Source: an uncultured Tateyamaria sp. (GTDB lineage: Bacteria; Pseudomonadota; Alphaproteobacteria; Rhodobacterales; Rhodobacteraceae). Taken from it: DNA of 64,000 nt. The notes under the pieces were generated by a model, which ran no database searches, had not been told where the DNA came from, and saw only the letters and a program-made list of their open reading frames with translations. A program made the position numbers and the translations under genes. Location of the stretch: positions 434,001-498,000 of the forward strand of contig NZ_CANNCF010000001.1 of NCBI RefSeq assembly GCF_947503045.1. Reading direction: 5' to 3'. Positions 1 through 64,000 of this stretch are shown in pieces. How positions within the stretch are numbered: position 1 is the stretch's first letter; every line of letters starts with the position of its first letter.

Positions 1-677
1 GCCTGCAGGTGAACCGTACATGGGACAGCCGCTGGTATGCCGACACCAAGGATTACGGGAACCTTCTGCTGGAAGACCTGAAAATCCGTGATTTCATCAA
101 GGAAGAGTGCAAGCAGGCCGGTGTGGCCCGTGTGATCATCGAACGCCCTCACAAGAAGTGCCGCGTCACGATCCACACAGCCCGCCCCGGTGTCATCATC
201 GGCAAGAAAGGTGCGGACATCGAAGGTCTGCGCAAGAAGCTGGCGAACCTGACGGATTCCGAACTGCACCTCAACATCGTTGAGGTCCGCAAGCCGGAGC
301 TGGACGCTGCGTTGGTTGGTGAGTCCATTGCACAACAGCTGGAGCGACGGGTGTCTTTCCGCCGTGCCATGAAACGTGCCGTGCAAAACGCCATGCGTAT
401 GGGTGCCCTCGGCATTCGTGTGAACGTCGCGGGCCGCCTTGGCGGTGCCGAGATTGCGCGGACCGAATGGTATCGTGAGGGCCGTGTGCCTCTCCATACC
501 CTGCGTGCCGATATCGATTACGCCCATGTCGAAGCGACAACGGCCTACGGTATCATCGGGATCAAGACCTGGATCTTCAAAGGTGAGATTATGGAACACG
601 ATCCGCAGGCGCGTGACCGCAAGGCACAAGAACTCCAAGACGGCCCAGCACCTCGCGGTGCCGGCGGTCGTCGCTGA
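1..677 (+). CDS. rpsC: 30S ribosomal protein S3, 5' end outside window
   Basis: S3 sits in the 30S head at the mRNA entry site. The frame is open to the left edge: the codons before the ORF-track GTG read L-Q, giving [11 protein letters not shown], which is internal in S3, so the GTG at 9 is an internal Val and roughly the first dozen residues lie outside the window. The type II KH domain with its GxxG loop (IIGKKGAD) and the C-terminal S3 domain follow, with a basic Gly/Arg tail. rplP begins 15 bp downstream after a GGAGG-like ribosome binding site, as in the standard S10 operon order. Confidence 0.97.
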
Positions 678-692
678 TAGGAGGGCATAAGG

Positions 693-1106
693 ATGCTTCA
701 ACCAAAGCGCACCAAGTTCCGTAAGCAGTTCAAGGGCTCGATCAAGGGTCTCGCCAAAGGCGGGTCCGATCTGAACTTTGGCACTTACGGTCTCAAAGCG
801 ATCGAACCCGAGCGGATCACCGCCCGTCAGATCGAAGCCGCCCGTCGGGCCATGACGCGTCACATGAAACGTCAGGGCCGTGTCTGGATCCGTATCTTTC
901 CGGATGTGCCGATTTCGGCCAAGCCGATTGAGGTCCGGATGGGTAAAGGTAAAGGCTCGGTCGACCGTTGGGCGGCCAAGGTCAAACCCGGCCGCGTGAT
1001 GTTCGAGATCGACGGCGTGAATGATGACATCGCCCGCGAGGCCCTGCGTCTTGCAGCGATGAAACTGCCGATCAAGACACGGGTGGTCGTTCGCGAGGAC
1101 TGGTAA
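693..1106 (+). CDS. rplP: 50S ribosomal protein L16
   Basis: L16 binds 23S rRNA near the A site and peptidyl transferase centre. The 137-residue protein has the family's usual length and start ([11 protein letters not shown]), and the conserved GSVDRWAA segment is present. It is the last gene before the first interruption of the super-operon: rpmC, normally directly downstream, lies 3.3 kb away at 4420. A palindromic repeat and a terminator-like hairpin follow the stop codon, so transcription from the S10 promoter probably ends here. Confidence 0.98.
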
Positions 1107-1203
1107 GTCTTCTCTGAGTGCGCGGCACGGTATTTGCGTAGCAAATGCACGAGAGCGGCACCCGGTGGAGATTGAACGCTGTCTTTGACAAGGACTGGTG
1201 AGC

Positions 1204-1228
1204 GGTGGGGTGAAACCCCACCCTACGG
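1204..1228. repeat. dispersed palindromic spacer repeat, copy 1
   Basis: GGTGGGGTGAAACCCCACC followed by CTACGG: a 7-bp perfect stem around a GAAA-like loop. Related copies lie at 7821, 7853, 8756, 10311, 16886 and 27782, always between genes. It behaves like a REP-type element of this genome. Confidence 0.75.
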
Positions 1229-1238
1229 TGAGAATTGA

Positions 1239-1272
1239 AGCCCCCGGCGTGAGAGCGTCGGGGGTTTATTTT
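1239..1272 (+). terminator. rho-independent terminator after rplP
   Basis: The stem CCCCCGGCG / CGTCGGGGG (9 bp with one G-T pair) has a 6-nt loop and is followed by TTTATTTT. It fits the end of the rpsC-rplP transcript. Confidence 0.75.
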
Positions 1273-1391
1273 ACTCCGGAATATTTCTGTAGATTGAAAA
1301 TAGAACTGCTGGTTTTTCTTGCGTGCTTACTCCGAAAGCTTTAGCTGCGGAGCTAGGAGCTTCATTCATCTTTCTATAGCGAGGAATGTGT

Positions 1392-1568
1392 ATGGAGTTC
1401 TGGACCACCCTTAGAAATGCTGAATTGAAGCTGTTTGGAATGTCAGGCAAAGGCTTTGGCGCCGTTTTGCTGGCGGTTATTGTGCTCTTTGGTCTTTATC
1501 TCAGTGGTCACGGTGATTTTCTGGTATCGCTTGTTGACGCAATGTCTGAAGACAAGCGCCGCGACTAA
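1392..1568 (+). CDS. small single-pass membrane protein, hypothetical
   Basis: I do not recognise a family. The product has about 58 residues with one clear hydrophobic segment (GFGAVLLAVIVLFGLYLS) and a charged, polar C-terminus ending in EDKRRD, so a small inner-membrane protein is likely. I prefer the second ATG of the track ORF because the GAGG ribosome binding site at 1381-1384 is well spaced for 1392 but almost touches the first ATG at 1386. It lies alone between the rplP terminator and a GC-rich inverted repeat. Confidence 0.5.
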   Translation: MEFWTTLRNAELKLFGMSGKGFGAVLLAVIVLFGLYLSGHGDFLVSLVDAMSEDKRRD

Positions 1569-1596
1569 GTTGTGTCCCCAGCCGGGCGCCAAGCCC

Positions 1597-1726
1597 GGCC
1601 AGCGCCCGACCGACCTCCCCCCGGAGGGCGGGCGCTATGTCGATACCTGCGCTGAACGGTTACGCTGTGCTTGACGGCCATGGAACGCTCAGATCAACAG
1701 CCCTCCAGATCGGTCGGGCGCTGGCC
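1597..1726. repeat. 17-bp perfect inverted repeat enclosing about 96 bp
   Basis: GGCCAGCGCCCGACCGA at 1597-1613 is the exact reverse complement of 1710-1726. Inside the left arm GCGCCCG (1602) can also pair with CGGGCGC at 1629-1635, giving an alternative hairpin. The 375-bp gene-free stretch 1569-1943 holds nothing else I can identify. It could be a small mobile or structured RNA element. Confidence 0.55.
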
Positions 1727-1943
1727 TATCCGACAGGTTGAGGCTTGGCAGCATGCGGAACTCTGACCAAATCCAAGATGTATTTGGCTGCCATAAAGAG
1801 CTTTAGCAGTATTGGCGGATCGACACGCCGCGGCCTGTCGATGGCGGGGCTTGGCGCTCTGAAGCATCGGGAGCGGCTTAACAGTAGCTATTGCCCCACA
1901 CATCGCTAGGCTGAACCTGCACCCCGGAGAGCGAGGCCACCCC

Positions 1944-2165
1944 ATGAAACACGTCCCCAAACCCACCACTGACGAAGATCTGATCCAAGAGTTCCTCAAC
2001 AAGGGCGGCGAGGTCAAGAAGGGCAAGACCAAGCCGATGCCGGATGGGTTGGGGCTGTCCAACAATCAATGGGGCAACAAACTGACCAAAGAGGAAAAGG
2101 CGGCCAAGAAGGCCGCTGAGGCGGCGGCAGAGACGAACAAGAAGGCGAAGAAAGTCGAGAAATAG
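1944..2165 (+). CDS. small lysine/alanine-rich hypothetical protein
   Basis: This 73-residue, strongly basic protein has no signal or membrane segment. The first half contains a structured-looking segment (DEDLIQEFLNKGG, then GLGLSNNQWGNKL). The last 25 residues are an Ala/Lys-rich helix (EEKAAKKAAEAAAE). Small proteins of this kind occur in alphaproteobacteria and may bind nucleic acid, but that is inference from charge only. It is convergent with the hemerythrin-like gene, whose stop lies 15 bp away. Confidence 0.6.
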   Translation: MKHVPKPTTDEDLIQEFLNKGGEVKKGKTKPMPDGLGLSNNQWGNKLTKEEKAAKKAAEAAAETNKKAKKVEK

Positions 2166-2180
2166 CGCGTCCGGCAGCGC

Positions 2181-2768
2181 TCAGAACTGCTCGACATAGA
2201 CGCCGATGGCAGCTTCCAACTCACGCTCTTCATAGCCGAAATGGCTTTGGATCGCGCGGTGCAGGGCGGCAAAGACTGCGCGGGTTTCGGCGAACCCCTC
2301 GGCATCGGGTGACCGGGTCAGCCGCGCCGAACACGCCGCCAGCCGATCCAGCAATTCATGCACCACTTTATGTTCCTCGCGCAGCCGCGCGATGAGGGCC
2401 GCAAAGGGCGTGGCCTTGCCCTCGATCTCGGGGAACATGTGCTGTTCCTCGATATTGTGGTGCATCGTCAGCATCTGGCAGCCTTGCCCGCACAGGTTGC
2501 CGAAGGCCGCAAAGTTCTGCGCCATGTCGGAGGCCAGAACGATCTGCGCGAGATGGGCGGGGGGCGCAACTCCGGCCTCGATCCGGTCAATCACGGCCGC
2601 CAGTCGCGCCATGTCCTGCAGATAGTGGGCGTGGATCGACGCCAGTTGCCGCCCCTTGGCGCGCTGTGCGCCGGTTGCGTTGGGCAGGGCAGGGGCGTGG
2701 GGGCGCGTGCCCGCCTCGACCGACAAGTTCTCAAGCGGGACTGCGCTCAGGTCGCTATTCCCAGCCAT
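2181..2768 (-). CDS. hemerythrin-like (HHE) domain protein
   Basis: This 195-residue, all-helical protein has the metal-ligand pattern of hemerythrin/HHE proteins: HAHY in the first helix, HHNIEEQHMFPEIE in the second, EEHKVVHELL in the third and SHFGYEERE in the last. Such proteins bind a non-haem di-iron centre and are linked to O2/NO sensing, iron handling or oxidative damage; the substrate here is unknown. Residues 1-40 are a non-conserved leader. The start overlaps the 3' end of the upstream dioxygenase-like gene by 14 bp, so the two are probably co-transcribed. The insertion between rplP and rpmC is unusual. Confidence 0.85.
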   Translation of the reverse strand: MAGNSDLSAVPLENLSVEAGTRPHAPALPNATGAQRAKGRQLASIHAHYLQDMARLAAVIDRIEAGVAPPAHLAQIVLASDMAQNFAAFGNLCGQGCQMLTMHHNIEEQHMFPEIEGKATPFAALIARLREEHKVVHELLDRLAACSARLTRSPDAEGFAETRAVFAALHRAIQSHFGYEERELEAAIGVYVEQF

Positions 2769-3372
2769 AGTTGAATGACACCGACAGGCGGTCGTCCTCG
2801 CTCATGTTCATCGGCACCTCGTGGCGCAGCCAGCTTTCCCACAACAGCACATCGCCGACGGAAGGACGGGCGTAGTGGAAGGTCTGTAGGTCTGTGGCGG
2901 CGTCTTTCAGCCGGGGCGGGGCGGCCATCATCATGGCCAGCCGCGGGTCTTCGAGTTTGAGCGCATTGGTGCCTTCGGGCAGGGCCACGTAGGTGGTGCC
3001 GGAGATCACCGAGTGGGGGTGGATGTGGCCGGTGTGGATGCCGCCCTCGGGCAGGATGTTGATCCAGATGCTGTCGAGTTTCAGCGCCTTGTCGCCAAGG
3101 TCAAAGGCGAGGTCGCGCGCAAAGGCGGCGACATGGGCGTCGAGCGCCTTGACGACGTCGCCAAAGATCGGAAAGCGCCAGGGCAGGTCGGCGAGCGAGG
3201 CATAAGAGGTATAGCCCGGAAAGCCCTGTTCCTCGCACCATTCCTGCCCGGCCTCGTCGTCTTCGGCGATGGCATAGCAGGAGGCTTCGAGCTCGTCCGG
3301 GTTGATGTGTGGATCAAAGGCGGAGAGCGGGGCGTGATAGAGGCGGGTGGCAAAGAGAGAGGTGATGTTCAT
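2755..3372 (-). CDS. TIGR02466-type putative 2OG-Fe(II) oxygenase
   Basis: This 205-residue protein has the TIGR02466 signature: HTGHIHPHS followed by SGTTYVALPEG, then a distal WLRHEVPMN and DRLSVSFNYGW. The His residues of the first motif and the distal His match iron ligands of a double-stranded beta-helix dioxygenase, and the late Arg fits 2-oxoglutarate binding. The substrate is unknown. It lies upstream of the hemerythrin-like gene in a two-gene minus-strand unit, pairing two predicted non-haem iron proteins. Confidence 0.8.
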   Translation of the reverse strand: MNITSLFATRLYHAPLSAFDPHINPDELEASCYAIAEDDEAGQEWCEEQGFPGYTSYASLADLPWRFPIFGDVVKALDAHVAAFARDLAFDLGDKALKLDSIWINILPEGGIHTGHIHPHSVISGTTYVALPEGTNALKLEDPRLAMMMAAPPRLKDAATDLQTFHYARPSVGDVLLWESWLRHEVPMNMSEDDRLSVSFNYGWE

Positions 3373-3725
3373 GTCGTGTTGATAACCGAGCGATACGCGA
3401 ATGGCGATATTGTTTCAATGCGCTGAAGGTCCCGTCGGCCGCTGTGGCTTTGGACCGCTGTTATCAGGCCATATACCGCAAACATTATCACGATATCCCA
3501 AGGAAAACCGTGCACTTGGCCAGCATCCGCTGTTCCCGGTGCCGGGGCGGGGGTTCCCAATTGACCACGCAATTGCCCCGTAGAAGTTCATCGAGATGGC
3601 GATTGACCCGATGGTAACTTTGAACCATTAAAAATTATGTCAAAAAAAGAACACATTGACAGGGCATCCATAGAGGCTGTCGCAATTTACTTTGTTGAAG
3701 TTCAACCGTTTCAGGATGCAAAAAA
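3373..3725. other. gene-free divergent spacer
   Basis: This is a 353-bp region between the dioxygenase-like gene (minus) and the VPLPA-CTERM gene (plus). The short ORFs here (3369-3572, 3401-3583) have no family features. It turns AT-rich from about 3630, where a TTGACA at 3656 is a possible -35 box without a convincing -10. I see nothing else. Confidence 0.5.
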
Positions 3726-4196
3726 ATGAAAACCAAATTTCTCGCGGCCGTCGCCGCCGCTGTGATCGCCACTGCAAGTTCCGCAAATGCAGCGTCTTTT
3801 ACATTTAACTACACCGCCAGCTTTGGCACAGCGTTCGGCACGTTCGATGGTGACCTGACTGGAGATATCATCTCGAACATGACCAATTTCGTTGTCGAAC
3901 TTTCGACGCAACCCGGTGTCCAGAACACAGGAAACCAAGCGCTGACCAATTCAAGAACATGGTCGCTTTCAGGTCTTGTCGCAGACTTCAGAACTCAAAA
4001 TCCGGTTCCAGCAGGCTTTGGCGTTCTGGGAGGGGAGGTCTTTTTCGGCGATCCCACCATTGTGAGCGAAGTCTATGACCCTTCTGCGGCAAACGTCCAA
4101 TTGGTTGGTGCCGTGCCACTGCCGGCGAGCGGGTTCTTGTTGCTCGGCGTCTTTGGCGGGATCGCCGCATTCGGACGTCGCAAGACAGCCGCCTGA
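3726..4196 (+). CDS. exported VPLPA-CTERM sorting-domain protein
   Basis: This 156-residue protein has an N-terminal signal peptide (MKTKFLAAVAAAVIATASSANA) and a C-terminal sorting tail: VPLPASG, a hydrophobic helix and the basic cluster GRRKTAA. That is the VPLPA variant of PEP-CTERM, which in Rhodobacterales is thought to be processed by an exosortase-like enzyme for surface or matrix display. The middle is Thr/Phe/Gly-rich and unrecognised. No exosortase is in the window. It is monocistronic, with a strong terminator 24 bp after the stop codon. Confidence 0.85.
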   Translation: MKTKFLAAVAAAVIATASSANAASFTFNYTASFGTAFGTFDGDLTGDIISNMTNFVVELSTQPGVQNTGNQALTNSRTWSLSGLVADFRTQNPVPAGFGVLGGEVFFGDPTIVSEVYDPSAANVQLVGAVPLPASGFLLLGVFGGIAAFGRRKTAA

Positions 4197-4219
4197 ACAG
4201 ACGCATTGAATTTGGATGA

Positions 4220-4253
4220 GGGCCCGCCGATGCACGGGCCCTTGCCGTTTTTT
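4220..4253 (+). terminator. rho-independent terminator after VPLPA-CTERM gene
   Basis: A perfect GGGCCCG / CGGGCCC stem with an 8-nt loop is followed by TTGCCG and a run of six T. Confidence 0.85.
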
Positions 4254-4309
4254 GTGATGCGTCTGGAATGCGCCCAGTGACGACGTTCCCGAGTGGTAAG
4301 GAATAAGGC

Positions 4310-4338
4310 TTGCCATACCCGCGCACCCCCCCTATACG
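4310..4338 (+). promoter_or_regulatory. promoter restarting the spc ribosomal genes (rpmC onward)
   Basis: TTGCCA at 4310-4315, exactly 17 bp, then TATACG at 4333-4338. It lies about 80 bp upstream of rpmC and downstream of the terminator of the inserted genes. The same -10 hexamer occurs before rplO. Confidence 0.7.
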
Positions 4339-4419
4339 GCGCACTTCACCACCCACTCCACGGGAATCAGGGTGACGCATATGCTGCGGCCCTCTCGTGA
4401 TGTTGAAAGGATATGGCGC

Positions 4420-4620
4420 ATGAACGCCCAAGAACTTCGGGACAAGACCCCCGACCAGCTTCGCGATGATCTCGCAAACCTGAAAAAAGAAGCCTTCAAC
4501 CTGCGTTTCCAGCAGGCCACAGGGTCGATCGAGAACCCGGCGCGTCTGCGCTCGGTCCGTCGTGATGCCGCGCGCGTCAAGACGATCCTCAATGAAAAAG
4601 CCAAGTCGGCAGCGGAATAA
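4420..4620 (+). CDS. rpmC: 50S ribosomal protein L29
   Basis: L29 is a small two-helix protein near the peptide exit tunnel. The start is set at the ATG of [10 protein letters not shown], preceded by AAAGGA with 8-nt spacing; the longer track ORF only adds unrelated codons. The 66-residue product has normal length and the typical [15 protein letters not shown] and [11 protein letters not shown] segments. rpsQ follows after 11 bp. It is first in its unit because 3.3 kb of other genes separate it from rplP. Confidence 0.97.
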
Positions 4621-4631
4621 GGAGCCTTTAG

Positions 4632-4862
4632 ATGCCCAAGCGTATTTTGACCGGCACCGTGACATCCGATGCCAACGCCCAGACAGTGACCGTTTCCGTG
4701 GAACGCCGTTTCACGCACCCGGTTCTGAAAAAGACCATTCGTAAGTCCAAGAAGTACCGGGCGCACGATGAAAAGAATGCCTTCAAGGTTGGTGACTCCG
4801 TTCGCATCATCGAATGCGCGCCAAAATCGAAGACAAAACGCTGGGAGGTGCTGGAAGCGTAA
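4632..4862 (+). CDS. rpsQ: 30S ribosomal protein S17
   Basis: S17 is a primary 16S rRNA-binding OB-fold protein. The 76-residue product starts [10 protein letters not shown] and has the family segments [12 protein letters not shown] and [11 protein letters not shown]. It follows rpmC by 11 bp; rplN comes 77 bp later, a slightly long gap without an ORF. Confidence 0.97.
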
Positions 4863-4939
4863 GTTTCCGGCATTTGCCACATTAATCGAAACCCTGGGGA
4901 TCAGGCACGCATCGCCCCCCAAAGGTCGGGAGAAACCAA

Positions 4940-5308
4940 ATGATCCAGATGCAAACCAACCTGGATGTTGCTGACAACTCCGGCGCTCGCCGAGTTCAGT
5001 GCATCAAGGTCCTGGGTGGTTCCAAGCGTAAATACGCATCCGTCGGCGACGTCATCGTCGTGTCGGTCAAGGAAGCCATCCCACGCGGCCGCGTAAAGAA
5101 AGGTGACGTCCGCAAAGCCGTCGTCGTGCGCACCGCCAAGGAAGTTCGTCGTGACGATGGCACAGCCATCCGTTTTGACCGCAACGCCGCAGTCATCCTG
5201 AACAACGCAAACGAGCCCGTGGGGACACGGATCTTTGGCCCCGTTGTTCGCGAACTGCGCGCCAAGAACTTCATGAAGATTATCTCGCTTGCTCCGGAGG
5301 TGCTCTGA
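4940..5308 (+). CDS. rplN: 50S ribosomal protein L14
   Basis: L14 binds 23S rRNA at the subunit interface. The 122-residue protein has the canonical start [17 protein letters not shown] and the L14 signature around [23 protein letters not shown] ribosome binding site precedes the ATG. The stop codon overlaps the ATG of rplX (ATGA-type), indicating translational coupling. Confidence 0.98.
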
Positions 5309-5613
5309 TGGCTGCGAAACTGAAAAAAGGCGATAAGGTCGTCATGCTGGCCGGCAAGGACAAGGGCAAAGAGGGCACGATTTCCTCGATTGACCCGAAA
5401 TCCAACAAGGCCGTGATCGATGGCATCAACATCGCCATCCGCGCCACACGCCAGACCCAGGATAGCCAGGGCGGCCGCATCCCCAAAGCGATGCCCGTTG
5501 ACCTGTCCAACTGCGCGCTGCTCGACTCCAACGGCAAACCCACCCGCGTGGGTTTCAAGATGGACGGCGACAAGAAAGTGCGCTTTGCCAAGACAACAGG
5601 GGACGTGATCTGA
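5308..5613 (+). CDS. rplX: 50S ribosomal protein L24
   Basis: L24 initiates 50S assembly. The 101-residue protein has an N-terminal KOW motif ([19 protein letters not shown]) and the usual basic C-terminal half. Its start overlaps rplN by one base and its stop overlaps the rplE start in the same way, so three genes are translationally coupled. Confidence 0.98.
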
Positions 5614-6176
5614 TGCTTGACACTGCAAACTACACCCCCCGCCTCAAGGCTGTGTTCAAGGACACGATCAAGGCCGCGATGAAAGAAGAGTTCGGTTACA
5701 AGAACGACATGCAGATCCCGCGTCTGGATAAGATTGTCCTGAACATTGGCTGCGGTGCCGAAGCTGTTCGTGACAGTAAGAAAGCCAAATCGGCACAGGA
5801 AGATCTGACGGCCATCGCCGGTCAGAAGGCCCTGACCACCACGGCCAAGAAATCCATCGCCGGTTTCCGCGTTCGCGAAGACATGCCACTGGGTGCCAAG
5901 GTGACGCTGCGCGGCGACCGGATGTACGAATTCCTCGACCGTCTGATCACCATCGCGATGCCGCGCGTCCGTGACTTCCGCGGCGTGTCCGGCAAGTCCT
6001 TTGACGGCCGTGGCAACTATGCCATGGGTCTCAAAGAGCACATCGTTTTCCCCGAGATCGACTTCGACAAGGTCGACGAGACCTGGGGGATGGACATCGT
6101 GATCGCGACCACAGCCCAAACCGATGCCGAAGCAAAATCTTTGCTCAAGCATTTCAACATGCCCTTCAACTCGTAA
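5613..6176 (+). CDS. rplE: 50S ribosomal protein L5
   Basis: L5 binds 5S rRNA and contacts the P-site tRNA. The 187-residue product has typical length and segments: [14 protein letters not shown], the region around [20 protein letters not shown], and [19 protein letters not shown]. It overlaps rplX by one base; rpsN follows after 18 bp with an AGGAG-type site. Confidence 0.98.
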
Positions 6177-6194
6177 GCGCAGGAGAGACTAGAT

Positions 6195-6500
6195 ATGGCT
6201 AAAAAATCCATGATCGCGCGGGAAGTGAAGCGCGAAAAGCTGGTGAAGAAGTACGCCGCCAAGCGTGCTGAGCTGAAAGCAATCATCAGTGACGAAACCA
6301 AACCGATGGAAGACCGTTTCCGCGCGTCCCTGAAGCTGGCCAAACTGCCACGCAACAGCTCCGCCACACGTCTTCACAATCGTTGCCAACTGACCGGTCG
6401 TCCGCATGCGTATTATCGCAAGCTGAAAATCAGCCGGATCGCGCTGCGGGAACTCGGCTCTGCCGGGCAAATCCCCGGCATGGTCAAGTCAAGCTGGTAA
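6195..6500 (+). CDS. rpsN: 30S ribosomal protein S14 (zinc-free form)
   Basis: S14 is in the 30S head. At 101 residues this is the long C-minus form: it lacks the CxxC pairs of the zinc form and keeps only the Cys of [16 protein letters not shown]. The C-terminus PGMVKSSW is canonical. It lies in standard order between rplE and rpsH. Confidence 0.97.
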
Positions 6501-6513
6501 GGGAGAGAGAGTT

Positions 6514-6906
6514 ATGACCGATCCTATCGCAGATATGCTCACCCGCATCCGCAACAGCCAGATGCGCGGCAAATCCGTGGTCTCGACCCCTGCGTCGAAA
6601 CTGCGTGTCCGCGTTCTCGAAGTGCTTGCGGACGAAGGTTACATCCGTGGTTTCGAAGAAATCAAAGGTGAAGATGGCCACCCCGCCATCGAGATCAGCC
6701 TGAAATACTACGAAGGCGAACCTGTTATTCGCGAATTGAAGCGGGTCTCCAAACCCGGTCGTCGCGTTTACATGGGCGTCAATGACATCCCGTCGGTCCG
6801 TCAGGGCCTGGGTGTGTCGATTGTCTCCACCTCCAAAGGTGTGATGTCGGATGCAAATGCACGCAGCCAGAATGTTGGCGGCGAAGTGCTCTGCACGATC
6901 TTCTAA
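6514..6906 (+). CDS. rpsH: 30S ribosomal protein S8
   Basis: S8 binds helix 21 of 16S rRNA and in other bacteria represses the spc operon. The 130-residue protein starts [14 protein letters not shown] and ends GGEVLCTIF with the conserved [13 protein letters not shown] segment. It is 13 bp after rpsN and 10 bp before rplF. Confidence 0.98.
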
Positions 6907-6916
6907 GGAGAAGCAG

Positions 6917-7450
6917 ATGTCTCGTATTGGTAAAAAACCGGTCGATCTGCCCTCGGGTGTTTCCGCATCCGTCTCTGGTCAGCAGATCGAAGTCAAGGGC
7001 CCCAAGGGCACCCGTTCGTTCAAGGCAACGGATGATGTGACCCTGTCGGTTGAAGACAACGCCGTCACCGTGATGCCTCGTGGCAAGTCCAAGCGCGCGC
7101 GCCAGCAGTGGGGCATGAGCCGCACCATGGTCGCAAACCTGGTCACAGGCGTGACAGACGGGTTCAAGAAAGAGCTGGAAATCCAGGGTGTTGGTTATCG
7201 TGCCAGCATGCAGGGCAACACGCTGAAACTGAACCTCGGCCTGTCGCACGACGTCGATTATACACCGCCCGCCGGTGTGACCGTGACAGCCCCCAAGCAG
7301 ACCGAAATCATCGTCGAGGGTATCGACGAGCAATTGGTCGGCCAAGTGGCTGCAAACATCCGCGAGTGGCGCAAGCCCGAGCCCTACAAGGGCAAAGGCA
7401 TCCGCTATAAAGGCGAATTCATCTTCCGTAAGGAAGGCAAGAAGAAGTAA
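6917..7450 (+). CDS. rplF: 50S ribosomal protein L6
   Basis: L6 lies near the sarcin-ricin loop. The start is at [12 protein letters not shown], after AAGGAGAAGCAG; the upstream ATG of the track ORF is inside rpsH. The 177-residue product has the two repeated L6 domains and the signature region [14 protein letters not shown], ending in EGKKK. Confidence 0.97.
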
Positions 7451-7461
7451 GGACCAGGAAC

Positions 7462-7821
7462 ATGGCAAACACAAAACGACAGCTGTTCCTCAAGCGCCGT
7501 ATGCGCGTCCGGAACAAACTTCGCCGCGTCAACGCAGGGCGTCCCCGCCTGAGCGTGCACCGCTCGTCCAAGAACATCAGCGTTCAGCTGATCGACGATG
7601 TGAATGGCGTGACATTGGCCGCGGCCTCGACCCTCGAAAAGGGTCTGGGCGTTGTGGGCAAGAACAACGTCGAAGCCGCCGCCAAAGTTGGCGCTGCGAT
7701 CGCGGAACGTGCGAAAAAGGCCGGTGTGACCGAAGCCTATTTCGATCGTGGCGGTTTCCTCTTTCACGGCAAGGTCAAGGCAGTTGCCGACGCGGCCCGT
7801 GAAGGCGGTTTGAAAATATAG
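7462..7821 (+). CDS. rplR: 50S ribosomal protein L18
   Basis: L18 binds 5S rRNA with L5. The 119-residue protein has the expected basic N-terminus ([17 protein letters not shown]), [13 protein letters not shown] and [24 protein letters not shown]. The downstream gap to rpsE is 155 bp, larger than usual, and is filled by two palindromic repeats. Confidence 0.98.
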
Positions 7822-7875
7822 GTGGGATGAAATCCCACCCTACGGCGGCGTTGTAGGGTGGGGCTTCGACCCACC
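7821..7875. repeat. pair of palindromic spacer repeats, copies 2 and 3
   Basis: GGTGGGATGAAATCCCACCCTACG (7821-7844) is followed in inverted orientation by GTAGGGTGGGGCTTCGACCCACC (7853-7875). The facing CCCACCCTAC and GTAGGGTGGG ends form a perfect 10-bp inverted repeat across a 9-bp gap, so one longer hairpin could also form between rplR and rpsE. Confidence 0.75.
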
Positions 7876-7976
7876 ATGTATGAAGGCGGTCAGTGGCCGT
7901 CTCGATGATCCGGGGGCATATCGCCCACCGCGATTGACCCAAAACGGCGAAAGCCACCTAAGAAAGGCAAGTTCTC

Positions 7977-8555
7977 ATGGCAGAACGTGACAACAACCGC
8001 CGCGGCCCACGTCGCGACCGGGATGAAAACCCAGAATTTTCCGACCGCCTGGTCGCGATCAACCGTGTGTCCAAGACCGTCAAGGGTGGTAAGCGCTTTG
8101 GCTTTGCCGCGCTCGTCGTTGTTGGCGATCAGAAGGGCCGCGTTGGTTTCGGCAAAGGTAAGGCGAAAGAGGTCCCCGAGGCCATTCGCAAAGCCACCGA
8201 GCAAGCCAAGCGTCAGATGATCCGCGTGCAACTGCGCGAAGGCCGCACGCTGCACCACGACATGGAAGGCCGCCACGGCGCCGGTAAGGTTGTGATGCGC
8301 ACAGCCCCTGAGGGTACCGGGATCATTGCCGGTGGTCCAATGCGTGCCGTTTTCGAAATGCTGGGCGTGAAGGACGTTGTGTCCAAGTCCATCGGCTCGC
8401 AAAACCCCTACAACATGATCCGCGCAACCATGGACGGCCTCAAGAAAGAGCAGTCGCCCCGTGGTGTGGCCCAGCGTCGCGGCAAGAAAGTCGCCGACAT
8501 CCTGCCCAAGCGCGATGAAGCCCCCGCTGCTGAAGCGGCAACTGAGGAGGCCTGA
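7977..8555 (+). CDS. rpsE: 30S ribosomal protein S5
   Basis: S5 contributes to decoding accuracy. The 192-residue protein has the S5 double-stranded RNA-binding fold ([26 protein letters not shown]) and the C-terminal domain ([29 protein letters not shown]). It is longer than the E. coli protein through an Arg/Asp-rich N-terminus ([15 protein letters not shown]) and an acidic Ala/Glu tail, as in alphaproteobacteria. rpmD follows after 5 bp. Confidence 0.97.
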
Positions 8556-8560
8556 GACCC

Positions 8561-8749
8561 ATGGCAAAAACGATTGTCGTCAAACAAATCGGCTCCCCCA
8601 TCCGTCGCCCCGCAAAACAGCGTGCGACACTGATCGGTCTGGGCCTGAACAAGATGCACAAGACCCGCGAGCTGGAAGACACACCTTCTGTGCGCGGCAT
8701 GGTGAATTCGATCAGCCACATGGTCGAGATCATCGAAGAAAAAGGCTGA
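8561..8749 (+). CDS. rpmD: 50S ribosomal protein L30
   Basis: This 62-residue L30 has typical segments [15 protein letters not shown] and [22 protein letters not shown]. It closes the rpmC-rpmD unit: a palindromic repeat and a terminator follow, and rplO, normally next, is 3.2 kb further on. Confidence 0.97.
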
Positions 8750-8755
8750 CGTTGT

Positions 8756-8780
8756 GGCGGGGTGAAACCCCGCCCTACGG
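8756..8780. repeat. dispersed palindromic spacer repeat, copy 4
   Basis: GGCGGGGTGAAACCCCGCC followed by CTACGG: the same structure as copy 1 with compensating GCGGGG/CCCCGC changes in both arms. Confidence 0.75.
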
Positions 8781-8786
8781 ATGGTC

Positions 8787-8826
8787 AAAAAACGCCTCGC
8801 GAGAAATCGCGGGGCGTTTTCGTTTA
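8787..8826. terminator. bidirectional terminator between rpmD and membrane-protein gene
   Basis: The stem AACGCCTCGCG / CGCGGGGCGTT has a 6-nt loop, a run of A before it and T after it, so it can serve both converging transcripts. Confidence 0.8.
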
Positions 8827-8834
8827 TCCCCGCG

Positions 8835-9461
8835 CTATTCCGCCGCGAAGAACTGTGCTTCCTGCCGCACCGCACGGCCCAGCATGATGGCCATGACGAT
8901 GGCACCATTCAGGACAAACAGGTAGATCGGGTAGGCCAGCAGGATCCAGTTCACGCCGCCCACGGACAGGATGGCAAACCACGCCGCGATGCAGGATGTG
9001 AACCACATCGACAGCGTCTCGGAGTCCGGGTCGCGGTACGCCTTGAGCACCGTCACCGACCCGCCCATCAGCGAAATCGAAATGGTGATCGCCAGCGCGT
9101 AGACCGCCGTGTCGGTCAGCGCCCACAGGACAAGTCCGGCGGCAGCCGCGCACAGAATGTAGATGTCGACTTGGTTGAAAAACACGCCCTGACCCTTGCG
9201 GATCGACAGGGCCAAAACCGTGATCGTGCCGCCGACCTGAAAGCCTGCAAACCACAGCGACTGCATCGCGCCCTCATAGACCTGCGAGGCCAGCGCGATG
9301 CTGCCCAGCACGGACCAGATCAGCCAGGAAGCCCGTTGGGGCCGTGTGCGCCCGGCCAGCATGTCGCGGATATAGGGAAGAAAGGCACAGATGCTCAGCA
9401 GGGCGGAAACAAGCCCGAACAGGCGCAAGACATCTGTGCCTTGAAAATGGACGTCGATCAA
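8835..9461 (-). CDS. multi-pass membrane protein with two PQ-loop-like repeats
   Basis: This 208-residue protein has about seven hydrophobic segments. Two related stretches resemble PQ-loop/SemiSWEET repeats: CAFLPYIRDMLAGRTRPQRASWLIWS in the N-terminal half and VTVLKAYRDPDSETLSMWFTS in the C-terminal half, each a helix followed by a P/T-rich turn and an S-W or S-MW helix. The second lacks the PQ dipeptide. Transport of a small solute is possible, but the substrate cannot be read from the sequence. It is monocistronic and convergent with rpmD. Confidence 0.65.
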   Translation of the reverse strand: MIDVHFQGTDVLRLFGLVSALLSICAFLPYIRDMLAGRTRPQRASWLIWSVLGSIALASQVYEGAMQSLWFAGFQVGGTITVLALSIRKGQGVFFNQVDIYILCAAAAGLVLWALTDTAVYALAITISISLMGGSVTVLKAYRDPDSETLSMWFTSCIAAWFAILSVGGVNWILLAYPIYLFVLNGAIVMAIMLGRAVRQEAQFFAAE

Positions 9462-9662
9462 AAGGGGTACTCCGAAAAAAAAGCCTGTTGGGGGCAGCCT
9501 TTGAAAAATTTGCGCCGGTAATCCGGTCCGGCATGCACTGCTTATGAAGGTAGGTTAGCCGCGCATCTCACGTTTGCGCGAGTCTGGAATTCCATACCTC
9601 GCGCCCATTGGTCAGTGCTTAATTTCTTTGCAGTTCAACGCTTTGCGCCCTAACCTTGGGGC

Positions 9663-10301
9663 ATGCGCGAGTTGATTTATTACTATTCTGCCCATTCGGC
9701 CTTTGCCTATCTCGGCTCTGCCTGCCTGATGGAGATGTGTGCCGCCCACACCCTGACCCTTGTGCATCGCCCGATCCCTCTGTCTCCGGTGGTCGAGGCG
9801 CAGGGCAGCCTGCCGTTTCGTGCGCGCACGCAAGGCCACGTGGACTACTTCTTTGGTCGCGAGATCGAACGCTGGGCCGAGTGGCGCGGGGTCGAGGTGG
9901 TGCCGTTCCGCCCGACCTTTCACGATGCGGATTACACGCTGGCGAGCGGAATGATCATGGCCCTAGGGGATCGCGGGGAAGCGGTAGATGCAATGGCCCA
10001 TGCGTTGCTGCAGGCCCATTGGCGCGACGATGCGGACCTGTCGGATGTGGCGACGCTGCGCGCATTCGCTGAAGGGTTGGGCCATGATGCGACAGCCCTG
10101 ATGGCGCAGGCGCAGTCGGACGAGATAGCGGCGCGCTATGCGCAAAACGCGCAAGACGCGCTGGCCGCTCAGGTGATGGGGTCGCCCACCTATGTGCTCG
10201 ACGGCGAGGCGTTTTACGGGCAGGACCGGTTGGAGATGCTGGAACGCGCGCTCACGCAACCATTCAAGCCGACGCGTTGGGTCAATCCACCTGTGGATTG
10301 A
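9663..10301 (+). CDS. 2-hydroxychromene-2-carboxylate isomerase / kappa-GST-like protein
   Basis: This 212-residue DsbA-fold protein of the HCCA isomerase/kappa GST family begins with a beta strand and Ser-containing loop (YYYSAHSAFAYLGS), where the family binds glutathione. It has the typical C-terminal GSPTYVLDGE and FYGQDRLEML motifs. In naphthalene catabolism such enzymes isomerise hydroxychromene carboxylate with glutathione. Here no aromatic pathway genes are nearby, so a general glutathione-dependent isomerase or transferase role is more likely. It sits in the second interruption of the ribosomal cluster. Confidence 0.85.
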   Translation: MRELIYYYSAHSAFAYLGSACLMEMCAAHTLTLVHRPIPLSPVVEAQGSLPFRARTQGHVDYFFGREIERWAEWRGVEVVPFRPTFHDADYTLASGMIMALGDRGEAVDAMAHALLQAHWRDDADLSDVATLRAFAEGLGHDATALMAQAQSDEIAARYAQNAQDALAAQVMGSPTYVLDGEAFYGQDRLEMLERALTQPFKPTRWVNPPVD

Positions 10302-10310
10302 GCGTGGATG

Positions 10311-10335
10311 TAAGGCGGGGATAACCCCGCCCTAC
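10311..10335. repeat. dispersed palindromic spacer repeat, copy 5
   Basis: TAAGGCGGGGATAACCCCGCCCTAC: stem GGCGGGG / CCCCGCC with a 4-nt loop. It lies between two converging genes and may help termination. Confidence 0.7.
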
Positions 10336-10357
10336 TGTTGTCTGATAGTGCGCGGCT

Positions 10358-11539
10358 TTACGACGTGTGGTCGTAGGCGCGTTCGCCATGAACGGCCAGG
10401 TCCAGCCCTTCCTGTTCGACATCGGCGCTGACCCGCAGCCCCACCAGTGCCTTGCAGATCAGCGCGATGACGATGGTCGCAACAACCGAGAACACACCGA
10501 CAATCACGAGGCTGCCGGCTTGGGCAACAAAGCTGCCCGCGCCGAACACCGCGATCATTAGCGTGCCAAAGATGCCGCCAACGCCGTGCACCGCAAAGAC
10601 ATCCAGCGTGTCGTCGATGGACAGGGTGTTGCGCACCAGTTTGACCGCTTCCTGACACAGCACACCCGCGACCGCGCCGATGACCAGCGCCTCGACCGGG
10701 CCGACAAAGCCCGAGGCCGGTGTGATCGACGCAAGCCCCGCGATTGTGCCGGTGACGATGCCGACGAGCGATGCCTTGCCATATTGGATCCGCTCCCACA
10801 GCGCCCAGGTGAGCGAGGCGGTGGCTGCCGAAATATGCGTGACGGTCAGCGCCATTGCGGCGCCGCCATCTGCGGCCAGTTGCGAACCCCCGTTAAAGCC
10901 GAACCAGCCGACCCACAAAAGGGCGGCACCGATCATCACGTAACCGGGGTTGTGGGGGGGCTTGGTCGCGTCCTTGCGTGGCCCGAGCATCACCGCCAGC
11001 ACAAGCGCGGCAATGCCTGCGGTCTCGTGAACGACCACACCGCCTGCAAAATCCTTGAGGCCCGTGTCGCCAAAGATGCCGCCATCCGCGAGAAAGCCGC
11101 CGCCCCAGACCCAGTGGACCACCGGCGCATAGCAGAGCAGCATCCAAAGGCTTGAGAACAAAAGTACAAAGCCAAAGCTGACCCGTTCTACATAGGCCCC
11201 CACGATCAGCGCGGGGGTGATGATCGCAAAGGTCATCTGAAAGGCAAAGAATAGGATTTCGGGCAGGGTCCCGGCCAATGTGTCGGCATCGACCCCGTTC
11301 AGGAACATCTTGCCCAAGCCGCCCCAGACCCCCGAGGTGCCAGGCCCAAAGGCAATCGAATAGCCCGCAACCAGCCAAAGTACGCTCATCAGGCATGCGA
11401 TCGCATAACAATGCATGAAAACGCTCAGCACATTGCGCGACCGCACCAGCCCGCCATAAAAAAGCGCAAGCCCCGGCAATGTCATCAACAGCACAAGCGC
11501 GGTTGCGACAATAATCCAAGCTGTGTCCGCTCCAACCAT
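10358..11539 (-). CDS. amtB: ammonium transporter, Amt family
   Basis: This 393-residue inner-membrane protein has about eleven membrane spans that carry ammonium or ammonia. Visible family marks are TLPGLALFYGGLVRSRNVLS near the N-terminus, the region with GTSGVWGGLG and FFAFQMTFAIITPALIVGA, a twin-His pair (VVHETAG or HISAATA, and VFAVHGVGGIFG) and a C-terminal regulatory tail. The start is moved inward from the track to MVGADTAW, where GGAGGAA lies at proper spacing. The usual partner glnK is absent on both sides, and the gene stands inside the ribosomal cluster. Confidence 0.93.
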   Translation of the reverse strand: MVGADTAWIIVATALVLLMTLPGLALFYGGLVRSRNVLSVFMHCYAIACLMSVLWLVAGYSIAFGPGTSGVWGGLGKMFLNGVDADTLAGTLPEILFFAFQMTFAIITPALIVGAYVERVSFGFVLLFSSLWMLLCYAPVVHWVWGGGFLADGGIFGDTGLKDFAGGVVVHETAGIAALVLAVMLGPRKDATKPPHNPGYVMIGAALLWVGWFGFNGGSQLAADGGAAMALTVTHISAATASLTWALWERIQYGKASLVGIVTGTIAGLASITPASGFVGPVEALVIGAVAGVLCQEAVKLVRNTLSIDDTLDVFAVHGVGGIFGTLMIAVFGAGSFVAQAGSLVIVGVFSVVATIVIALICKALVGLRVSADVEQEGLDLAVHGERAYDHTS

Positions 11540-11992
11540 TCTAAGTTCCTCCCCGAAATTATCTTGCGGCCACAAACCGGGCTTGGGCTGCAAGAAAAAG
11601 AGGCAACTGGATTGAGGGGCGCTATAAATTGCGGCAAACGGGAAAAGATGAAAAAATAGGCAAATCTGCACCTGTATCGGGCTAAAAATGTGCGGTTTGT
11701 GGATTTGGGTACAGGCGGGGTCTGACGTCGTTCATCTGGACACGCCGGGCGAGCCCTCGGGGTTGGGCGTGCAGGTTGACTCAATGGAGAGATGAGGATG
11801 CTCTGCGCGCATGGGGGCACACTTCGCGGTCAGGCGCTGCCCTTGGGCCATGGCCGAACTGATCCCTTGATCCCGCACCACACCCCGTCTATACGCCCCC
11901 GGTGGCGCCTTGAGCCCCACAGAATCAAAACCAAAGACACGCCGCGTTCACCCATTCCGCTTCGGGGGTGCTTCCGGCTTAGGAGAAGCGAC
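11540..11992. other. spacer between amtB and rplO
   Basis: This is a 453-bp gene-free divergent region. It must hold the amtB promoter (right side, minus strand; I cannot place it) and holds a good promoter for rplO at 11867-11895. The short ORFs here are shadows. Confidence 0.5.
11867..11895 (+). promoter_or_regulatory. promoter restarting rplO-secY-adk
   Basis: TTGATC at 11867-11872, 17 bp, TATACG at 11890-11895, about 95 bp upstream of rplO. The -10 box and spacing are identical to the promoter before rpmC. Confidence 0.7.
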
Positions 11993-12463
11993 ATGAAACT
12001 CAATGAACTGCGCGACAATCCCGGCGCAACCAAACCTCGCAAACGCGTGGGCCGTGGCCCCGGCTCCGGCACCGGTAAGATGGGTGGCCGTGGTATCAAG
12101 GGTCAGAAATCCCGTTCGGGTGTGGCCATCAATGGTTACGAAGGCGGCCAAATGCCTTTGTACCAACGTCTGCCCAAGCGCGGCTTTAACAAGCCAAACC
12201 GCAAGGCATTCGCCGTCGTCAACCTCGGTCTGATCCAGAAATTCATCGATCTGGGCAAGCTGGATGCGAAATCCGCCATCACCGAAGACGCGCTGGTCGC
12301 GTCCGGTCTGGTCCGCCGCAAGCTGGACGGTGTCCGGGTTCTGGCCAAGGGCGAGATCACAAGCAAAGTTGATCTGCAGGTGACCGGCGCGTCCAAATCC
12401 GCTGTCGAAGCGGTCGAAAAAGCCGGTGGCAAACTGGCCGTTGCAGCCGCAGCCGCCGAGTAA
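11993..12463 (+). CDS. rplO: 50S ribosomal protein L15
   Basis: L15 is a late 50S assembly protein. The start is at [22 protein letters not shown] after TAGGAGAAGCGAC; the long track extension is not part of the family. The 156-residue product has the Gly/Arg-rich rRNA-binding arm ([15 protein letters not shown]) and the C-terminal domain, ending in an Ala-rich tail. secY follows 132 bp later. Confidence 0.97.
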
Positions 12464-12595
12464 GCCGGATTGACGCCTTGTGAGCCGCGTCCGCGCGGCT
12501 TACATAAGGCCTCAAGTTTTCTATAGCGCCGCCCGCAGGTATACGACCCGTCGTGGTCATCGTGTGCGGTGTTTTGTTCAAAGGACATCGCCCGC

Positions 12596-13960
<1,365 letters not shown>

Positions 13961-13984
13961 GGCCTCACAGGGAGGGGGACAAGA

Positions 13985-14629
13985 ATGAACATTATCCTGC
14001 TGGGCCCGCCAGGTGCGGGCAAAGGAACACAAGCGCGTTTTCTCGTGGAAGAGCGTGGCATGGTGCAGCTGAGCACCGGTGACATGCTGCGCGCGGCCAA
14101 GGACTCGGGCTCTGAGATGGGCAAGATCGTGGCTGACGTGATGGCGCGCGGCGCTTTGGTCACGGACGAGATCGTGATTGGCCTGATCCGCGAACAGCTG
14201 GAAACGGTCAAGGCCAACGGATTTATCTTTGACGGCTTTCCCCGCACGCTGGCGCAGGCTGATGCGCTGAACGATCTGTTGACCGAAGAGGGCGAGACCC
14301 TGGACGCGGTGATCGAGATGGAAGTGGATGACGAGGCACTGGTGGCCCGCATCACGGCCCGGTCGACCTGCGGCGCCTGCGGTGAGGTCTATAACGATCT
14401 GACCAAGCCGATCCCGGCAGATGGCAAATGCAGCAACTGCGGCAAGGAAAACGACTTCAAACGCCGCGCGGATGACAACGAAGAGTCCCTGCGCACACGC
14501 CTGATGGAATACTACAAAAAGACCTCTCCGCTGATCGGCTATTACTATGCCAAGGGACAGTTGACGAAGGTCGATGGGCTGGGCGAAATCGGCGACGTTA
14601 AGGCGGCGATCGCGGGTGTGCTTGGTTAG
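13985..14629 (+). CDS. adk: adenylate kinase with zinc-type LID
   Basis: Adenylate kinase converts ATP + AMP to 2 ADP. The 214-residue long-type enzyme has the P-loop [11 protein letters not shown], the AMP-binding GFPRTLAQA region and a LID holding four Cys as CGAC and CSNC, the arrangement that binds structural zinc in many Gram-positive and some proteobacterial enzymes. It lies in the usual place after secY with a GGAGG-type site. Confidence 0.97.
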
Positions 14630-14789
14630 CAGTTCCGCCAAACGCCTTTCCTTGGCGGGTCCGGTATTGCTGGCTGTGGTGTGTGGATTTGTGTGGTTGA
14701 GCACACCGATAGAATTCCACCCTTGTACCGTCGATCAAGATGGTAAAGTCATTATTGACGAGCACACAAACTCGCCTGTGTGTCTGTAG
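14616..14789 (+). CDS. possible small membrane-anchored protein
   Basis: This is a reading frame of about 57 residues overlapping the adk end in another frame, starting at GTG 14616 or TTG 14622. It has a basic N-terminus, one hydrophobic segment ([16 protein letters not shown]) and a polar end with two Cys ([16 protein letters not shown]). No family is recognised. The signal-anchor pattern and the position just before the terminator make it plausible, but it lacks an ATG. Confidence 0.3.
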
Positions 14790-14795
14790 GGGTGA

Positions 14796-14819
14796 GAAGG
14801 GGTTGACGCCCCCTTTTTC
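14796..14819 (+). terminator. terminator after adk
   Basis: AAGGGG-TTGACG-CCCCCTTTTT: a short G/C stem followed by T. It overlaps the -35 box of the next promoter. Confidence 0.55.
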
Positions 14820-14831
14820 TAGGCCTATCTC
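14803..14831 (+). promoter_or_regulatory. promoter for rpsM-rpsK-rpoA-rplQ
   Basis: TTGACG at 14803-14808, 17 bp, TATCTC at 14826-14831, about 150 bp upstream of rpsM. It separates the alpha operon from secY-adk. Confidence 0.65.
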
Positions 14832-14978
14832 ACGCCATCTCTGACGAGAATCAAATGGTTGGAACGCGTCCGACCAGATCACCTGATCAGCTGCAAGCCC
14901 GGGGGCAAAATCCTTGGGCTTTATGTTGTGAAAAAAGGGCCCGGAATTACGGGCTCGCAACGAAAAGGAATACGCCAA

Positions 14979-15347
14979 GTGGCACGTATTGCAGGGGTCA
15001 ACATCCCCACAGCCAAACGGGTTCCGATTGCTCTGACCTATATCACAGGCATCGGTAACACCTCCGCCCGCGCAATCTGCGAAGCGGTCGGCATCGAACA
15101 ATCCCGCCGGATCAACGAACTCAGCGACGCCGAAGTCCTGAAGATCCGCGAGCACATCGACGAAAACTACACGGTCGAAGGTGATTTGCGTCGCGACACG
15201 CAGATGAACATCAAGCGTCTGATGGACCTTGGCTGCTATCGCGGTCTGCGCCATCGCCGGAACCTGCCCGTTCGCGGTCAGCGTACCCACACCAACGCTC
15301 GCACCCGCAAAGGCCCCGCAAAGGCCATTGCCGGCAAGAAGAAATAA
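14979..15347 (+). CDS. rpsM: 30S ribosomal protein S13
   Basis: S13 bridges the subunits through the 30S head. The family start is [15 protein letters not shown], which here is a GTG codon at 14979 preceded by AAAAGGAA with 8-nt spacing; the track's upstream ATG adds 40 non-family residues. The 122-residue protein has the HhH-like segment [13 protein letters not shown] and the basic tail with [21 protein letters not shown]. Confidence 0.96.
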
Positions 15348-15359
15348 GGGGACGCACAG

Positions 15360-15749
15360 ATGGCACGCGATACACGCAAGACCAAACGCAAGGTCTCCAA
15401 GAACATCGCCGCAGGTGTGGCGCATGTGAACTCTTCGTTCAACAACACCAAGATCCTGATCTCGGACGTGCAGGGCAACGCAATTGCATGGTCTTCGGCA
15501 GGCACCATGGGGTTCAAGGGTTCGCGCAAATCCACACCTTACGCCGCCCAGATGGCGGCCGAAGATGCGGCACGCAAGGCGCAGGAACACGGCGTCAAGA
15601 CAATCGAAGTCGAAGTGCAGGGCCCCGGTTCGGGTCGTGAGTCGGCTTTGCGCGCCTTGGCTGCTGCCGGGTTCAACGTGACATCCATCCGTGATGTGAC
15701 GCCGATGGCCCACAATGGCTGCCGCCCGCCCAAACGCCGCCGCGTCTAA
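15360..15749 (+). CDS. rpsK: 30S ribosomal protein S11
   Basis: S11 is in the 30S platform. The 129-residue protein has normal length with [18 protein letters not shown] and the C-terminal region [23 protein letters not shown]. rpsD, which in enterobacteria lies between rpsK and rpoA, is absent, as usual in alphaproteobacteria. Confidence 0.98.
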
Positions 15750-15769
15750 GCGACATATGAATTTCTACC

Positions 15770-15808
15770 GGGGCCGCGTGTTTTTGCACGGCCCCAATCC
15801 GCTTTTTT
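15770..15808 (+). terminator. terminator-like hairpin between rpsK and rpoA
   Basis: A GGGGCCG / CGGCCCC 7-bp perfect stem with a 12-nt loop is followed after 7 nt by six T. It may be partly read through so that rpoA is expressed at a different level from rpsM-rpsK. Confidence 0.55.
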
Positions 15809-15865
15809 GAAACCTCGGGCGCTTGTTTTTTAGGACATGGAGAACGAGCAGGAATGGAGGGACGC

Positions 15866-16882
15866 ATGATCCACAAGAATTGGGCTGAACTGATCAAGCC
15901 GCAACAACTGGAAGTGAAACCGGGCAATGAACCCGCGCGCCAGGCCACTGTTGTCGCCGAACCGCTGGAGCGCGGCTTTGGTCTGACGCTGGGCAACGCG
16001 GTGCGCCGCGTGCTGATGTCGTCCCTGCAGGGCGCGGCCATCACATCCGTACAGATCGACAACGTGCTGCACGAGTTCTCGTCCATCGCCGGTGTGCGCG
16101 AAGACGTGACCGACGTGATCCTGAACCTCAAGCAGGTGTCCCTGCGCATGGAAGTCGAAGGCCCCAAGCGCCTGTCGATTTCGGCCAAGGGCCCCGGCGT
16201 TGTGACGGCTGGTGATATTTCGGAAAGCGCGGGCATCGAGATCCTGAACCGCGATCTGGTTATCTGCCACCTCGATGACGGTGCCGACGTGTTCATGGAA
16301 CTGACCGTCAACACCGGCAAAGGCTATGTTTCGGCTGACAAGAACAAGCCCGAAGACGCGCCCATCGGCCTGATCCCGATCGACGCGATCTATTCGCCCG
16401 TCAAGAAGGTCAGCTATGACGTCCAGCCCACCCGCGAGGGCCAGGTGTTGGATTATGACAAGCTGACCATGAAGGTCGAAACCGATGGCTCCATCACGCC
16501 GGATGATGCCGTGGCCTTTGCTGCGCGCATCCTGCAGGATCAGCTGGGCATCTTTGTGAACTTTGACGAGCCTGAGTCGGCCAACCGTCAGGACGACGAC
16601 GATGGTCTCGAGTTCAACCCGCTTCTGCTCAAGAAAGTGGACGAACTGGAATTGTCCGTGCGTTCGGCGAACTGCCTCAAGAACGACAACATCGTCTATA
16701 TCGGCGATCTCATCCAGAAGACCGAAGCAGAAATGCTGCGCACGCCGAACTTTGGCCGCAAGTCGCTGAACGAGATCAAAGAGGTGCTGTCGGGCATGGG
16801 TCTGCACCTTGGCATGGATGTCGAGGACTGGCCGCCTGACAACATCGAGGACCTCGCCAAGAAGTTCGAAGACAACTTTTGA
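15866..16882 (+). CDS. rpoA: RNA polymerase alpha subunit
   Basis: Alpha dimerises to start RNA polymerase assembly and contacts UP elements and activators. The start is at [13 protein letters not shown], with GGAGG upstream; the track adds four residues. The 338-residue protein has the N-terminal dimerisation domain ([22 protein letters not shown]) and the C-terminal domain ([19 protein letters not shown], then [13 protein letters not shown]). A palindromic repeat separates it from rplQ. Confidence 0.97.
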
Positions 16883-16885
16883 GCC

Positions 16886-16913
16886 GTAAGGTGGGCAGGA
16901 TTGCCCACCCTAC
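16886..16913. repeat. dispersed palindromic spacer repeat, copy 6
   Basis: GTAAGGTGGGCAGGATTGCCCACCCTAC: stem GGTGGGCA / TGCCCACC with a 4-nt loop, lying four bases after the rpoA stop. Confidence 0.75.
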
Positions 16914-17015
16914 ATCACGACTGGGTGGCGACACCCCAAGGAGAGCCGCGGACACGCATCCAAGGCCGGACAAAGTAAAACAGCCCGTAGAGGGCACCAA
17001 ATCGGAGACTAGAAA

Positions 17016-17435
17016 ATGCGTCACGCACGTGGATACCGCCGCCTGAACCGCACCCATGAACACCGCAAGGCGCTGTTCAGCAACATGGCCGGCTCGCTCA
17101 TTGAACATGAGCAGATCAAGACAACCCTTCCCAAGGCCAAGGAATTGCGCCCGATCATCGAAAAGCTGGTCACGCTGGCCAAGCGCGGCGATCTGCACGC
17201 CCGCCGTCAGGCCGCCTCCAAGCTGAAGGAAGAGCAATACGTTGCCAAACTGTTCGAGGTGCTTGGCCCTCGCTATGCCGAGCGTTCGGGCGGGTATGTG
17301 CGCGTTCTCAAGGCGGGCTTCCGCTATGGTGACATGGCGCCCATGGCGATCATCGAATTCGTCGACCGCGACCGCGACGCCAAGGGCGCTGCGGACAAGG
17401 CCCGCGTTGCAGCCGAAGACGCCGCCGAAGAATAA
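17016..17435 (+). CDS. rplQ: 50S ribosomal protein L17
   Basis: L17 lies near the exit tunnel. The 139-residue protein starts [21 protein letters not shown] and has the L17 core including [20 protein letters not shown], with an Ala/Glu-rich tail. It is the last ribosomal gene of the cluster and is followed by a strong terminator. Confidence 0.98.
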
Positions 17436-17462
17436 GCTCAGCTTACGTGCTGTTCTGGTCAA

Positions 17463-17488
17463 ACCCCTGCCTCTGGCGGGGGTTTTTC
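17463..17488 (+). terminator. rho-independent terminator of the alpha operon
   Basis: ACCCCTGCC - TCT - GGCGGGGGTTTTT: a 9-bp stem with one G-T pair and a T run. Confidence 0.85.
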
Positions 17489-17560
17489 ATTTCCGGGGGT
17501 CTCACCTGACCATCTGTGTCCCTTGCAATCCCACGTGGTCATTTGCATATTTTTGGAACA

Positions 17561-18937
17561 ATGAAATACCTCATCACCTTTCTTTTTTGCGTGTTTCCCA
17601 TATTGGTTGTGGCACAAGCCCGCCTGCCTGAAAGCAGGTCCGAGATTTCGCTGAGCTTTGCGCCACTGGTGCGCGACACCGCCCCTGCGGTTGTCAACAT
17701 CTATGCCAAGGTGATCACCCAGACCCGCCAGCGCACGCCCTTCATGAACGATCCGTTTTTCGAGCGGTTTTTCGAAGGCTTTGGCCAGCCCCAGCCGCGG
17801 GTGCAGAACTCGCTTGGTTCGGGCGTGATCCTGTCTGCGGACGGGATCGTGGTGTCGAACTATCACGTGGTTGGTCAGGCGACCGACATTCGGATCGTGC
17901 TGAACGATCGGCGCGAATATACTGCCCGCGTGCTGTTGGGGGATGCCGAAAGCGATCTCGCCATCCTGCAGATTGATGGGGTCGAGGGCCTGCCGTTTCT
18001 GCCCCTGCGCGACAGTGACACCGTCGAAGTGGGCGAGCTGGTGCTGGCCATCGGCAATCCGTTTGGCGTGGGCCAGACAGTGTCGTCGGGCATCGTGTCC
18101 GGCCTTGCGCGCTCAGGCGGGGCCAATGGTGGCGGCCTTGGTTATTTCGTGCAGACCGACGCGCCCATAAACCCCGGCAATTCGGGCGGCGCGCTTGTGG
18201 GCATGGATGGGCGGCTGATCGGGGTGAACACGCGTATCCTCAGCCGCTCGGGAGGCTCGAATGGCATCGGCTTCGCCATTCCGTCCGATCTGATCGCTGC
18301 GTTCATGCGACAGGCCGAGGCGGGCAATGACCGTTTTGTGCGCCCTTGGGCGGGTGCCACCGGGCAGGTGGTCGATGCTGATCTGGCGCAGATGCTTGAA
18401 CTAGATCGGCCCGGCGGCATCATCCTGTCGGGCCTGCATCCCGCCAGTCCGCTGGCTTCTGCAGGGTTCGAGGTTGGTGACGTGGTGCTGGCCGTGGACG
18501 GGGCCGAGGTGCACAGCCCCGGCGAGATGTTGTTTCGCATGGGGCTGGCCAGTGCGAGTGATACCGTTACCATGACGCGCCTGCGCGAGGGTGACACTGC
18601 GGAACTGACCGTCACGATGATCCCCCCACCCGAGGACCCGCCGCGCGGCGAGATCACCCTGTCCGAAGATGCAAGCCTGCCGGGGCTCAGCGTGGCCCGC
18701 GTGAACCCGGCCGTGATTTCTGAATTGCGGCTGCCGCTTGTGTCGGACGGTGTCGTTGTCACCGGCCTGGGCACGCTTGGTGCGCGCGTTGGTCTGCGTG
18801 TCGGGGATATCCTGCAGGTCATTGATGGGCGCGAGATCGTTGAACCTGAGGATGCGGCAACTGCGCTGGAACGCGCCCGCCGGGGCACCCGCGTGCAGGC
18901 CTTGCGCCGGGGTGGCCGCGTCATGTTGCGCTTTTAG
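17561..18937 (+). CDS. Do-type (DegP/DegQ) periplasmic serine protease
   Basis: This envelope protein-quality protease has 458 residues from the ATG at 17561, which gives a clean signal peptide (MKYLITFLFCVFPILVVAQA). The triad is readable: His about 102 in SNYHVVG, Asp about 132 in AESDLAIL, Ser about 208 in PGNSGGAL. Two PDZ domains follow (about 260-345 and 365-455); the second is divergent. It lacks the long Q-linker of DegP, so it is closer to DegQ/DegS in layout. The next gene, rarA, starts at the base after its stop codon. Confidence 0.92.
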   Translation: MKYLITFLFCVFPILVVAQARLPESRSEISLSFAPLVRDTAPAVVNIYAKVITQTRQRTPFMNDPFFERFFEGFGQPQPRVQNSLGSGVILSADGIVVSNYHVVGQATDIRIVLNDRREYTARVLLGDAESDLAILQIDGVEGLPFLPLRDSDTVEVGELVLAIGNPFGVGQTVSSGIVSGLARSGGANGGGLGYFVQTDAPINPGNSGGALVGMDGRLIGVNTRILSRSGGSNGIGFAIPSDLIAAFMRQAEAGNDRFVRPWAGATGQVVDADLAQMLELDRPGGIILSGLHPASPLASAGFEVGDVVLAVDGAEVHSPGEMLFRMGLASASDTVTMTRLREGDTAELTVTMIPPPEDPPRGEITLSEDASLPGLSVARVNPAVISELRLPLVSDGVVVTGLGTLGARVGLRVGDILQVIDGREIVEPEDAATALERARRGTRVQALRRGGRVMLRF

Positions 18938-20242
18938 ATGGCGGACCTGTTTGCCTCTGAGCCGAGCATTGATGCAGGCCACCGCCCGTTGGCTGACCGT
19001 CTGCGCCCCAAGGTTCTGAGCGAGGTCATTGGCCAGCGGCAGGTGCTCGGCCCCGATGCGCCGCTCAGCGTGATGCTGGCGGCCGGCGCGTTGGGCTCGC
19101 TGGTCTTTTGGGGGCCGCCCGGTGTGGGCAAGACCACCATCGCGCGCCTTCTGGCGCATGAGACCGACCTGCATTTTGTGCAGATCAGCGCGATTTTCAC
19201 AGGCGTGCCGGACCTGAAAAAAGTGTTCGAGGCCGCACGCATTCGTCGCCAGAACGGGCAGGGCACCTTGCTGTTCGTTGACGAAATCCACCGCTTCAAC
19301 AAGGCCCAGCAGGACGGTTTTCTGCCGCATATGGAGGACGGGACGATCCTGCTGCTGGGTGCGACCACGGAAAACCCCAGCTTTGAGCTGAACGCCGCTG
19401 TTCTGTCCCGCGCGCAGGTGCTGGTGCTGGAACGGCTTGACCTCAAGGATCTTGAGTTGATGGCGCAGCGCGCGGAACAGGAGCTGGATAAAGCCCTGCC
19501 GCTGGATGAACCGGCCCGCGAGGCGCTGCTGGAGATGGCCGATGGGGACGGGCGTGCGCTGCTCAACCTGATCGAGCAGGTCGCGGCCTGGAGGATTGAG
19601 GGCAAGCTGGACAGGGATGCGCTGGCCACCCGCCTGATGCGCCGGGCCGCGCAATACGACAAGTCCGGTGATGCCCATTACAATCTGATATCGGCCTTGC
19701 ACAAATCGGTGCGCGGATCGGACCCGGATGCGTCGCTGTATTGGTTTGCGCGCATGCTTGAGGGGGGCGAAGACCCCCGTTATCTCGCCCGGCGCATCAC
19801 CCGCATGGCGGTCGAGGATATAGGCCTAGCTGACCCGCAGGCCCAAGCGGTGTGCCTGCAAAGCTGGGAGACCTATGAGCGTCTCGGCAGCCCCGAGGGC
19901 GAGTTGGCATTGGCGCAGGCCCTTGTCTACATCGCGCTCGCACCCAAATCGAACGCGGCCTACAACGCCTATAAGGGCGCGCGGCGGGCGGCCAAGCAGA
20001 CCGGATCGCATCCGCCACCCAAGCATATCCTGAATGCGCCAACCGCGCTGATGAAGGATCAGGGATACGGTGCGGGCTATGCTTATGACCACGACGCCGA
20101 GGATGGGTTTTCCGGGGCGAACTACTTTCCTGACGGGATGGAGCGCGCCGACCTCTACCAGCCGGTCGAACGCGGGTTCGAGCGCGACCTGAAAAAGCGG
20201 CTGGAGTACTTTGCGCGGTTGCGGGCCAAGCGGAACACCTGA
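18938..20242 (+). CDS. rarA: replication-associated recombination protein A (AAA+ ATPase)
   Basis: RarA/MgsA acts at stalled replication forks. The 434-residue protein has Walker A GPPGVGKTT, Walker B LLFVDEIHRFNK, a sensor region ATTENPSF, and the C-terminal oligomerisation domain typical of the family (around LARRITRMAVEDIGLADPQA). Its ATG follows the protease stop codon directly, so it is in the same transcript and probably translationally coupled. Confidence 0.95.
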   Translation: MADLFASEPSIDAGHRPLADRLRPKVLSEVIGQRQVLGPDAPLSVMLAAGALGSLVFWGPPGVGKTTIARLLAHETDLHFVQISAIFTGVPDLKKVFEAARIRRQNGQGTLLFVDEIHRFNKAQQDGFLPHMEDGTILLLGATTENPSFELNAAVLSRAQVLVLERLDLKDLELMAQRAEQELDKALPLDEPAREALLEMADGDGRALLNLIEQVAAWRIEGKLDRDALATRLMRRAAQYDKSGDAHYNLISALHKSVRGSDPDASLYWFARMLEGGEDPRYLARRITRMAVEDIGLADPQAQAVCLQSWETYERLGSPEGELALAQALVYIALAPKSNAAYNAYKGARRAAKQTGSHPPPKHILNAPTALMKDQGYGAGYAYDHDAEDGFSGANYFPDGMERADLYQPVERGFERDLKKRLEYFARLRAKRNT

Positions 20243-20283
20243 GCGCGCTTGACTCTGCTGGCCGAAGGGACGACAGACCGCGC

Positions 20284-20664
20284 ATGTTTACAACCCTTTC
20301 TCTTGTGGCCCTTGGCGGGGCGATTGGCGCGTCCTTGCGCTGGCTGACGGGCGTGGCGATGCTGCGCGCGCTGGGTCAGACTGATTTTCCACTGGCCATC
20401 ATCAGCGTCAACGTCATCGGGTCCTTCCTGATGGGTGTTTTTGTTGTGGCCGCCGCGCAAAAGGGGCTGACGCATCTGTCGCCTTTGGTGATGACCGGCA
20501 TTCTCGGCGGGTTCACCACCTTTTCGGCCTTTTCGCTTGAGACCATGACGCTGATCGAACGGGGGCAGGTCGCCTCGGCCAGCCTTTATATCCTGTTGTC
20601 GGTCGGCCTGTCCGTGGGCGCATTGGCGCTGGGCCTGATCCTCGCGCGGGGGGTGTTTGCATGA
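20284..20664 (+). CDS. crcB: fluoride ion exporter CrcB/Fluc
   Basis: This 126-residue protein has four membrane helices and works as a dual-topology dimer that exports fluoride. Family marks are GGAIGASLRWLTG, NVIGSFLMG and GGFTTFSAFSLE. No fluoride riboswitch is apparent in the 41-bp gap before it. The stop overlaps the start of the next gene by 4 bp. Confidence 0.93.
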   Translation: MFTTLSLVALGGAIGASLRWLTGVAMLRALGQTDFPLAIISVNVIGSFLMGVFVVAAAQKGLTHLSPLVMTGILGGFTTFSAFSLETMTLIERGQVASASLYILLSVGLSVGALALGLILARGVFA

Positions 20665-21698
20665 GTGGTGTTCAGACGATCACCGTGGGCGAGGACGAGG
20701 GCGATCAGCGCCTTGATCGGTTCCTCAAGCGCCGCTTTCCGCAGTTGTCCCAGGGCATGGTGGAAAAGATGTGCCGCAAGGGCGAATGTCGCGTGGATGG
20801 GGGCCGGGTCAAATCCAACTCGCGCGTGGAAGAGGGCCAGCAGGTCCGGGTGCCGCCTATCCCCGACAGCAAGGCGCCGCCGGTTGAGCGCACGGGCGTG
20901 TCCGAGGCCGACACCAAGCTGATCCAATCCTGCGTCATTTACCGCGACGATCATGTGATCGCGATCAACAAGCCGGCGGGTCTGCCGACCCAGGGCGGTT
21001 CGGGCCAGACCCGCCATGTGGACGGCATGGCCGAGGCGCTGATGTTCGGGTTCGAGGACAAGCCGCGCCTTGTGCATCGTCTGGACAAGGACACATCCGG
21101 CGTGCTGCTGCTGGCCCGCACGCGTCTGGCCGCCAAGGCGCTGACAGCGGCGATGCGCCACCGCGAGACGCGCAAGATTTACTGGGCCTTGGTGGCCGGT
21201 GTGCCCACGCCCTATCTGGGCGAGATCAAATATGGGCTGGTCAAGGCCCCCGGTCGCGGCAAGGGCGGCGAGGGCGAAAAGATGATCGCCGTCCACCCGC
21301 GCGAGGTCGAAAACACGCCCGGCGCCAAACGGGCGGCGACGCTTTATGCCACGCTATACCGCGTCGCCTCGCGTGCGGCATGGGTCGCGATGGAGCCGAT
21401 CACCGGGCGCACCCACCAATTGCGCGCGCACATGGCCGAGATTGGGCATCCGATCATTGGCGATGGCAAATATGGCGGCTCGGGGCAGGAAAACCTTGGC
21501 GATGGCTGGGGCGCGCAACTGGGTGGGATCATCTCGAAAAAACTGCACTTGCACGCCCGCATGATGCGGTTCGAACATCCTCATACCCGCAAGGTTATCA
21601 CGGTCACCGCGCCGATGCCCGATCACATGGCCGCCAGTTGGGACACCTTTGGCTGGACTGAGGATCTGGCCGCCGAGGACCCGTTCGAGGACATCTGA
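20661..21698 (+). CDS. RluC/RluD-family 23S rRNA pseudouridine synthase
   Basis: The 345-residue protein has an N-terminal S4 RNA-binding domain (QRLDRFLKRRFPQLSQG) and a catalytic domain with the RluA-family motif HRLDKDTSGVLLLA, whose Asp attacks the uracil ring. The length and S4 domain suggest the RluC branch (23S U955/2504/2580), but the exact target cannot be fixed. It overlaps crcB by 4 bp and the HAD gene by one base. Confidence 0.9.
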   Translation: MSGVQTITVGEDEGDQRLDRFLKRRFPQLSQGMVEKMCRKGECRVDGGRVKSNSRVEEGQQVRVPPIPDSKAPPVERTGVSEADTKLIQSCVIYRDDHVIAINKPAGLPTQGGSGQTRHVDGMAEALMFGFEDKPRLVHRLDKDTSGVLLLARTRLAAKALTAAMRHRETRKIYWALVAGVPTPYLGEIKYGLVKAPGRGKGGEGEKMIAVHPREVENTPGAKRAATLYATLYRVASRAAWVAMEPITGRTHQLRAHMAEIGHPIIGDGKYGGSGQENLGDGWGAQLGGIISKKLHLHARMMRFEHPHTRKVITVTAPMPDHMAASWDTFGWTEDLAAEDPFEDI

Positions 21699-22357
21699 TG
21701 CGGCTGGTGATCTTTGATGTGGACGGCACGCTGGTCGACAGTCAGGGCGACATCGTGGCCAGCATGACCGCCGCCTTTGAAGATGCCGGACTGCCTGTGC
21801 CGGTACGCTCCAGAATCCTCAGCATCGTGGGCCTGTCGCTGGACGTGGCCATGGGCGAACTGGCGCCGGGTGCGGACACAAACCGGATGGTGCGCGTCTA
21901 CAAGGACGCCTATGCGCAGCTGCGCGTGTCCAAGGGGGCGGCGTCTTCGCCGCTATATCCCGGGGCGCGGGCGGCGCTGGATCACTTTGCGGGCCGCAGC
22001 GATCTGGTGATGGGTGTGGCCACGGGCAAATCCAAGCGTGGCCTTGATGGTCTGATCGAGGCGCATGGGTTGGAGGATATGTTTGTCACGCGGCAAGTCG
22101 CAGATTTCCACCCCTCCAAACCGCATCCGTCGATGATCCACACTGCGCTGGACGAGACGGGGGTTGCGCCGGGCGATGCGGTAATGATTGGCGATACGCG
22201 ATTTGATATGGAGATGGCGGCCAATGCCGGTGTGGCGGGCATTGGTGTGACGTGGGGGTACCATCCGCGCACGCAGCTTGGTGCGGCGCGGCACATCATC
22301 GAGGACTTTCGCGATTTGGCAGGGGCGGTCGACGCCCTGTGGGAGGGGCGCATATGA
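21698..22357 (+). CDS. HAD-IA family hydrolase, phosphoglycolate-phosphatase-like
   Basis: The 219-residue protein has motif I FDVDGTLVDSQ with the nucleophilic Asp, motif II ATGKSKRG, and motif III/IV GDTRFDMEMAANAGV. The helical cap lies between residues about 17 and 85. Gph-like phosphatases remove damaged or by-product phosphates; the substrate is not determinable. It is coupled to both neighbours by overlapping start/stop codons. Confidence 0.88.
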   Translation: MRLVIFDVDGTLVDSQGDIVASMTAAFEDAGLPVPVRSRILSIVGLSLDVAMGELAPGADTNRMVRVYKDAYAQLRVSKGAASSPLYPGARAALDHFAGRSDLVMGVATGKSKRGLDGLIEAHGLEDMFVTRQVADFHPSKPHPSMIHTALDETGVAPGDAVMIGDTRFDMEMAANAGVAGIGVTWGYHPRTQLGAARHIIEDFRDLAGAVDALWEGRI

Positions 22358-23067
22358 GCGAGTGGAAACAAAAGCGATTCTGGACAACCGTGGCGACCAA
22401 AGAGGGCGCAGAGGGCTGGACCATCGAGCTGGACGGACGCGCGGTCAGGACACCGGCCAAGGTTGCGCTGCTGTTGCCCACATCCGCACTGGCGCAGGCC
22501 GTTGCCATAGAATGGGACGCGCAGGAGGGCGAAATTGACCCCCTGTCGATGCCTTTCACCCGCTCGGCCAACGCGGCCATCGACAAAGTGGCGATTCAGC
22601 ACGGTGAAGTGGCCGATATGCTGGCCGGTTACGGGGATGCGGACCTGCTGTGTTACCGCGCGGGCAGCCCGACCGAGCTGGTCGAACGCCAGTCCGCGGC
22701 GTGGGACCCCTACCTTGACTGGGCGGCAGAGGCGCTGGGCGCACGTCTGCACCCGCGCATCGGGGTGATCCACGAATCACAGGACGCCGAGGCGCTGAAC
22801 CGGCTGTCAGAGCGGGTGCATGCCATGAGTAATTTCGAATTGGCGGCGTTTCACGACCTTGTCAGCCTGTCCGGATCGCTGATCCTGGGTTTCGCCGCCG
22901 CTCAAGACTTGAACCCCGCGCCCGAGATTTGGGCGGCCAGCCGGGTCGATGAAATCTGGCAGGAAGAGCAATGGGGCGCGGACGAAGAGGCGCAAAGCGT
23001 TGCAGAAATCAAGAAAGCCTCTTTTTTGCATGCCAAATCCTTCTTTGATGCGGCGCGCACGCCGTAA
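22354..23067 (+). CDS. ATP12-family F1-ATPase assembly chaperone
   Basis: ATP12 binds the F1 alpha subunit during ATP synthase assembly; it is found in mitochondria and alphaproteobacteria. The start is at MSEWKQKRFWTTV, overlapping the HAD stop by 4 bp; the track extension is not family sequence. The 237-residue protein has the N-terminal GWTIELDGRAVRTPAK and the C-terminal segment DEIWQEEQWGADEEA. It closes the crcB-rlu-HAD-atp12 unit. Confidence 0.92.
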   Translation: MSEWKQKRFWTTVATKEGAEGWTIELDGRAVRTPAKVALLLPTSALAQAVAIEWDAQEGEIDPLSMPFTRSANAAIDKVAIQHGEVADMLAGYGDADLLCYRAGSPTELVERQSAAWDPYLDWAAEALGARLHPRIGVIHESQDAEALNRLSERVHAMSNFELAAFHDLVSLSGSLILGFAAAQDLNPAPEIWAASRVDEIWQEEQWGADEEAQSVAEIKKASFLHAKSFFDAARTP

Positions 23068-23084
23068 ACGGCTTTGGGGGGAAG

Positions 23085-23120
23085 GGCTTTTGCAAAGCGC
23101 CCAATAATTCAGCAAAAGCC
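23085..23120. promoter_or_regulatory. 9-bp inverted repeat after atp12
   Basis: GGCTTTTGC at 23085-23093 pairs perfectly with GCAAAAGCC at 23112-23120 across an 18-nt loop. There is no T run, so it may be a weak terminator or an aapJ leader element. Confidence 0.4.
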
Positions 23121-23286
23121 ATCGGGTTTGGTGATGCTGCTCTTGACGTTTTGGCATGAATCCTAGCAAACTACGGCCCACTAGGTGGGGATGAACCCCT
23201 CTGGGATCACGTCCGGCATGCCTGATCACTCTGCATGCATCGGTCGAACCGCCAAAACATGGCGGAAAATCAGGAAGAGGTAAGTA

Positions 23287-24306
23287 ATGAAAAAATCCGT
23301 ATTCTTAGGCGCGCTCACTGTTGCCGGTGTCGCAGCCGGTGCTGCGGCAGCTGGCACGCTTGACGACGTCAAGGCACGTGGCACGCTGAACTGCGGCGTG
23401 ACAACCGGTCTGGTCGGCTTTGCGGCGCCAGATGCGAACGGTGAATGGAAGGGCTTTGACGTCGCGGTATGCCGCGCTGTTGCCGCTGCCGTTCTGGGTG
23501 ACGCATCCGCCGTTGAGTTCGTTCCAACCACAGGCAAGACACGCTTCACAGCACTTGCTTCGGGTGAGATCGACATGCTGGCGCGTAACACCACATGGAC
23601 ATTCTCGCGCGACGTCGACCTCAAATTCGAATTCGTCGGGATCAACTACTATGACGGCCAAGGCTTCATGGTTCCAAAAGAACTGGGTGTGTCCTCGGCC
23701 AAGGATCTGGACGGCGCGACTGTCTGCATCCAGACCGGTACAACAACAGAGCTGAACCTCGCGGACTTCTTCCGCGCCAACAACATCAGCTATGAGCCTG
23801 TGCCAATCGAAACCAACGCCGAAGGCAACCAGCAATACCTTGCCGGCGCCTGCGACACGTACACCACGGACGCGTCCGGTCTGGCCGCTTCTCGTGCAAC
23901 ATACGAGAACCCGGGCGACCACGTCATTCTGCCCGAGATCATCTCCAAAGAGCCTCTGGGCCCGCTGGTACGTCACGGTGACAACGAATGGGCGGACGTC
24001 GTGCGCTGGACTCTGAACGCACTGATCGCAGCTGAAGAGCTGGGCGTGACATCGGCCAACGTTGCTGACCTGTCGTCTGCAGCCGGTGACAACCCTGAAG
24101 TGAACCGCCTGCTGGGTACCGAAGACACCCTGGGCGAGATGCTGGGTCTGGACGCTGACTGGGCGTCCAAAGCGATCACCGCAGTCGGCAACTACGGCGA
24201 GATCTTTGAAGGCAACATCGGCGAATCCACTCCGATCGGTCTGGCCCGTGGCCTGAACGCTCAGTGGACCGAAGGCGGCCTGCTTTACACGCCTCCTTTC
24301 CGCTAA
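23287..24306 (+). CDS. aapJ: general L-amino-acid ABC transporter, periplasmic binding protein
   Basis: This family 3 solute-binding protein (339 residues) has a signal peptide (MKKSVFLGALTVAGVAAGAAAAG). Family marks are LNCGVTTGLVGFAAPDANGEWKGFDV and the TVCIQTGTTTELNLADFF region. It is the receptor of an AapJQMP/BztABCD-type uptake system for glutamate, glutamine, aspartate and other L-amino acids. Its codon use (many GAC, CTG, GGT) suggests high expression. A 13-bp hairpin separates it from the permease genes. Confidence 0.92.
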   Translation: MKKSVFLGALTVAGVAAGAAAAGTLDDVKARGTLNCGVTTGLVGFAAPDANGEWKGFDVAVCRAVAAAVLGDASAVEFVPTTGKTRFTALASGEIDMLARNTTWTFSRDVDLKFEFVGINYYDGQGFMVPKELGVSSAKDLDGATVCIQTGTTTELNLADFFRANNISYEPVPIETNAEGNQQYLAGACDTYTTDASGLAASRATYENPGDHVILPEIISKEPLGPLVRHGDNEWADVVRWTLNALIAAEELGVTSANVADLSSAAGDNPEVNRLLGTEDTLGEMLGLDADWASKAITAVGNYGEIFEGNIGESTPIGLARGLNAQWTEGGLLYTPPFR

Positions 24307-24316
24307 ACACAATCGC

Positions 24317-24348
24317 CAAGGGGCGCAGGGTCAAACCTGCGCCCCTTG
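24317..24348 (+). terminator. perfect 13-bp hairpin between aapJ and aapQ
   Basis: CAAGGGGCGCAGG and CCTGCGCCCCTTG enclose a 6-nt loop with no T run after it. Such hairpins in ABC operons stabilise the binding-protein message and reduce read-through, giving more AapJ than permease. Confidence 0.75.
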
Positions 24349-24476
24349 CACATCAGGGGCAATAGATCGCTGATAACAGCGGCACCCAGCCTCTAAAATA
24401 GCCAGCAACAAACAGCCCGGTCCTGCGCATTACGCGCGAAAAATCCAAAAAAGACCGGCACACGGGGACCATCCAA

Positions 24477-25691
24477 ATGACGACGATCACCGACCCGCCA
24501 CAGGGTGCATTCCGCCTGTCGATGCTGATCAATGACACGCGGTACCGATCCTATACGTTCCAGTTTATCGCATTGCTCGCGCTGATCTCGGCTTTTGCCT
24601 ATCTTGGCTCGAACCTGTTCAGCAACCTCGCAGCGGCCGGTCTCAACATCTCGTACGGCTTTCTGGGGACCCCGGCCGGGTATGACATCAACCAGACGCT
24701 GGTTGAGTATAACAGCCAGTCCACCAATGCACGGGCGGCCCTCGTCGGCATCCTGAACACGCTGCTGGTCGCCTTTCTGGCCTGCGTCACGGCCACTGTC
24801 TTCGGCGTCGTCGCAGGTGTCTTGCGCCTGTCCAACAACTGGCTCGTCAGCAAGCTGATGTCGTTCTACGTCGAAATCTTTCGCAACATTCCGGTCCTGA
24901 TCTGGATCATCATCATCTTCACCATCATGATCGCCGTCCTGCCCGGGCCGCGCGCCTTTCGCGGAGACGAGCCCGAAGCGAGCATGTTCCTGAACGCCAT
25001 CGCGTTCACCAACCGGGGGGTCTATATCCCCGCACCGGTCTGGGGGCCGGGGTCGATGCTGGTTGTGGCCACGTTCATCCTGTCGGTGATCGGCGTGTTC
25101 GCCTATCGCCGCTATGCCACCAAGCTGCTTTATGACACGGGCCGTCTGCTGCCCATGGGCTGGCCAAGCCTTGCAATCCTGTTTGTCCCGACCCTGCTGA
25201 TCTATTTCGTAATGGGCATGCCCATCGGTCTGGATTATCCCGAACTCAAGGGCTTTAATTTTGCCGGTGGGATCAAGGTCGGTGGACCGTTGATCGCGCT
25301 GTGGTTCGCCCTGTCGATCTACACCGGAGCCTTCATCGCCGAAAACGTGCGCGCGGGCATTCAGGCCATCTCCAAGGGTCAGACCGAAGCCGCCGGAGCG
25401 CTGGGCCTGCGGTCGGGTCGGATCATGAACCTTGTGGTGCTGCCCCAGGCGCTGCGGGTCATCATCCCGCCGCTGATCTCGCAATATCTCAACATCACCA
25501 AGAATTCGTCGCTGGCGATTGCGGTGGGCTATGCCGACATCACGGCGACGCTGGGCGGGATCACCCTGAACCAGACGGGGCGCGCAATCGAATGCGTCCT
25601 TTTGCTGATGTTGTTCTATCTCACGATCTCGCTGTCGATCTCGGCGGTGATGAACGTCTACAACAACTCTGTTAAGCTGAAGGAGCGCTGA
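24477..25691 (+). CDS. aapQ: general L-amino-acid ABC transporter permease
   Basis: This 404-residue inner-membrane protein of the HisMQ family has the EAA loop (AENVRAGIQAISKGQTEAAGALGL) that docks the ATPase. It has a long periplasmic insertion between the first helices, typical of AapQ/BztB rather than of 220-residue HisQ-type permeases. The next permease starts 3 bp after its stop. Confidence 0.92.
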   Translation: MTTITDPPQGAFRLSMLINDTRYRSYTFQFIALLALISAFAYLGSNLFSNLAAAGLNISYGFLGTPAGYDINQTLVEYNSQSTNARAALVGILNTLLVAFLACVTATVFGVVAGVLRLSNNWLVSKLMSFYVEIFRNIPVLIWIIIIFTIMIAVLPGPRAFRGDEPEASMFLNAIAFTNRGVYIPAPVWGPGSMLVVATFILSVIGVFAYRRYATKLLYDTGRLLPMGWPSLAILFVPTLLIYFVMGMPIGLDYPELKGFNFAGGIKVGGPLIALWFALSIYTGAFIAENVRAGIQAISKGQTEAAGALGLRSGRIMNLVVLPQALRVIIPPLISQYLNITKNSSLAIAVGYADITATLGGITLNQTGRAIECVLLLMLFYLTISLSISAVMNVYNNSVKLKER

Positions 25692-25694
25692 ACC

Positions 25695-26993
25695 ATGTCG
25701 GACTCACAGACAAATTCCGTCGCCTTCGTACGCACCGATCCGATCCCACCAGCGGCGCCGCCCTTCACCACCTCCGGGCCAGTCAAATGGGCCAAGGACA
25801 ACCTGTTCTCTACCCCCGCCTACACCCTGCTGACCGTCGCCGCGCTTTATGTGATCTACCTGATCCTGTCCAACACGCTGCCGTGGATTTTCAACGGGGT
25901 CTGGAACACCTCCAGCCTCGCGGAATGCCGTGAAGTGCTGCAGGGCGTGTCAGGCGGGTGCTTTTCCGTTCTGACAGAGCGGTGGAACCAGCTGATCTTT
26001 GGGTTCAAATACCCGGTCGAAGAATACTGGCGCCCCTCAATGGCCTTTTTGCTGTTGTTCGTGGCCGCCGCCCCGGTGCTGTTTTATAAACTGCCACGCC
26101 AGTTGCTGATCATAACGGGCCTGTTTCCCTTCGTCGCCTTCTGGCTGATCTGGGGCGGCACCATCCTTGCGCCCCTCATCGCGCTGGCGGGTTTTATCGC
26201 GGGCTACCTTGTCTACACCCGCCTTGTGACGTTCAGCTTTGCCGCCGGGTTCTTTGGTGGCATTGCGGCCGCGTTCGTCGTGTGGATCGTGGGGGGCGAA
26301 TTGATCCCCGAAGGTGCAAGCGAGAATGCGTGGCTGGCGCCTGTGGCCAGCCGGGATCTGGGGGGCTTTATGCTCAACATGATGCTGGGGGTCACCTGCG
26401 TGTCCCTGTCCCTGCCCATCGGGATCGCGCTGGCGCTGGGGCGTCAGTCGGACATGCCGCTGATCAAATGGATCTGCGTGGTCTTCATCGAGTTCATTCG
26501 CGGTGTTCCGCTGATCACGCTGCTGTTCGTGGCAAGCGTCATGCTGGCCTATTTCTTTCCACCTGAATCCTCGACCGACCTGTTTGTGCGGGTGGTGATC
26601 ATGATCACCATGTTCTCGTCGGCCTATATCGCCGAAGTGATCCGTGGCGGGCTTGCCGCCCTGCCGCGCGGACAATACGAAGCAGCGGATTCACTGGGAC
26701 TGGACTATGCGCAGGCCATGCGCCTGATCATCCTGCCGCAAGCGCTCAAGATTTCGATCCCCGGGATCGTCAACATCGCCGTGGGCCTGTTCAAGGACAC
26801 CACGCTGGTGTCGGTGATTTCGATGTTCGACATCCTTGGCATGATCCGTGGTCCCATTCTCGCCGCGACCGAATGGAACGGGGTTTATTGGGAACTGCTC
26901 GGCTTTGCCGCACTTCTTTTCTTTGTCGTTTGCTACGGCATTTCACAATATTCGCAGTGGCTCGAACGCCAGCTCGCGACCGATCACCGCTGA
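25695..26993 (+). CDS. aapM: general L-amino-acid ABC transporter permease
   Basis: This second permease has 432 residues with extra N-terminal helices and the EAA loop (AEVIRGGLAALPRGQYEAADSLGL). Its length is closer to BztC than to Rhizobium AapM, so either naming applies. It forms the heterodimeric channel with the aapQ product. Confidence 0.92.
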   Translation: MSDSQTNSVAFVRTDPIPPAAPPFTTSGPVKWAKDNLFSTPAYTLLTVAALYVIYLILSNTLPWIFNGVWNTSSLAECREVLQGVSGGCFSVLTERWNQLIFGFKYPVEEYWRPSMAFLLLFVAAAPVLFYKLPRQLLIITGLFPFVAFWLIWGGTILAPLIALAGFIAGYLVYTRLVTFSFAAGFFGGIAAAFVVWIVGGELIPEGASENAWLAPVASRDLGGFMLNMMLGVTCVSLSLPIGIALALGRQSDMPLIKWICVVFIEFIRGVPLITLLFVASVMLAYFFPPESSTDLFVRVVIMITMFSSAYIAEVIRGGLAALPRGQYEAADSLGLDYAQAMRLIILPQALKISIPGIVNIAVGLFKDTTLVSVISMFDILGMIRGPILAATEWNGVYWELLGFAALLFFVVCYGISQYSQWLERQLATDHR

Positions 26994-27008
26994 TAAGGAG
27001 TGGCTGAC

Positions 27009-27776
27009 ATGAACACACAAGTTGCACAGAACATTTCGACCGAGGTCGCGATTTCCATCGAGAACATGAACAAGTGGTATGGCACATTCCACGTGCTGCG
27101 CGACATCGACCTGACGGTGTATCAGGGCGAGCGGATCGTGATTGCGGGCCCGTCGGGCTCGGGCAAGTCCACCTTGATCCGTTGTATCAACGCGCTTGAG
27201 GAACACCAGCAGGGCAGCATCACCGTGGACGGCACGTTGCTGTCTTCGGACCTCAAGAACATCGACAAGATCCGGTCCGAAGTTGGCATGTGCTTTCAGC
27301 ACTTCAACCTGTTCCCGCACCTGTCGATCCTCGAGAACTGTACGCTGGCCCCGATCTGGGTGCGCAAGACACTCAAAAAGGAAGCCGAAGAGATCGCGAT
27401 GCACTTCCTTGAAAAGGTGAAGATCCCGGATCAGGCCGACAAGTATCCGGGTCAGTTGTCCGGTGGTCAGCAGCAGCGTGTGGCAATCGCGCGCTCACTG
27501 TGTATGCGCCCGCGCATCATGCTGTTTGACGAACCGACATCTGCCCTCGATCCCGAGATGATCAAAGAGGTGCTCGACACCATGGTGGAGCTTGCCGAAG
27601 AAGGCATGACCATGCTGTGCGTGACGCACGAAATGGGCTTTGCCCGTCAGGTGGCCAACCGCGTGATCTTTATGGATGAAGGTCAGATTGTTGAGCAGAA
27701 CGAGCCTGAAGAGTTCTTTAACAATCCGCAGTCCCCACGGACGCAACTGTTCCTGAGCCAGATCCTCGGGCACTGA
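27009..27776 (+). CDS. aapP: general L-amino-acid ABC transporter ATP-binding protein
   Basis: This ATPase of the polar amino-acid class has Walker [14 protein letters not shown], signature [15 protein letters not shown], Walker [15 protein letters not shown] and the H-loop VTHEMGFA. The start is taken at ATG 27009, 8 nt after AAGGAG; the track GTG at 27000 overlaps the Shine-Dalgarno. The 255-residue product energises uptake through AapQM. Confidence 0.94.
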
Positions 27777-27781
27777 TCCCC

Positions 27782-27808
27782 GTAGGGCGGACCTGTGGTC
27801 CGCCTTAC
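27782..27808. repeat. dispersed palindromic spacer repeat, copy 7
   Basis: GTAGGGCGGACCTGTGGTCCGCCTTAC: stem AGGGCGGACC / GGTCCGCCTT with one mismatch. It lies between converging aapP and the phosphatase gene, overlapping the latter's stop codon. Confidence 0.7.
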
Positions 27809-28299
27809 AACATCATCTCGCGCGGTATCGCGAAATCGATTGGCTGGCCACTGCGCCAGCCAATGTCGTTCCAGCCTTTGGCCTCAAATCGGATCACGGT
27901 TGTGGCGCCGGTCGGGTAGTCGACAAAGCGGGGATGGCGCGGCGGGTGTGCCACAAGGCGCTGCGCGAAATCGGCAATCCCCGGGTTGTGGCCAAGCATC
28001 AACAAGCAAGGGCTGGTCTGGTCGCGTAGCACGTCCAGCATCACCTCAGGACCCGCATGAAAAAGCGTGCGCGTGTAGCTGACCGGCACAACAAAGCCGA
28101 GCCCGGCAAAAGTCTGGCCCGTGCGGGTGCTGCTGGAACTGACCACCTGATCAGGCACATGTCCCTGCGCGCGCAGCCAATCACCCATGGCTGCGGCCGA
28201 GGCGTGGCCGCGAGGGTTCAGGGGGCGGTCGTGATCAGCGAGGTTTGGATTGTCCCAACTGGATTTTGCATGACGCATCAGGATCAGGGTAAGGCTCAT
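27805..28299 (-). CDS. SixA-type histidine phosphatase
   Basis: This 164-residue member of the histidine phosphatase (RHG) superfamily has the catalytic LMRHAKSSW, the second-His region LGHNPGIADFA and an Arg/Glu core. SixA removes phosphate from phospho-His domains in E. coli; the target here is unknown. The start is at MSLTLILMRHAK, overlapping the upstream ferredoxin-like gene by 4 bp; the track extension is that gene's other frame. Confidence 0.85.
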   Translation of the reverse strand: MSLTLILMRHAKSSWDNPNLADHDRPLNPRGHASAAAMGDWLRAQGHVPDQVVSSSSTRTGQTFAGLGFVVPVSYTRTLFHAGPEVMLDVLRDQTSPCLLMLGHNPGIADFAQRLVAHPPRHPRFVDYPTGATTVIRFEAKGWNDIGWRSGQPIDFAIPREMML

Positions 28300-28910
28300 C
28301 CGCGAAAGGCCTCCATGTGAAAGGCGCTTTGGGCGGCTGGCCGGGCAAAGCGCTGACTGACAGGGCAGGCGCGGCGCACCTCGCAGCCCATGGTCATGCA
28401 TTGCCCGCCGCCGGGCGTATCAAGATACGCCTTACAGGCCGGCACATCGTAAAGCTCCGTAGCCGAAAGGGCACCGACAGGGCAGGCGGTGACGCAGGGG
28501 CGATCGGTGCAGGTCGCGCAGGGGCTTTGCCCTGCCTCAGGTGCCTCCAGCGGCGCGGGCAGTGTCAGCGCCCCCCGGATCGAGATCATCAACCCAGCAG
28601 TGTCGTGGATCATCATGCCCGTCGGACTTTGCCAGAAGCGCCCCGTTGCCAGCGCCCATGCAATGAACGGCGCGTAGGGTGGTCCGTCGGATGGATAGGT
28701 CGCCTTGGCCCCGATCTGGTTTGCCAATGCGTTCAGGATGCGCTTGGACCAGCGATCCACAGGATCCTTGGCCTGATCATGATATTCCGGGCTATGCGTA
28801 AAGACGTCCCACCACCCCGCATCTGTGCCGATCAGCACCCGCGCTGTGTCATGTCCCATGACCGTCAGACCATGGGGCGCCACAGCCTCCGCGATCTGTG
28901 TCAGGGTCAT
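28296..28910 (-). CDS. 4Fe-4S ferredoxin-type protein
   Basis: This 204-residue protein has a C-terminal cluster-binding region: CATCTDRPCVTACPVGAL followed by a second set around CKAYLDTPGGGQCMTMGC and RRACPV, enough ligands for one or two 4Fe-4S clusters. The N-terminal half resembles a flavin- or cofactor-free fold seen with such ferredoxins but is not diagnostic. The start MTLTQIAEAV overlaps the sterol desaturase stop by 4 bp, so all three minus-strand genes are coupled; it may pass electrons to the desaturase (inference). Confidence 0.75.
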   Translation of the reverse strand: MTLTQIAEAVAPHGLTVMGHDTARVLIGTDAGWWDVFTHSPEYHDQAKDPVDRWSKRILNALANQIGAKATYPSDGPPYAPFIAWALATGRFWQSPTGMMIHDTAGLMISIRGALTLPAPLEAPEAGQSPCATCTDRPCVTACPVGALSATELYDVPACKAYLDTPGGGQCMTMGCEVRRACPVSQRFARPAAQSAFHMEAFRG

Positions 28911-29701
28911 TTTCGTGCAAAGGGCAGGCTGAGGGACCAGCCGAGGCGGGCGGGCCGGTCGTCCTGCCATTCCAGACCCACGGTCATGCCATCATGGCCT
29001 TCGCGGGGTTGGGCGATATAGGTGCCGAACATCTGGTCCCAGATCGACAGCGCAAAGCCGTAATTGCTGTCATGCTCGTCCCTGTGCACCGAATGGTGCA
29101 CCCGGTGCATGTCCGGCGTGACCAGGACGCGGCGCACAATCGCATCCAGCCACAGCGGCAGGCGGATATTGGCGTGATTGAACATGGCCGTGCCGTTGAG
29201 CATGATTTCGAACAGGATCACGGCGATGGCGGCGGGACCCAGCAGGTAGACGACGCCGATCTTGAGGATCATCGACAGTGCAATCTCGACCGGATGAAAG
29301 CGGATGGCGGTGGTCACATCCATGTCCACATCGGCGTGGTGCACGCGGTGCAGACGCCACAGCAGCGGCACCTTGTGGGTGATCAAATGCTGCGCCCAGA
29401 TCACGAAATCAAGGATCAGGATGACCGCGATAATTTCGATCCAGCCGGGCAGCATCAGCGCGTTGAACAGACCCCAGCCCTGCGCCTGTGCATCAACGGC
29501 CGCCCCAACGGCCAGCAGCGGCAAGACGATGGCCATGAGCCGCAGCAGCGCGGCATTGGCAATGGTGATGCCCCAGTTGGTGACCCAGCGCATGCTGCGT
29601 TTCTGACTGCGCACACGGCGGGGCGCAAAGGCCTCGGCGGCCGCCAGAATTGCAAACAGGCCCAGAAAGATGATCAGGCGTATCGTGGCTTCGTTTTCCA
29701 T
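28907..29701 (-). CDS. sterol desaturase / fatty acid hydroxylase family protein
   Basis: This 264-residue membrane protein has the eight-His di-iron pattern of the family: HLITHKVPLLWRLHRVHHAD, then HANIRLP and MHRVHHSVHRDEHDSNYGF. It has about four hydrophobic segments. Substrates in bacteria include hopanoids, carotenoids, fatty acids or ornithine lipids; none can be assigned here. It is first in a unit with the ferredoxin-like gene and the SixA-like gene. Confidence 0.9.
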   Translation of the reverse strand: MENEATIRLIIFLGLFAILAAAEAFAPRRVRSQKRSMRWVTNWGITIANAALLRLMAIVLPLLAVGAAVDAQAQGWGLFNALMLPGWIEIIAVILILDFVIWAQHLITHKVPLLWRLHRVHHADVDMDVTTAIRFHPVEIALSMILKIGVVYLLGPAAIAVILFEIMLNGTAMFNHANIRLPLWLDAIVRRVLVTPDMHRVHHSVHRDEHDSNYGFALSIWDQMFGTYIAQPREGHDGMTVGLEWQDDRPARLGWSLSLPFARK

Positions 29702-29758
29702 GGGCCGAATGTATTGCCTGTGCGCGCGGACGCAATGTGGCCGATAGACACGTTTGTG

Positions 29759-30622
29759 TCACCGGGGGCGGATGATCGACCCTGCGCCGTGGTTGGTAAA
29801 AAGTTCGAGCAAACAGGCATTTGGGGCGCGCCCGTCCAGAATGACCACAGCGCGCACACCGCTTGCAATCGCATCAAGCGCGGTTTCCGTCTTGGGGATC
29901 ATGCCGCCCGCGATCACGCCGTCATCGGTCATCTCGCGAATCTGGTCGGCGGTGATGTCGGTGACCACGTCCCCGGCGGCGTTCTTGACGCCCGAAACAT
30001 CCGTGAGCAGCAGCAAGCGATCCGCTTTCAGTGCGCTTGCAATCGCCCCGGCAGCCGTGTCGCCGTTGATGTTGAATGTCTCGCCATCGCGCCCGGCCCC
30101 CAAGGGGGCAATCACGGGGATCATCGACTGTTCAAACAACGTTCTGAGGATCGAGGGGTCCATTTGCGACGGCGTGCCGACCAGACCCAGTTGCGGGTTG
30201 GTCTGATCGCAAATCATCAGGTTGGCATCCTTGCCCGACAGGCCCACCGCGCGTCCGCCCGCGCGGTTGATCGCCTGCACGATGCGTTTGTTCACCACGC
30301 CCGACAGCACCATTTCCACCACTTCCATGGTGGCCGCATCCGTGACCCGCTTGCCGTTCACAAAATCGGAACGGATGTCGAGGCGTTTGAGCATGTCGTT
30401 GATCATCGGCCCGCCGCCATGCACGACCACCGGGTTCACCCCGACCTGACGCATCAGGACAACGTCGCTGGCAAAGCTCTCCATCGCCTCGTCGCTGCCC
30501 ATGGCGTGGCCGCCCAGCTTGATGACGACGGTCGCTCCCGCATAGCGCTGCAGGTAGGGCAGGGCCTGGTTGAGGGTGCGTGCGGTGGCGATCCAGTCAC
30601 GGTTCATGTCTTGGGTTTTCAT
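29759..30622 (-). CDS. argB: acetylglutamate kinase
   Basis: ArgB phosphorylates N-acetylglutamate in arginine synthesis. The 287-residue protein has the amino-acid kinase marks [22 protein letters not shown] and [15 protein letters not shown]. The start may be Met1 or Met7 (MNRDWIATA); neither has a strong ribosome binding site. It lies downstream of yidC-MOSC-engB on the same strand after an 87-bp gap. Confidence 0.95.
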
Positions 30623-30709
30623 CTTTGCGTCACTGTGTGCGGGTTGGATAGTGTCATGCCCGACCTTGCCGCGCGCGCCAAGATTTTTTGCGCTGATGGC
30701 GTCCGCGCG

Positions 30710-31363
30710 TTACGTGAGCGTGGCGATTATGGCGCGCAAGGTTGCGATCCCATCGCCCTTTTCGCTTGAGGTCAGCACGATTTCCGGAAAGGCGGCGGGG
30801 TGCTTGGACAAGGCCGTCCGGGTCAGGTCGAGCACACGTTCGCGATCGGCGGCCTTGACCTTGTCGGCCTTGGTCAGAACGCATTGAAAGGCGACCGCCG
30901 CACTGTCGAGCAGCGACATGATTTCCTCGTCCACCTTTTTGACGCCATGACGCGCATCAATCAACACAAAGGCGCGGCGCAGGGTCTGGCGTCCTGAAAG
31001 GTATTGTTTGAGCAGCCTTTGCCATTTTTCCACCACCGGCAGCGGCGCATTGGCATAGCCATAGCCGGGCAGGTCGACCAGGTAGTGACTATCGCCTGCG
31101 GTGAAATAATTGATTTCTTGCGTACGGCCCGGCGTGTTCGAGGCCCGCGCGAGGCCCTTGCGCCCTGTCAGTGCATTGATCAGCGTCGATTTACCGACGT
31201 TCGAGCGGCCCGCAAAACAGACCTCGAGCCGGTCTGCTGGTGGCAGGCCGGACATAGCAACCACGCCTTTGACGAACTCGGTTTCGCCCGCAAACAGCAA
31301 CCGCCCGCGTTCTTCGGTCTGGGGATCGGGGGCCTCGGCGATGGGGAAGGGCAATTGCATCAC
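30710..31363 (-). CDS. engB: ribosome biogenesis GTPase EngB/YsxC
   Basis: EngB acts in late 50S assembly. The 217-residue protein has G1 GRSNVGKSTLINAL, the switch region around NTPGRTQEINYF, G3 DLPGYGYA and G4 TKADK. Its start overlaps the MOSC gene stop by 4 bp. Confidence 0.95.
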   Translation of the reverse strand: MMQLPFPIAEAPDPQTEERGRLLFAGETEFVKGVVAMSGLPPADRLEVCFAGRSNVGKSTLINALTGRKGLARASNTPGRTQEINYFTAGDSHYLVDLPGYGYANAPLPVVEKWQRLLKQYLSGRQTLRRAFVLIDARHGVKKVDEEIMSLLDSAAVAFQCVLTKADKVKAADRERVLDLTRTALSKHPAAFPEIVLTSSEKGDGIATLRAIIATLT

Positions 31364-32118
31364 AAAACCTCGACACGTGCGCCAACGGTGACGGTTCCGG
31401 GGGTGATCACCTCGGCATTGACGCCAAAATCCTTGTGGCCAAAGTGGGTGTCGAGCACGGACAGGATGTCGATGTCACGCTCGCCCGTCATTGGGTTGGT
31501 GTGGGTCACGGTGCAGCGTTCGATCCGTTCGCGCACCCGCAGGGTTGCCTCGCCGATGCGGACATCACGGCCCAGCCACTCCAGTTCGGCCCAGGCTGGA
31601 GTATCCTCCAGAAAGATGTTGCCACGCCAGCGTTCCATCTCGAGAGGCGTGCCGACGGCGTCGGCGACAGCGTCGTGGCTGGCCATGTTCATGATCGAGA
31701 TGCAGGGCAACGCACTGTCGGTCATGCCGCGTCCCGGGGCGCTGACGATGCCCGTTGGTCCGGAACGGTTGTCCGGACACAAGGGTGCGACCCAGTCCAG
31801 AAATCGGGCCACGTCCTCTGACGCGTCGGGACGAAACGTGATGTCACCCAAATCTTTGTGGCGCAGCGTCAGTGTCGCCGCCGCTTCATCCAGACTGGCC
31901 CAGATGCCAAGCAGGCCAGGGGTGCGCGCGCCGATCATGAAGTTTCGGCAATGCGCCCAGGCCGGTGCTGCGGCGTCGAATTTGGTCGCCTCATGGGTCA
32001 CGGCCCACACCCGATCCCAGGGCATTGTCTGCCCTTTGACCAGCGTGACCGTTTCTATCTGTTCGCGTCCGTGGCTTTTGATGGGATGCCGGTTCAGCGA
32101 CGCGACGCGCATGCTCAC
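31360..32118 (-). CDS. MOSC domain protein
   Basis: This 252-residue protein has an N-terminal MOSC_N-like barrel (SLNRHPIKSHG, then DRVWAVTHEATKFD) and a MOSC domain (FLEDTPAWAELEWLGRDVRIGEATLRV). MOSC proteins handle sulfur or molybdenum-cofactor chemistry; the conserved Cys of the domain is visible in ERCTVTHTNP. The start is GTG 32118, overlapping the yidC stop, or ATG 32112. It is a conserved passenger between yidC and engB in related genomes. Confidence 0.85.
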   Translation of the reverse strand: MSMRVASLNRHPIKSHGREQIETVTLVKGQTMPWDRVWAVTHEATKFDAAAPAWAHCRNFMIGARTPGLLGIWASLDEAAATLTLRHKDLGDITFRPDASEDVARFLDWVAPLCPDNRSGPTGIVSAPGRGMTDSALPCISIMNMASHDAVADAVGTPLEMERWRGNIFLEDTPAWAELEWLGRDVRIGEATLRVRERIERCTVTHTNPMTGERDIDILSVLDTHFGHKDFGVNAEVITPGTVTVGARVEVL

Positions 32119-33965
32119 TTCCCGCCCTTTTTGGTCGGTGCCTTGGAGCTGTTGGCCGCATCCGGTTTGGCGCTTTTCTTGAAGCTGCCTTTGATGTTGC
32201 CCAACAAGTCAGGTTTGTAGCCCTGACTGCGCATGATCAGATACTGCTGTGTGAACGTGATCGTGTTGTTGGCGATCCAGTACACCACAAGCCCGCTGGC
32301 AAATCCGCCAAGCATGAACATGAACACCCACGGCATCCACGCAAAGATCATCTGCTGCGTCGGGTCAGTGGGAGCCGGGTTCAGTTTTTGCTGCAGCCAC
32401 ATCGAGATACCCAGAAGGATGGGCAAGATACCGATAAAGATCAGGGCCATGATCGAATTGGGGTCCGGCGCGTCCAGCGGCAACAACCCAAATAGGTTGA
32501 AGATCGATGTCGGATCAGGCGCGCTGAGATCGCGGAACGGGCCAAAGAACGGCGCGTGGCGCAATTCGATGGTGACGAAAATCACCTTGTAGAGCGAGAA
32601 AAAGATCGGAATCTGCAGCAGGATCGGCAGACAGCCCGCGGCCGGGTTCACCTTTTCCTTCTTGTAAAGCTCCATCATCCCCTGCTGGAGCTTTTGCTTG
32701 TCCTCGCCGGCGCTCTCTTTGAGCTTTTCCATCTGCGGCTGAAGCTCTTTCATCTTGGCCATGGAGACGTAGGATTTATAGGCCAGCGGGAACAGGATCG
32801 CCTTGATCACAAGGGTCAGGCCGATGATCGCCCAGCCCATATTGCCGATGATCTTGTTCATCTCGTGCAGCAGCCAGAAGATCGGCTTGGTCAGGAAAAA
32901 GAACCAGCCCCAATCGATGCTGTCGATGAACCCCTCGACGCCGCTGCGCTGGTATTCGCGGATTGTTTCCCATTCCTTGGCCCCGGCAAACAGTTGCGTG
33001 GTGACGCTGACGGTGGCCCCTGCGGCGACGTCCTGCGTGGGCAGGCGGGTCACGGCGCGAAACACGTCCGTACGCGGCGCATAGGTCAGCGCCTGCTCGA
33101 AGCTGGGCACGCCTGTCGGGATCAGGATGGATTGCCAGAAGTGGTCGGTGAACCCGATCCAGCCTTCGCTTACGTCGCTTGTGACGATGGCGGGGCGGCC
33201 CCAGTTCGGGTCAACTTCGGCATCGGGCATGTCGTCCCAATCGGTTTCGGCCAGTTCGCCGTTGGCCATGGCCACAGCACCTTCATGCAGGATGAAGAAA
33301 TTGCGGATATCCGTCGGTATACCGTGGCGCGTGATCATTCCGTAAGGTGCCGCGCGCACTGCGGTTCCGGATGTGTTCGTGATCGACTGGGTCACAGTGA
33401 AAAGATAGTTTTCGTCGACGCTGATATCGCGACGGAACACTTGGCCCACGCCGTTGTCCCATTGCAGCGACACGGGGCTGGTGGGGGTCAGCACCTCGCC
33501 TTCGACAACTTGCCAGATGGTGTTGGGGTCAGGCACGGCGGACGGATCAAGACCGCTGCCTGGCGCCCAGCCATGCAGGGCATAATAGGCACCCGGCGTG
33601 CCAACGGGCGAGAGCATCGTGACGATATCGGCGTCCGGTTCCAGACTTTCGCGGTAGTCCTTGAGACGCAGATCGTCCAGACGGCCACCGGCAAGAGAGA
33701 TCGAGCCCGAGATGCGGGGCGTGTCGATGTCGATGCGGGGGGCATCGGCGGTCGCGTCCGCCTCATTGGTGGACTGCAGGGCGGGGGCCGTTTCGCCCGT
33801 GACGGGGGCCGCGGGCACAATCGCGTCGCCCGCATCAGCGGTCTCGGCTGCAGGCGCGTTGAGGGGAACCTCGGGCTCTGGTGGTGGGAACAGCACAAAC
33901 CAGACCAGGATCACAAGGAAACTGAGCGCTGTTGCAAGAATGAGGTTCTTGTTCTGATCGTCCAT
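32115..33965 (-). CDS. yidC: membrane protein insertase YidC
   Basis: YidC inserts inner-membrane proteins with or after SecYEG. The start MDDQNKNLILATALSFLVILVWF gives the usual N-terminal anchor; the track's 39 upstream residues are not family sequence. The 616-residue protein has the periplasmic P1 domain (about 70-360) and the conserved five-helix core with GWAIIGLTLVIKAILFPLAYKSYVSMAKMK. It normally sits directly behind rpmH-rnpA-yidD; here ttcA, a GGDEF/EAL gene and a lipoprotein gene lie between. Confidence 0.95.
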   Translation of the reverse strand: MDDQNKNLILATALSFLVILVWFVLFPPPEPEVPLNAPAAETADAGDAIVPAAPVTGETAPALQSTNEADATADAPRIDIDTPRISGSISLAGGRLDDLRLKDYRESLEPDADIVTMLSPVGTPGAYYALHGWAPGSGLDPSAVPDPNTIWQVVEGEVLTPTSPVSLQWDNGVGQVFRRDISVDENYLFTVTQSITNTSGTAVRAAPYGMITRHGIPTDIRNFFILHEGAVAMANGELAETDWDDMPDAEVDPNWGRPAIVTSDVSEGWIGFTDHFWQSILIPTGVPSFEQALTYAPRTDVFRAVTRLPTQDVAAGATVSVTTQLFAGAKEWETIREYQRSGVEGFIDSIDWGWFFFLTKPIFWLLHEMNKIIGNMGWAIIGLTLVIKAILFPLAYKSYVSMAKMKELQPQMEKLKESAGEDKQKLQQGMMELYKKEKVNPAAGCLPILLQIPIFFSLYKVIFVTIELRHAPFFGPFRDLSAPDPTSIFNLFGLLPLDAPDPNSIMALIFIGILPILLGISMWLQQKLNPAPTDPTQQMIFAWMPWVFMFMLGGFASGLVVYWIANNTITFTQQYLIMRSQGYKPDLLGNIKGSFKKSAKPDAANSSKAPTKKGGK

Positions 33966-34180
33966 CGGGGACTGCCACCTGCTGTCTGAAACGTTGGTCG
34001 GGTTCAACAGAGTGCAGACCCAAAGGTCAAGCGGATTCGGCCTGTTTTGGCCGTGTCGCCGTGGCGCAAGGGCATGTGGCATTGCCCGCGCAACGTCTTG
34101 GTCGGTGAAGTCGGGTGCGACGCGGGTTGCGATCCTTGGGCAGAAGGTTCAGCCGTCAGGAAAAGTCGCTGCCAAGGGGC

Positions 34181-35728
34181 TTAGTTCGAACGCCGCAGTG
34201 GAATGGGCGGCGCATCCTGCACCTTGGCGTCATGCGCGCGGATCCAGTCCAGCGTTTTTTCAAACGGCATGGGGCGGGCAATGCCAAAGCCCTGGACATA
34301 GTCGCAGCCCAGTTGCGCCAGCAGCGCATGTTCGCCGACGGTTTCGACCCCTTCGGCAAGGGTTTCGATACCCAGCCGTTCGGCCATCGTCAGCACCGCA
34401 CTGATCATCCGCTGCTGTTCGGGATCGCGATCCGCTTTCATCACGAAAGACCGGTCAATCTTGATCCGTCCAACCCCAAAGCGGCGGATCGCGGACAGCG
34501 ACGCATGTCCAGTGCCAAAGTCATCCAGATCAATCTGGCAGCCGAGCTTGGTCAATGCGTTGATATTCAGAGTGATCGTGTCGTCCAAACTGTCGGTCAC
34601 CACGGTTTCCAATATCTCCACGGCCAGCCTGTCGGGTGTCAGACCAAAGCGGTCCAATTCCCAACTGATCTTGTCGACAAGACGCGGATTGCTCAGTTCG
34701 GAGCCGCTGAAGTTCACACCAACCTGTGGCACTTTCACCCCGGCAGCGTCCCAAGCCTTGAGGGCCGTAAACGTGTGATACATCATGACCTCTGCCAGAC
34801 GCTCCAGCAGGCCGGCTTCTTCGATCGCGGGCAGGAATTCGGCCGGAGAGATCGCCCCCCGTTCCGTGTGAATCCAGCGCGCCAGCGCCTCGAATCCCGT
34901 TACCTTGCCCGTGTCAGTCGAGATTTGCGGTTGGAACCATGGCTGAATCTGTCCCTGTTCCAGAGCCACAACCACCTCATCCCGCAAGGTTGCACGGTTT
35001 TTCAGGCGCGAATGCAGTTCAGTGGAATAGGCGCGGACCGAAGCCGGGCCGCGTTGCTGCGCCTCGTTCAGGGCGGCGATTGCGCCATTGACCCAGTCAT
35101 TTCCCGTCGTGCCCGGCGCGCGGTTCAGCAGGCAAAAGCCAACGCTGCTGGTCACGTAGATGGCCGTTCCATCAAGCGCAATCGGGTCCTCGATCGCGTT
35201 CTGGATACGGCTGCTCATCTGGATACAGCTTTCCAGGTCGAGATGCTTGACCGGACCGAGGCACATGGCAAAGCGGCTGTCGCCAATCCGACTGATCGCG
35301 TCGCTTTGGCGGGCGGCAGACTGGATGCGCTGTCCGATGGTTTTGAGAACACGGTCGACTGCGGCAGGCTCAAACCGCGACGTGAGCGTCGAAAATTCAT
35401 CGATTTCCAGCACGAATACGGCGCTGGTGCGGTCCGTATCGGCAACATCCTCGCGCACTGTATGCACTTTGGGACGGAAGGCATCCGGTGCCATCAATCC
35501 CGAGACGGGAACCCGTGCCATCCGGCGTCTGACCAGATTTTCCAGCCCTCCGAAGATTATCCAGACAAAGGGGATGGACAGGGCAATAACGACAAGCGCA
35601 GGTTCACCCCCGACCCAGAATCCGGCAAGACACAGGGCCGGAACAAAGGCCAGCATTTGCGGACCGGAAAGCGCAGTCGTTATTCTGTTTCGAAATTCAG
35701 ACGCGGAGTTCGGTAAGCGAAAGCGCAT
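34181..35728 (-). CDS. membrane GGDEF-EAL protein, probably a c-di-GMP phosphodiesterase
   Basis: The 515-residue protein has two N-terminal membrane segments (about 30-70), a GGDEF domain (about 100-230) and an EAL domain (about 250-505). The diguanylate cyclase site is degenerate: GDSRF stands where GGDEF is expected. The EAL site is complete in the places I can read: FEALARW, NFSGSEL, EILETVV, DDFGTGHAS, KIDRSFV and AEGVET. Net activity is therefore likely c-di-GMP hydrolysis, with the GGDEF part regulatory. It is monocistronic. Confidence 0.85.
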   Translation of the reverse strand: MRFRLPNSASEFRNRITTALSGPQMLAFVPALCLAGFWVGGEPALVVIALSIPFVWIIFGGLENLVRRRMARVPVSGLMAPDAFRPKVHTVREDVADTDRTSAVFVLEIDEFSTLTSRFEPAAVDRVLKTIGQRIQSAARQSDAISRIGDSRFAMCLGPVKHLDLESCIQMSSRIQNAIEDPIALDGTAIYVTSSVGFCLLNRAPGTTGNDWVNGAIAALNEAQQRGPASVRAYSTELHSRLKNRATLRDEVVVALEQGQIQPWFQPQISTDTGKVTGFEALARWIHTERGAISPAEFLPAIEEAGLLERLAEVMMYHTFTALKAWDAAGVKVPQVGVNFSGSELSNPRLVDKISWELDRFGLTPDRLAVEILETVVTDSLDDTITLNINALTKLGCQIDLDDFGTGHASLSAIRRFGVGRIKIDRSFVMKADRDPEQQRMISAVLTMAERLGIETLAEGVETVGEHALLAQLGCDYVQGFGIARPMPFEKTLDWIRAHDAKVQDAPPIPLRRSN

Positions 35729-35805
35729 GTTCGGACCTCTTGAATGGAGCCTGCCGGATCATCGACACGCTTCCACACAGCTACGAGGCCTTGGTAAGCC
35801 GCTCT

Positions 35806-36675
35806 TTAACGCAAAGCGGGAATATCCTTCGAATTTTCCTCAACTTCGCCCGTTCTCAACGCAAGGCCCTGAAAATCAAAGAGTTTCGGATCAAGCAGGT
35901 GAGACGGTCGTGCATTCATCAATGACCGGAACATGACCTGCCGCCGCCCGGGGTTGTTGGATTCCCAACCATCGAGGATCTGTTTGACCTGCTGGCGCTG
36001 CAATCCGTCCTGGCTGCCGCACAGATCGCAAGGGATGATCGGGTAGTCCATCGCGCGCGCAAATTTTTCGCAATCGGCCTCGGCCACATGGGCCAGCGGA
36101 CGGTAAAGAAACAGATCGCCCTCTTCGTTCACCAGCTTGGGCGGCATGGTGGCCAGTCGCCCGCCATGGAACAGGTTCATGAAGAATGTCTCAAGAATAT
36201 CGTCGCGGTGATGACCCAAAACCACGGCAGAACAGCCCTCTTCCCGCGCGATCCGGTATAGGTTGCCGCGCCGCAGCCGTGAACAGAGCGCGCAGAACGT
36301 GCGCCCCTCGGGGACCTTGTCCATGACGATGGAATAGGTGTCCTGGTATTCGATCCGATGCGGCACACCCATCCGATCCAGAAACTCGGGCAGAACAGTT
36401 GCCGGGAATCCGGGCTGACCCTGATCCAGATTGCAGGCCAGCAGATCGACCGGCAGCAGACCGCGCCATTTCAGCTCGTAAAGCACTGCAAGCAACGTAT
36501 AGCTGTCCTTGCCCCCGGACAGGCACACCAGCCAGCGCGCACCGGGTTCGATCATCCCGTATTGCTCGATCGCCTCGCGGGTGTTGCGCACGATCCGCTT
36601 GCGCAGTTTTTTGAATTCGGTGGTCGAAGGCGCACCGGCAAAAAGCGGGTGGATGTCGTCGCTGTCATCTAGCAT
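35806..36675 (-). CDS. ttcA: tRNA 2-thiocytidine synthetase TtcA
   Basis: TtcA thiolates C32 of some tRNAs using ATP and a 4Fe-4S cluster. The 289-residue protein has the PP-loop SGGKDS (53-58) and the cluster Cys in CALC (128-131) and CDLC (216-219), plus [11 protein letters not shown]. tRNA-Arg(ACG), a known TtcA substrate class in enterobacteria, is encoded about 5 kb away. Confidence 0.93.
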
Positions 36676-36779
36676 GGGGGCCCTCTTGGGATGCTCGTTC
36701 CCCGCTCTATAGCACGCCTCTTGTGAACCAAAAGGGGTGGGCGCGCGTAACCCTGACAGACTGCGAAGGGATCTTTGGG

Positions 36780-37304
36780 ATGTTGCGTATCGTTCTTGTG
36801 CTGGGGTTTGGCCTTTTGGCCGCCTGTACCGGCAAACCCGCCCTGCAGGATGAGAAGCTGTCAGGTGCCAAGCTGAACCTCGAAGAGTTCTTTGACGGCC
36901 GTGTGCTGGCCCATGGGCAGTTTCAGGACGTCTTTGGCACGGTCCGCCGCCGCTTTGAGGTTGAGATCAACGGGACGTGGGATGGCGAGACGCTCACGCT
37001 GGTCGAGGATTTCGTTTACGAGGATGGCAGTACCGAACAGCGCATCTGGACCCTGATCAAGACCGGTCCGGATACGTGGCGCGGCACCGCCCCCGGTGTG
37101 ATCGGAGAAGCCACGGGCGAAGAGCGTGGTGACACATTCAACTGGCGATACGAGATTGATCTGCCGGTGCCCGATGGCACATTGCGTGTGACTTTTGATG
37201 ATTGGATGTGGCTGCTGAGCGAAGACCGCGTGTTGAACCGCGCCTATGTGAAGCGGGCCGGAATCGACATCGGTGACGTCATCATCACCTTTGAAAAGCA
37301 GTGA
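36780..37304 (+). CDS. DUF3833-type lipoprotein
   Basis: The 174-residue protein, from ATG 36780, starts with a lipoprotein signal ([16 protein letters not shown], lipobox LLAAC). The mature part is beta-rich and matches DUF3833 features ([32 protein letters not shown]). Its function is unknown; it should be anchored on the periplasmic side. The stop codon abuts the yidD stop. Confidence 0.85.
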
Positions 37305-37538
37305 TCAGGGATCGTCCCGCTCGGGCACCGGATCATATCCGGTGCCACCCAGCGGATGGCAGCGCCCGATGCGGCGCAGGGTCAGCCAGGCGCCCTTGAA
37401 CCCGCCGTGCTTGTGCAAAGCCTCAAGCGCATAGGCGCTGCAGGTGGGCTGATAGCGGCAGTTGAAACCCACCCACGGCGAGAACACGAGCCGATAGGCG
37501 CGCACGGGCAGGGACAGGACAAAGGCCAGGGGGCTCAT
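37305..37538 (-). CDS. yidD: membrane protein insertion efficiency factor YidD
   Basis: This 77-residue protein has the family motif [18 protein letters not shown] and GGTGYDPV near the end. It assists YidC-dependent insertion. It overlaps rnpA by 4 bp, the classical rpmH-rnpA-yidD order. Confidence 0.95.
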
Positions 37539-37930
37539 ATCGCACGCGCCAAGGCATCGCGCAGATCGGCCAGCATCAGATCGAAGGGCCGCGTGGCAGT
37601 GATGTCGGCCCGCCCGATCAGCACATAGTCGGTGCCCTTGACCCCATGTTCGGGAATTCCGAGGCGCGCGATTTCGCGCAGGCGCCGCTTGGCCCGGTTG
37701 CGCGCGACGGCATTTCCGACCTTTTTGGAACAGGTGAACCCGACGCGAATGGTCTCGTCGTCCCCGCGCAGTCGGTATTGAAGCACGAACCCCGGGGTCA
37801 CAACGCGCCGAGCGCGTGCAGCTCGCAGAAAATCGGAACGGGCCTTGAGGGTTTCAATACGCAAATGCCCCGCCAAAGGCGTGCCCTGACCAACGGTGTC
37901 GTTGGGCAAAGGGGCCTCGGACGGGGTCAT
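37535..37930 (-). CDS. rnpA: ribonuclease P protein component
   Basis: RnpA helps the RNase P RNA process tRNA 5' ends. The 131-residue protein has the basic RNR motif region ([18 protein letters not shown]) and [11 protein letters not shown]. It lies 24 bp after rpmH. Confidence 0.95.
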
Positions 37931-37954
37931 TTTGTAACCTGTTGTGGCGCGGTT

Positions 37955-38089
37955 TTAGGCGCTGAGCGACTTCCGGCCGCGCGCGCGGCGGGCGTTCAGG
38001 ATTTTGCGGCCGGCTTTGGTTGCCATGCGTGCACGGAAACCGTGACGCCGCTTGCGCACGAGGTTCGAAGGTTGAAAGGTGCGTTTCAT
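37955..38089 (-). CDS. rpmH: 50S ribosomal protein L34 (not in ORF track)
   Basis: This 44-residue protein is too short for the supplied track. It reads [18 protein letters not shown], then [13 protein letters not shown] and ends GRKSLSA, which is unmistakable L34. It is first in the rpmH-rnpA-yidD unit and has a good promoter about 70 bp upstream. Confidence 0.97.
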
Positions 38090-38156
38090 CGCTTTGGCTC
38101 CGGATCTATTGGCCCTTGCCCCGCGGATTCGGGATCAGGCAGTATTCGAAGCCCGT

Positions 38157-38185
38157 CCTCTAAAGCGCGCCACGGGGCAAGTCAA
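38157..38185 (-). promoter_or_regulatory. promoter of rpmH-rnpA-yidD
   Basis: On the minus strand TTGACT, 17 bp, TAGAGG. The rest of the 309-bp spacer 38090-38398 shows nothing else I can identify. Confidence 0.65.
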
Positions 38186-38398
38186 ACCCTTGGGCGGGAA
38201 AAATGCGCGCATCTGCAACAATTCGACGCCATGTCGCCTTCTTTGTTTCACTAACCCCGATTTAACTCCGATTTCCGACACATCCGATCAACCGAGCGTG
38301 ATGCGCCTGTTTTGAGGGGTGTGAAACGCACAGTTTGGGGTCACAACAGCGCCAGGCGATGGGGCTGAGCCATGAATGATGACGAAAAGGAAGACCAG

Positions 38399-39130
38399 AT
38401 GTCCGATACAAGCCAGCCCGGCAACACCAGTTTGATGCGCAAGCTGCCCTTGATCATCATTTTGGCGGTTGCGGCCATCGGGGCGTTTACGCTCAAGGAT
38501 TATTTGAACTTTCAGACGCTTGCGGACAATCGCGAGGCGCTGTTGTCCTTTCGTGACAACAACTACCTGCTGACGGCTCTGGTCTTTGTGACAGCCTACG
38601 CGGCTGTGGCCGGCTTCTCGCTGCCGGGTGCAGCGGTGATGACGCTGACCGGCGGGTTCCTGTTTTCAACCTTTCCCGGTGTGCTGTTCAATGTGACCGG
38701 CGCCAGTATCGGGGCCATTGCCATCTTTCTGGCGGCCCGTTGGGGTCTTGGTGAACGGCTGGCCGCAAAAATGGACACAAGCGACGGGCTGATCAAGAAG
38801 ATCAAGGCAGGGATCGACGAAAACCAGTGGTCCATGCTGTTCCTGATCCGCCTTGTGCCTGCGGTACCGTTCTTTGTCGCCAATCTGGTGCCTGCGCTGG
38901 TGGGTGTGCCCCTCAGCCGCTACGCGATTTCAACCTTTATCGGTATTATCCCCGGTGGGCTGGTCTATACGTCGGTGGGCGCAGGCCTTGGCGAAGTGTT
39001 CGATCGCGGCGATACGCCGAACCTGGGCATCATCTTTGAGCCTGCGATCCTGCTGCCGATCCTGGGTCTGTGTGCACTGGCCGCCCTTCCCATCGTCCTC
39101 AAGGCCGTGCGCGGCAAAAAAGGTCTCTGA
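38399..39130 (+). CDS. TVP38/TMEM64 (VTT-domain) membrane protein
   Basis: This 243-residue inner-membrane protein of the VTT/DedA superfamily has the core GAAVMTLTGGFLFSTFPGVLFNVTGASIGAIAIFLAAR and the RLVPAVPFFVANL re-entrant segment. Such proteins are linked to lipid scrambling and membrane homeostasis. I choose the inner ATG at 38399, which has AAGGAAG upstream. It is directly followed by a flavin disulfide reductase gene, a pairing (sometimes a fusion) seen in other bacteria. Confidence 0.85.
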   Translation: MSDTSQPGNTSLMRKLPLIIILAVAAIGAFTLKDYLNFQTLADNREALLSFRDNNYLLTALVFVTAYAAVAGFSLPGAAVMTLTGGFLFSTFPGVLFNVTGASIGAIAIFLAARWGLGERLAAKMDTSDGLIKKIKAGIDENQWSMLFLIRLVPAVPFFVANLVPALVGVPLSRYAISTFIGIIPGGLVYTSVGAGLGEVFDRGDTPNLGIIFEPAILLPILGLCALAALPIVLKAVRGKKGL

Positions 39131-39135
39131 TCCAA

Positions 39136-40554
39136 ATGAAACGTATCAAGACGGATATTCTGGTCATCGGCGCCGGGTCAGGGGGGCTGTCCGTGGCCGC
39201 CGGGGCCAGCCAGATGGGGGCCGATGTGGTCCTGCTGGAAGGGCACAAGATGGGTGGGGACTGCCTGAACTATGGCTGTGTGCCCTCCAAGGCCCTGATC
39301 GCCAGCGGCAAGGCCGCTTATGGCCAAAGCCATGCGTCAGCCTATGGCGTCGCCGATGTGGTACCGAAAGTGGATTATGCCGCCGCCAAGGATCACGTGC
39401 AGGGGGTCATCGCCCAGATCGAGCCTGTGGATTCGCAAGAACGCTTTGAAGGGTTCGGGATCAACGTGATCCGTGAATTCGGGCACTTCATCTCCGAAAC
39501 CGAGGTGCAGGCCGGCGACAACATCATCACCGCACGCCGCATCGTCATCGCCACTGGATCAAGCCCATTTGTGCCCCCGATCGACGGGATCGACACGGTG
39601 CCGTACCTCACCAATGAAACCCTGTGGGAGCTGCGCGAGCAGCCCAAACACCTGCTGATCATCGGCGGCGGACCCATCGGGATGGAGATGGCGCAGGCCC
39701 ATGTGCGACTGGGATCAAAGGTCACTGTGATCGAAGGGGCCACGGCGCTGGGCAAGGACGACCCGGAAATGGCCGCCGTCGTGCTGGACAACCTGCGTGC
39801 CGAAGGGATCGAGATCGCCGAGGGTGCGCAAGCCGCCAAGATCGAAGGCTCGGACGGCAACGTCACCGTGCACACCGAGGACGGGCGCAGTTTTACCGGC
39901 TCGCACCTGCTGGTCGCAGTGGGGCGAAAAAGCAACACAAGCAGCCTGAAACTGGACGTGGCAGGCATCGACACCACCCGCTCAGGCGTCAAGGTCGACG
40001 ACGCGCTGCGCACCACAAACAAGCGCGTCTACGCCATTGGTGACGTGGCGGGCGGACTGCAATTCACCCATGTGGCGGGCTATCATGCGGGGGTCATTAT
40101 CCGCTCGATGCTGTTTGGTCTGCCCTCAAAGTCCAAGACCAGCCATATCCCATGGGCCACCTATACCGATCCAGAACTGGCGCAGGTCGGCCTGACAGAA
40201 GCTCAGGCGCAAAAGGAGCATGGAGACCGGCTTGAGGTTGTTCGGTTCCACTATGAACACAACGACCGCGCCATTGCCGAGCGCAAGACCAAGGGCCTGA
40301 TCAAGGTCATGGTGGTCAAGGGACGGCCCGTTGGGGCCTCCATCGCAGGATACCAGGCGGGCGAGTTGATCAATCTCTGGGCGCTGGTGCTGGCCAACAA
40401 GATGAAGATGAGCCAGGTCGCGGCCATGGTCGCCCCCTATCCCACCATCGGAGAGGTCAATAAACGTGCCGCCGGGGCCTATTTCAGCCCGCGCCTGTTC
40501 GAAAGTGATCTGGTCAAACGGGTGGTGGGGCTTGTGCAACGCTTCATTCCCTGA
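39136..40554 (+). CDS. FAD-dependent disulfide oxidoreductase, MerA/Lpd-like
   Basis: The 472-residue protein starts at ATG 39136. It has an FAD-binding GAGSGGLS, a redox disulfide in CLNYGCVPSK (Cys 43 and 48), an NAD(P) site GGGPIGMEMAQAH and a second FAD motif AIGDVAGG. It is not a true mercuric reductase: there is no N-terminal metal domain and no C-terminal vicinal Cys. The dihydrolipoamide dehydrogenase active-site HP is replaced (APYPTIGE). The substrate is unknown; it is probably functionally tied to the VTT protein 5 bp upstream. Confidence 0.85.
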   Translation: MKRIKTDILVIGAGSGGLSVAAGASQMGADVVLLEGHKMGGDCLNYGCVPSKALIASGKAAYGQSHASAYGVADVVPKVDYAAAKDHVQGVIAQIEPVDSQERFEGFGINVIREFGHFISETEVQAGDNIITARRIVIATGSSPFVPPIDGIDTVPYLTNETLWELREQPKHLLIIGGGPIGMEMAQAHVRLGSKVTVIEGATALGKDDPEMAAVVLDNLRAEGIEIAEGAQAAKIEGSDGNVTVHTEDGRSFTGSHLLVAVGRKSNTSSLKLDVAGIDTTRSGVKVDDALRTTNKRVYAIGDVAGGLQFTHVAGYHAGVIIRSMLFGLPSKSKTSHIPWATYTDPELAQVGLTEAQAQKEHGDRLEVVRFHYEHNDRAIAERKTKGLIKVMVVKGRPVGASIAGYQAGELINLWALVLANKMKMSQVAAMVAPYPTIGEVNKRAAGAYFSPRLFESDLVKRVVGLVQRFIP

Positions 40555-40566
40555 ACAGACTACGCC

Positions 40567-41949
40567 ATGTTGAATTCCCTCTCTGGCCGTTTCTTGATCC
40601 TGACGACGATCTTCGTGATGCTGGCCGAAATCCTGATCTTCGTGCCGTCCATTGCGCGGTTCCGCGAAGATTACCTGCAGAACCGTCTGGAACGGTCGCA
40701 GATCGCCTCGCTGGCGCTGCTGGCCGATGACATGATCGACAGCGATCTGGAAAACGAGCTACTGGAGAACGCGGGCGTGTTCAACGTGGTGCTGCGCCGT
40801 GACGAGGTACGCCAACTGATGCTGGCCACGCCGATGCCGCGCCCGATCGATGCCACCTATGATCTGCGCGAAGGCACGGCCATGGTGCTGATCCGGGACG
40901 CCATGATGCGCCTTTTGGAGCCTGAGAACGAGGTGATCCGCGTGATTGGTGCGCCGGTGCGCGAGGCGGGTCTGCTGATTGAAATCACCATGGAAACCGC
41001 GCCGATGCGCATGGCCATGCTGGACTATGGTGTGCGCATTCTGGTGCTGTCCGCGGTGATTTCGGTGTTCACCGCCTTTTTGCTGTTTATCGCGGTGCAG
41101 GCCATCATCGTCAAACCCATCCGCGGCGTTGTTGGGCACATGCAGCGTTATGCGATCGCCCCTGAGGATGCGCGCCGCATCATCACCCCCAATGCCGGTG
41201 TGACCGAATTGCGCGAGGCCGAAGAGGCGCTGCGCAGCCTGCAGACCGAGCTGATCTCGGCCCTGCGGCAAAAGGATCGGCTGGCCCAGCTTGGTTCGGC
41301 CGTGTCCAAGATCAGCCACGATTTGCGCAATATCCTGACCTCGGCCCAGCTGTTCACCGACCGCATCGGCTCGTCCGAGGACCCGCTGGTGCGGCGCATG
41401 GCGCCCAAGCTTGTGGGTTCGATCACCCGCGCCGTGCATCTGTGCGAAAGCACGCTGGCCTTTGGCAAGGCCGAAGAACCGAGCCCGACCCTGACCCTGC
41501 TGACGCTGGATGATCTGGTGGCTGATGTGCTGGACAGCGAACGGCTTGCAGTGGGCGAGAGCGACCTGTCACTCAGCGAAAACATCCCGCCGCTGTTTAC
41601 CTTGCGCGCCGATCCGGAACAGCTGTTCCGCGTGGTGTCCAACCTCGTGCGCAATGCACGCCAGGCCATTGTAGCCAGCGGTAAACCCGGCGAAATCAAC
41701 GTCTCGGCCTATGAGGACGATACCAACTGGTGGATCGAGATCGCCGATACCGGCCCCGGCCTGCCCAAACGGGCGCAGGAACACCTTTTCACACCGTTTC
41801 AGGGTGGGGTGAGCAAGGGCGGTACAGGCCTCGGCCTTGCCATCGCCTCCGAGCTGATCCGCGCCCATGGCGGCGCACTGGAACTGGACCGCACTGGCCC
41901 CTCGGGCACGGTGTTTTCGATCCGCCTGCCCAAGGGCGACGCGATTTGA
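40567..41949 (+). CDS. orphan sensor histidine kinase
   Basis: The 460-residue protein has two membrane helices (about 8-28 and 157-180) flanking a periplasmic sensor of about 125 residues, a HAMP-like linker, a H box KISHDLRN with His about 251, and the ATPase boxes NLVRNARQA, DTGPGLP and GGTGLGLAIA. No response regulator gene is adjacent, so the partner is unlinked. It follows the reductase by 12 bp and may be in the same transcript. Confidence 0.88.
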   Translation: MLNSLSGRFLILTTIFVMLAEILIFVPSIARFREDYLQNRLERSQIASLALLADDMIDSDLENELLENAGVFNVVLRRDEVRQLMLATPMPRPIDATYDLREGTAMVLIRDAMMRLLEPENEVIRVIGAPVREAGLLIEITMETAPMRMAMLDYGVRILVLSAVISVFTAFLLFIAVQAIIVKPIRGVVGHMQRYAIAPEDARRIITPNAGVTELREAEEALRSLQTELISALRQKDRLAQLGSAVSKISHDLRNILTSAQLFTDRIGSSEDPLVRRMAPKLVGSITRAVHLCESTLAFGKAEEPSPTLTLLTLDDLVADVLDSERLAVGESDLSLSENIPPLFTLRADPEQLFRVVSNLVRNARQAIVASGKPGEINVSAYEDDTNWWIEIADTGPGLPKRAQEHLFTPFQGGVSKGGTGLGLAIASELIRAHGGALELDRTGPSGTVFSIRLPKGDAI

Positions 41950-41979
41950 AGACGCGCGCCTTTTGGCAAAAAGAAGCCC

Positions 41980-42008
41980 TTGCAAAGCCTCGCGCGCACG
42001 ACTAAACC
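41980..42008 (+). promoter_or_regulatory. likely promoter of tRNA-Arg
   Basis: TTGCAA, 17 bp, TAAACC, ending 10 bp before the tRNA. Confidence 0.5.
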
Positions 42009-42018
42009 GCCCAAACAC

Positions 42019-42095
42019 GGACCGATAGCTCAGCTGGATAGAGTACCTGACTACGAATCAGGGGGTCGGGGGTTCGAATCCTCCTCGGTCCGCCA
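42019..42095 (+). tRNA. tRNA-Arg(ACG), CCA encoded
   Basis: The acceptor stem GGACCGA / TCGGTCC is perfect, with D-arm GCTCAGCTGGATAGAGT. The anticodon stem CCTGA / TCAGG holds the loop CTACGAA, giving anticodon ACG (A34 would be edited to inosine). The T-arm contains GGTTCGAATCC and CCA is encoded. It is the insertion site of the accessory region that follows. Confidence 0.97.
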
Positions 42096-42246
42096 CTACC
42101 CAAACTCAAAGACTTCGAGTGGGCCACACAAAGCGTTCCTTTTTGTTGTGTTTCAGCTTTTTGATGTCCGCATGGCATTTTGCGTTAATTCTCCCTGATT
42201 ACATGCGCTTCTGCTCTTTGAGCGGTATGTAATGGGATTTTTTTGC

Positions 42247-43445
42247 ATGACCTTATCCGGAAAGTAGACAAAGAAGCTTGTTGAGAATCTTGCGCCGGGT
42301 CGGCACGGGGATGGGAACGGGTTGTACCTTGTTGTCGATCCGTCCGGGGCGCGGCGGTGGATCGTACGGGTGGTTGTGAAGGGGCAGACGAACCGCAAGG
42401 GCGGGCCACTTCGGACGGATTTCGGGCTGGGGGGTGCAGATGTCGTGCCTTTGCCGCAAGCGCGGGAGCGGGCTATAGCTTACCGACGCATGGCCAAGCA
42501 GGGGCTCAATCCGCGATTCAATGCGCAAAGGGAAGTGCCTACGTTCGGAGACGTGGCGCGCCAGGTGCATATTGAGCTGTTGCCGGCATGGAGGAATGCC
42601 AAACACGGCCTACAATGGCTCAACACCTTGTGCGACTATGCGTTCCCAAAGATCGGACGCATGCCCATCGACAGCATCGGCCAGCCGGAAGTCATGATGT
42701 GCCTCATTCCGGTCTGGTCCGAGAAGCATGAGACCGCCAAGCGTCTGGCACAGCGGATCAAGACCGTACTCGACGTGGCCCGATCCATAGGTCTGCGGTC
42801 GGGCGAGAACCCCGTCACGGCGATTAAGGAGGCGGGAGCGCTGCCCAAGGTCAAAACTCGGCCGGTCCATCACAAGGCGATGCAGTGGCAAGACGTGCCG
42901 GAGTTTTATGCAGCCCTGAGCACGAAGACTGCCATGGCTGCGAAGGCGCTGATGTTCACCTGCCTGACCGGTGCACGTACCGGCGAGGTGCTTCGCATGC
43001 GCTGGGCTGAGATTGATTGGGAGGCGGGCGTTTGGACCTGTCCACCCGATCGTATGAAGGCGGGTGAAGTGCACAGGGTGCCGCTTACCGAAACGATAAT
43101 CGGCATCCTGGAGCCTCTGCGCGCCCTGGAGTCTGTTTTATCTTCGAAGGAAAGAAACGCCACCAGCCGCTGTCGAACATGTCGATGCTGATGCTCCTGC
43201 GTCGCATGAAAGTTGAGGGTGTCACGGTGCATGGTTTCCGCTCAACTTTTCGCGACTGGGCAGCGGAAGAGGCCGGTGCGTCCCGCGAAATGGCTGAGAT
43301 GTCGCTCGCCCACAAGGTCGGCTCTGATGTCGAGCGGGCCTAAGCACGATCGGATTTGTTGGACCGTAGGCGCACTTTGATGGAGGCGTGGTCGGAATTT
43401 GTGACAAGCGATGGGCGAGCAGGGGGTGTTTGGTGTTTACTCTAG
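42247..43445 (+). pseudogene. degraded tRNA-type tyrosine integrase
   Basis: This is a P4-type (DUF4102/Int) tyrosine recombinase next to tRNA-Arg. Reading in frame from ATG 42247 gives MTLSGK, then a TAG at 42265, then TKKLVENLAPGRHGDGNGLY. The catalytic Arg region TGARTGEVLRMRWAEID is intact. A one-base loss near 43135 then shifts the frame; the correct continuation is IFEGKKRHQPLS, and the HGFRSTFRDWAAE motif lies in the second frame. The reading then meets TAA at 43341 where AYARSDLLDRRR would contain the Tyr. Three lesions make it inactive. Confidence 0.9.
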
Positions 43446-44323
43446 AAGGCTACACTCCGCTCTCAAGTCTTTGGGGTATGTTTGAGGAACGGTATCTCAA
43501 GTGGTGCTGCGCTCGTGCCTGCGAGTTGTATACTGCGGAACACTTCAGTCGTGATGATCACTTCGGGTCACCGCGGGACCTCTGTGAAGACATGTTTCTA
43601 GCATCACTTTCGGAGTTGCGCCTCGCGCTTTGCACAACCAAAGGATCTGTCCTGGAAATTGACGCAAGTTTGTCCGGAACAAACGCGAAGCTTCTCCAGA
43701 AGACGGCTGTGATGGAAAGCTTTCACATTGCTATGTTCGAGGATGAGGCTGGCCCTCAAAACGAATGGCTCATTCGCATGGGATCGCCGCAATTTCGGGA
43801 GGCAGGTCATACCGATGGCGAGGTCAAACAGTGGATCGTCGAATATGCCTTGCTTGTTGAACTAGAGGCCGATTTTCACGCCGTGAACATTCCGTTTCAC
43901 ACATTACCTTATCTATTTGAACGGCAATCCTACGTGATCGCCCGCAACTTTCCACCTTGGTCAAAAGACATGTGGGATGATCACTATGAGCGTAATTTGC
44001 CAGAGCATTATCGGGGTGCATCCATTTGCTTGAAGGAGGTATTGGCACAGCACTGGCAGGACAGTCTGAGCGAAACGGCACTACGCAAGGGTCTTGGGCG
44101 TCTGATCCCTAGTGTGATTTTGGAAGACAGTTCGCATTCCCTTCGGAAGAGCGGCAGGCTGGCGAAAGTTCCGGAAGCTAAGCAACTCATTCAATCCTTC
44201 GAAATCGAACTCGAAGATCTGACCGCGAAAGAAAAATTGAAATTTTTGCAAGAACGGCACGGCCTCAAAATTGGCCTGACTACTTTGCGAGCTGCTTATC
44301 GCAAACTGCGCGACGGCAAATGA
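43433..44323 (+). CDS. hypothetical protein of mobile-element type
   Basis: This protein of about 296 residues is unrecognised. I prefer GTG 43433, which has a GGGGG stretch upstream, over the track GTG that lies inside the integrase relic. It has no signal or membrane segment. The C-terminal 40 residues (KLKFLQERHGLKIGLTTLRAAYRKLRDGK) look like a small helix-turn-helix, so DNA binding is possible. Lower GC than its core-genome neighbours fits transfer. Confidence 0.6.
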   Translation: MFTLEGYTPLSSLWGMFEERYLKWCCARACELYTAEHFSRDDHFGSPRDLCEDMFLASLSELRLALCTTKGSVLEIDASLSGTNAKLLQKTAVMESFHIAMFEDEAGPQNEWLIRMGSPQFREAGHTDGEVKQWIVEYALLVELEADFHAVNIPFHTLPYLFERQSYVIARNFPPWSKDMWDDHYERNLPEHYRGASICLKEVLAQHWQDSLSETALRKGLGRLIPSVILEDSSHSLRKSGRLAKVPEAKQLIQSFEIELEDLTAKEKLKFLQERHGLKIGLTTLRAAYRKLRDGK

Positions 44324-44330
44324 GTACGAA

Positions 44331-44347
44331 ACAGTTTTCAAAACTGT
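44331..44347. promoter_or_regulatory. perfect 17-bp palindrome
   Basis: ACAGTTTT-C-AAAACTGT begins eight bases after the stop of the preceding gene. With no T run after it, it is more like a dimer operator than a terminator. Confidence 0.5.
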
Positions 44348-44361
44348 ATTGAGCGCGTTGC

Positions 44362-44413
44362 GTCGAAAACCGCATCGAAAGTCATCGTAAAGCCCGTCGT
44401 AAACCCATCGTAA
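44362..44413 (+). repeat. five phased TCGWAAA repeats
   Basis: TCGAAAA, TCGAAAG, TCGTAAA, TCGTAAA and TCGTAAA begin at 44362, 44374, 44384, 44396 and 44407, 10-12 bp apart, i.e. about one per helical turn. They lie upstream of the AlpA-like gene and may be binding sites for it or for the recombinase. Confidence 0.6.
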
Positions 44414-44507
44414 AGCTCGAAGCGGTTTGCGAAGTTTATGCACTCTGCAAAACCTTGGCATCCCACGACATCCTCCATGGCCAAAGACTAACCAAGGAGA
44501 ACACTTG

Positions 44508-44711
44508 ATGCCTGATATCTTTGAAAACAACCGGAACTACGCCCTAGGGGATCCCGAACTTGAGATCCTTGGCAACCGCCAAAAGCTTGCGCGGTGGCGT
44601 CACGCGAACATGGGTCCCGCATACTACAAACTCGGGCGCAAAGTCATTTACCGTGGTTCTGATCTTAACGCCTGGGCCACAAAGCATCGTAAAGACGCGA
44701 GCGCTTTTTAG
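44508..44711 (+). CDS. AlpA/excisionase-like HTH protein
   Basis: The 67-residue protein starts at ATG 44508 with AAGGAG upstream. The segment LGNRQKLARWRHANMGPAYYKLGRKVIYRGSDLNAW has the pattern of MerR-like HTH_17/AlpA proteins: a recognition helix, then a wing with K-x-G-R-x-V-x-Y, then D-L-x-x-W. Such proteins act as recombination directionality factors or activators of integrase genes. It lies between the phased repeat array and the recombinase gene. Confidence 0.75.
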   Translation: MPDIFENNRNYALGDPELEILGNRQKLARWRHANMGPAYYKLGRKVIYRGSDLNAWATKHRKDASAF

Positions 44712-44798
44712 GCCCGGCTGCTCAGCAGTATTCACCCAAAATTGTAAACTGGCTTACGTACCTCGGTAAGATCGCCGGGGCGGGGAGGGTGCAGAGAC

Positions 44799-46355
44799 AT
44801 GACCCGTTCCTACAAGGGCATTCGCGCAAAGAAACACTGGGTCTATTCCGTGGAAGACCTCATGCTCTCCTATGGTGTGACTCGGAACACAATCAGCAAT
44901 TGGGTCAACGAAGGTCTGATGCCCTCGAATAGTCGTAGGCCGTATGTGTTTCGCGGGGCCGCAGTCCAAGATTTTCTCCAAAGACGACTAGAGCGAAGAC
45001 AAGTAAAGCTCAGTCTATGTGAATTCTACTGCTTCACTTGCAAAGTGCCTGTGACACCGATCAAATTTGACCGTGAACCGTTAGCAACAAAATCCGGCGC
45101 GCAGGTTCTGCAAGCAACGTGCCCGAGGTGTAAAAGGACGGTCACCAAGTTCGGGAATCTGGAAGAACTGGACGTCCATAGGTTAATGGGCGCTACAAAT
45201 ACCAACGGGGACCAAACGGACGAAGGAGTAATTCAGGCGTCCGGTGATATTTGGATTTGGCACAACAGAAATGATCGCATAGTTCACAAATGGCAGATCA
45301 GTGCGGGCCGTTTCGCTGATGCGACCGTTGATGCCCACCTGCGCGCCATTCGTTTTCTAGAGGATGTTCTCCAAGGGAAATCCTTCACCTCATTGAGTAC
45401 AGTGGACATCGACAGAGTGCGATCCGAGTTGAAATTACAACTCTCTGGTGCTCGCGACGCACCCAAATCGCGCTCGAGTGTCAGTCACACCTCATCCCAC
45501 ATTCGCAAGTTTCTAGTATGGCTTTTGAAGCAAGACTTTGCCTCTGACCTTCCCAAGGATCTGCCAGACTACATCGAGTTGCCCAAGGCTGTGTACGCCC
45601 AGTGTCTGCCGCGACCCCAAAAGGAATATCCTCTCATAGAGGAGGCCGAAGCCATGCTCGAACGCATGCCGTCCCAGACCCTTCCCCGGAAGCGGGATCG
45701 CGCGATGTTCGCGATCGCTTTTCTTGGCGCGTTGAGGGCAGACACGCTCGTCTCGCTGCGGCTGAAACACCTAAGTGTCGCTGAAAAAATGATCATTCAG
45801 GATGGTACTGTCTCTCGTACGAAAAACGGCAAAAGTCTGGAGATATGGTGGTTCCCAATTTCTGAAGCTTTTTCTGCTGAAGTAACCAAGTGGGAAGCAC
45901 TTATACGCGACCTTGGCTTCCATGACGACGATCCGCTGTTCCCGGATCTAAAGTACCTCCTGAATGGCTACCCCAAGCGATACCCAAACGCGCCACCGAT
46001 CGAGCCGATGAAGACAAAGACGGCCGTAAACAAAACCTTCGCGATAGCCAGCAGCGGTGCCAAAGCGCATTACACGCCACACTCTGCAAAGCACACGATG
46101 GCAGCAGAAAGGGACCGTCGACACCTCACCGCGCGTGAACGCAAAGCGTGGCTAGAAAACATAGGACATGACACAGAACAGATCACTGACCGTCATTACG
46201 GCCAACTCTCAGGAGACGAGCGGAGACGTGCGTTGAAAAATATCGGCGATGGCTCAGAGCAACTATCGGTGCTCGAAAGACTGACCAATGATGAGTTGGG
46301 CGCCGGATTGCGAGAGTTTCTGATGCGCCACGTTGTAGAGATAAACAACGAATAG
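44799..46355 (+). CDS. HTH-zinc ribbon-tyrosine recombinase fusion
   Basis: The 518-residue protein begins with an HTH_17-like domain (12-60: YSVEDLMLSYGVTRNTISNW). A zinc ribbon follows, with CFTC (78-81) and CPRC (108-111). The rest is a phage-integrase core-binding domain and a catalytic domain: Arg 313 in ALRADTL, a Lys near 345, HSAK at 428-431 where HxxR is usual, His 457 in IGHDTE and the presumed Tyr 467 in RHYGQL. The frame is intact. GGGGAGGG precedes the start. It is the only apparently complete tyrosine integrase of the island besides the IS91-linked one. Confidence 0.8.
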   Translation: MTRSYKGIRAKKHWVYSVEDLMLSYGVTRNTISNWVNEGLMPSNSRRPYVFRGAAVQDFLQRRLERRQVKLSLCEFYCFTCKVPVTPIKFDREPLATKSGAQVLQATCPRCKRTVTKFGNLEELDVHRLMGATNTNGDQTDEGVIQASGDIWIWHNRNDRIVHKWQISAGRFADATVDAHLRAIRFLEDVLQGKSFTSLSTVDIDRVRSELKLQLSGARDAPKSRSSVSHTSSHIRKFLVWLLKQDFASDLPKDLPDYIELPKAVYAQCLPRPQKEYPLIEEAEAMLERMPSQTLPRKRDRAMFAIAFLGALRADTLVSLRLKHLSVAEKMIIQDGTVSRTKNGKSLEIWWFPISEAFSAEVTKWEALIRDLGFHDDDPLFPDLKYLLNGYPKRYPNAPPIEPMKTKTAVNKTFAIASSGAKAHYTPHSAKHTMAAERDRRHLTARERKAWLENIGHDTEQITDRHYGQLSGDERRRALKNIGDGSEQLSVLERLTNDELGAGLREFLMRHVVEINNE

Positions 46356-46375
46356 TGGTTGAGTTGGGCGTGTTT

Positions 46376-47587
46376 TGTTGAAAAACTCTTCCTTGATTGG
46401 TGCATGAACTGCTAATTCAATTCCCCCAACAAACCGGAGGATCAGCGATGATGGGACCGAGGCGGGAAGCACAGACGGCGCTGTTTTACGAGTTCTCGTT
46501 GGAGGATCACATCCCTCAAGATCACCTACTGAGGTCGATTGATCGGTTTGTCGATCTAAGCAGCATCCGCGCCCATCTTGCAGATTTCTACAGCCATACA
46601 GGCCGCCCATCGATCGATCCGGAATTGCTGATCCGGATGCTGCTGGTTGGCTATTGCTTTGGTATCCGCTCTGAACGACGGCTGTGAGAAGAGGCCCATT
46701 TGAACCTCGCATATCGCTGGTTTTGTCGTCTCGATCTGAATGATCGGATCCCGGACCACTCCACATTCTCAAAGAACAGGCACGGTCGTTTCCGGGACAG
46801 CGAACTACTCCGCCATCCGTTCGAGACAACCGTGGCGCGCTGCATCGCGGAAGGTCTCGTAAGTGGTCAACGCATGGCCGTTGATGCCAGCTTGATCGAG
46901 GCGGATGCGAACAGGCAGTTCTCAGCCTCCAAAGAAGAATGGGACATCAATCGCATTGATGTCGCTGCCGCGCCACGTGCTGTGCGCGAGTATCTCGACA
47001 CATTGGATGAGGCAGCGTTTGGTGCCGCCAGTGAGGTGCAACCAAAGTTCACCTCGTTCTCGGATCCCGCCAGCCAGTGGACCGCTGCGCGCAAAGGCCC
47101 TGCGTTCTTTAGCTATTCTGACAACTACCTGATCGACACGGATCACGGTGTCGTCGTCGACGTGGAAGCGACGCGGTCAATCCGGCAGGCTGAGGTGGGA
47201 TCAACCAAGACCATGTTGGACCGGGATAAAGATAAGTTCGATCTAGATCCAGAACGTCTGATCGCGGACACCGCCTATGGCTCTGGCCAGATACCAACAG
47301 ACGGATTCTCCCAAAAGCTGGAGGGAAATCGGGTCTCAGGTCACTGCGAAAGAAGGTGGAAATGCTCTTCGCGCACCTCAAGCGCATACTCGGGCTCGGG
47401 AGGTTACGACTACGTGGCCCATGCGGCGCAAATGACGAATTCCTCCTCGCCGCCACCGCCCAGAACCTCCGCAAACTGGCGAAGATCTTTCCTGCGCCGC
47501 AGCAACCGCGCAAAGCCTGATCAGAAAGGCGCCCGCGCACCGTTCAGTTGCCCACTTTCTGCGCTCGCAACACGTTGTTTTTCAACA
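46376..47587 (+). mobile_element. IS1182-family element, defective
   Basis: The ends carry a perfect 11-bp inverted repeat: TGTTGAAAAAC at 46376-46386 and GTTTTTCAACA at 47577-47587. The element is about 1.2 kb, shorter than intact family members because the transposase has lost its middle part. Confidence 0.75.
46448..47519 (+). pseudogene. IS1182-family transposase, nonsense codon and internal deletion
   Basis: The N-terminal half (FYEFSLEDHIPQDHLLRSIDRFVDL, RPSIDPELLIRMLLVGYCFGIRSERRL) runs into a TGA at 46685 where the family has Cys, and continues in the same frame (LNLAYRWFCRLDLNDRIPDHSTFSKNR). The first catalytic Asp (AVDASLIEADAN) and the second region (LIADTAYGSGQ) are present. About 100 residues are then missing, and the end (RKKVEMLFAHLKRILGLGRLRLRG, LAATAQNLRKLAKIF) is in another frame. 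It is inactive. Confidence 0.85.
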
Positions 47588-47729
47588 GAATGGGCGGGAG
47601 GACGAAGCCGCTATCGCGGCAATGGCGCTTGTGGTTGAGGTTTTGAGCCGCCTCTTACGGTGCGCGTTTTGTGATTTTGCTGACCTGTCTGACGATTGAG
47701 GTTTCTCAATCTGATGACAGGAGGCTCCC

Positions 47730-48617
47730 ATGAAGGAGGAGAAGACCACCCCGCTGCGCGCGCGGATGATCGAATATATGCGTATTCGTGGAATGTCCCC
47801 GAAGACCCAGCAGGCCCATATCAGAGCAGTCAGGTACTTTGCCGAGTTTATAGGGCGCTCACCTGATACTGCCACGCCGGACGAGTTGCGCGCATATCAG
47901 CTTCACATCACAGATACCGGGGTCTCGACGGGCGTGTTCAATGCCAGGATCGTGTCGCTACGGTTCTTCTTTGGCATGACCTGTGGGCGCGAAGAGATGA
48001 AGCGTTACATGCAGTTCGGACGCAAGGCGAAGAAGTTGCCCGTTGTCTTGAGCGTCGAGGAGGTCGGCGATCTTCTGGCGGCGGTTCCGGGACCGGGCTT
48101 GAAATATCGCGCAGCCTTGGGGATCAGCTATGGCGCTGGTTTGCGCGCATCTGAGGTCTGCAATCTCAAGGTCTCGGATATCGACAGCGACTGGATGCTG
48201 ATCCATGTCGACGAAGGCAAGAATGACAAGGACCGCAAGGCCATGTTGTCGCCCGCTTTGCTCGATCTGCCGCGCGACTATTGGCGCGAGGCACGGCCCG
48301 AGGGATGGCTGTTTCCGGGCAAACCCAAGATCATGGCCCTGTCCCCGCGCCAACTGAACCGCGCGTTCACGTCTGCCAAGCATATGGCAGGCATCAACAA
48401 ACCCGCGACCCTGCACACCCTTCGGCACAGCTTTGCGACCCATCTTCTCGAGGCTGGTACGGATGTTCGGGTGATCCAGGTGCTTCTCGGTCATTCAATG
48501 CTCTGCACGACAGCGCGCTATACGCATGTCGCGACCAAGACCATTCGTGGCACCGTCAGCCCCTGCGAGATGTTGGAGACGCTGCAGGATCATACTGTCA
48601 GACGGGGATTGGAGTAG
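47730..48617 (+). CDS. IS91-associated tyrosine recombinase
   Basis: The 295-residue XerD-like recombinase has a SAM-like N-terminal domain (ARMIEYMRIRGMSPKTQQAHI) and a catalytic domain with Arg in GAGLRASEVCNL, HTLRHSFATHLLE, LGHSMLCTTARYTHV (His and Tyr nucleophile). All catalytic residues are present. It ends 12 bp before the HUH transposase; this pair occurs in a subgroup of IS91 elements. Confidence 0.85.
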   Translation: MKEEKTTPLRARMIEYMRIRGMSPKTQQAHIRAVRYFAEFIGRSPDTATPDELRAYQLHITDTGVSTGVFNARIVSLRFFFGMTCGREEMKRYMQFGRKAKKLPVVLSVEEVGDLLAAVPGPGLKYRAALGISYGAGLRASEVCNLKVSDIDSDWMLIHVDEGKNDKDRKAMLSPALLDLPRDYWREARPEGWLFPGKPKIMALSPRQLNRAFTSAKHMAGINKPATLHTLRHSFATHLLEAGTDVRVIQVLLGHSMLCTTARYTHVATKTIRGTVSPCEMLETLQDHTVRRGLE

Positions 48618-48629
48618 CGGCTCGGGCGG

Positions 48630-49829
48630 TTGCCGCGCCCAAAGCTGGAGATTGCAGATATCTTTCGGAAGTATGGCCCAGCATATCGCCGGGCCAATGC
48701 AGGTCATGTCAGTCTCGGCCAACTGAAGGTGATGTCGGCGATTGAAGCCTGCCGAACCGAGGCGCTCGGCGGGCATGTAGCGGGATGTGCCAAATGCGGC
48801 CACCATCACATCGCGTACAACAGTTGCAAGAACCGCCATTGCCCCAAATGCCAGGGACCTGCCGCACGTGACTGGATGGAGGCACGCACCGAGGACCTGC
48901 TACCGGTCGAGTACTTCCACGTCGTCTTCACAATGCCCGCAGAGATCGCTCGCATTGCGTATTGGAACCCAAAGGCGGTCTATGGCCTGTTGTTCAGCGC
49001 ATCAGCGCAAACCGTGATGACCATCGCCGCCGACCCCAAGCGGTTCGGTGCAAAGGTCGGCATGACCAGTGTGCTTCATACTTGGGGATCCGCGCTGACG
49101 CACCATCCCCACATCCACATGATCGTGCCGGGCGGCGGCCTGTCACCCGACGGCACGAGGTGGGTAGCCTGTAGACCGGGGTTCTTCCTGCATGTGCGCG
49201 TTTTGGCGCGACTGTTCAGACGTCTGTTCCTGGAAGGGTTGATAGAGTTGCATCGAGCGGGAGCTCTTATGTTCTTTGGTGACAACGCAGGACTGGCGGA
49301 TGCCGTTGCCTTCACCAAATGGCTCGCCCCGTTACGCAAAACCGACTGGGTCGTCTATGCCAAGCCTCCGTTTGGCGGGCCAGAGGCGGTGCTGGCACAT
49401 CTGAGCCGCTATACCCACCGGGTCGCGATCTCGAACCATCGGTTGATCAACGCCGATGCCGATACCGTAGCTTTCCGCTGGAAGGTTTACCGGATCAAAC
49501 GTGGTGACCGCCAAAAGGTCATGCGCTTGGCCACACCCGAGTTCATCCGCCGTTTCCTGATCCACGTTCTGCCTGACGGATTCCACCGTATCCGCCACTT
49601 TGGCTTGTTGGCCAGTTCGGCACGCAAATCAAACATCACGAAGATCGGAGCTTTGCTCGGCGATCAACGCACCGACCAAAACGATGAACCAGAGCCGGCG
49701 CCCGAGATCGCCCCTCATACTTTACGCGAGCCATGCCCATGTTGCGGTGGCGATATGCGCATCATCGAGATCTTCCGCCGTGGCCAGAAACCAATGTCAC
49801 GCGCGCCACCACAGGAGCACGCCGCATGA
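48630..49829 (+). CDS. IS91-family HUH transposase
   Basis: This 399-residue rolling-circle transposase has an N-terminal zinc-binding region (CAKCGHHHIAYNSCKNRHCPKC), the HUH motif in HHPHIHMIVPGGG and a Tyr-containing segment HLSRYTHRVAISNHRL. The start is a TTG at 48630 or another non-ATG codon nearby. A C-terminal CPCCGG pair ends the protein. It looks intact. Confidence 0.88.
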   Translation: MPRPKLEIADIFRKYGPAYRRANAGHVSLGQLKVMSAIEACRTEALGGHVAGCAKCGHHHIAYNSCKNRHCPKCQGPAARDWMEARTEDLLPVEYFHVVFTMPAEIARIAYWNPKAVYGLLFSASAQTVMTIAADPKRFGAKVGMTSVLHTWGSALTHHPHIHMIVPGGGLSPDGTRWVACRPGFFLHVRVLARLFRRLFLEGLIELHRAGALMFFGDNAGLADAVAFTKWLAPLRKTDWVVYAKPPFGGPEAVLAHLSRYTHRVAISNHRLINADADTVAFRWKVYRIKRGDRQKVMRLATPEFIRRFLIHVLPDGFHRIRHFGLLASSARKSNITKIGALLGDQRTDQNDEPEPAPEIAPHTLREPCPCCGGDMRIIEIFRRGQKPMSRAPPQEHAA

Positions 49830-50243
49830 TCAGATGCGTCACCACTCACCTCGATACGCTCCGATCGTCTTCGGATGATCTGTCCAAACCGCTTGTGGCA
49901 ATCATCCGAATTGGTGGTCTCTATCGCATCGTCAGCACTCGATCTACGCAATACTCACAATCAAGCTGGCGAAAAACGAATGCGGCAAGCGCTTCAAGCA
50001 CAGTCGACCGCGCGCTCGTGGCTAAGTCAGTCTCAACCGCCAGCGCTCTTTCCCCATAGACAGATCCCAGATCCCCGCAGCTTCCTCCTTCCGAGGTTTG
50101 TCAACGCGGGCCGCCCGCCTCGCGAGTAGGAAATATTGCACCTCGGCCCGCATCGAAAAATCTTCAGGGAAGCGGAAGTTCGCTGCGACAGCGGCGGAAG
50201 CTTCCTGGCTTTCAAAAAGCGGGCATTCAGTTGTGGCGATTGG
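49830..50243 (+). other. non-coding 3' end of IS91-type element and flank
   Basis: This is a 414-bp gene-free stretch: the likely terminus of the IS91-type element up to about 50130, then a flank that holds AAGCGGAAGTTCGCTGC (50170-50186), a motif repeated at 60151. I see no gene. Confidence 0.45.
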
Positions 50244-50708
50244 TCAAACCAAGACCGCTGCCCGAGATTGAACCATCGCAGCAATCGCCGTTTGTACTTC
50301 GGCACTGAGTTCCGTTTGCTGTTCTCCTGCGTCGATTTCGACGATTAGCGAAAACCTGATTTCTGGCAGCCTGTCTTGAAGGAGATTCTTTGACTTCCAC
50401 CAGCCGGTGACTGAGTGGACAGCAATCAAGTTTAGGCGCGCTAAGTCAGACGCCTTGCACGTAATCTGATCGATATGTGGTGATCCCACATCGCGTCGGT
50501 CGCTTTCGAAAAGCCAAAGATCTTCCTCCACACTTAATGGCCCAACGGGAGGTTCGGCAACTTTGCTGACATTGGCCATGAAACGGTCAGCTTGTTCGTC
50601 TGCGCGATTTACCTTGAACCGCAGATTGTGAGACGCGTAGCGGTACCGGGACCCACGCGATGTCTCCGACGGGTTGGGAGCGACAAAGGTGCTTAGTGCC
50701 GCGCGCAT
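50244..50708 (-). CDS. hypothetical protein, possibly remnant
   Basis: This frame of about 155 residues (start set at the inner Met, MRAALSTFVAPNPSETS) has no recognised domain. Composition is protein-like (LRFKVNRADEQADRFM, IRFSLIVEIDAGEQQTELS) rather than the low-complexity pattern of antisense shadows, and nothing better is on the other strand. Wedged between two insertion elements, it may be the tail of an interrupted gene. Confidence 0.4.
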   Translation of the reverse strand: MRAALSTFVAPNPSETSRGSRYRYASHNLRFKVNRADEQADRFMANVSKVAEPPVGPLSVEEDLWLFESDRRDVGSPHIDQITCKASDLARLNLIAVHSVTGWWKSKNLLQDRLPEIRFSLIVEIDAGEQQTELSAEVQTAIAAMVQSRAAVLV

Positions 50709-50808
50709 TGTCACTTCGGCGCTCCCCAGCGCCCGCAAAAGCGGCAACCGGCCACGGCAAGGTGAAGAGTTTCATCTCGTTGTGAACATCGCTTCCGGTC
50801 TTCTCAGA

Positions 50809-51616
50809 GGCATTGCCAACTTGCCGTCGCTTTCGGTGGAGCTTAGGCGGCCTTCATGAACATACCAACTGGGATGCACGCCTGAAAGGTTACGGGTTCC
50901 CACGTGAAGTCGTTGCCTACGCCGTGTGGGCCTACCACCGGTTCGCGCTGAGCACAGTGGATGTAGAGGATCTGCTCGCCGTGCGAGGCGTTGTCGTCAG
51001 CCGGGGAACCGTTCGCGAATGGGTGAACCGGTTTGGTCGGCATTTCGCAGATTGCATCAAGCGCGACCGGCCCGCTGCAGCAGATAAGTGGCACCTCGAT
51101 GAAGTTGTCGTGCCAATCAACGGGGCGAAGATGTGGTTGTGGCGGGCCGTGGATGGGAACGGGGATGCGCTCGACATTCTGGTTCAGCCAAGGCGAAACG
51201 CCAAAGCGGCCAGGCGCTTCTTGCGGCAACTGTTCGCCCGTTTTGGCCGGCCCCGCGTTATCATAACGGACAAATTGCGAAGCTATATCAAACCGATCCG
51301 TCAGCTGGTGCCAGAAGCCGGCCACCGCGCGCACAAAGGGATCAATAACCGGATCGCGGGGCCGCACCGACCTACGCGGAAGCGAGAGAAACTCATGGGC
51401 CTATTCAAATCGCCCTGGCAGGCACAGAGATTTTTGGCTGCCCATGATCAAATCAACACCGTCTTTCGACCCCGTCGCTACCAACTCTCCACAATCTCGT
51501 ATCGCCACGCCAGGGCCGACGCTTTCGGCCTCTGGAAAGACTATGCTGCCGAAATGACCGCTTGAACGGCAAAGACCCCAATCCCCTCAATCAGGCGAAA
51601 ACAAGTTGGAAATCCC
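50809..51616 (+). mobile_element. IS6-family element
   Basis: GGCATTGCCAACTTG at 50809-50823 and CAAGTTGGAAATCCC at 51602-51616 form 15-bp terminal inverted repeats with 13 matches. The 808-bp length is typical for IS6. The flanks (TTCTCAGA left, TACGATAC right) are not the 8-bp target duplication expected of a simple insertion. Confidence 0.8.
50813..51565 (+). CDS. IS6-family transposase with altered DDE site
   Basis: This is a 250-residue frame; the true start is probably downstream, near the segment RLKGYGFPREVVAYAVWAYHRF. The first Asp (KWHLDEVVVPI) and second Asp (VIITDKLRSY) are present. In the family the third acidic residue lies in NNRAENSHQPTR; here that stretch reads NNRIAGPHRPTR, so the Glu is missing. 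The protein is otherwise full length (MGLFKSPWQAQRFL), but it is probably inactive. Confidence 0.85.
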   Translation: MPTCRRFRWSLGGLHEHTNWDARLKGYGFPREVVAYAVWAYHRFALSTVDVEDLLAVRGVVVSRGTVREWVNRFGRHFADCIKRDRPAAADKWHLDEVVVPINGAKMWLWRAVDGNGDALDILVQPRRNAKAARRFLRQLFARFGRPRVIITDKLRSYIKPIRQLVPEAGHRAHKGINNRIAGPHRPTRKREKLMGLFKSPWQAQRFLAAHDQINTVFRPRRYQLSTISYRHARADAFGLWKDYAAEMTA

Positions 51617-51775
51617 TACGATACACCAAATTCTACCGCTAATATATTCACCCAAAATCGTAATTTCTGAATCTCTCAAATCGCAACTCAAAAAAGCTGA
51701 AATACGCCACTAAGTCTCTCGATCAACCGTGACAATGAACAGCCTACTATTGCCCGAAAATTGTGAGCACAAATT

Positions 51776-53377
51776 TCACTTCGCTTTTGGCGCATTATCT
51801 GAATTGAAAAGGTCATTGGCTGTGTGCCAATCGAATAGTTTCACGAGTTTGTCGCGCTGTTCGATGGGTTGGGTATTCTCGCGATTTATGGCCTTGCGCT
51901 TGTCTTCGGGGATCAGGCTGACGATCCCGGCGGCGATGGCGACCGAGGCGGATGTCCCCGCAAAGCGGGTAAAAAGTGACCCGATTTCATAGTATTGATC
52001 GTTATCGTATTGATCGTTTTCGTCCTCCTCCGGATACTGATAGGGGGATGGATTGTACCCTGCTTGACGGGGTAGGTCCGTCGTGACGATATCGCGGGCA
52101 GGGAATTCCCTGCCTGTCAATCTCGGTGGGTCCAAATCCTTGTCAATCGCGGCCCATGGGTCGATCTTGCGCTCCCCGTCCTCGCGGTCAAAACGAGGCA
52201 ATTCCGTGCTCAGCGTTTTGATCATCCAGCCATGGTGACCGATGACGGTGGTCTGCGTGGGTGAATAACTCAGGTCTTCGCCCTTGTCGTCGCAAGCCCC
52301 CACGGCCCAAGGGCCATGCGGGTCGGTGCATGCCGATGCGGGGTAAACCGGGTGGGACAAATCCTCATTTCCGGCGGCGCAAAGCACGATAGTTTCCTGG
52401 CACAGATCCATGAAGTCTTCATGCAGACGATCCCACAACTTGTTTTCCTCTTCCTGCATTTGTTGCGCGTCCTTGGACAGCGGTTTCGCACGATCACGCG
52501 GTCGATCCCACGAATCCGCGATCACCACGATATCCGGTTCGACCAATTTCGCGTATTCCACGGCGGATCGTAGCATCGAAGCGCTCGGGGCGGCGGAAAT
52601 GGAGATCGGGACAATTCGGCAAAACGGATTGATCCCGCAATAGGGAAGCGGCAGCCAATCGGCAGAGGAAAGAACAACATCGTCTATGATTTCGCCGTTT
52701 TCGTGTTTCAAGCCGCGCAGAAATGCAGGCTCACGAAAACAGATGCTGGTGGGCCGCGCTCCGATCAGCCCGGCGACGGCCGTTCCATGGGCGCCGAACA
52801 CGCGAAAGGGTCGTTCTGAACTATGCCCGTGCTCGATCTCGGCAACGATGGCCTTGGCAAGGTCGGTGTTTTGCTTGCTCGCCTTGTCCCCCAGCCACGC
52901 GCGGGATTTGACATCCGCGTCTAGAAAATACTTGTCGCCCTTGTTTTCGTTACCGTCCTTGAAACGCAGAAACTCCCCATGTGCGGTATGACTGAAATCG
53001 CGCATCAACCCGGTATCCATGGCCCCGCATAAATTCGGGTGCTTATAGTCGACAGGCGTGTCGATCAACGCGATGCGCGCCGGGCGAGGCGGAACCGGAA
53101 CCTGCGTGTCCGTGTCGCCCTTGTCTTTACGCTGCGAAACCGCCTTTTTGCCGGTGTTCTTGTTGCCCATCGCGACGCTAGCGGCACCTTCCCAGGGCTC
53201 GCCTCCATATTCCGACAATTTGTCGACGATTTGCAGCACGTGAAGGTGCCACAGTGCGTGGAAGGCCGGGCGAAACCCCGTTCCCAGCGGGTGGCAGTAA
53301 CGTTCATCGTCCTGCTTGGGCTTCTGATAAGAGGGATGCGGATGACGTCCATGGGGGTGTTTTTGACTATGTGCCAT
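51776..53377 (-). CDS. S8 subtilisin-like protease without signal peptide
   Basis: The 533-residue protein begins MAHSQKHPHGRHPHP after GGGAGAAAAAAG. The triad is readable: Asp 106 in ALIDTPVD, His 197 in FGAHGTAVAG, Ser 476 in AGTSASVA, with the oxyanion Asn 337 in CAAGNED. Unusual parts are a His-rich N-terminus, a long insert between Asp and His, and an acidic/Tyr stretch (about 449-464) just before the Ser. There is no signal peptide, so it acts inside the cell or leaves by a non-Sec route. It lies 11 bp after the haloperoxidase-like gene, in one operon with it. Confidence 0.88.
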   Translation of the reverse strand: MAHSQKHPHGRHPHPSYQKPKQDDERYCHPLGTGFRPAFHALWHLHVLQIVDKLSEYGGEPWEGAASVAMGNKNTGKKAVSQRKDKGDTDTQVPVPPRPARIALIDTPVDYKHPNLCGAMDTGLMRDFSHTAHGEFLRFKDGNENKGDKYFLDADVKSRAWLGDKASKQNTDLAKAIVAEIEHGHSSERPFRVFGAHGTAVAGLIGARPTSICFREPAFLRGLKHENGEIIDDVVLSSADWLPLPYCGINPFCRIVPISISAAPSASMLRSAVEYAKLVEPDIVVIADSWDRPRDRAKPLSKDAQQMQEEENKLWDRLHEDFMDLCQETIVLCAAGNEDLSHPVYPASACTDPHGPWAVGACDDKGEDLSYSPTQTTVIGHHGWMIKTLSTELPRFDREDGERKIDPWAAIDKDLDPPRLTGREFPARDIVTTDLPRQAGYNPSPYQYPEEDENDQYDNDQYYEIGSLFTRFAGTSASVAIAAGIVSLIPEDKRKAINRENTQPIEQRDKLVKLFDWHTANDLFNSDNAPKAK

Positions 53378-53388
53378 CTTTTTTCTCC

Positions 53389-54408
53389 CTATTGCAGCCA
53401 TTCCGCGCGGACGAGGCGGATTTGATCTTGCAGAATATCTTCGAACATCGGGGCACACAGGCGCGCCAGTGTTTCGCCGCCCTCGGTGTCCGATACGATG
53501 TGCAACCCGGCCCATTCCCGGTTCTTCGCCACCTCGGCTGCAGCACGGAACAGGGCAGCCCCGCCCGGATGCTCGGGGGCCGCGCGCGCAAACACTTCGG
53601 CGATCAGAAAGGACTGGAACGCGTGGTTGGACGGATAGGACGAATAGGCGGGCACCGGGATGAACGGTTCCAGCGTGGGATCCAACACGTGGGGGCGCGG
53701 CGCGTTGAAACGTTCCTTGTAGATCAGCCCGATCAGGCTGCCCAACCACAGGATCGTCTGAAACATCACCGCCGTCGCACTGCCGGGCGTGGTGACATCC
53801 GCACCCAGCGGCAGCATATAGGCCGTCAAGTCGTTGCCCGCCTCACGCCGGATGCGTTCCCGGCGAAAGGCCTCTTCGGGTTCTCGCAGTTGTTTCTGGT
53901 AGTCGTGCAGGGGCTCTATCTCAGCCAGCCTGTCGCGCACAGGCAGAGGCGCGGGCATTTCGTGCAACTCGAACCTGTCCCACCGATAACTGTCGCGGCG
54001 ATCATATAGCCGGTGCAACTCCCGCCACGGGACCTCGATCGTGGGCCAATCCAGCTCGGGTCCGCCGCCATATCCGCTGGACATTCCCGCAGCCGCCTGA
54101 AGGCCCTTGTGCAAGCCTTTGTGCAGAGATTTGTGGAGGCTCTTGTGCAGGGATTTGTGCAGCGCCTTGTGCAGCGCCTTGTGCAGCAGCCCACTAGTAT
54201 ACCCGGCCACGGCACTTTGGGCAAATCTGAATGCTTCGTCAGCATCGTCCTGGGCGGTCAATTCCACCATGATCCGGTCATTGTTGATTTTCAGAAATGC
54301 GGACTTGAGAATGTTTTTGACGTCATCCAGTGTTTGCTGCGGCCCGCTATGGTCAGGACGGTCGTTTTCGTAGCATTTCGTCGGGTCCGTTTTTTTGTCT
54401 TTTGGCAT
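53389..54408 (-). CDS. PAP2 / vanadium-haloperoxidase-like protein with LHKx repeats
   Basis: The 339-residue protein has the three-part phosphate/vanadate pocket of the PAP2 superfamily: K231-x6-R238-P239 (KERFNAPRP), PSNH (259-262) and R297-x5-H303-x3-D307 (NREWAGLHIVSD). Its size and the single soluble domain resemble vanadium haloperoxidase-type members more than small membrane phosphatases; I cannot decide between peroxidase and phosphatase activity. Residues 75-102 are seven tandem LHKx tetrapeptides. No signal peptide. It precedes the subtilase in a minus-strand unit. Confidence 0.82.
   Translation of the reverse strand: MPKDKKTDPTKCYENDRPDHSGPQQTLDDVKNILKSAFLKINNDRIMVELTAQDDADEAFRFAQSAVAGYTSGLLHKALHKALHKSLHKSLHKSLHKGLHKGLQAAAGMSSGYGGGPELDWPTIEVPWRELHRLYDRRDSYRWDRFELHEMPAPLPVRDRLAEIEPLHDYQKQLREPEEAFRRERIRREAGNDLTAYMLPLGADVTTPGSATAVMFQTILWLGSLIGLIYKERFNAPRPHVLDPTLEPFIPVPAYSSYPSNHAFQSFLIAEVFARAAPEHPGGAALFRAAAEVAKNREWAGLHIVSDTEGGETLARLCAPMFEDILQDQIRLVRAEWLQ
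54103..54186 (-). repeat. seven 12-bp repeats encoding LHKx
   Basis: The repeats LHKA, LHKA, LHKS, LHKS, LHKS, LHKG, LHKG lie in the haloperoxidase-like gene. At DNA level units such as CTTGTGCAGCGC recur with few changes, so slippage could change the copy number without a frameshift. Confidence 0.9.
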
Positions 54409-54433
54409 TTGGATAACCTGTCGTCTAAAGGGA

Positions 54434-56128
54434 TTAAATCAGTCCGTTTTGTTCAAAACTGCGCACCAGTCGTCGGCTTAGATCTATGGGCGTGCGCTGA
54501 ACCATGCGGTCGGTCCATTCCGCCAAGTCGTAATCCGGGCGCAATTGCCGAATCCGCGCCCGCAGGCGGCGCGCATCCCCCGTATTTCCGGCCAGGGCGG
54601 ATCCGGCCATGGCATAGCGCAAGGCGCCGATGAACCGCGGTTTACGAAACAGCGCGCGATTGGCAAAGGACAGGGCCAGTTTGTAATCGCCCTTGGCCAT
54701 GAAAATCATCGCACCGGTTACGTCATAGGTATATCGCCACGGGCTGTGCGCGCCGTTCTTCTGGCACCGCCAGAACGCGGATTCCGCCTGCGCGAAATCG
54801 CCCTGCATCATGCGAATGACGGCCAGATGATCCAAGTTCAAAGATAATCCCGGTGCGGAGCTATGGGCGCTCTCCAACAGCATGTCCGCCAAGTCGTTTT
54901 GCCCCAGCAGCATATGGGCCGAATAACCCGCAACACTGTGCCAAAGCGGCAGTAACGGGCTGGATGCCGATATCTCCGACAGCAATTGGCACAATCGCTC
55001 GCTGGACATTGGGCGGACCGCCTCGACACCTTCATTCTGCTTGAAGACTTGGGCAAACAGCAAAAGGCACTCCAGTTCCGCCGGGGCGCCGTTCTGGATC
55101 ATGTGATCTATCTGCGTTTCCACCGTAGAGATCATTTGCGGATCCAGTGAGAACAGCCCGGCAATTGCCGTCCAAGGAAACAGGTTCGGAGACTCATCTG
55201 GCAAGGAAACAGTGGCCAGATTGCGCAGGATTATTTCAGCCGTCATTGCGGCCAATTCCTCCGGTTCAAGATCGCTGGCGTTCACCGGATCGGAAATCCA
55301 AAGAATGCGCTGGTTCACCGCTTCTGTCAGGCGAAACCGCATCATGAGATTGCCATCCCGCCGCTCGGCCACGGCTTGCAACAGATGGCTGGGGCCATTG
55401 CCGTTCCGGATGGGCAATGGCACCACGGGAACGTCCCTGTCGCGCAGGTCATGAAGGGACAGAAAGGTGGTCAGCGACACAACGCGGATCGTGGCATCAA
55501 CGATCCCGTCGGCCTCATTGATGCAGGATTCCGAGAGGTTCGCCTGCAGCAGGGGCAGCACCCCAAGCTCAATCCGTTGTGCATTCCGTGCCGGTGACGA
55601 GGCATTCCAATGGGTCTTGGAGACCGGCGGCGCGTCCGGCTGAACGTCGGCTGCGCGGCTGTCGCGCAGCCATTCTTCAAACCCGTCGCAGCCGGGCAAA
55701 GATAAATCCACCCCTTCTAGAAACATCCCGTCCGCAGCGCCGGGGTCCTGGACTTTCAGACGCTCCGGGCACAGCGCTACCCGGCTTCGATTGGAGGTCA
55801 GAACTCCCTCTCCCAAAACCGCAAGATCCTGTTTCAACAGATACAATGCCGTGCGCAAATTGGCCGACGCCTTGGCGGGCGTTTCGCAGGACCAGAACAT
55901 GTCCAGCAAACTGCGTCTGGCTTTGCACAATTCGGGTGCCGAAAGAAGAACGGCAAGGATGGCAATTCTAAGCGGACTGGTGGGGGTGATGTCCGTGCCA
56001 TCGGACAGGTGCAATCGAAATGGCCCATGCAAACGGGCAAACGCACATGGCCTGGGGATGAACGGATCATCGGCGACCGAATTACCGGAGTGTAGCTGTC
56101 CGTCATTCATCACGTTTACACGCCCCAT
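54434..56128 (-). CDS. SARP-like regulator: wHTH, TolB-like and TPR domains
   Basis: This is a protein of about 564 residues; the start is uncertain (Met at 56128 or 56110, or a GTG at 56233). An OmpR/SARP-type winged helix comes first (LHGPFRLHLSDGTDITPTSPLRIAIL, then ASANLRTALYLLKQDL). A TolB-N-like domain follows (ELGVLPLLQANLSESC, ATIRVVSLTTF, then RRDGNLMMRFRLTEAVNQRILWI). The C-terminal half is TPR-like helices (YSAHMLLGQNDLADMLLESA, MAKGDYKLALSFANRALF). It probably controls the flanking protease genes; the two operons diverge around it. Confidence 0.78.
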   Translation of the reverse strand: MGRVNVMNDGQLHSGNSVADDPFIPRPCAFARLHGPFRLHLSDGTDITPTSPLRIAILAVLLSAPELCKARRSLLDMFWSCETPAKASANLRTALYLLKQDLAVLGEGVLTSNRSRVALCPERLKVQDPGAADGMFLEGVDLSLPGCDGFEEWLRDSRAADVQPDAPPVSKTHWNASSPARNAQRIELGVLPLLQANLSESCINEADGIVDATIRVVSLTTFLSLHDLRDRDVPVVPLPIRNGNGPSHLLQAVAERRDGNLMMRFRLTEAVNQRILWISDPVNASDLEPEELAAMTAEIILRNLATVSLPDESPNLFPWTAIAGLFSLDPQMISTVETQIDHMIQNGAPAELECLLLFAQVFKQNEGVEAVRPMSSERLCQLLSEISASSPLLPLWHSVAGYSAHMLLGQNDLADMLLESAHSSAPGLSLNLDHLAVIRMMQGDFAQAESAFWRCQKNGAHSPWRYTYDVTGAMIFMAKGDYKLALSFANRALFRKPRFIGALRYAMAGSALAGNTGDARRLRARIRQLRPDYDLAEWTDRMVQRTPIDLSRRLVRSFEQNGLI

Positions 56129-56242
56129 ACCTGCTTCAACGCTACCACCTGTACGTGAAACGACATAACAAAAATATTCACGCACCAATTCAAAAGGCAA
56201 TGACACGCCAGCGCCCGGGCAATTGATGCCCACGAAATGGCG

Positions 56243-56261
56243 CGATGACGTTTCGATGACG
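56243..56261 (+). promoter_or_regulatory. CGATGACG direct repeats, 11 bp apart
   Basis: Two identical octamers begin at 56243 and 56254 in the divergent regulator/protease spacer. Tandem repeats at 11-bp pitch are the usual binding geometry of OmpR/SARP winged-helix proteins, so this is a candidate site for the adjacent regulator. Confidence 0.5.
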
Positions 56262-56320
56262 GTACTGCTTTAGCTCTTTCTGAAGCCCGCAAATCCCAGC
56301 GGCGCATTCAGGAGGAAACA

Positions 56321-57313
56321 ATGCCCGAAGCGATCGCATTCACTGCACAATTCAAGGGCGTACGGTGGCAAACAGCCCTTGGCATGGCGGCCTGCCTTTC
56401 CATCGCCACGGCCTTTCCGGCCATTGCCCAAGATCAGGACAATCCCCACAACCCGCTAAGTTCCGACGGCGTCAGCGTCGCCGAAATCATGGGCCCCTTC
56501 AACGCCGAACCCGGCAATGAAGGCGACCCGGGCAAGACCACAGGCACCCAGGGCGAATCCATCCCGACCGAATCTGCTGAAGACTTTTTCGACCTGCTGG
56601 AGCTGGAACCGGCGGTCGCGGACCCCATTGAAGACGAAATCGGAATCCGCAGCATCTTCAGACCCGACACGCGCAAGCGCAACAAGACAACCACCTACCC
56701 CGAGCGCACCAGCGTCCTTGTGACTTACAACAACAAGCGCTGTTCCGGCGCGATGATTTCCAAGGACACGGTGCTGACGGCAGGGCATTGCGTGCATGGT
56801 GGCGGTTCCGCGGGAAGTTGGTCGCAGAACGTGCGGGTCTATCCGGGGCGCGATGGGCCATCCTCCCCCTTTGGATCGTGCCGCGCCCGCAGCCTTCATT
56901 CCGTGACAGGCTGGGTGCGCAACCGCGATGAACGCTACGATTACGGCGCCATCAAGCTGGATTGTACCGTGGGCGAACGCACCGGATGGCTGGGCTTTTT
57001 CTGGCAAACGGCCAGCCTTGTGGGGCTGCCCACCATCATCGACGGCTATCCCGGTGACAAGAACCTGACCCAATGGCGCTCGACCGACCAACTGCGCGCG
57101 AACGACACCCGCCAGGTCTTTTACCGCAACGACACGGTTCCGGGAAACAGCGGCTCGGCCGTCTACACCACCGCCTCCAGCGTATGCCGGGGCCCCTGTG
57201 CCCTGGGGGTGCACAGCATGGGCGTCCACGGCGGCGGCGTTCACGCCAGCAACAACCACGGCGTGCGCATCACCAAGGCGGTGTTCGAGAATCTGAAGCG
57301 CTGGACCCAATAA
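56321..57313 (+). CDS. exported S1 (V8/trypsin-like) serine protease
   Basis: The 330-residue protein has a signal peptide (about 1-36, ending AIAQ), a long acidic pro-region (about 37-110) and a chymotrypsin-fold domain. The triad: His 156 in TAGHCVHG, Asp 207 in RYDYGAIKLD, Ser 277 in PGNSGSAVY. It resembles glutamyl endopeptidase/V8-like secreted proteases; several Cys suggest disulfides. GGAGGAAACA precedes the ATG. It is the first gene of a plus-strand unit of four. Confidence 0.9.
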   Translation: MPEAIAFTAQFKGVRWQTALGMAACLSIATAFPAIAQDQDNPHNPLSSDGVSVAEIMGPFNAEPGNEGDPGKTTGTQGESIPTESAEDFFDLLELEPAVADPIEDEIGIRSIFRPDTRKRNKTTTYPERTSVLVTYNNKRCSGAMISKDTVLTAGHCVHGGGSAGSWSQNVRVYPGRDGPSSPFGSCRARSLHSVTGWVRNRDERYDYGAIKLDCTVGERTGWLGFFWQTASLVGLPTIIDGYPGDKNLTQWRSTDQLRANDTRQVFYRNDTVPGNSGSAVYTTASSVCRGPCALGVHSMGVHGGGVHASNNHGVRITKAVFENLKRWTQ

Positions 57314-57380
57314 CCGGCCTCTCAGACCCATCCGGATGCCCCTGACGGGCCTCTGGCTAACTTTGACAAGGAGATTTGAA

Positions 57381-58688
57381 ATGACCAAGAAACCCAAAAA
57401 GAAACCCGCGCCGCAACCTGCTTGCATGTCCCTGTCGTCCTCGGTCGATGAACTTCTGGCGGATGCGCTGAAAACGGAACCCGGCGCGCAGAACACAGGC
57501 CGTACGGTTCTGACCTTCAAGGACGGTGCCAATGGCGACATGGCGGCGATGTTCCAGGCCTCCGGCGCCCGTGTGGCCGATGCGCGCGACTATGTGGATC
57601 AATCCGTAGATCTCTCGCAACTGAGCGATGCCGATGTTCTGATGCTGCCGGAAATCAACGTGGCCGTGATGACACCGCGCGCGGTCGAGGCCAGCGCCGT
57701 GGGCGAGATGTCCGCGCTGTCCAGTGACAGTCCCATAGCCAGCATTGACCCCGAACATTTCGTTCATGCCATCGACAAAAGTTCGGAATTCATGCGTGGC
57801 TTCCTGCAGGCGACGCGGGCCATCGCCGAAGGTCAGGCCCTGCTGGAATCGGAACCGGATTTGATGGTTGAGGCCGAGGCAAGCGGCGTCACCTGGGGTC
57901 TGGCAGCCTGCAAGGTCCCCGAAAGCAGCCGCAGCGGCGCGGGCATCAAGGTTGCCGTGCTCGATACCGGTCTGGATTTCGGACATCCCGATTTCGTCGG
58001 ACGCCGGATCACCGGAAAGTCCTTTGTGGGCGGCACGGAACAGGACGGCAACGGCCATGGCACCCACTGCATAGGCACCGCCTGCGGCCCGCAATCCCCC
58101 ACCGGCCCCGTGCCGCGCTACGGGATCGGCTATGGCGCCCAGATCTATGTGGGCAAGGTATTGGCCGACAATGGCTCCAGCGTGGGCACCAGTGTTCTGC
58201 TGGGCATGAACTGGGCCATCGCGAACCGGTGCGAGGTCATCTCCATGTCTCTGGGCGGGCGCACCTCAACCGTCTATCAGCCCTATGTGCGGGCCGGTCA
58301 AAGGGCGCTGGACAACGGGCTGCTAATGATCGCGGCGACGGGCAACCAAAGAAGCCTCACCGCCGCCCCCGCCAATTCGCCCACGATCATGGCGGTGGCC
58401 TCGCTGGATCCGAACCTCAAACGATCGAACTTCTCGAACTATGGCAAGGTGGAAATCGCGGCCCCGGGCCGGGACGTGCTGTCATCCGCTCCCCGCCCCG
58501 AGCTTTACCGCGAAGCGGCAGGTACCAGCATGGCCACCCCCCATGTGGCGGGCTGCGCCGCGCTCTGGGCACAGACCGATCCCCGCTTGCGCGGTAAGGC
58601 GCTTTGGGATCGGTTGCAACGCGCGGCCCGTCCGCTGAGCGAGCCGGCAAAATTCGTTGGCAGCGGCCTGGTTCAGGCGCCATCCTGA
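57381..58688 (+). CDS. S8 subtilisin-like protease
   Basis: The 435-residue protein starts at MTKKPKKKPAPQ with AAGGAGA upstream. Residues about 40-95 look like an I9-type propeptide (RTVLTFKDGANGDMAAMF, ending VLMLPEINVAVMTP). The peptidase domain has Asp 195 (AVLDTGLDF), His 226 (GNGHGTHCIG), Asn 322 (AATGNQ) and Ser 383 (AGTSMATPHVAG). No classical signal peptide precedes the propeptide. It is followed by a gene for a separate I9-like protein, whose upstream ATG overlaps its stop. Confidence 0.9.
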   Translation: MTKKPKKKPAPQPACMSLSSSVDELLADALKTEPGAQNTGRTVLTFKDGANGDMAAMFQASGARVADARDYVDQSVDLSQLSDADVLMLPEINVAVMTPRAVEASAVGEMSALSSDSPIASIDPEHFVHAIDKSSEFMRGFLQATRAIAEGQALLESEPDLMVEAEASGVTWGLAACKVPESSRSGAGIKVAVLDTGLDFGHPDFVGRRITGKSFVGGTEQDGNGHGTHCIGTACGPQSPTGPVPRYGIGYGAQIYVGKVLADNGSSVGTSVLLGMNWAIANRCEVISMSLGGRTSTVYQPYVRAGQRALDNGLLMIAATGNQRSLTAAPANSPTIMAVASLDPNLKRSNFSNYGKVEIAAPGRDVLSSAPRPELYREAAGTSMATPHVAGCAALWAQTDPRLRGKALWDRLQRAARPLSEPAKFVGSGLVQAPS

Positions 58689-58732
58689 TGCCAGCGGCAG
58701 TGATCCTGACCTCAACAGAAGGAAGTGAGCCC

Positions 58733-58972
58733 ATGGACGACACGCAAAGATGGATCGTAACAGTGGAGCCAAGCGCCGATCTCGCCGATCTAAGCCAGCG
58801 CCTGCAGTCCCAGGGCTGCGCCGTCGAACACGCCCTTGAAGAACTCGGGATGTTGGTGGGCGTTTGTAGCCAGACCATGGCCGACAGCATCGCTGCCCTT
58901 CCCGAGGTCAAGGACGTCTCGCCGGAGATCAGCACCAGCATCGACCCACCCGATCTGGACGACGCGCCCTAA
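58733..58972 (+). CDS. stand-alone I9-propeptide-like protein
   Basis: The 79-residue protein starts at MDDTQRWIVTVEPSADL (GGAAG site upstream; an earlier ATG at 58688 overlaps the subtilase stop). The pattern is that of subtilisin propeptides/I9 inhibitors: a first beta strand WIVTVEP, a helix LADLSQRLQSQG, a strand, a second helix SIAALPEV and a final strand KDVSPEIST, about 75 residues in all. As a free protein it could inhibit or help fold the neighbouring subtilase in trans. The assignment rests on pattern, not on catalytic residues. Confidence 0.65.
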   Translation: MDDTQRWIVTVEPSADLADLSQRLQSQGCAVEHALEELGMLVGVCSQTMADSIAALPEVKDVSPEISTSIDPPDLDDAP

Positions 58973-59164
58973 AGCTTCATGCGAAAGACCTGACGCGACC
59001 AGCGTTGCCTGACGCCAAAGATTTCAAGGCGCTAAGTGATGCGAAACGTTTCGGGTACGTCGCCAGAGGCTCGGAGGTACGAATCCGATCACAACAACAT
59101 CATTCGGGCGCAGCACTTGCGCCCGGATCCCCCCGTTTTGGCCAAAAGAGCAGAGGTTTTCATC

Positions 59165-59938
59165 ATGACACCTTCGATTGCAATCCGCTTCCTACACCGC
59201 ACCCCGTTGCTATGTTTGCCCCTACTGGTGGCAGGCTGCGCCACATTATCGGCGCTGACCTTGCCCGAATCTCGAGGCACAGCAGGGGCCCAGACCAGCC
59301 TGACATCCGGCCCCTGCGCCAGCGCACGGGAAAGTGCCGCCGGATTGATCGCGCCCGGGGTTCTGCCCAGTATCCTATTCGATCAGGCCGCCAGCCTTCT
59401 CAACTCCGCATTGGAAGCCAAAGCCGCGCGCTTCACGGCAACCTATGTGGCGCGGATCTCGCTGGATCGGTTGGTTCCCGGTCACTGTCTGCGCATGCAG
59501 CGCCTGACGCAAGATGGCGAGGTTCTCAGCGATCTCGAAATAAAGGTGGCCAGCCGCGGGGGTTCGTCCCTAGAACTGGTCCCTCAAAGGCTGAACATGA
59601 CCGCCTTTGCCGCCTCCTCTTCTGCGCAAGACGGGACCGTCAGCGCCGCCGTATCCGTGTCCGCGTCGATTTCCTATGTGAACCGCCGCCAGATCGACGG
59701 GCCCGCGCCGATCACAAGCTTTTCGCTGCCCATTGCCGCGGCCCGCGTCACGCTGGACCGCACCCCGTCCGACGTACTGAATGGACAGCGTTCTCCGTTC
59801 TTTCCCGATACCGGAGACCGGCCCGTGAACATCGCTATCAGTGTCACCGAACATGGCGACGGCGGCGATACTGTACAGGGCGGGCTTGACGGCTTCGCTG
59901 CAAATGCCGCCGCGCTGCGCACGTTGCTGGGGATATGA
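59165..59938 (+). CDS. lipoprotein of unknown function
   Basis: The 257-residue protein starts at ATG 59165 and has a lipoprotein signal (FLHRTPLLCLPLLVAGC, lipobox LVAGC). The mature part is Ala/Ser-rich with alternating beta-like segments and a helical start (SLLNSALEAKAARFTATYVARISLD); no family is recognised. It is the last gene of the plus-strand protease unit, probably in the outer membrane or periplasm near the S1 protease. Confidence 0.7.
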   Translation: MTPSIAIRFLHRTPLLCLPLLVAGCATLSALTLPESRGTAGAQTSLTSGPCASARESAAGLIAPGVLPSILFDQAASLLNSALEAKAARFTATYVARISLDRLVPGHCLRMQRLTQDGEVLSDLEIKVASRGGSSLELVPQRLNMTAFAASSSAQDGTVSAAVSVSASISYVNRRQIDGPAPITSFSLPIAAARVTLDRTPSDVLNGQRSPFFPDTGDRPVNIAISVTEHGDGGDTVQGGLDGFAANAAALRTLLGI

Positions 59939-60367
59939 TGCTTCGCCGCCACGGGTCCGGCGTGCGTCCCCCTTCCCGCATCAAAAACCCGTGCGGCCCC
60001 GCCAGTGTCGGGGCCAAACCTCCAGAAACTGGCCAAGATCTTTCCTGCACCGCAGCAAAAGCGAAAAGCCTGATCAGAAAGGCCCTCGCGCTCCAAATGG
60101 GTCGCTACTTTCTGCGCCCGCAACACGTTGTTTTTCCACAGAATCGGCGAAAGCGGAAGTTCGCTGCAGGTGCAAGTTCGCGAGGCCGATTTCGCAAAAG
60201 CTGCCGTTCCTTGATGAATTGGCCTCAGGAATTTTGCATTCGATCCGATTTCGCAAGGAGCTTGGTGTGTCGGATAACACGCCAAAACTAGAAACCAGCT
60301 TTTTCCGGGAAGCGAATGTGCGCTGCGGTGGCTAAAAAAGCAATGCAACCGAATTTGATATGCCTCG
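59939..60367. other. island right border region with IS relic
   Basis: This is a 429-bp gene-free stretch. It holds the IS1182-type relic (60017-60141), the AAGCGGAAGTTCGCTGC motif at 60151-60167 and a diverged copy, AAGCGAATGTGCGCTGC, at 60310-60326. Nothing else was found. Confidence 0.5.
60017..60141 (+). mobile_element. 3' remnant of an IS1182-type element
   Basis: AACCTCCAGAAACTGGCCAAGATC and the following bases to the stop codon match the transposase end at 47460-47519 (NLQKLAKIFPAPQQ versus NLRKLAKIFPAPQQ). After the stop the same trailer, CGCAACACGTTGTTTTT, leads into a terminal repeat with one change (GTTTTTCCACA). Same orientation as the copy at 46.4-47.6 kb. Confidence 0.85.
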
Positions 60368-61744
60368 TCAGATGCCTTTGGCCATCTCTGACCAAAGATC
60401 GGCATATGCCATGAGCCGCTCCAATGGCAATGTTGTACCAAATCGGTCAAGCTCAGGTGAAAACGGTTTATCGCCCAGCAACATAGCTGCGCCGATGCCT
60501 GTGCCTGTGACGGCTGCGTTCGTAAATACTGGCCTGGCCGTTACAGCGTGCAACATGGCGAGGTATTCGGGGTTTCTTGCGAAAGGGCCTTCCACGATTG
60601 TGGAGCCGGAACTGTCGACCAGTTTCAGACAGGTGCCTGTCATCAAAGCCAGATAGAACGAAAGCGCGGCAGAGCGCTTGCCCGTTCCGATCTTGGGTTC
60701 ACTGCCGTGCCATTGCATCTGCCGGCCCTGAAACGGTCCCGAGCTGGGTTCGACTGAGGGCAAGAGCATGCAGGCCTCATCCAGCACCGCCGATACGTCC
60801 GTCTTTGTTGGATCGACTTGCTTGCCTTGCTGGATCAGTTCGAACTCTCGTCCGCCCATAAAGCGTGCGCTGGCCACGGCTTGTTCGTGCGCGTTGACGT
60901 TGACGAGGGTGTCGCGAGCGGGATCCAACGAAACTGCCTTTCCGCTCAAAGACATAGCAATGACCCAAGTGCCGGTTGAGACGACAGACAAAGGCGCGTC
61001 TAGCGATGTGACGTAAGGATAAAGAGACGCGTTTGAATCGTGGATGCCGACGCACACCGGCGTGCCAGGTGCAAGGCCGGTGGCCTCTGCGATCTGGGGC
61101 AAAATTGGCCCTAAGATGTCGCTGGGGCGACGCACGGGTGCCAGTTTGCCGCGAATGCCGAGCTTGGCTGTCAGGTCGGAGTACGTCCCTTCATAAGGAT
61201 TCCAAAGATCAGTGTGGCAGCCGATGGATGTCACGTCCGTCGCGGCCACGCCCGTCAGGCGGTGCCCCCAATATTGCGGGTAGGTCACGATCCGGGTCGT
61301 GCGGTCCTTGAGGCTCGGATCATTGGCAAAGAGCCAATGCAGTTGCGCGCCGATGTTCAGGCCACCTGCAAGCTTGGGCGATCCGGTTTGGGCAAAGTCG
61401 GGCTTGAGGGCGTCGTAAGCGGCGACGATTTCGGCAGGGTAAGTGTGCTCGTAGTCCAGTATGGGTGCTGCCAGTGCGTCAGTGGCATCCAGCAATGCAG
61501 CACAGGCCCCGTGGGTGGTTACCGAAATCGCATCGATACCGTGCTCTTTGTGGAATTGCGCCAGAGCATTCAAAAGAAATGCCCAGTGCCCCTCCACGTC
61601 ATAATGCGGGTATGGCGGGCCGGGTTGGACGATGTTGGGGCGCGTGACGACCGCGATTTCTGTCAGGCGCTCCAAATCCACAAGCGCGAGTTTCGCGTTG
61701 GTCTTGCCGATGTCGATGACAGCGATGTGGCGCGGTGCGGTCAT
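60368..61744 (-). CDS. rhaK: rhamnulokinase-type FGGY sugar kinase
   Basis: The 458-residue kinase has an N-terminal phosphate motif [55 protein letters not shown] and a C-terminal [13 protein letters not shown]. The gene order rhaP-rhaQ-rhaU-rhaK matches the Rhizobium rhamnose locus, where RhaK is needed for catabolism and for transport activity. Its start overlaps the rhaU stop by 4 bp. Confidence 0.9.
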
Positions 61745-62058
61745 GGCATGTGAAACAGCGGCGTCAGCGGCACGGCAACGGGCGAGCTATCGTCGTTCGT
61801 TTCCATGATGTCGCCCATATAGGCCCACCATTTTTGCATGACAGGATGGTCTGGCAGCGCGTCCATGCCGTGATCGTCCTCGCGGGTCAGAACGCCAATC
61901 AGGTGGCCTGTTTCCTCATCCAGATGGATCGAATAGTCGCTGACACCCGCGTCGTGCACTAGATCAACAAGCTCCGGCCAGATCGCATCATGGCGGAGTT
62001 TGTATTCATCGGCCATCCCATCGTTCAGCCGCATACGAAAGACGTAACGCGCGCTCAT
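61741..62058 (-). CDS. rhaU: L-rhamnose mutarotase
   Basis: The 105-residue protein starts at [14 protein letters not shown] (the track extension belongs to the upstream frame). Family marks are [25 protein letters not shown] and [15 protein letters not shown]. It interconverts alpha and beta L-rhamnose. Overlaps of 4 bp on both sides. Confidence 0.93.
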
Positions 62059-63056
62059 GACTTGCGCCCTGCGGCGGCCATTGACCAAAGGCGTGGCAGG
62101 GCGATCACCCCGATCAGCAAAAGGCCGATGAAGATCGACATCACGATACCAGGCACGTTCAGCAGACCCAGTCCGAATGTCACAAGTCCCATCACGAAGG
62201 CTGCGATCACGACACCGGGGATCGTGCCGGATCCGCCAAGGATATTAACGCCGCCAAGGACAACCATTGTGACCACCTCAAGCTCCATCCCCGTTGCGAT
62301 GCTGGGCCGTGTCGATCCAAGCCGCGACGTAAGGCACACCGCCGCGATGCCAGACATCAGGCCTGTTAACAGAAACAGGATGAACTTGACGCGGGCCACG
62401 CGAATGCCGCTGAACAAGGCGCCTGTCGGATTGTTGCCGATGGCATAGACGGCGCGGCCGAAGTTGGTTTTGTGCAGCAGCACGCCGTAGATGATTGCGA
62501 TGATCACGAAGAGCAGCATCTCGACCGTGAAAACCCAATAAATGTAGCCCTGTCCGAACCACGAAAAGCTGGCCGGATATCCGCGGAAGGCGTCATCGCC
62601 AAGGATGATGAAGCTGATCCCGCGGAAAAGGCTCATGGTGCCGATGGTGACCACGATAGACGGCAGGCCAAGCCCGGTGACGAAGAACCCGTTGAAGGCT
62701 CCGCACAGCACGCCGACCGTAAGGCCGATGATGACGAGTTCGGGCGTGCCAGCCCCGTATTGCAGGGCAAGTCCCATCGCCGTGCTGGCCAGCGCGATGA
62801 TTGATGCGACAGACAGGTCGATTTCACCCGAAATGATCAGCAGCGCCATCGCGAAGGCGATCATCGCTTTTTCGGTGAAATTGAATGTCGCATCGCTAAG
62901 GTTCCAAGCGCTCAGGAAATAGGGCGAGGCGAAGCTGTTGATCACGAAGATTGCGATGGCCACGGCCAACAACAGGGCCTCCCAGCTTTTGAAGATTCGC
63001 GCCGCGCGGCTGTTCAGGCGGTCGGGGACATGGCGGGTTTGGGTTGCGTCCGTCAT
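62055..63056 (-). CDS. rhaQ: rhamnose ABC transporter permease
   Basis: The 333-residue permease of the ribose/xylose class has about ten helices, with the family segments [21 protein letters not shown] and [16 protein letters not shown] and the conserved [19 protein letters not shown]. It forms the channel with RhaP; the ATPase (RhaT) and binding protein (RhaS) genes should lie upstream, beyond the right edge. Confidence 0.9.
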
Positions 63057-64000
63057 TGTGTGGCCTCCGCCTCTTTGAGAATAATTCGGCCTTTGTTGCG
63101 GCCCGCACGGGCGTTAAAGGCCACGGCAATCAGGATCGCGCTGCCCGAAATAGCGAGCTGCCAGAAGGGCGAGATATTCACGACCGGAAGCGCATTTTTG
63201 ACGACCCCGAGGAAGATAGCGCCCAGCACTGCGCCGCCGACAGAGCCGACTCCGCCAGCGATGGAAATGCCACCGATGACACAGGCGGCCACAACCTCAA
63301 GCTCAAAGCCGCCCGCGATATCCACGTAGGCCACGGCAAATCGCGACACCCAAAGGTATCCGGTCAGTCCGGCCAATGCGCCCGATACCACGAAGGCCCA
63401 AAACTGCGTCTTACCCACGTCGATGCCGGTGTAGATGGCCGCATGCGGGTTACCGCCCACCGCAAAAATGGACCGTCCGAATTGTGTCCGCGCCATCATG
63501 ATCCCGAACAGGATGATCGTGATGATCGCGGCCCATGACAACACGGGCAGACCCAATAGAACCATGCGTGGGTAGTCGGTGAAGGCTGGCGACATCTCGT
63601 GAGAGTTCACCCATTTTCCGTCTGAAATCAGGAAGATAATGCCCCGAAAGATGGTCATGGTGCCAAGGGTCACAACGATCGGTGGGATTGCCAATTTCCA
63701 GACCAGCACCCCGTTGATCGCCCCCATGATCGCCCCCAGAAGGATGGCAATTGCAATGATCACAGGGATCGGCAGGCCCGGCATCGCGACGTTGATCATC
63801 GCCACCGCCATGCCCGTCAAAGCAAGGTTCGCGGCCACAGACAGATCAATGCAGCGGGTCAGGATCACGACCATCTGCCCCAGCGCAAGGATGATCAGCG
63901 GGGCTGTATCGTTGAAGACATTAGCCAGATTTGTCGGCGTAACGAAGCCGGAGAAGCGCGACGAGATCAGAAGGAGAAGCACCAAGATGGCGCCGCCCAA
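63053..64000 (-). CDS. rhaP: rhamnose ABC transporter permease, 5' end outside window
   Basis: This second permease is open to the window edge; the track's first codon is a TTG at the edge, so the true start is outside. It has the same family marks (VVILTRCIDLSVAANLALTG, VVTLGTMTIFRGIIFLIS, CVIGGISIAGGVGSVGGAVLG). It overlaps rhaQ by 4 bp. Confidence 0.88.
   Translation of the reverse strand: MGGAILVLLLLISSRFSGFVTPTNLANVFNDTAPLIILALGQMVVILTRCIDLSVAANLALTGMAVAMINVAMPGLPIPVIIAIAILLGAIMGAINGVLVWKLAIPPIVVTLGTMTIFRGIIFLISDGKWVNSHEMSPAFTDYPRMVLLGLPVLSWAAIITIILFGIMMARTQFGRSIFAVGGNPHAAIYTGIDVGKTQFWAFVVSGALAGLTGYLWVSRFAVAYVDIAGGFELEVVAACVIGGISIAGGVGSVGGAVLGAIFLGVVKNALPVVNISPFWQLAISGSAILIAVAFNARAGRNKGRIILKEAEATQ

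Follow-up and report, generated by a model that had tools for sequence, protein, structure and literature searches.

The window, the whole 64,000-nucleotide stretch of DNA analysed here, carries seven genes in two divergent units around a regulator of composite domain structure. The earlier note, made from the sequence, read them as one compartmentalised proteolytic system with an exported and a possibly cytoplasmic arm. This raises the question of which of the seven genes form a unit that is maintained beyond this genome, and what their products may do to one another. All seven proved to be real open reading frames at the places first given for them, and the locus occurs once in the genome. 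Its features are the following:

51776-56233, minus strand: the three-gene unit (triad) of regulator, PAP2 protein and S8a protease
54434..56233, minus strand: regulator with winged-helix head, TolB-like alpha/beta part and TPR superhelix (open reading frame, AlphaFold/Foldseek, annotation of orthologues); placement of the start codon is uncertain, with an ATG at ~56110-56128 or later
53389..54408, minus strand: PAP2 protein with a class A acid phosphatase-like domain and an N-terminal repeat tail, lacking a signal peptide
54100..54186, minus strand: tandem repeat in the PAP2 protein (residues 75-103), reading LHKA twice, LHKS three times, LHKG twice and a final L
53692..53718, minus strand: PAP2 motif 1, K231-x6-R238-P239, invariant
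53623..53634, minus strand: PAP2 motif 2, PSNH (259-262), with S, N and H invariant
53488..53520, minus strand: PAP2 motif 3, R297-x5-H303-x3-D307, invariant
51776..53377, minus strand: S8a, a subtilase and third gene of the triad, lacking a signal peptide and a recognisable propeptide (Pfam, codon scoring, conserved D106, H197, N337 and S476)
56321..57313, plus strand: S1 trypsin-like protease with signal peptide, a divergent neighbour and not a conserved part (Pfam, neighbourhoods)
57336..58688, plus strand: S8b, a mycosin-like subtilase lacking a signal peptide, a separate module; start probably at 57381
58733..58972, plus strand: small I9-propeptide-like partner of S8b, assigned by similarity to relatives only, with no Pfam match
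59036..59938, plus strand: lipoprotein, ATG at ~59165, with no homologue in related loci

A scan of GTDB with one genome per species and a six-sequence profile yielded 80 loci, which together with the window and five plasmid loci make up a close set of 86. Wherever all three minus-strand genes were recognised (81 of 81 loci), regulator, PAP2 and S8 genes lie consecutively on the same strand and in fixed order; in the remaining five, the third S8 gene was either first missed and visible on reading (L082, L085) or the locus is cut by a contig end (three loci). The gaps within the triad usually measure -35 to ~80 bases, the few larger ones resulting from start calls placed too late. Pairwise distances among the three proteins are correlated at r 0.91-0.95, the best of 500 permutations reaching 0.11. 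Plasmid searches with the PAP2 protein returned syntenic triads in Palleronia, Phyllobacterium, Aliiroseovarius and Rhizobium leguminosarum, and two loci (L146 and L153) come from genomes related to that of the window no more closely than by phylum. In Pseudomonadota, the triad is thus an operon of three genes that are conserved and inherited together. Clustering of the flanks of the close loci revealed no constant fourth gene; Pfam tallies of the neighbours list mostly single metabolic families, and the flanks are mostly unrelated to one another.

The four plus-strand genes behave differently. Among 120 further genomes from the family, one contained relatives of the S1 protease, a trypsin by Pfam (score 33.9, cut-off 20.6), as a tandem pair with no triad nearby; nothing in the 86 close loci matches the lipoprotein, which also lacks a Pfam family. 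Five others among the 120 family genomes have relatives of S8b (E below 1e-30), and in four of the five loci fetched S8b is followed by a small protein (80-130 residues) with no triad present. S8b-type genes accompany 11-13 of the 86 triads; in L184, the triad is directly followed by S8b and a small protein, and L085 shows the same order. Since the pair usually stands alone and adjoins the triad in these two loci, S8b and its small partner are a separate module, sometimes placed beside the triad. The small protein itself has no BLAST match in the 86 close loci and matches no Pfam family, Inhibitor_I9 (PF05922) included, so that its description as I9-like has no backing from Pfam; such small proteins recur beside subtilases, with weak mutual alignment. 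The exported arm proposed for this strand is borne out for the S1 protease, with its signal peptide, and for the lipoprotein, but not for S8b, in which no signal peptide is visible. The divergent arrangement in the window and the occasional company of S8b-type genes are what speaks for an outer arm of S1, S8b, small protein and lipoprotein under the control of the regulator; given that related triads lack S1 and lipoprotein, that the S8b pair is mostly found by itself and that the nearest triads (L021-L023, L075) have neighbours other than the plus-strand genes of the window, such an arrangement is very improbable, and the seven genes as a conserved unit are rejected. A linkage of exported and cytoplasmic arms finds no support beyond this genome. 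The neighbourhood check suggested for the seven families accordingly identified regulator, PAP2 and S8 as the co-occurring part and excluded the plus-strand four. Co-selection is strongly supported for the triad alone, by its consecutive order, co-divergence and recurrence, and is not supported for all seven genes.

The surroundings of the locus bear on a further possibility, namely that the triad and the neighbouring proteases constitute an antiphage, plasmid-competition or self-destruct system. A tyrosine integrase and IS91- and IS240-type transposases occupy the left side, confirming the mobile DNA reported to adjoin the locus; on the right are an FGGY sugar kinase and ABC permeases. A role in defence would fit the patchy distribution of the triad, the many plasmid-borne copies and the variable flanks, and S8b and one S8a weakly match a subtilase model of PADLOC. 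These matches are, however, limited to the generic subtilase and a weak IetS, with no complete PADLOC system; no match was obtained in phage genomes and just two unconvincing PAP2 matches among viral contigs, and the flanks are mostly metabolic. Defence is therefore quite unlikely.

The regulator is predicted with high confidence by AlphaFold (mean pLDDT 89.5) as a winged helix, a CadC-like alpha/beta part and a TPR body, in agreement with the domain assignment given before; among PDB entries, Foldseek matched it best to the CadC periplasmic domain and to TPR superhelices. Its orthologues are annotated as 'SARP family transcriptional regulator', whereas the NCBIfam AfsR model scores 15 against a cut-off of 1430; set beside the OmpR-type winged helix plus BTAD by which a SARP is defined, the head is a predicted winged helix and the body is nearest to CadC and TPR proteins. 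The triad regulators share the winged-helix head and the TolB-like and TPR body with CadC, SARP (AfsR) and HilA-type regulators, but lack a transmembrane segment, and their head can be exchanged for a class III nucleotide cyclase: across loci, winged helices of two types and cyclases were found at this position. Sensing through the TPR/TolB part, as the earlier note proposed, is plausible because this half remains constant while the head is exchanged.

The second gene product was described as a PAP2/vanadium-haloperoxidase-like protein. Its PAP2 domain is recognised by Pfam (score 29.9, cut-off 27.2), whereas the haloperoxidase identity is rejected by sequence and fold: class A acid phosphatases are nearest both in a profile search (E 6e-20) and in predicted fold (TMt 0.73, versus 0.22-0.30 for vanadium haloperoxidases). 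The active-site residues of PAP2 proteins are common to both enzyme groups, but the protein is much shorter than vanadium-dependent haloperoxidases, aligns with them at a TMt of ~0.2-0.3 and shows no haloperoxidase-specific evidence. With the class A nonspecific acid phosphatases (PhoN, PhoC; P. aeruginosa 7f17) it shares the soluble all-helical PAP2 fold and the motifs K-x6-RP, PS-x-H and R-x5-H-x3-D, differing in PSNH for PSGH and in NR for SR before H, both of them non-catalytic letters. K231, R238, S260, H262, R297, H303 and D307 are invariant in 66 homologues, and D106, H197 and S476 of S8a are so in 33, consistent with the intact active sites first noted for these two proteins. Fold and catalytic residues are thus those of class A; the signal peptide that belongs to these periplasmic enzymes is not visible in triad PAP2s, although ordinary PAP2 controls have one, and the triad proteins further differ in their N-terminal tandem repeat and in being encoded in an operon with a regulator and a protease.

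This repeat, (LHKx)7 in the window at 54100-54186, had gone unmentioned in the earlier note. It lies N-terminal to the PAP2 domain, is exact, and scores 21 compared to a best of 4 among 200 shuffles; in the predicted model, the domain has a pLDDT >90 and the tail of ~45-56. While (LHKx)n is the unit of the clade of the window, all close PAP2 homologues have an alternating repeat before the domain, such as (NR)n, (NK)n, (GR)n, (AK)n, (GNR)n or (DNR)n. In distant loci, the units include (NTG), (NTS), (NAG), (AEN), (DGM), (DAR), (GGA), (GGF), (TGV), (AGV), (NQG), (SFN), (ASGG), (TAM), (AGR), (GSH), (GNWFG), (QQT) and others, so that ~30 units are known beyond (LHKx), (NR), (NK), (GGA), (GGF) and (TGV). 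The tract is 10-73 residues long (median 22) with a period of mostly 2 or 3. A repeat is present in 114 of 118 triad PAP2s (score of at least 8, above all 200 shuffles), and the other four have imperfect or shorter ones, mostly (NK)4. By comparison, none of 10 distinct ordinary exported PAP2 phosphatases has a repeat (scores 2-3), and a single real repeat scoring at least 10 turned up among the ~1,230 remaining genes of the triad loci. One set of the distant loci was recovered by the PAP2 domain rather than by the repeat, which was present wherever a regulator adjoined; their repeats hence represent an out-of-sample success. The composition of the tail is free and its repetition is fixed across loci.

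How such a tract is maintained can be read from its codons. Recent DNA slippage would leave neighbouring units with shared codons; instead, the fraction of comparable sites at which adjacent units use different codons is 0.61, with 0.47 expected from random draws on the rest of the gene, and 97 loci lie above expectation and 17 below. Because the per-locus test leans on related loci, each unit type was also counted once: 29 of 33 exceed the value for random codon usage (p 1e-5), and against permuted codons of the tract itself the count is 28 of 33 (p 7e-5). Of the arginine codons in the tract, 24% are AGA or AGG, compared to 8% elsewhere. Recent slippage as the origin of the tail is thus rejected: as the codons of neighbouring units differ more than by chance, the amino-acid repeat is held exact by selection on the protein while repetition of the DNA is avoided. 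The number of copies shifts by one or two between near strains (NK 7-8, SFN 5-7), and, the units being whole codons, changes in length keep the frame, which rules out a frame-shifting phase-variation switch. A purely basic tail for binding nucleic acids or polyphosphate is equally ruled out as a general rule, many units being neutral. When the PAP2 tree is computed with the tract left out, clades retain their units and at least 32 changes occur across it, a pattern that a matching of unit and partner would predict. At PAP2 distances of 0.4-0.5, pairs with different units diverge more in S8a (0.641 v 0.583) and TPR (0.703 v 0.636), a difference that is not seen at 0.5-0.6, and clades confound the comparison.

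The span of units from basic NR, NK, GR and AK to GGF, GGA and SFN, and the low complexity and low prediction confidence of the tail, might suggest a multivalent assembly element, which by self-association or by binding of anionic polymers or membranes would concentrate the phosphatase with the protease; repetitiveness alone would then count, and the units would drift. A mere low-complexity linker would have no need for units that stay exact within clades over large divergence and change only synonymously, and this explanation is unlikely.

The third gene is constant in kind, a protease having been found in every closely read intact locus. Both subtilases of the window belong to S8 by Pfam (60.2 and 141.8 bits, cut-off 21.8), and the Asp/His/Ser triad lies in the S8 domain. 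Codon scoring moves the start of S8a from 53749 to probably 53377, 11 bases past the end of the PAP2 gene, and the protein remains the subtilase without signal peptide that had been described. In five distant loci, the third gene instead encodes a G1/A4 glutamic peptidase (PF01828; 67-100 bits, cut-off 22.3), and in the same five the regulator carries a class III nucleotide cyclase of putative activity as its head. Most other distant loci have a larger S8 protease, with catalytic motifs in 21 of 22 aligned; the exception, the third gene of L162, lacks S8 motifs, matches no Pfam family and contains an HEFGH motif. Catalytic residues and Pfam domains are those of intracellular subtilases (S8) and eqolisins (G1/A4), from which the triad proteases are set apart by their tie to a repeat-tailed phosphatase and by the lack of signal peptide and recognisable propeptide; no propeptide could be recognised in either the close-clade S8a or the G1 peptidases. 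Regulator head and protease fold are thus exchangeable, whereas the TPR sensor, the repeat-tailed PAP2 protein and the presence of a protease are constant.

These constraints are tentatively accommodated, with a probability of about 0.3, by a proteolysis switch that is latent and intracellular, the tail being what the partner protease, and perhaps also the TPR sensor, would recognise. It could operate in the following manner: All three products would stay in the cytosol, a location suggested by the lack of signal peptides and by the soluble type of the PAP2 protein. The tail may serve the protease, in which no propeptide is recognisable, as a multi-copy docking or cleavage site, or as a pseudosubstrate inhibitor. 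The soluble CadC-like TPR sensor would detect stress or free tail peptide; with a winged-helix head it may then induce the operon, and with a cyclase head make or modulate a cyclic nucleotide. Cutting of the tail by the protease would release, activate or destroy the phosphatase, each lineage keeping its own matched repeat unit. Three points favour this switch: the third gene is constant in encoding a protease, of one fold or another; no propeptide is recognisable in the close-clade S8a and the G1 peptidases, whereas S8b, which is unrelated, comes with a small partner of its own; and each clade retains its unit, with switches occurring between clades. Against it, units of two or three residues such as NR and GGA are poor protease sites. 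In a more specific form, which is doubtful, the repeat would act as a lineage-specific password read by both protease and TPR sensor, creating an orthogonal phosphatase-protease-sensor circuit in each lineage, with the repeat exact in the protein and scrambled in the DNA.

The same parts allow for a different flow of information. Binding of short peptides by TPR regulators and maturation of such peptides by subtilases are established elsewhere, and the union of a TPR regulator, a subtilase and an exact repeat in one operon, with clade-specific units, could mean that the protease frees tandem tail peptides to which the regulator binds, a switch of unit being a change in specificity. RRNPP regulators and kexin-processed repeat precursors, such as the repeated yeast pheromone precursors, likewise combine a TPR regulator, a subtilisin-type protease and a repeated peptide, but the likeness is an analogy only: the triad has no exported propeptide, its repeat sitting inside a protein without a signal peptide, in contrast to RRNPP quorum sensing, where an exported propeptide is encoded next to an HTH-TPR receptor, and a phosphatase domain is present. 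As units of 2-4 residues, moreover, offer little specificity, the precursor has no export signal and the phosphatase domain would be left without explanation, peptide signalling is unlikely.

The proteolysis switch, as well as its alternatives, concerns parts that all belong to known families, whereas their combination and the tail are, as far as seen, apparently new. No Pfam or NCBIfam family covers the whole triad, and searches by gene-name combinations, in a scope that left aside preprints and most subscription papers, returned no published description of triad or tail; no described system was found to fit a widespread triad in which protease and sensor head can be exchanged and the phosphatase bears a lineage-specific exact repeat. 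The codon pattern is direct evidence that repetition itself functions in a bacterial enzyme, and the more than 30 tail variants provide a natural series for testing how simple repeats are recognised. A repeat that varies between lineages, yet is kept exact by selection at the protein level, points to an unfamiliar recognition mechanism, the understanding of which would give a role to hundreds of proteins currently annotated no further than as 'phosphatase PAP2 family', 'SARP family regulator' and 'S8 family serine peptidase'.

In the triads, that is, the regulator, PAP2 and S8 protease genes lying consecutively on one strand, a near-invariant Glu-Trp pair is located near the C-terminus of the PAP2 proteins (protein alignments A4 and A6); this pair is possibly an interaction or cleavage site. 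The composition of the triad itself varies among the loci from other genomes (L-numbers; coordinates local to each locus). One sub-clade carries a gene of 61-63 aa between PAP2 and S8 (L111, 7016-7207; L164, 7717-7902). The third gene of L162 (7741-10692) contains HEFGH, and neither S8 motifs nor any Pfam family were found in it; it may encode a metallopeptidase in place of S8. In L192, a plasmid copy from Phaeobacter inhibens M647, the regulator and S8 annotations are shortened, and this triad is apparently in decay.

Different neighbours adjoin the triads. S8a, the triad subtilase, is closely trailed by a small exported protein of 77-88 aa in L021 (12513-12746), L023, L075 and L090. Genes for a haem peroxidase family protein and a C1 peptidase lie directly 3' of the triad in L015 (12410-16269), with similarly sized genes in L031 and L033. 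A HEXXH-type putative peptide-modification protein adjoins the Rhizobium leguminosarum-type triads (L018, 10391-12756; L019; L143), accompanied in L018 and L019 by a ThiF/E1-like protein (PF00899). Upstream of the triad and on its strand, four loci (L024-L027) encode a surface lipoprotein assembly modifier (PF04575), which a lipoprotein gene adjoins in at least L024-L026.

An independent two-gene module, in which the gene after a subtilase encodes a small propeptide-like protein that belongs to no Pfam family, recurs in L180-L184 and in the window (57336-58972). In a Roseobacter subset, a further group precedes the triad:

L035, 4332-6796 (also L036, L038, L042, L048, L055, L061 and L066): gene group upstream of the triad

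One member is a protein of 130-138 aa whose N-terminal half is acidic and whose C-terminal half is cationic and contains Cys. It is joined by a small acidic partner (~85-113 aa), a subtilase of the type of S8b, the subtilase of the two-gene module in the window, and, often, a response regulator-like gene. This group looks like a peptide that is processed, plus its protease.

Follow-up and report, generated by a model that had tools for sequence, protein, structure and literature searches.

Fungi, yeast, plants and apicomplexan parasites have already yielded propeptide mimics that regulate subtilases. Among them, stand-alone inhibitors of the I9 type occur in Pleurotus (POIA1), yeast (proteinase B inhibitor) and Arabidopsis (SPI-1), the Toxoplasma protein TgMIC5 is a further mimic, and Plasmodium SUB1-ProM, encoded beside subtilase genes, proved by experiment to be a potent and selective inhibitor, according to the sections of PMC6993865 that treat them. 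In Bacillus, the intracellular subtilisin Isp1 is served by a dedicated protein inhibitor, IPI (PMC3901451), and in IetS/IetR and the mycoplasma pairs a subtilase is coupled to an AAA-ATPase (PMC8562856). In the open-access literature, subscription papers aside, we came across no account of a subtilase from bacteria that has a free I9-like protein as its partner.

The window analysed here, a stretch of 64,000 nucleotides, holds an open reading frame of 79 codons behind a subtilase gene. Sequence and modelling make it likely that the 79-residue product is a stand-alone I9-like propeptide mimic that binds the adjacent mature subtilase and blocks its active site. Like SUB1-ProM, it is a propeptide-like protein encoded next to a subtilase that has its own propeptide, and it carries an acidic residue at the predicted helix-capping position; SUB1-ProM, as described in that part of the literature, differs in being eukaryotic and in acting in the parasitophorous vacuole. 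With the stand-alone inhibitors of MEROPS family I9 and TgMIC5 it shares a small single-domain build that is not derived from a protease precursor, but these are all eukaryotic, and the sections that describe them note no conserved operon-like pairing with the target. The combination of a probably intracellular bacterial subtilisin and a dedicated protein inhibitor recalls Isp1 and IPI, although IPI is Ig-like in fold, no subtilisin gene lies close to its own, and the propeptide of Isp1 is short, at 18 residues (PMC3901451). As in IetS/IetR and the mycoplasma pairs, the subtilase is half of a two-gene module associated with mobile DNA, whereas the partner there is an AAA-ATPase and not a propeptide-like protein (PMC8562856). 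The cis I9 propeptides of BPN', subtilisin E and Tk-subtilisin have the fold and C-terminal register that are predicted for the 79-mer, but they are part of the protease precursor, are cleaved, and have no proline block at P1'.

The small gene lies at 58733-58972 on the forward strand, from an ATG at 58733 to a TAA ending at 58972, and its translation is MDDTQRWIVTVEPSADLADLSQRLQSQGCAVEHALEELGMLVGVCSQTMADSIAALPEVKDVSPEISTSIDPPDLDDAP. The initial annotation had placed a 79-residue product with no attached protease here, and the reading frame is indeed present as described. It starts 44 bp after the stop codon of the subtilase, on the same strand, and a likely ribosome-binding site, AAGGAAG (58719-58725, forward), stands 7 nt before its ATG. 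The GC content by codon position (0.68/0.43/0.77) resembles that of the subtilase (0.64/0.52/0.76). Searches with the 79-mer as a single query against Pfam, NCBIfam, PDB, plasmids and viral contigs returned nothing useful, and weak single-sequence matches in genomes (L004-L007) were unrelated, being an aldolase-like enzyme and coiled-coil proteins. In the four annotated plasmid copies of the gene, the RefSeq label is each time "hypothetical protein".

The AlphaFold2 model of the 79-mer, built with eight homologues, has a mean pLDDT of 86 and a pTM of 0.65. Its predicted elements (E4-11, H17-26, E30-35, E40-46, H47-54, E59-64) follow the order strand-helix-strand-strand-helix-strand, which is the I9 topology. 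The I9 pattern that had been proposed from the letters thus stands, with one strand more than the strand-helix-strand-helix-strand given at the time, and the predicted fold is I9-like rather than one unrelated to the ferredoxin-like I9 fold; nor is the all-beta Ig-like fold of the IPI type seen in this alpha/beta model. In a Foldseek search of the PDB the leading matches were pro-subtilisin E, the BPN' prosegment, the Tk-subtilisin propeptide, the EpiP pro-domain and propeptides of fungal alkaline proteases. E-values against the propeptides ran from 1.1e-3 at best to about 1e-2, modest as expected for a domain of 79 residues, with TM-scores of 0.75-0.82 normalised to the free propeptides; other ferredoxin-like folds matched too. 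The 79-mer gave no match to Pfam Inhibitor_I9 (PF05922), the family named as a check in the initial annotation, and none of 27 members searched by sequence reached its curated cut-off, two of the 27 matching at E 0.075 at best. A profile of the 27 weakly retrieved the Tk-subtilisin propeptide chains in the PDB (E 0.038-0.14). Known stand-alone I9 members are likewise described as lacking significant sequence similarity in the relevant section of PMC6993865. We propose that the 79-mer works like a stand-alone I9 inhibitor while falling outside the formal Pfam family.

The adjacent S8 subtilase (57381-58688, forward; Pfam Peptidase_S8, 3.7e-41) has 435 residues from the ATG at 57381, in a frame that opens at 57336, and its C-terminus comes soon after the catalytic domain. 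The catalytic Asp195 (57963-57965), His226 (58056-58058) and Ser383 in GTSMATPH (58527-58529), as well as Asn322 of the oxyanion hole (58344-58346), all on the forward strand, are invariant among 26 homologues, so that by sequence the enzyme is an intact S8A subtilisin with its Asp-His-Ser triad and oxyanion Asn kept. The mature form of one homologue, from the pair L012, resembles the Bacillus subtilisins (TM 0.86-0.90, with 36-40% identity in most top matches). N-terminal hydropathy gave no apparent signal peptide in the subtilase or in the 26 homologues checked, and this signal-less enzyme is probably cytoplasmic. A pro-like segment at about residues 40-95 had been pointed out before. It is present, but longer: alignments A6 and A12 together with the register statistics below place a putative I9-like cis pro-domain at 57486-57779 (forward), roughly residues 36-133 of the 435-residue form. 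This domain, which has no match in Pfam, ends in ...IDPEHFVHAI|DKS, with VHAI as predicted P4-P1 and Asp132 as P1'. We do not claim a common origin for the cis and trans domains because the hhalign match between them is weak (32.8%, E 4.6e-4, C-terminal half).

The gene pairing is the strongest evidence that the small protein is an inhibitor. In a first survey, 397 genomes of the same family were searched with the 79-mer and then with a three-member profile, and a similar small ORF was found behind a similar subtilase in unlinked genomes. The subtilase type, counted at E < 1e-100 or when split over two contigs (G022), is present in 11 of these 397 genomes; ten of the 11 Rhodobacteraceae that have it also carry the small gene, and in the eleventh, G035 (L160), a divergent I9-like ORF occupies the small gene's position. 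A cross-phylum scan used the subtilase alignment alone, with one genome per species, and returned 80 loci. Among the 20 most similar, which come from gamma-, beta- and alphaproteobacteria, Acidobacteria, Cyanobacteria, Chloroflexi, Actinobacteria and Bacteroidota, 18 have a homologue of the small gene directly 3', as detected with a profile built before these loci were known; the exceptions are L050, where a weak candidate stands at this position, and L044, where there is none. The 60 more distant subtilase loci have no homologue at E < 0.1. All five plasmid subtilase records, picked by subtilase similarity alone and outside the set from which profile A5 was built, have the small partner (E 1.8e-26 to 1.7e-12). 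Altogether a clear homologue sits beside 33 of the 36 nearest subtilase relatives, almost always directly 3'. Such recurrence behind orthologous subtilases in many phyla is, on these sequence comparisons, more than chance.

The two reading frames share an ATGA overlap in Rhodococcus (L038) and Arthrobacter (L040), an arrangement that suggests translational coupling. An apparently orphan small gene in G131 (L014) was rejected as such, since its subtilase gene is present some 2 kb further upstream in the same orientation, separated from it by a single gene. A single open frame joining protease and inhibitor in G022 (L143:1-680) was not used as evidence of a fusion because the assembly is fragmented and the two parts seem to be joined by a frameshift, and most matches to profiles A1 and A5 above E 1e-5 were discarded, lying inside long unrelated frames.

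The initial annotation had left the target as one of two subtilases. A second, divergent copy does exist at about 51776-53161 on the reverse strand, some 5.5 kb from the 79-codon ORF, but the partner in every other genome is an orthologue of the adjacent enzyme; the conserved pairing points to the product of 57381-58688, and we regard the second subtilase as a most improbable target.

The propeptide of BPN' ends in a P1 tyrosine six residues past Asp71. In the part of PMC6993865 that deals with this complex, Glu69 and Asp71 of the propeptide cap two helices of the enzyme. Glu65 of the 79-mer (58925-58927, forward) falls at the position of Asp71, which is Glu or Asp in 21 of 27 members. We counted positions from this acid, so that +3, +5, +6 and +7 correspond to the would-be P4, P2, P1 and P1'. 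Among the trans small proteins, +3 is Val in 17/27, +5 Leu or Ile in 21/26, +6 Pro, Gly or Ala in 21/26, and +7 Pro in 21/26. The cis pro-domains of the partner subtilases have mostly Val or Met at +3, Ala at +5 in 18/24, and Pro at +7 in 3/24. The difference at +7 gives a Fisher value of 1.2e-6, a statistic that ignores relatedness. Because the register pattern differs in this way, the cis domain resembles a propeptide of the usual, cleavable sort and the trans protein one with a proline block at the scissile bond, which suggests an inhibitor tail that resists cleavage. The tail of the 79-mer itself, TSIDPPDLDDAP (58934-58969, forward), reads TSID at the predicted P4-P1 in the register set by Glu65, followed by Pro72 at P1' and Pro73 at P2'; with Thr at P4 and Asp at P1 it is poorer than the consensus. 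The PP tail is absent from L047, L051, L160 and the plasmid members L174, L177 and L178.

The fit of the two partners was modelled with a natural in-frame pair, L012, whose stop codon was read through and whose cis pro-domain was omitted. The resulting chain of 394 residues is a modelling device only, and it represents a relative rather than the pair of the window. Its alignment contained read-through pairs only, as MAFFT misplaced rows holding just the small protein, aligning them with the cis pro-domain or with the catalytic domain. The co-fold has a pTM of 0.87 and a mean pLDDT of 90, with the small domain mostly at 91-94 and the linker below 50. For a randomly placed small domain we estimate a pTM of about 0.74, and the co-fold therefore places the small domain with some confidence. 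At P5-P3 the tail adopts a strand that the model of the isolated 79-mer does not have, and the enzyme segment AGQ (104-106), equivalent to the S4 edge strand, is also assigned as strand. The tail register and this confident fit speak for the earlier suggestion of an inhibitor acting in trans.

The gene pairing, the predicted fold and the conserved tail are what the analysis shows; from them we infer a mechanism that covers binding, inhibition, resistance to cleavage and the role in the cell. The subtilase would fold with its own cis pro-domain and then be cut at the normal-looking VHAI|D. The 79-mer would subsequently take the same surface of the enzyme, laying its sheet on two surface helices with Glu65 as the cap and threading its C-terminal tail along subsites S4-S1 as a strand that mimics a substrate. 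Since the residue after the scissile position is proline in most members, we expect the tail to be hard to cleave and the inhibition to be lasting. The pair would then consist of a signal-less, probably cytoplasmic protease and an off-switch made together with it, and most likely the small partner keeps the subtilase switched off inside the cell.

The small protein might instead be a second pro-domain that has split off and serves mainly as a folding chaperone in trans, not as a lasting inhibitor. Assistance in folding is established for subtilisin propeptides, and the gene order and coupling would supply both products together. We consider this unlikely, as the subtilase keeps a conserved cis pro-domain of its own, so that a second chaperone is not obviously needed, and a proline-blocked tail fits an inhibitor better than a transient chaperone. 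It is less probable still that the protein has an unrelated function on a ferredoxin-like fold, such as binding a metal or ligand, and merely shares the operon. Profile A5 does match copper-chaperone folds weakly, but the same search repeatedly brings up Tk-subtilisin propeptides, propeptides of subtilisins head the list of structural matches, the tail fits the subsites for substrate, there is no CxxC metal motif, and the gene is paired almost exclusively with subtilases.

A toxin-antitoxin or defence module, with a cell-damaging subtilase set free from an I9-like antitoxin under stress or infection, is a special case of the inhibitor explanation and compatible with it; we hold it possible, though doubtful. 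The pair is patchily distributed, occurring in 11 of the 397 genomes of the family but not in G241, the same-genus genome that was sampled; its surroundings include plasmids, with IS elements near the plasmid copies, the subtilase matches the candidate "subtilase" model of PADLOC (5.8e-22) and, weakly, IetS, and subtilase toxins with AAA-ATPase antitoxins have been reported (PMC8562856). However, no AAA-ATPase lies beside the pair in the window or recurs around its homologues, no defence genes recur beside the pair, nor does any other gene in the neighbourhoods examined, and patchiness fits any accessory gene equally well. The setting permits such a role rather than demonstrating it, and the "immunity-like" part of the initial annotation is speculative. 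As a tentative extension, the pair may be a widespread, horizontally spread bacterial module: an intracellular subtilisin whose own cis pro-domain is normal and cleavable would be kept inactive by a second pro-domain, made as a separate protein and resistant to cleavage, and the two would work as a toxin-antitoxin-like or phage-triggered protease switch.

If inhibition by the small protein is true, the bacterial pair, in Proteobacteria, Actinobacteria, Acidobacteria, Cyanobacteria, Chloroflexi and Bacteroidota, would mean that the control known from eukaryotic propeptide mimics was reached or kept far more widely. The reading would also give a name to a family now labelled "hypothetical protein" in databases, and the contrast between a cleavable cis tail and a proline-blocked trans tail on the same enzyme offers a simple, testable idea of what separates an inhibitor from a propeptide.

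Small I9-like ORFs were also noticed beside more distant subtilase types, at L161:2448-2783 (forward), L160:1169-1417 (reverse) and L070:7030-7323 (reverse). Their tails differ and lack PP, and the L070 copy is encoded on the strand opposite its subtilase. Free-standing partners of the propeptide type may have originated on more than one occasion. A homologue of the small protein at L011:1345-1728 carries a hydrophobic stretch at its N-terminus that may be a signal or an anchor and that sets it apart from the other members.

Within the window, a cluster of integrase- and transposase-like ORFs at 42300-51600, next to the region of the pair, suggests an island. The second subtilase, with a GTSAS motif and no I9-like partner noticed, adjoins a PAP2-like phosphatase; this PAP2-family protein (53389-54408, reverse) contains successive LHKALHK/LHKSLHK repeats close to its N-terminal third. 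A large TPR protein that weakly resembles AfsR/SARP regulators (54434-56233, reverse) is encoded in the direction leading away from the proteases. The gene immediately upstream of the subtilase, at 56321-57313 (forward), specifies a trypsin-like protease with an apparent signal peptide, so that two serine proteases stand in tandem.
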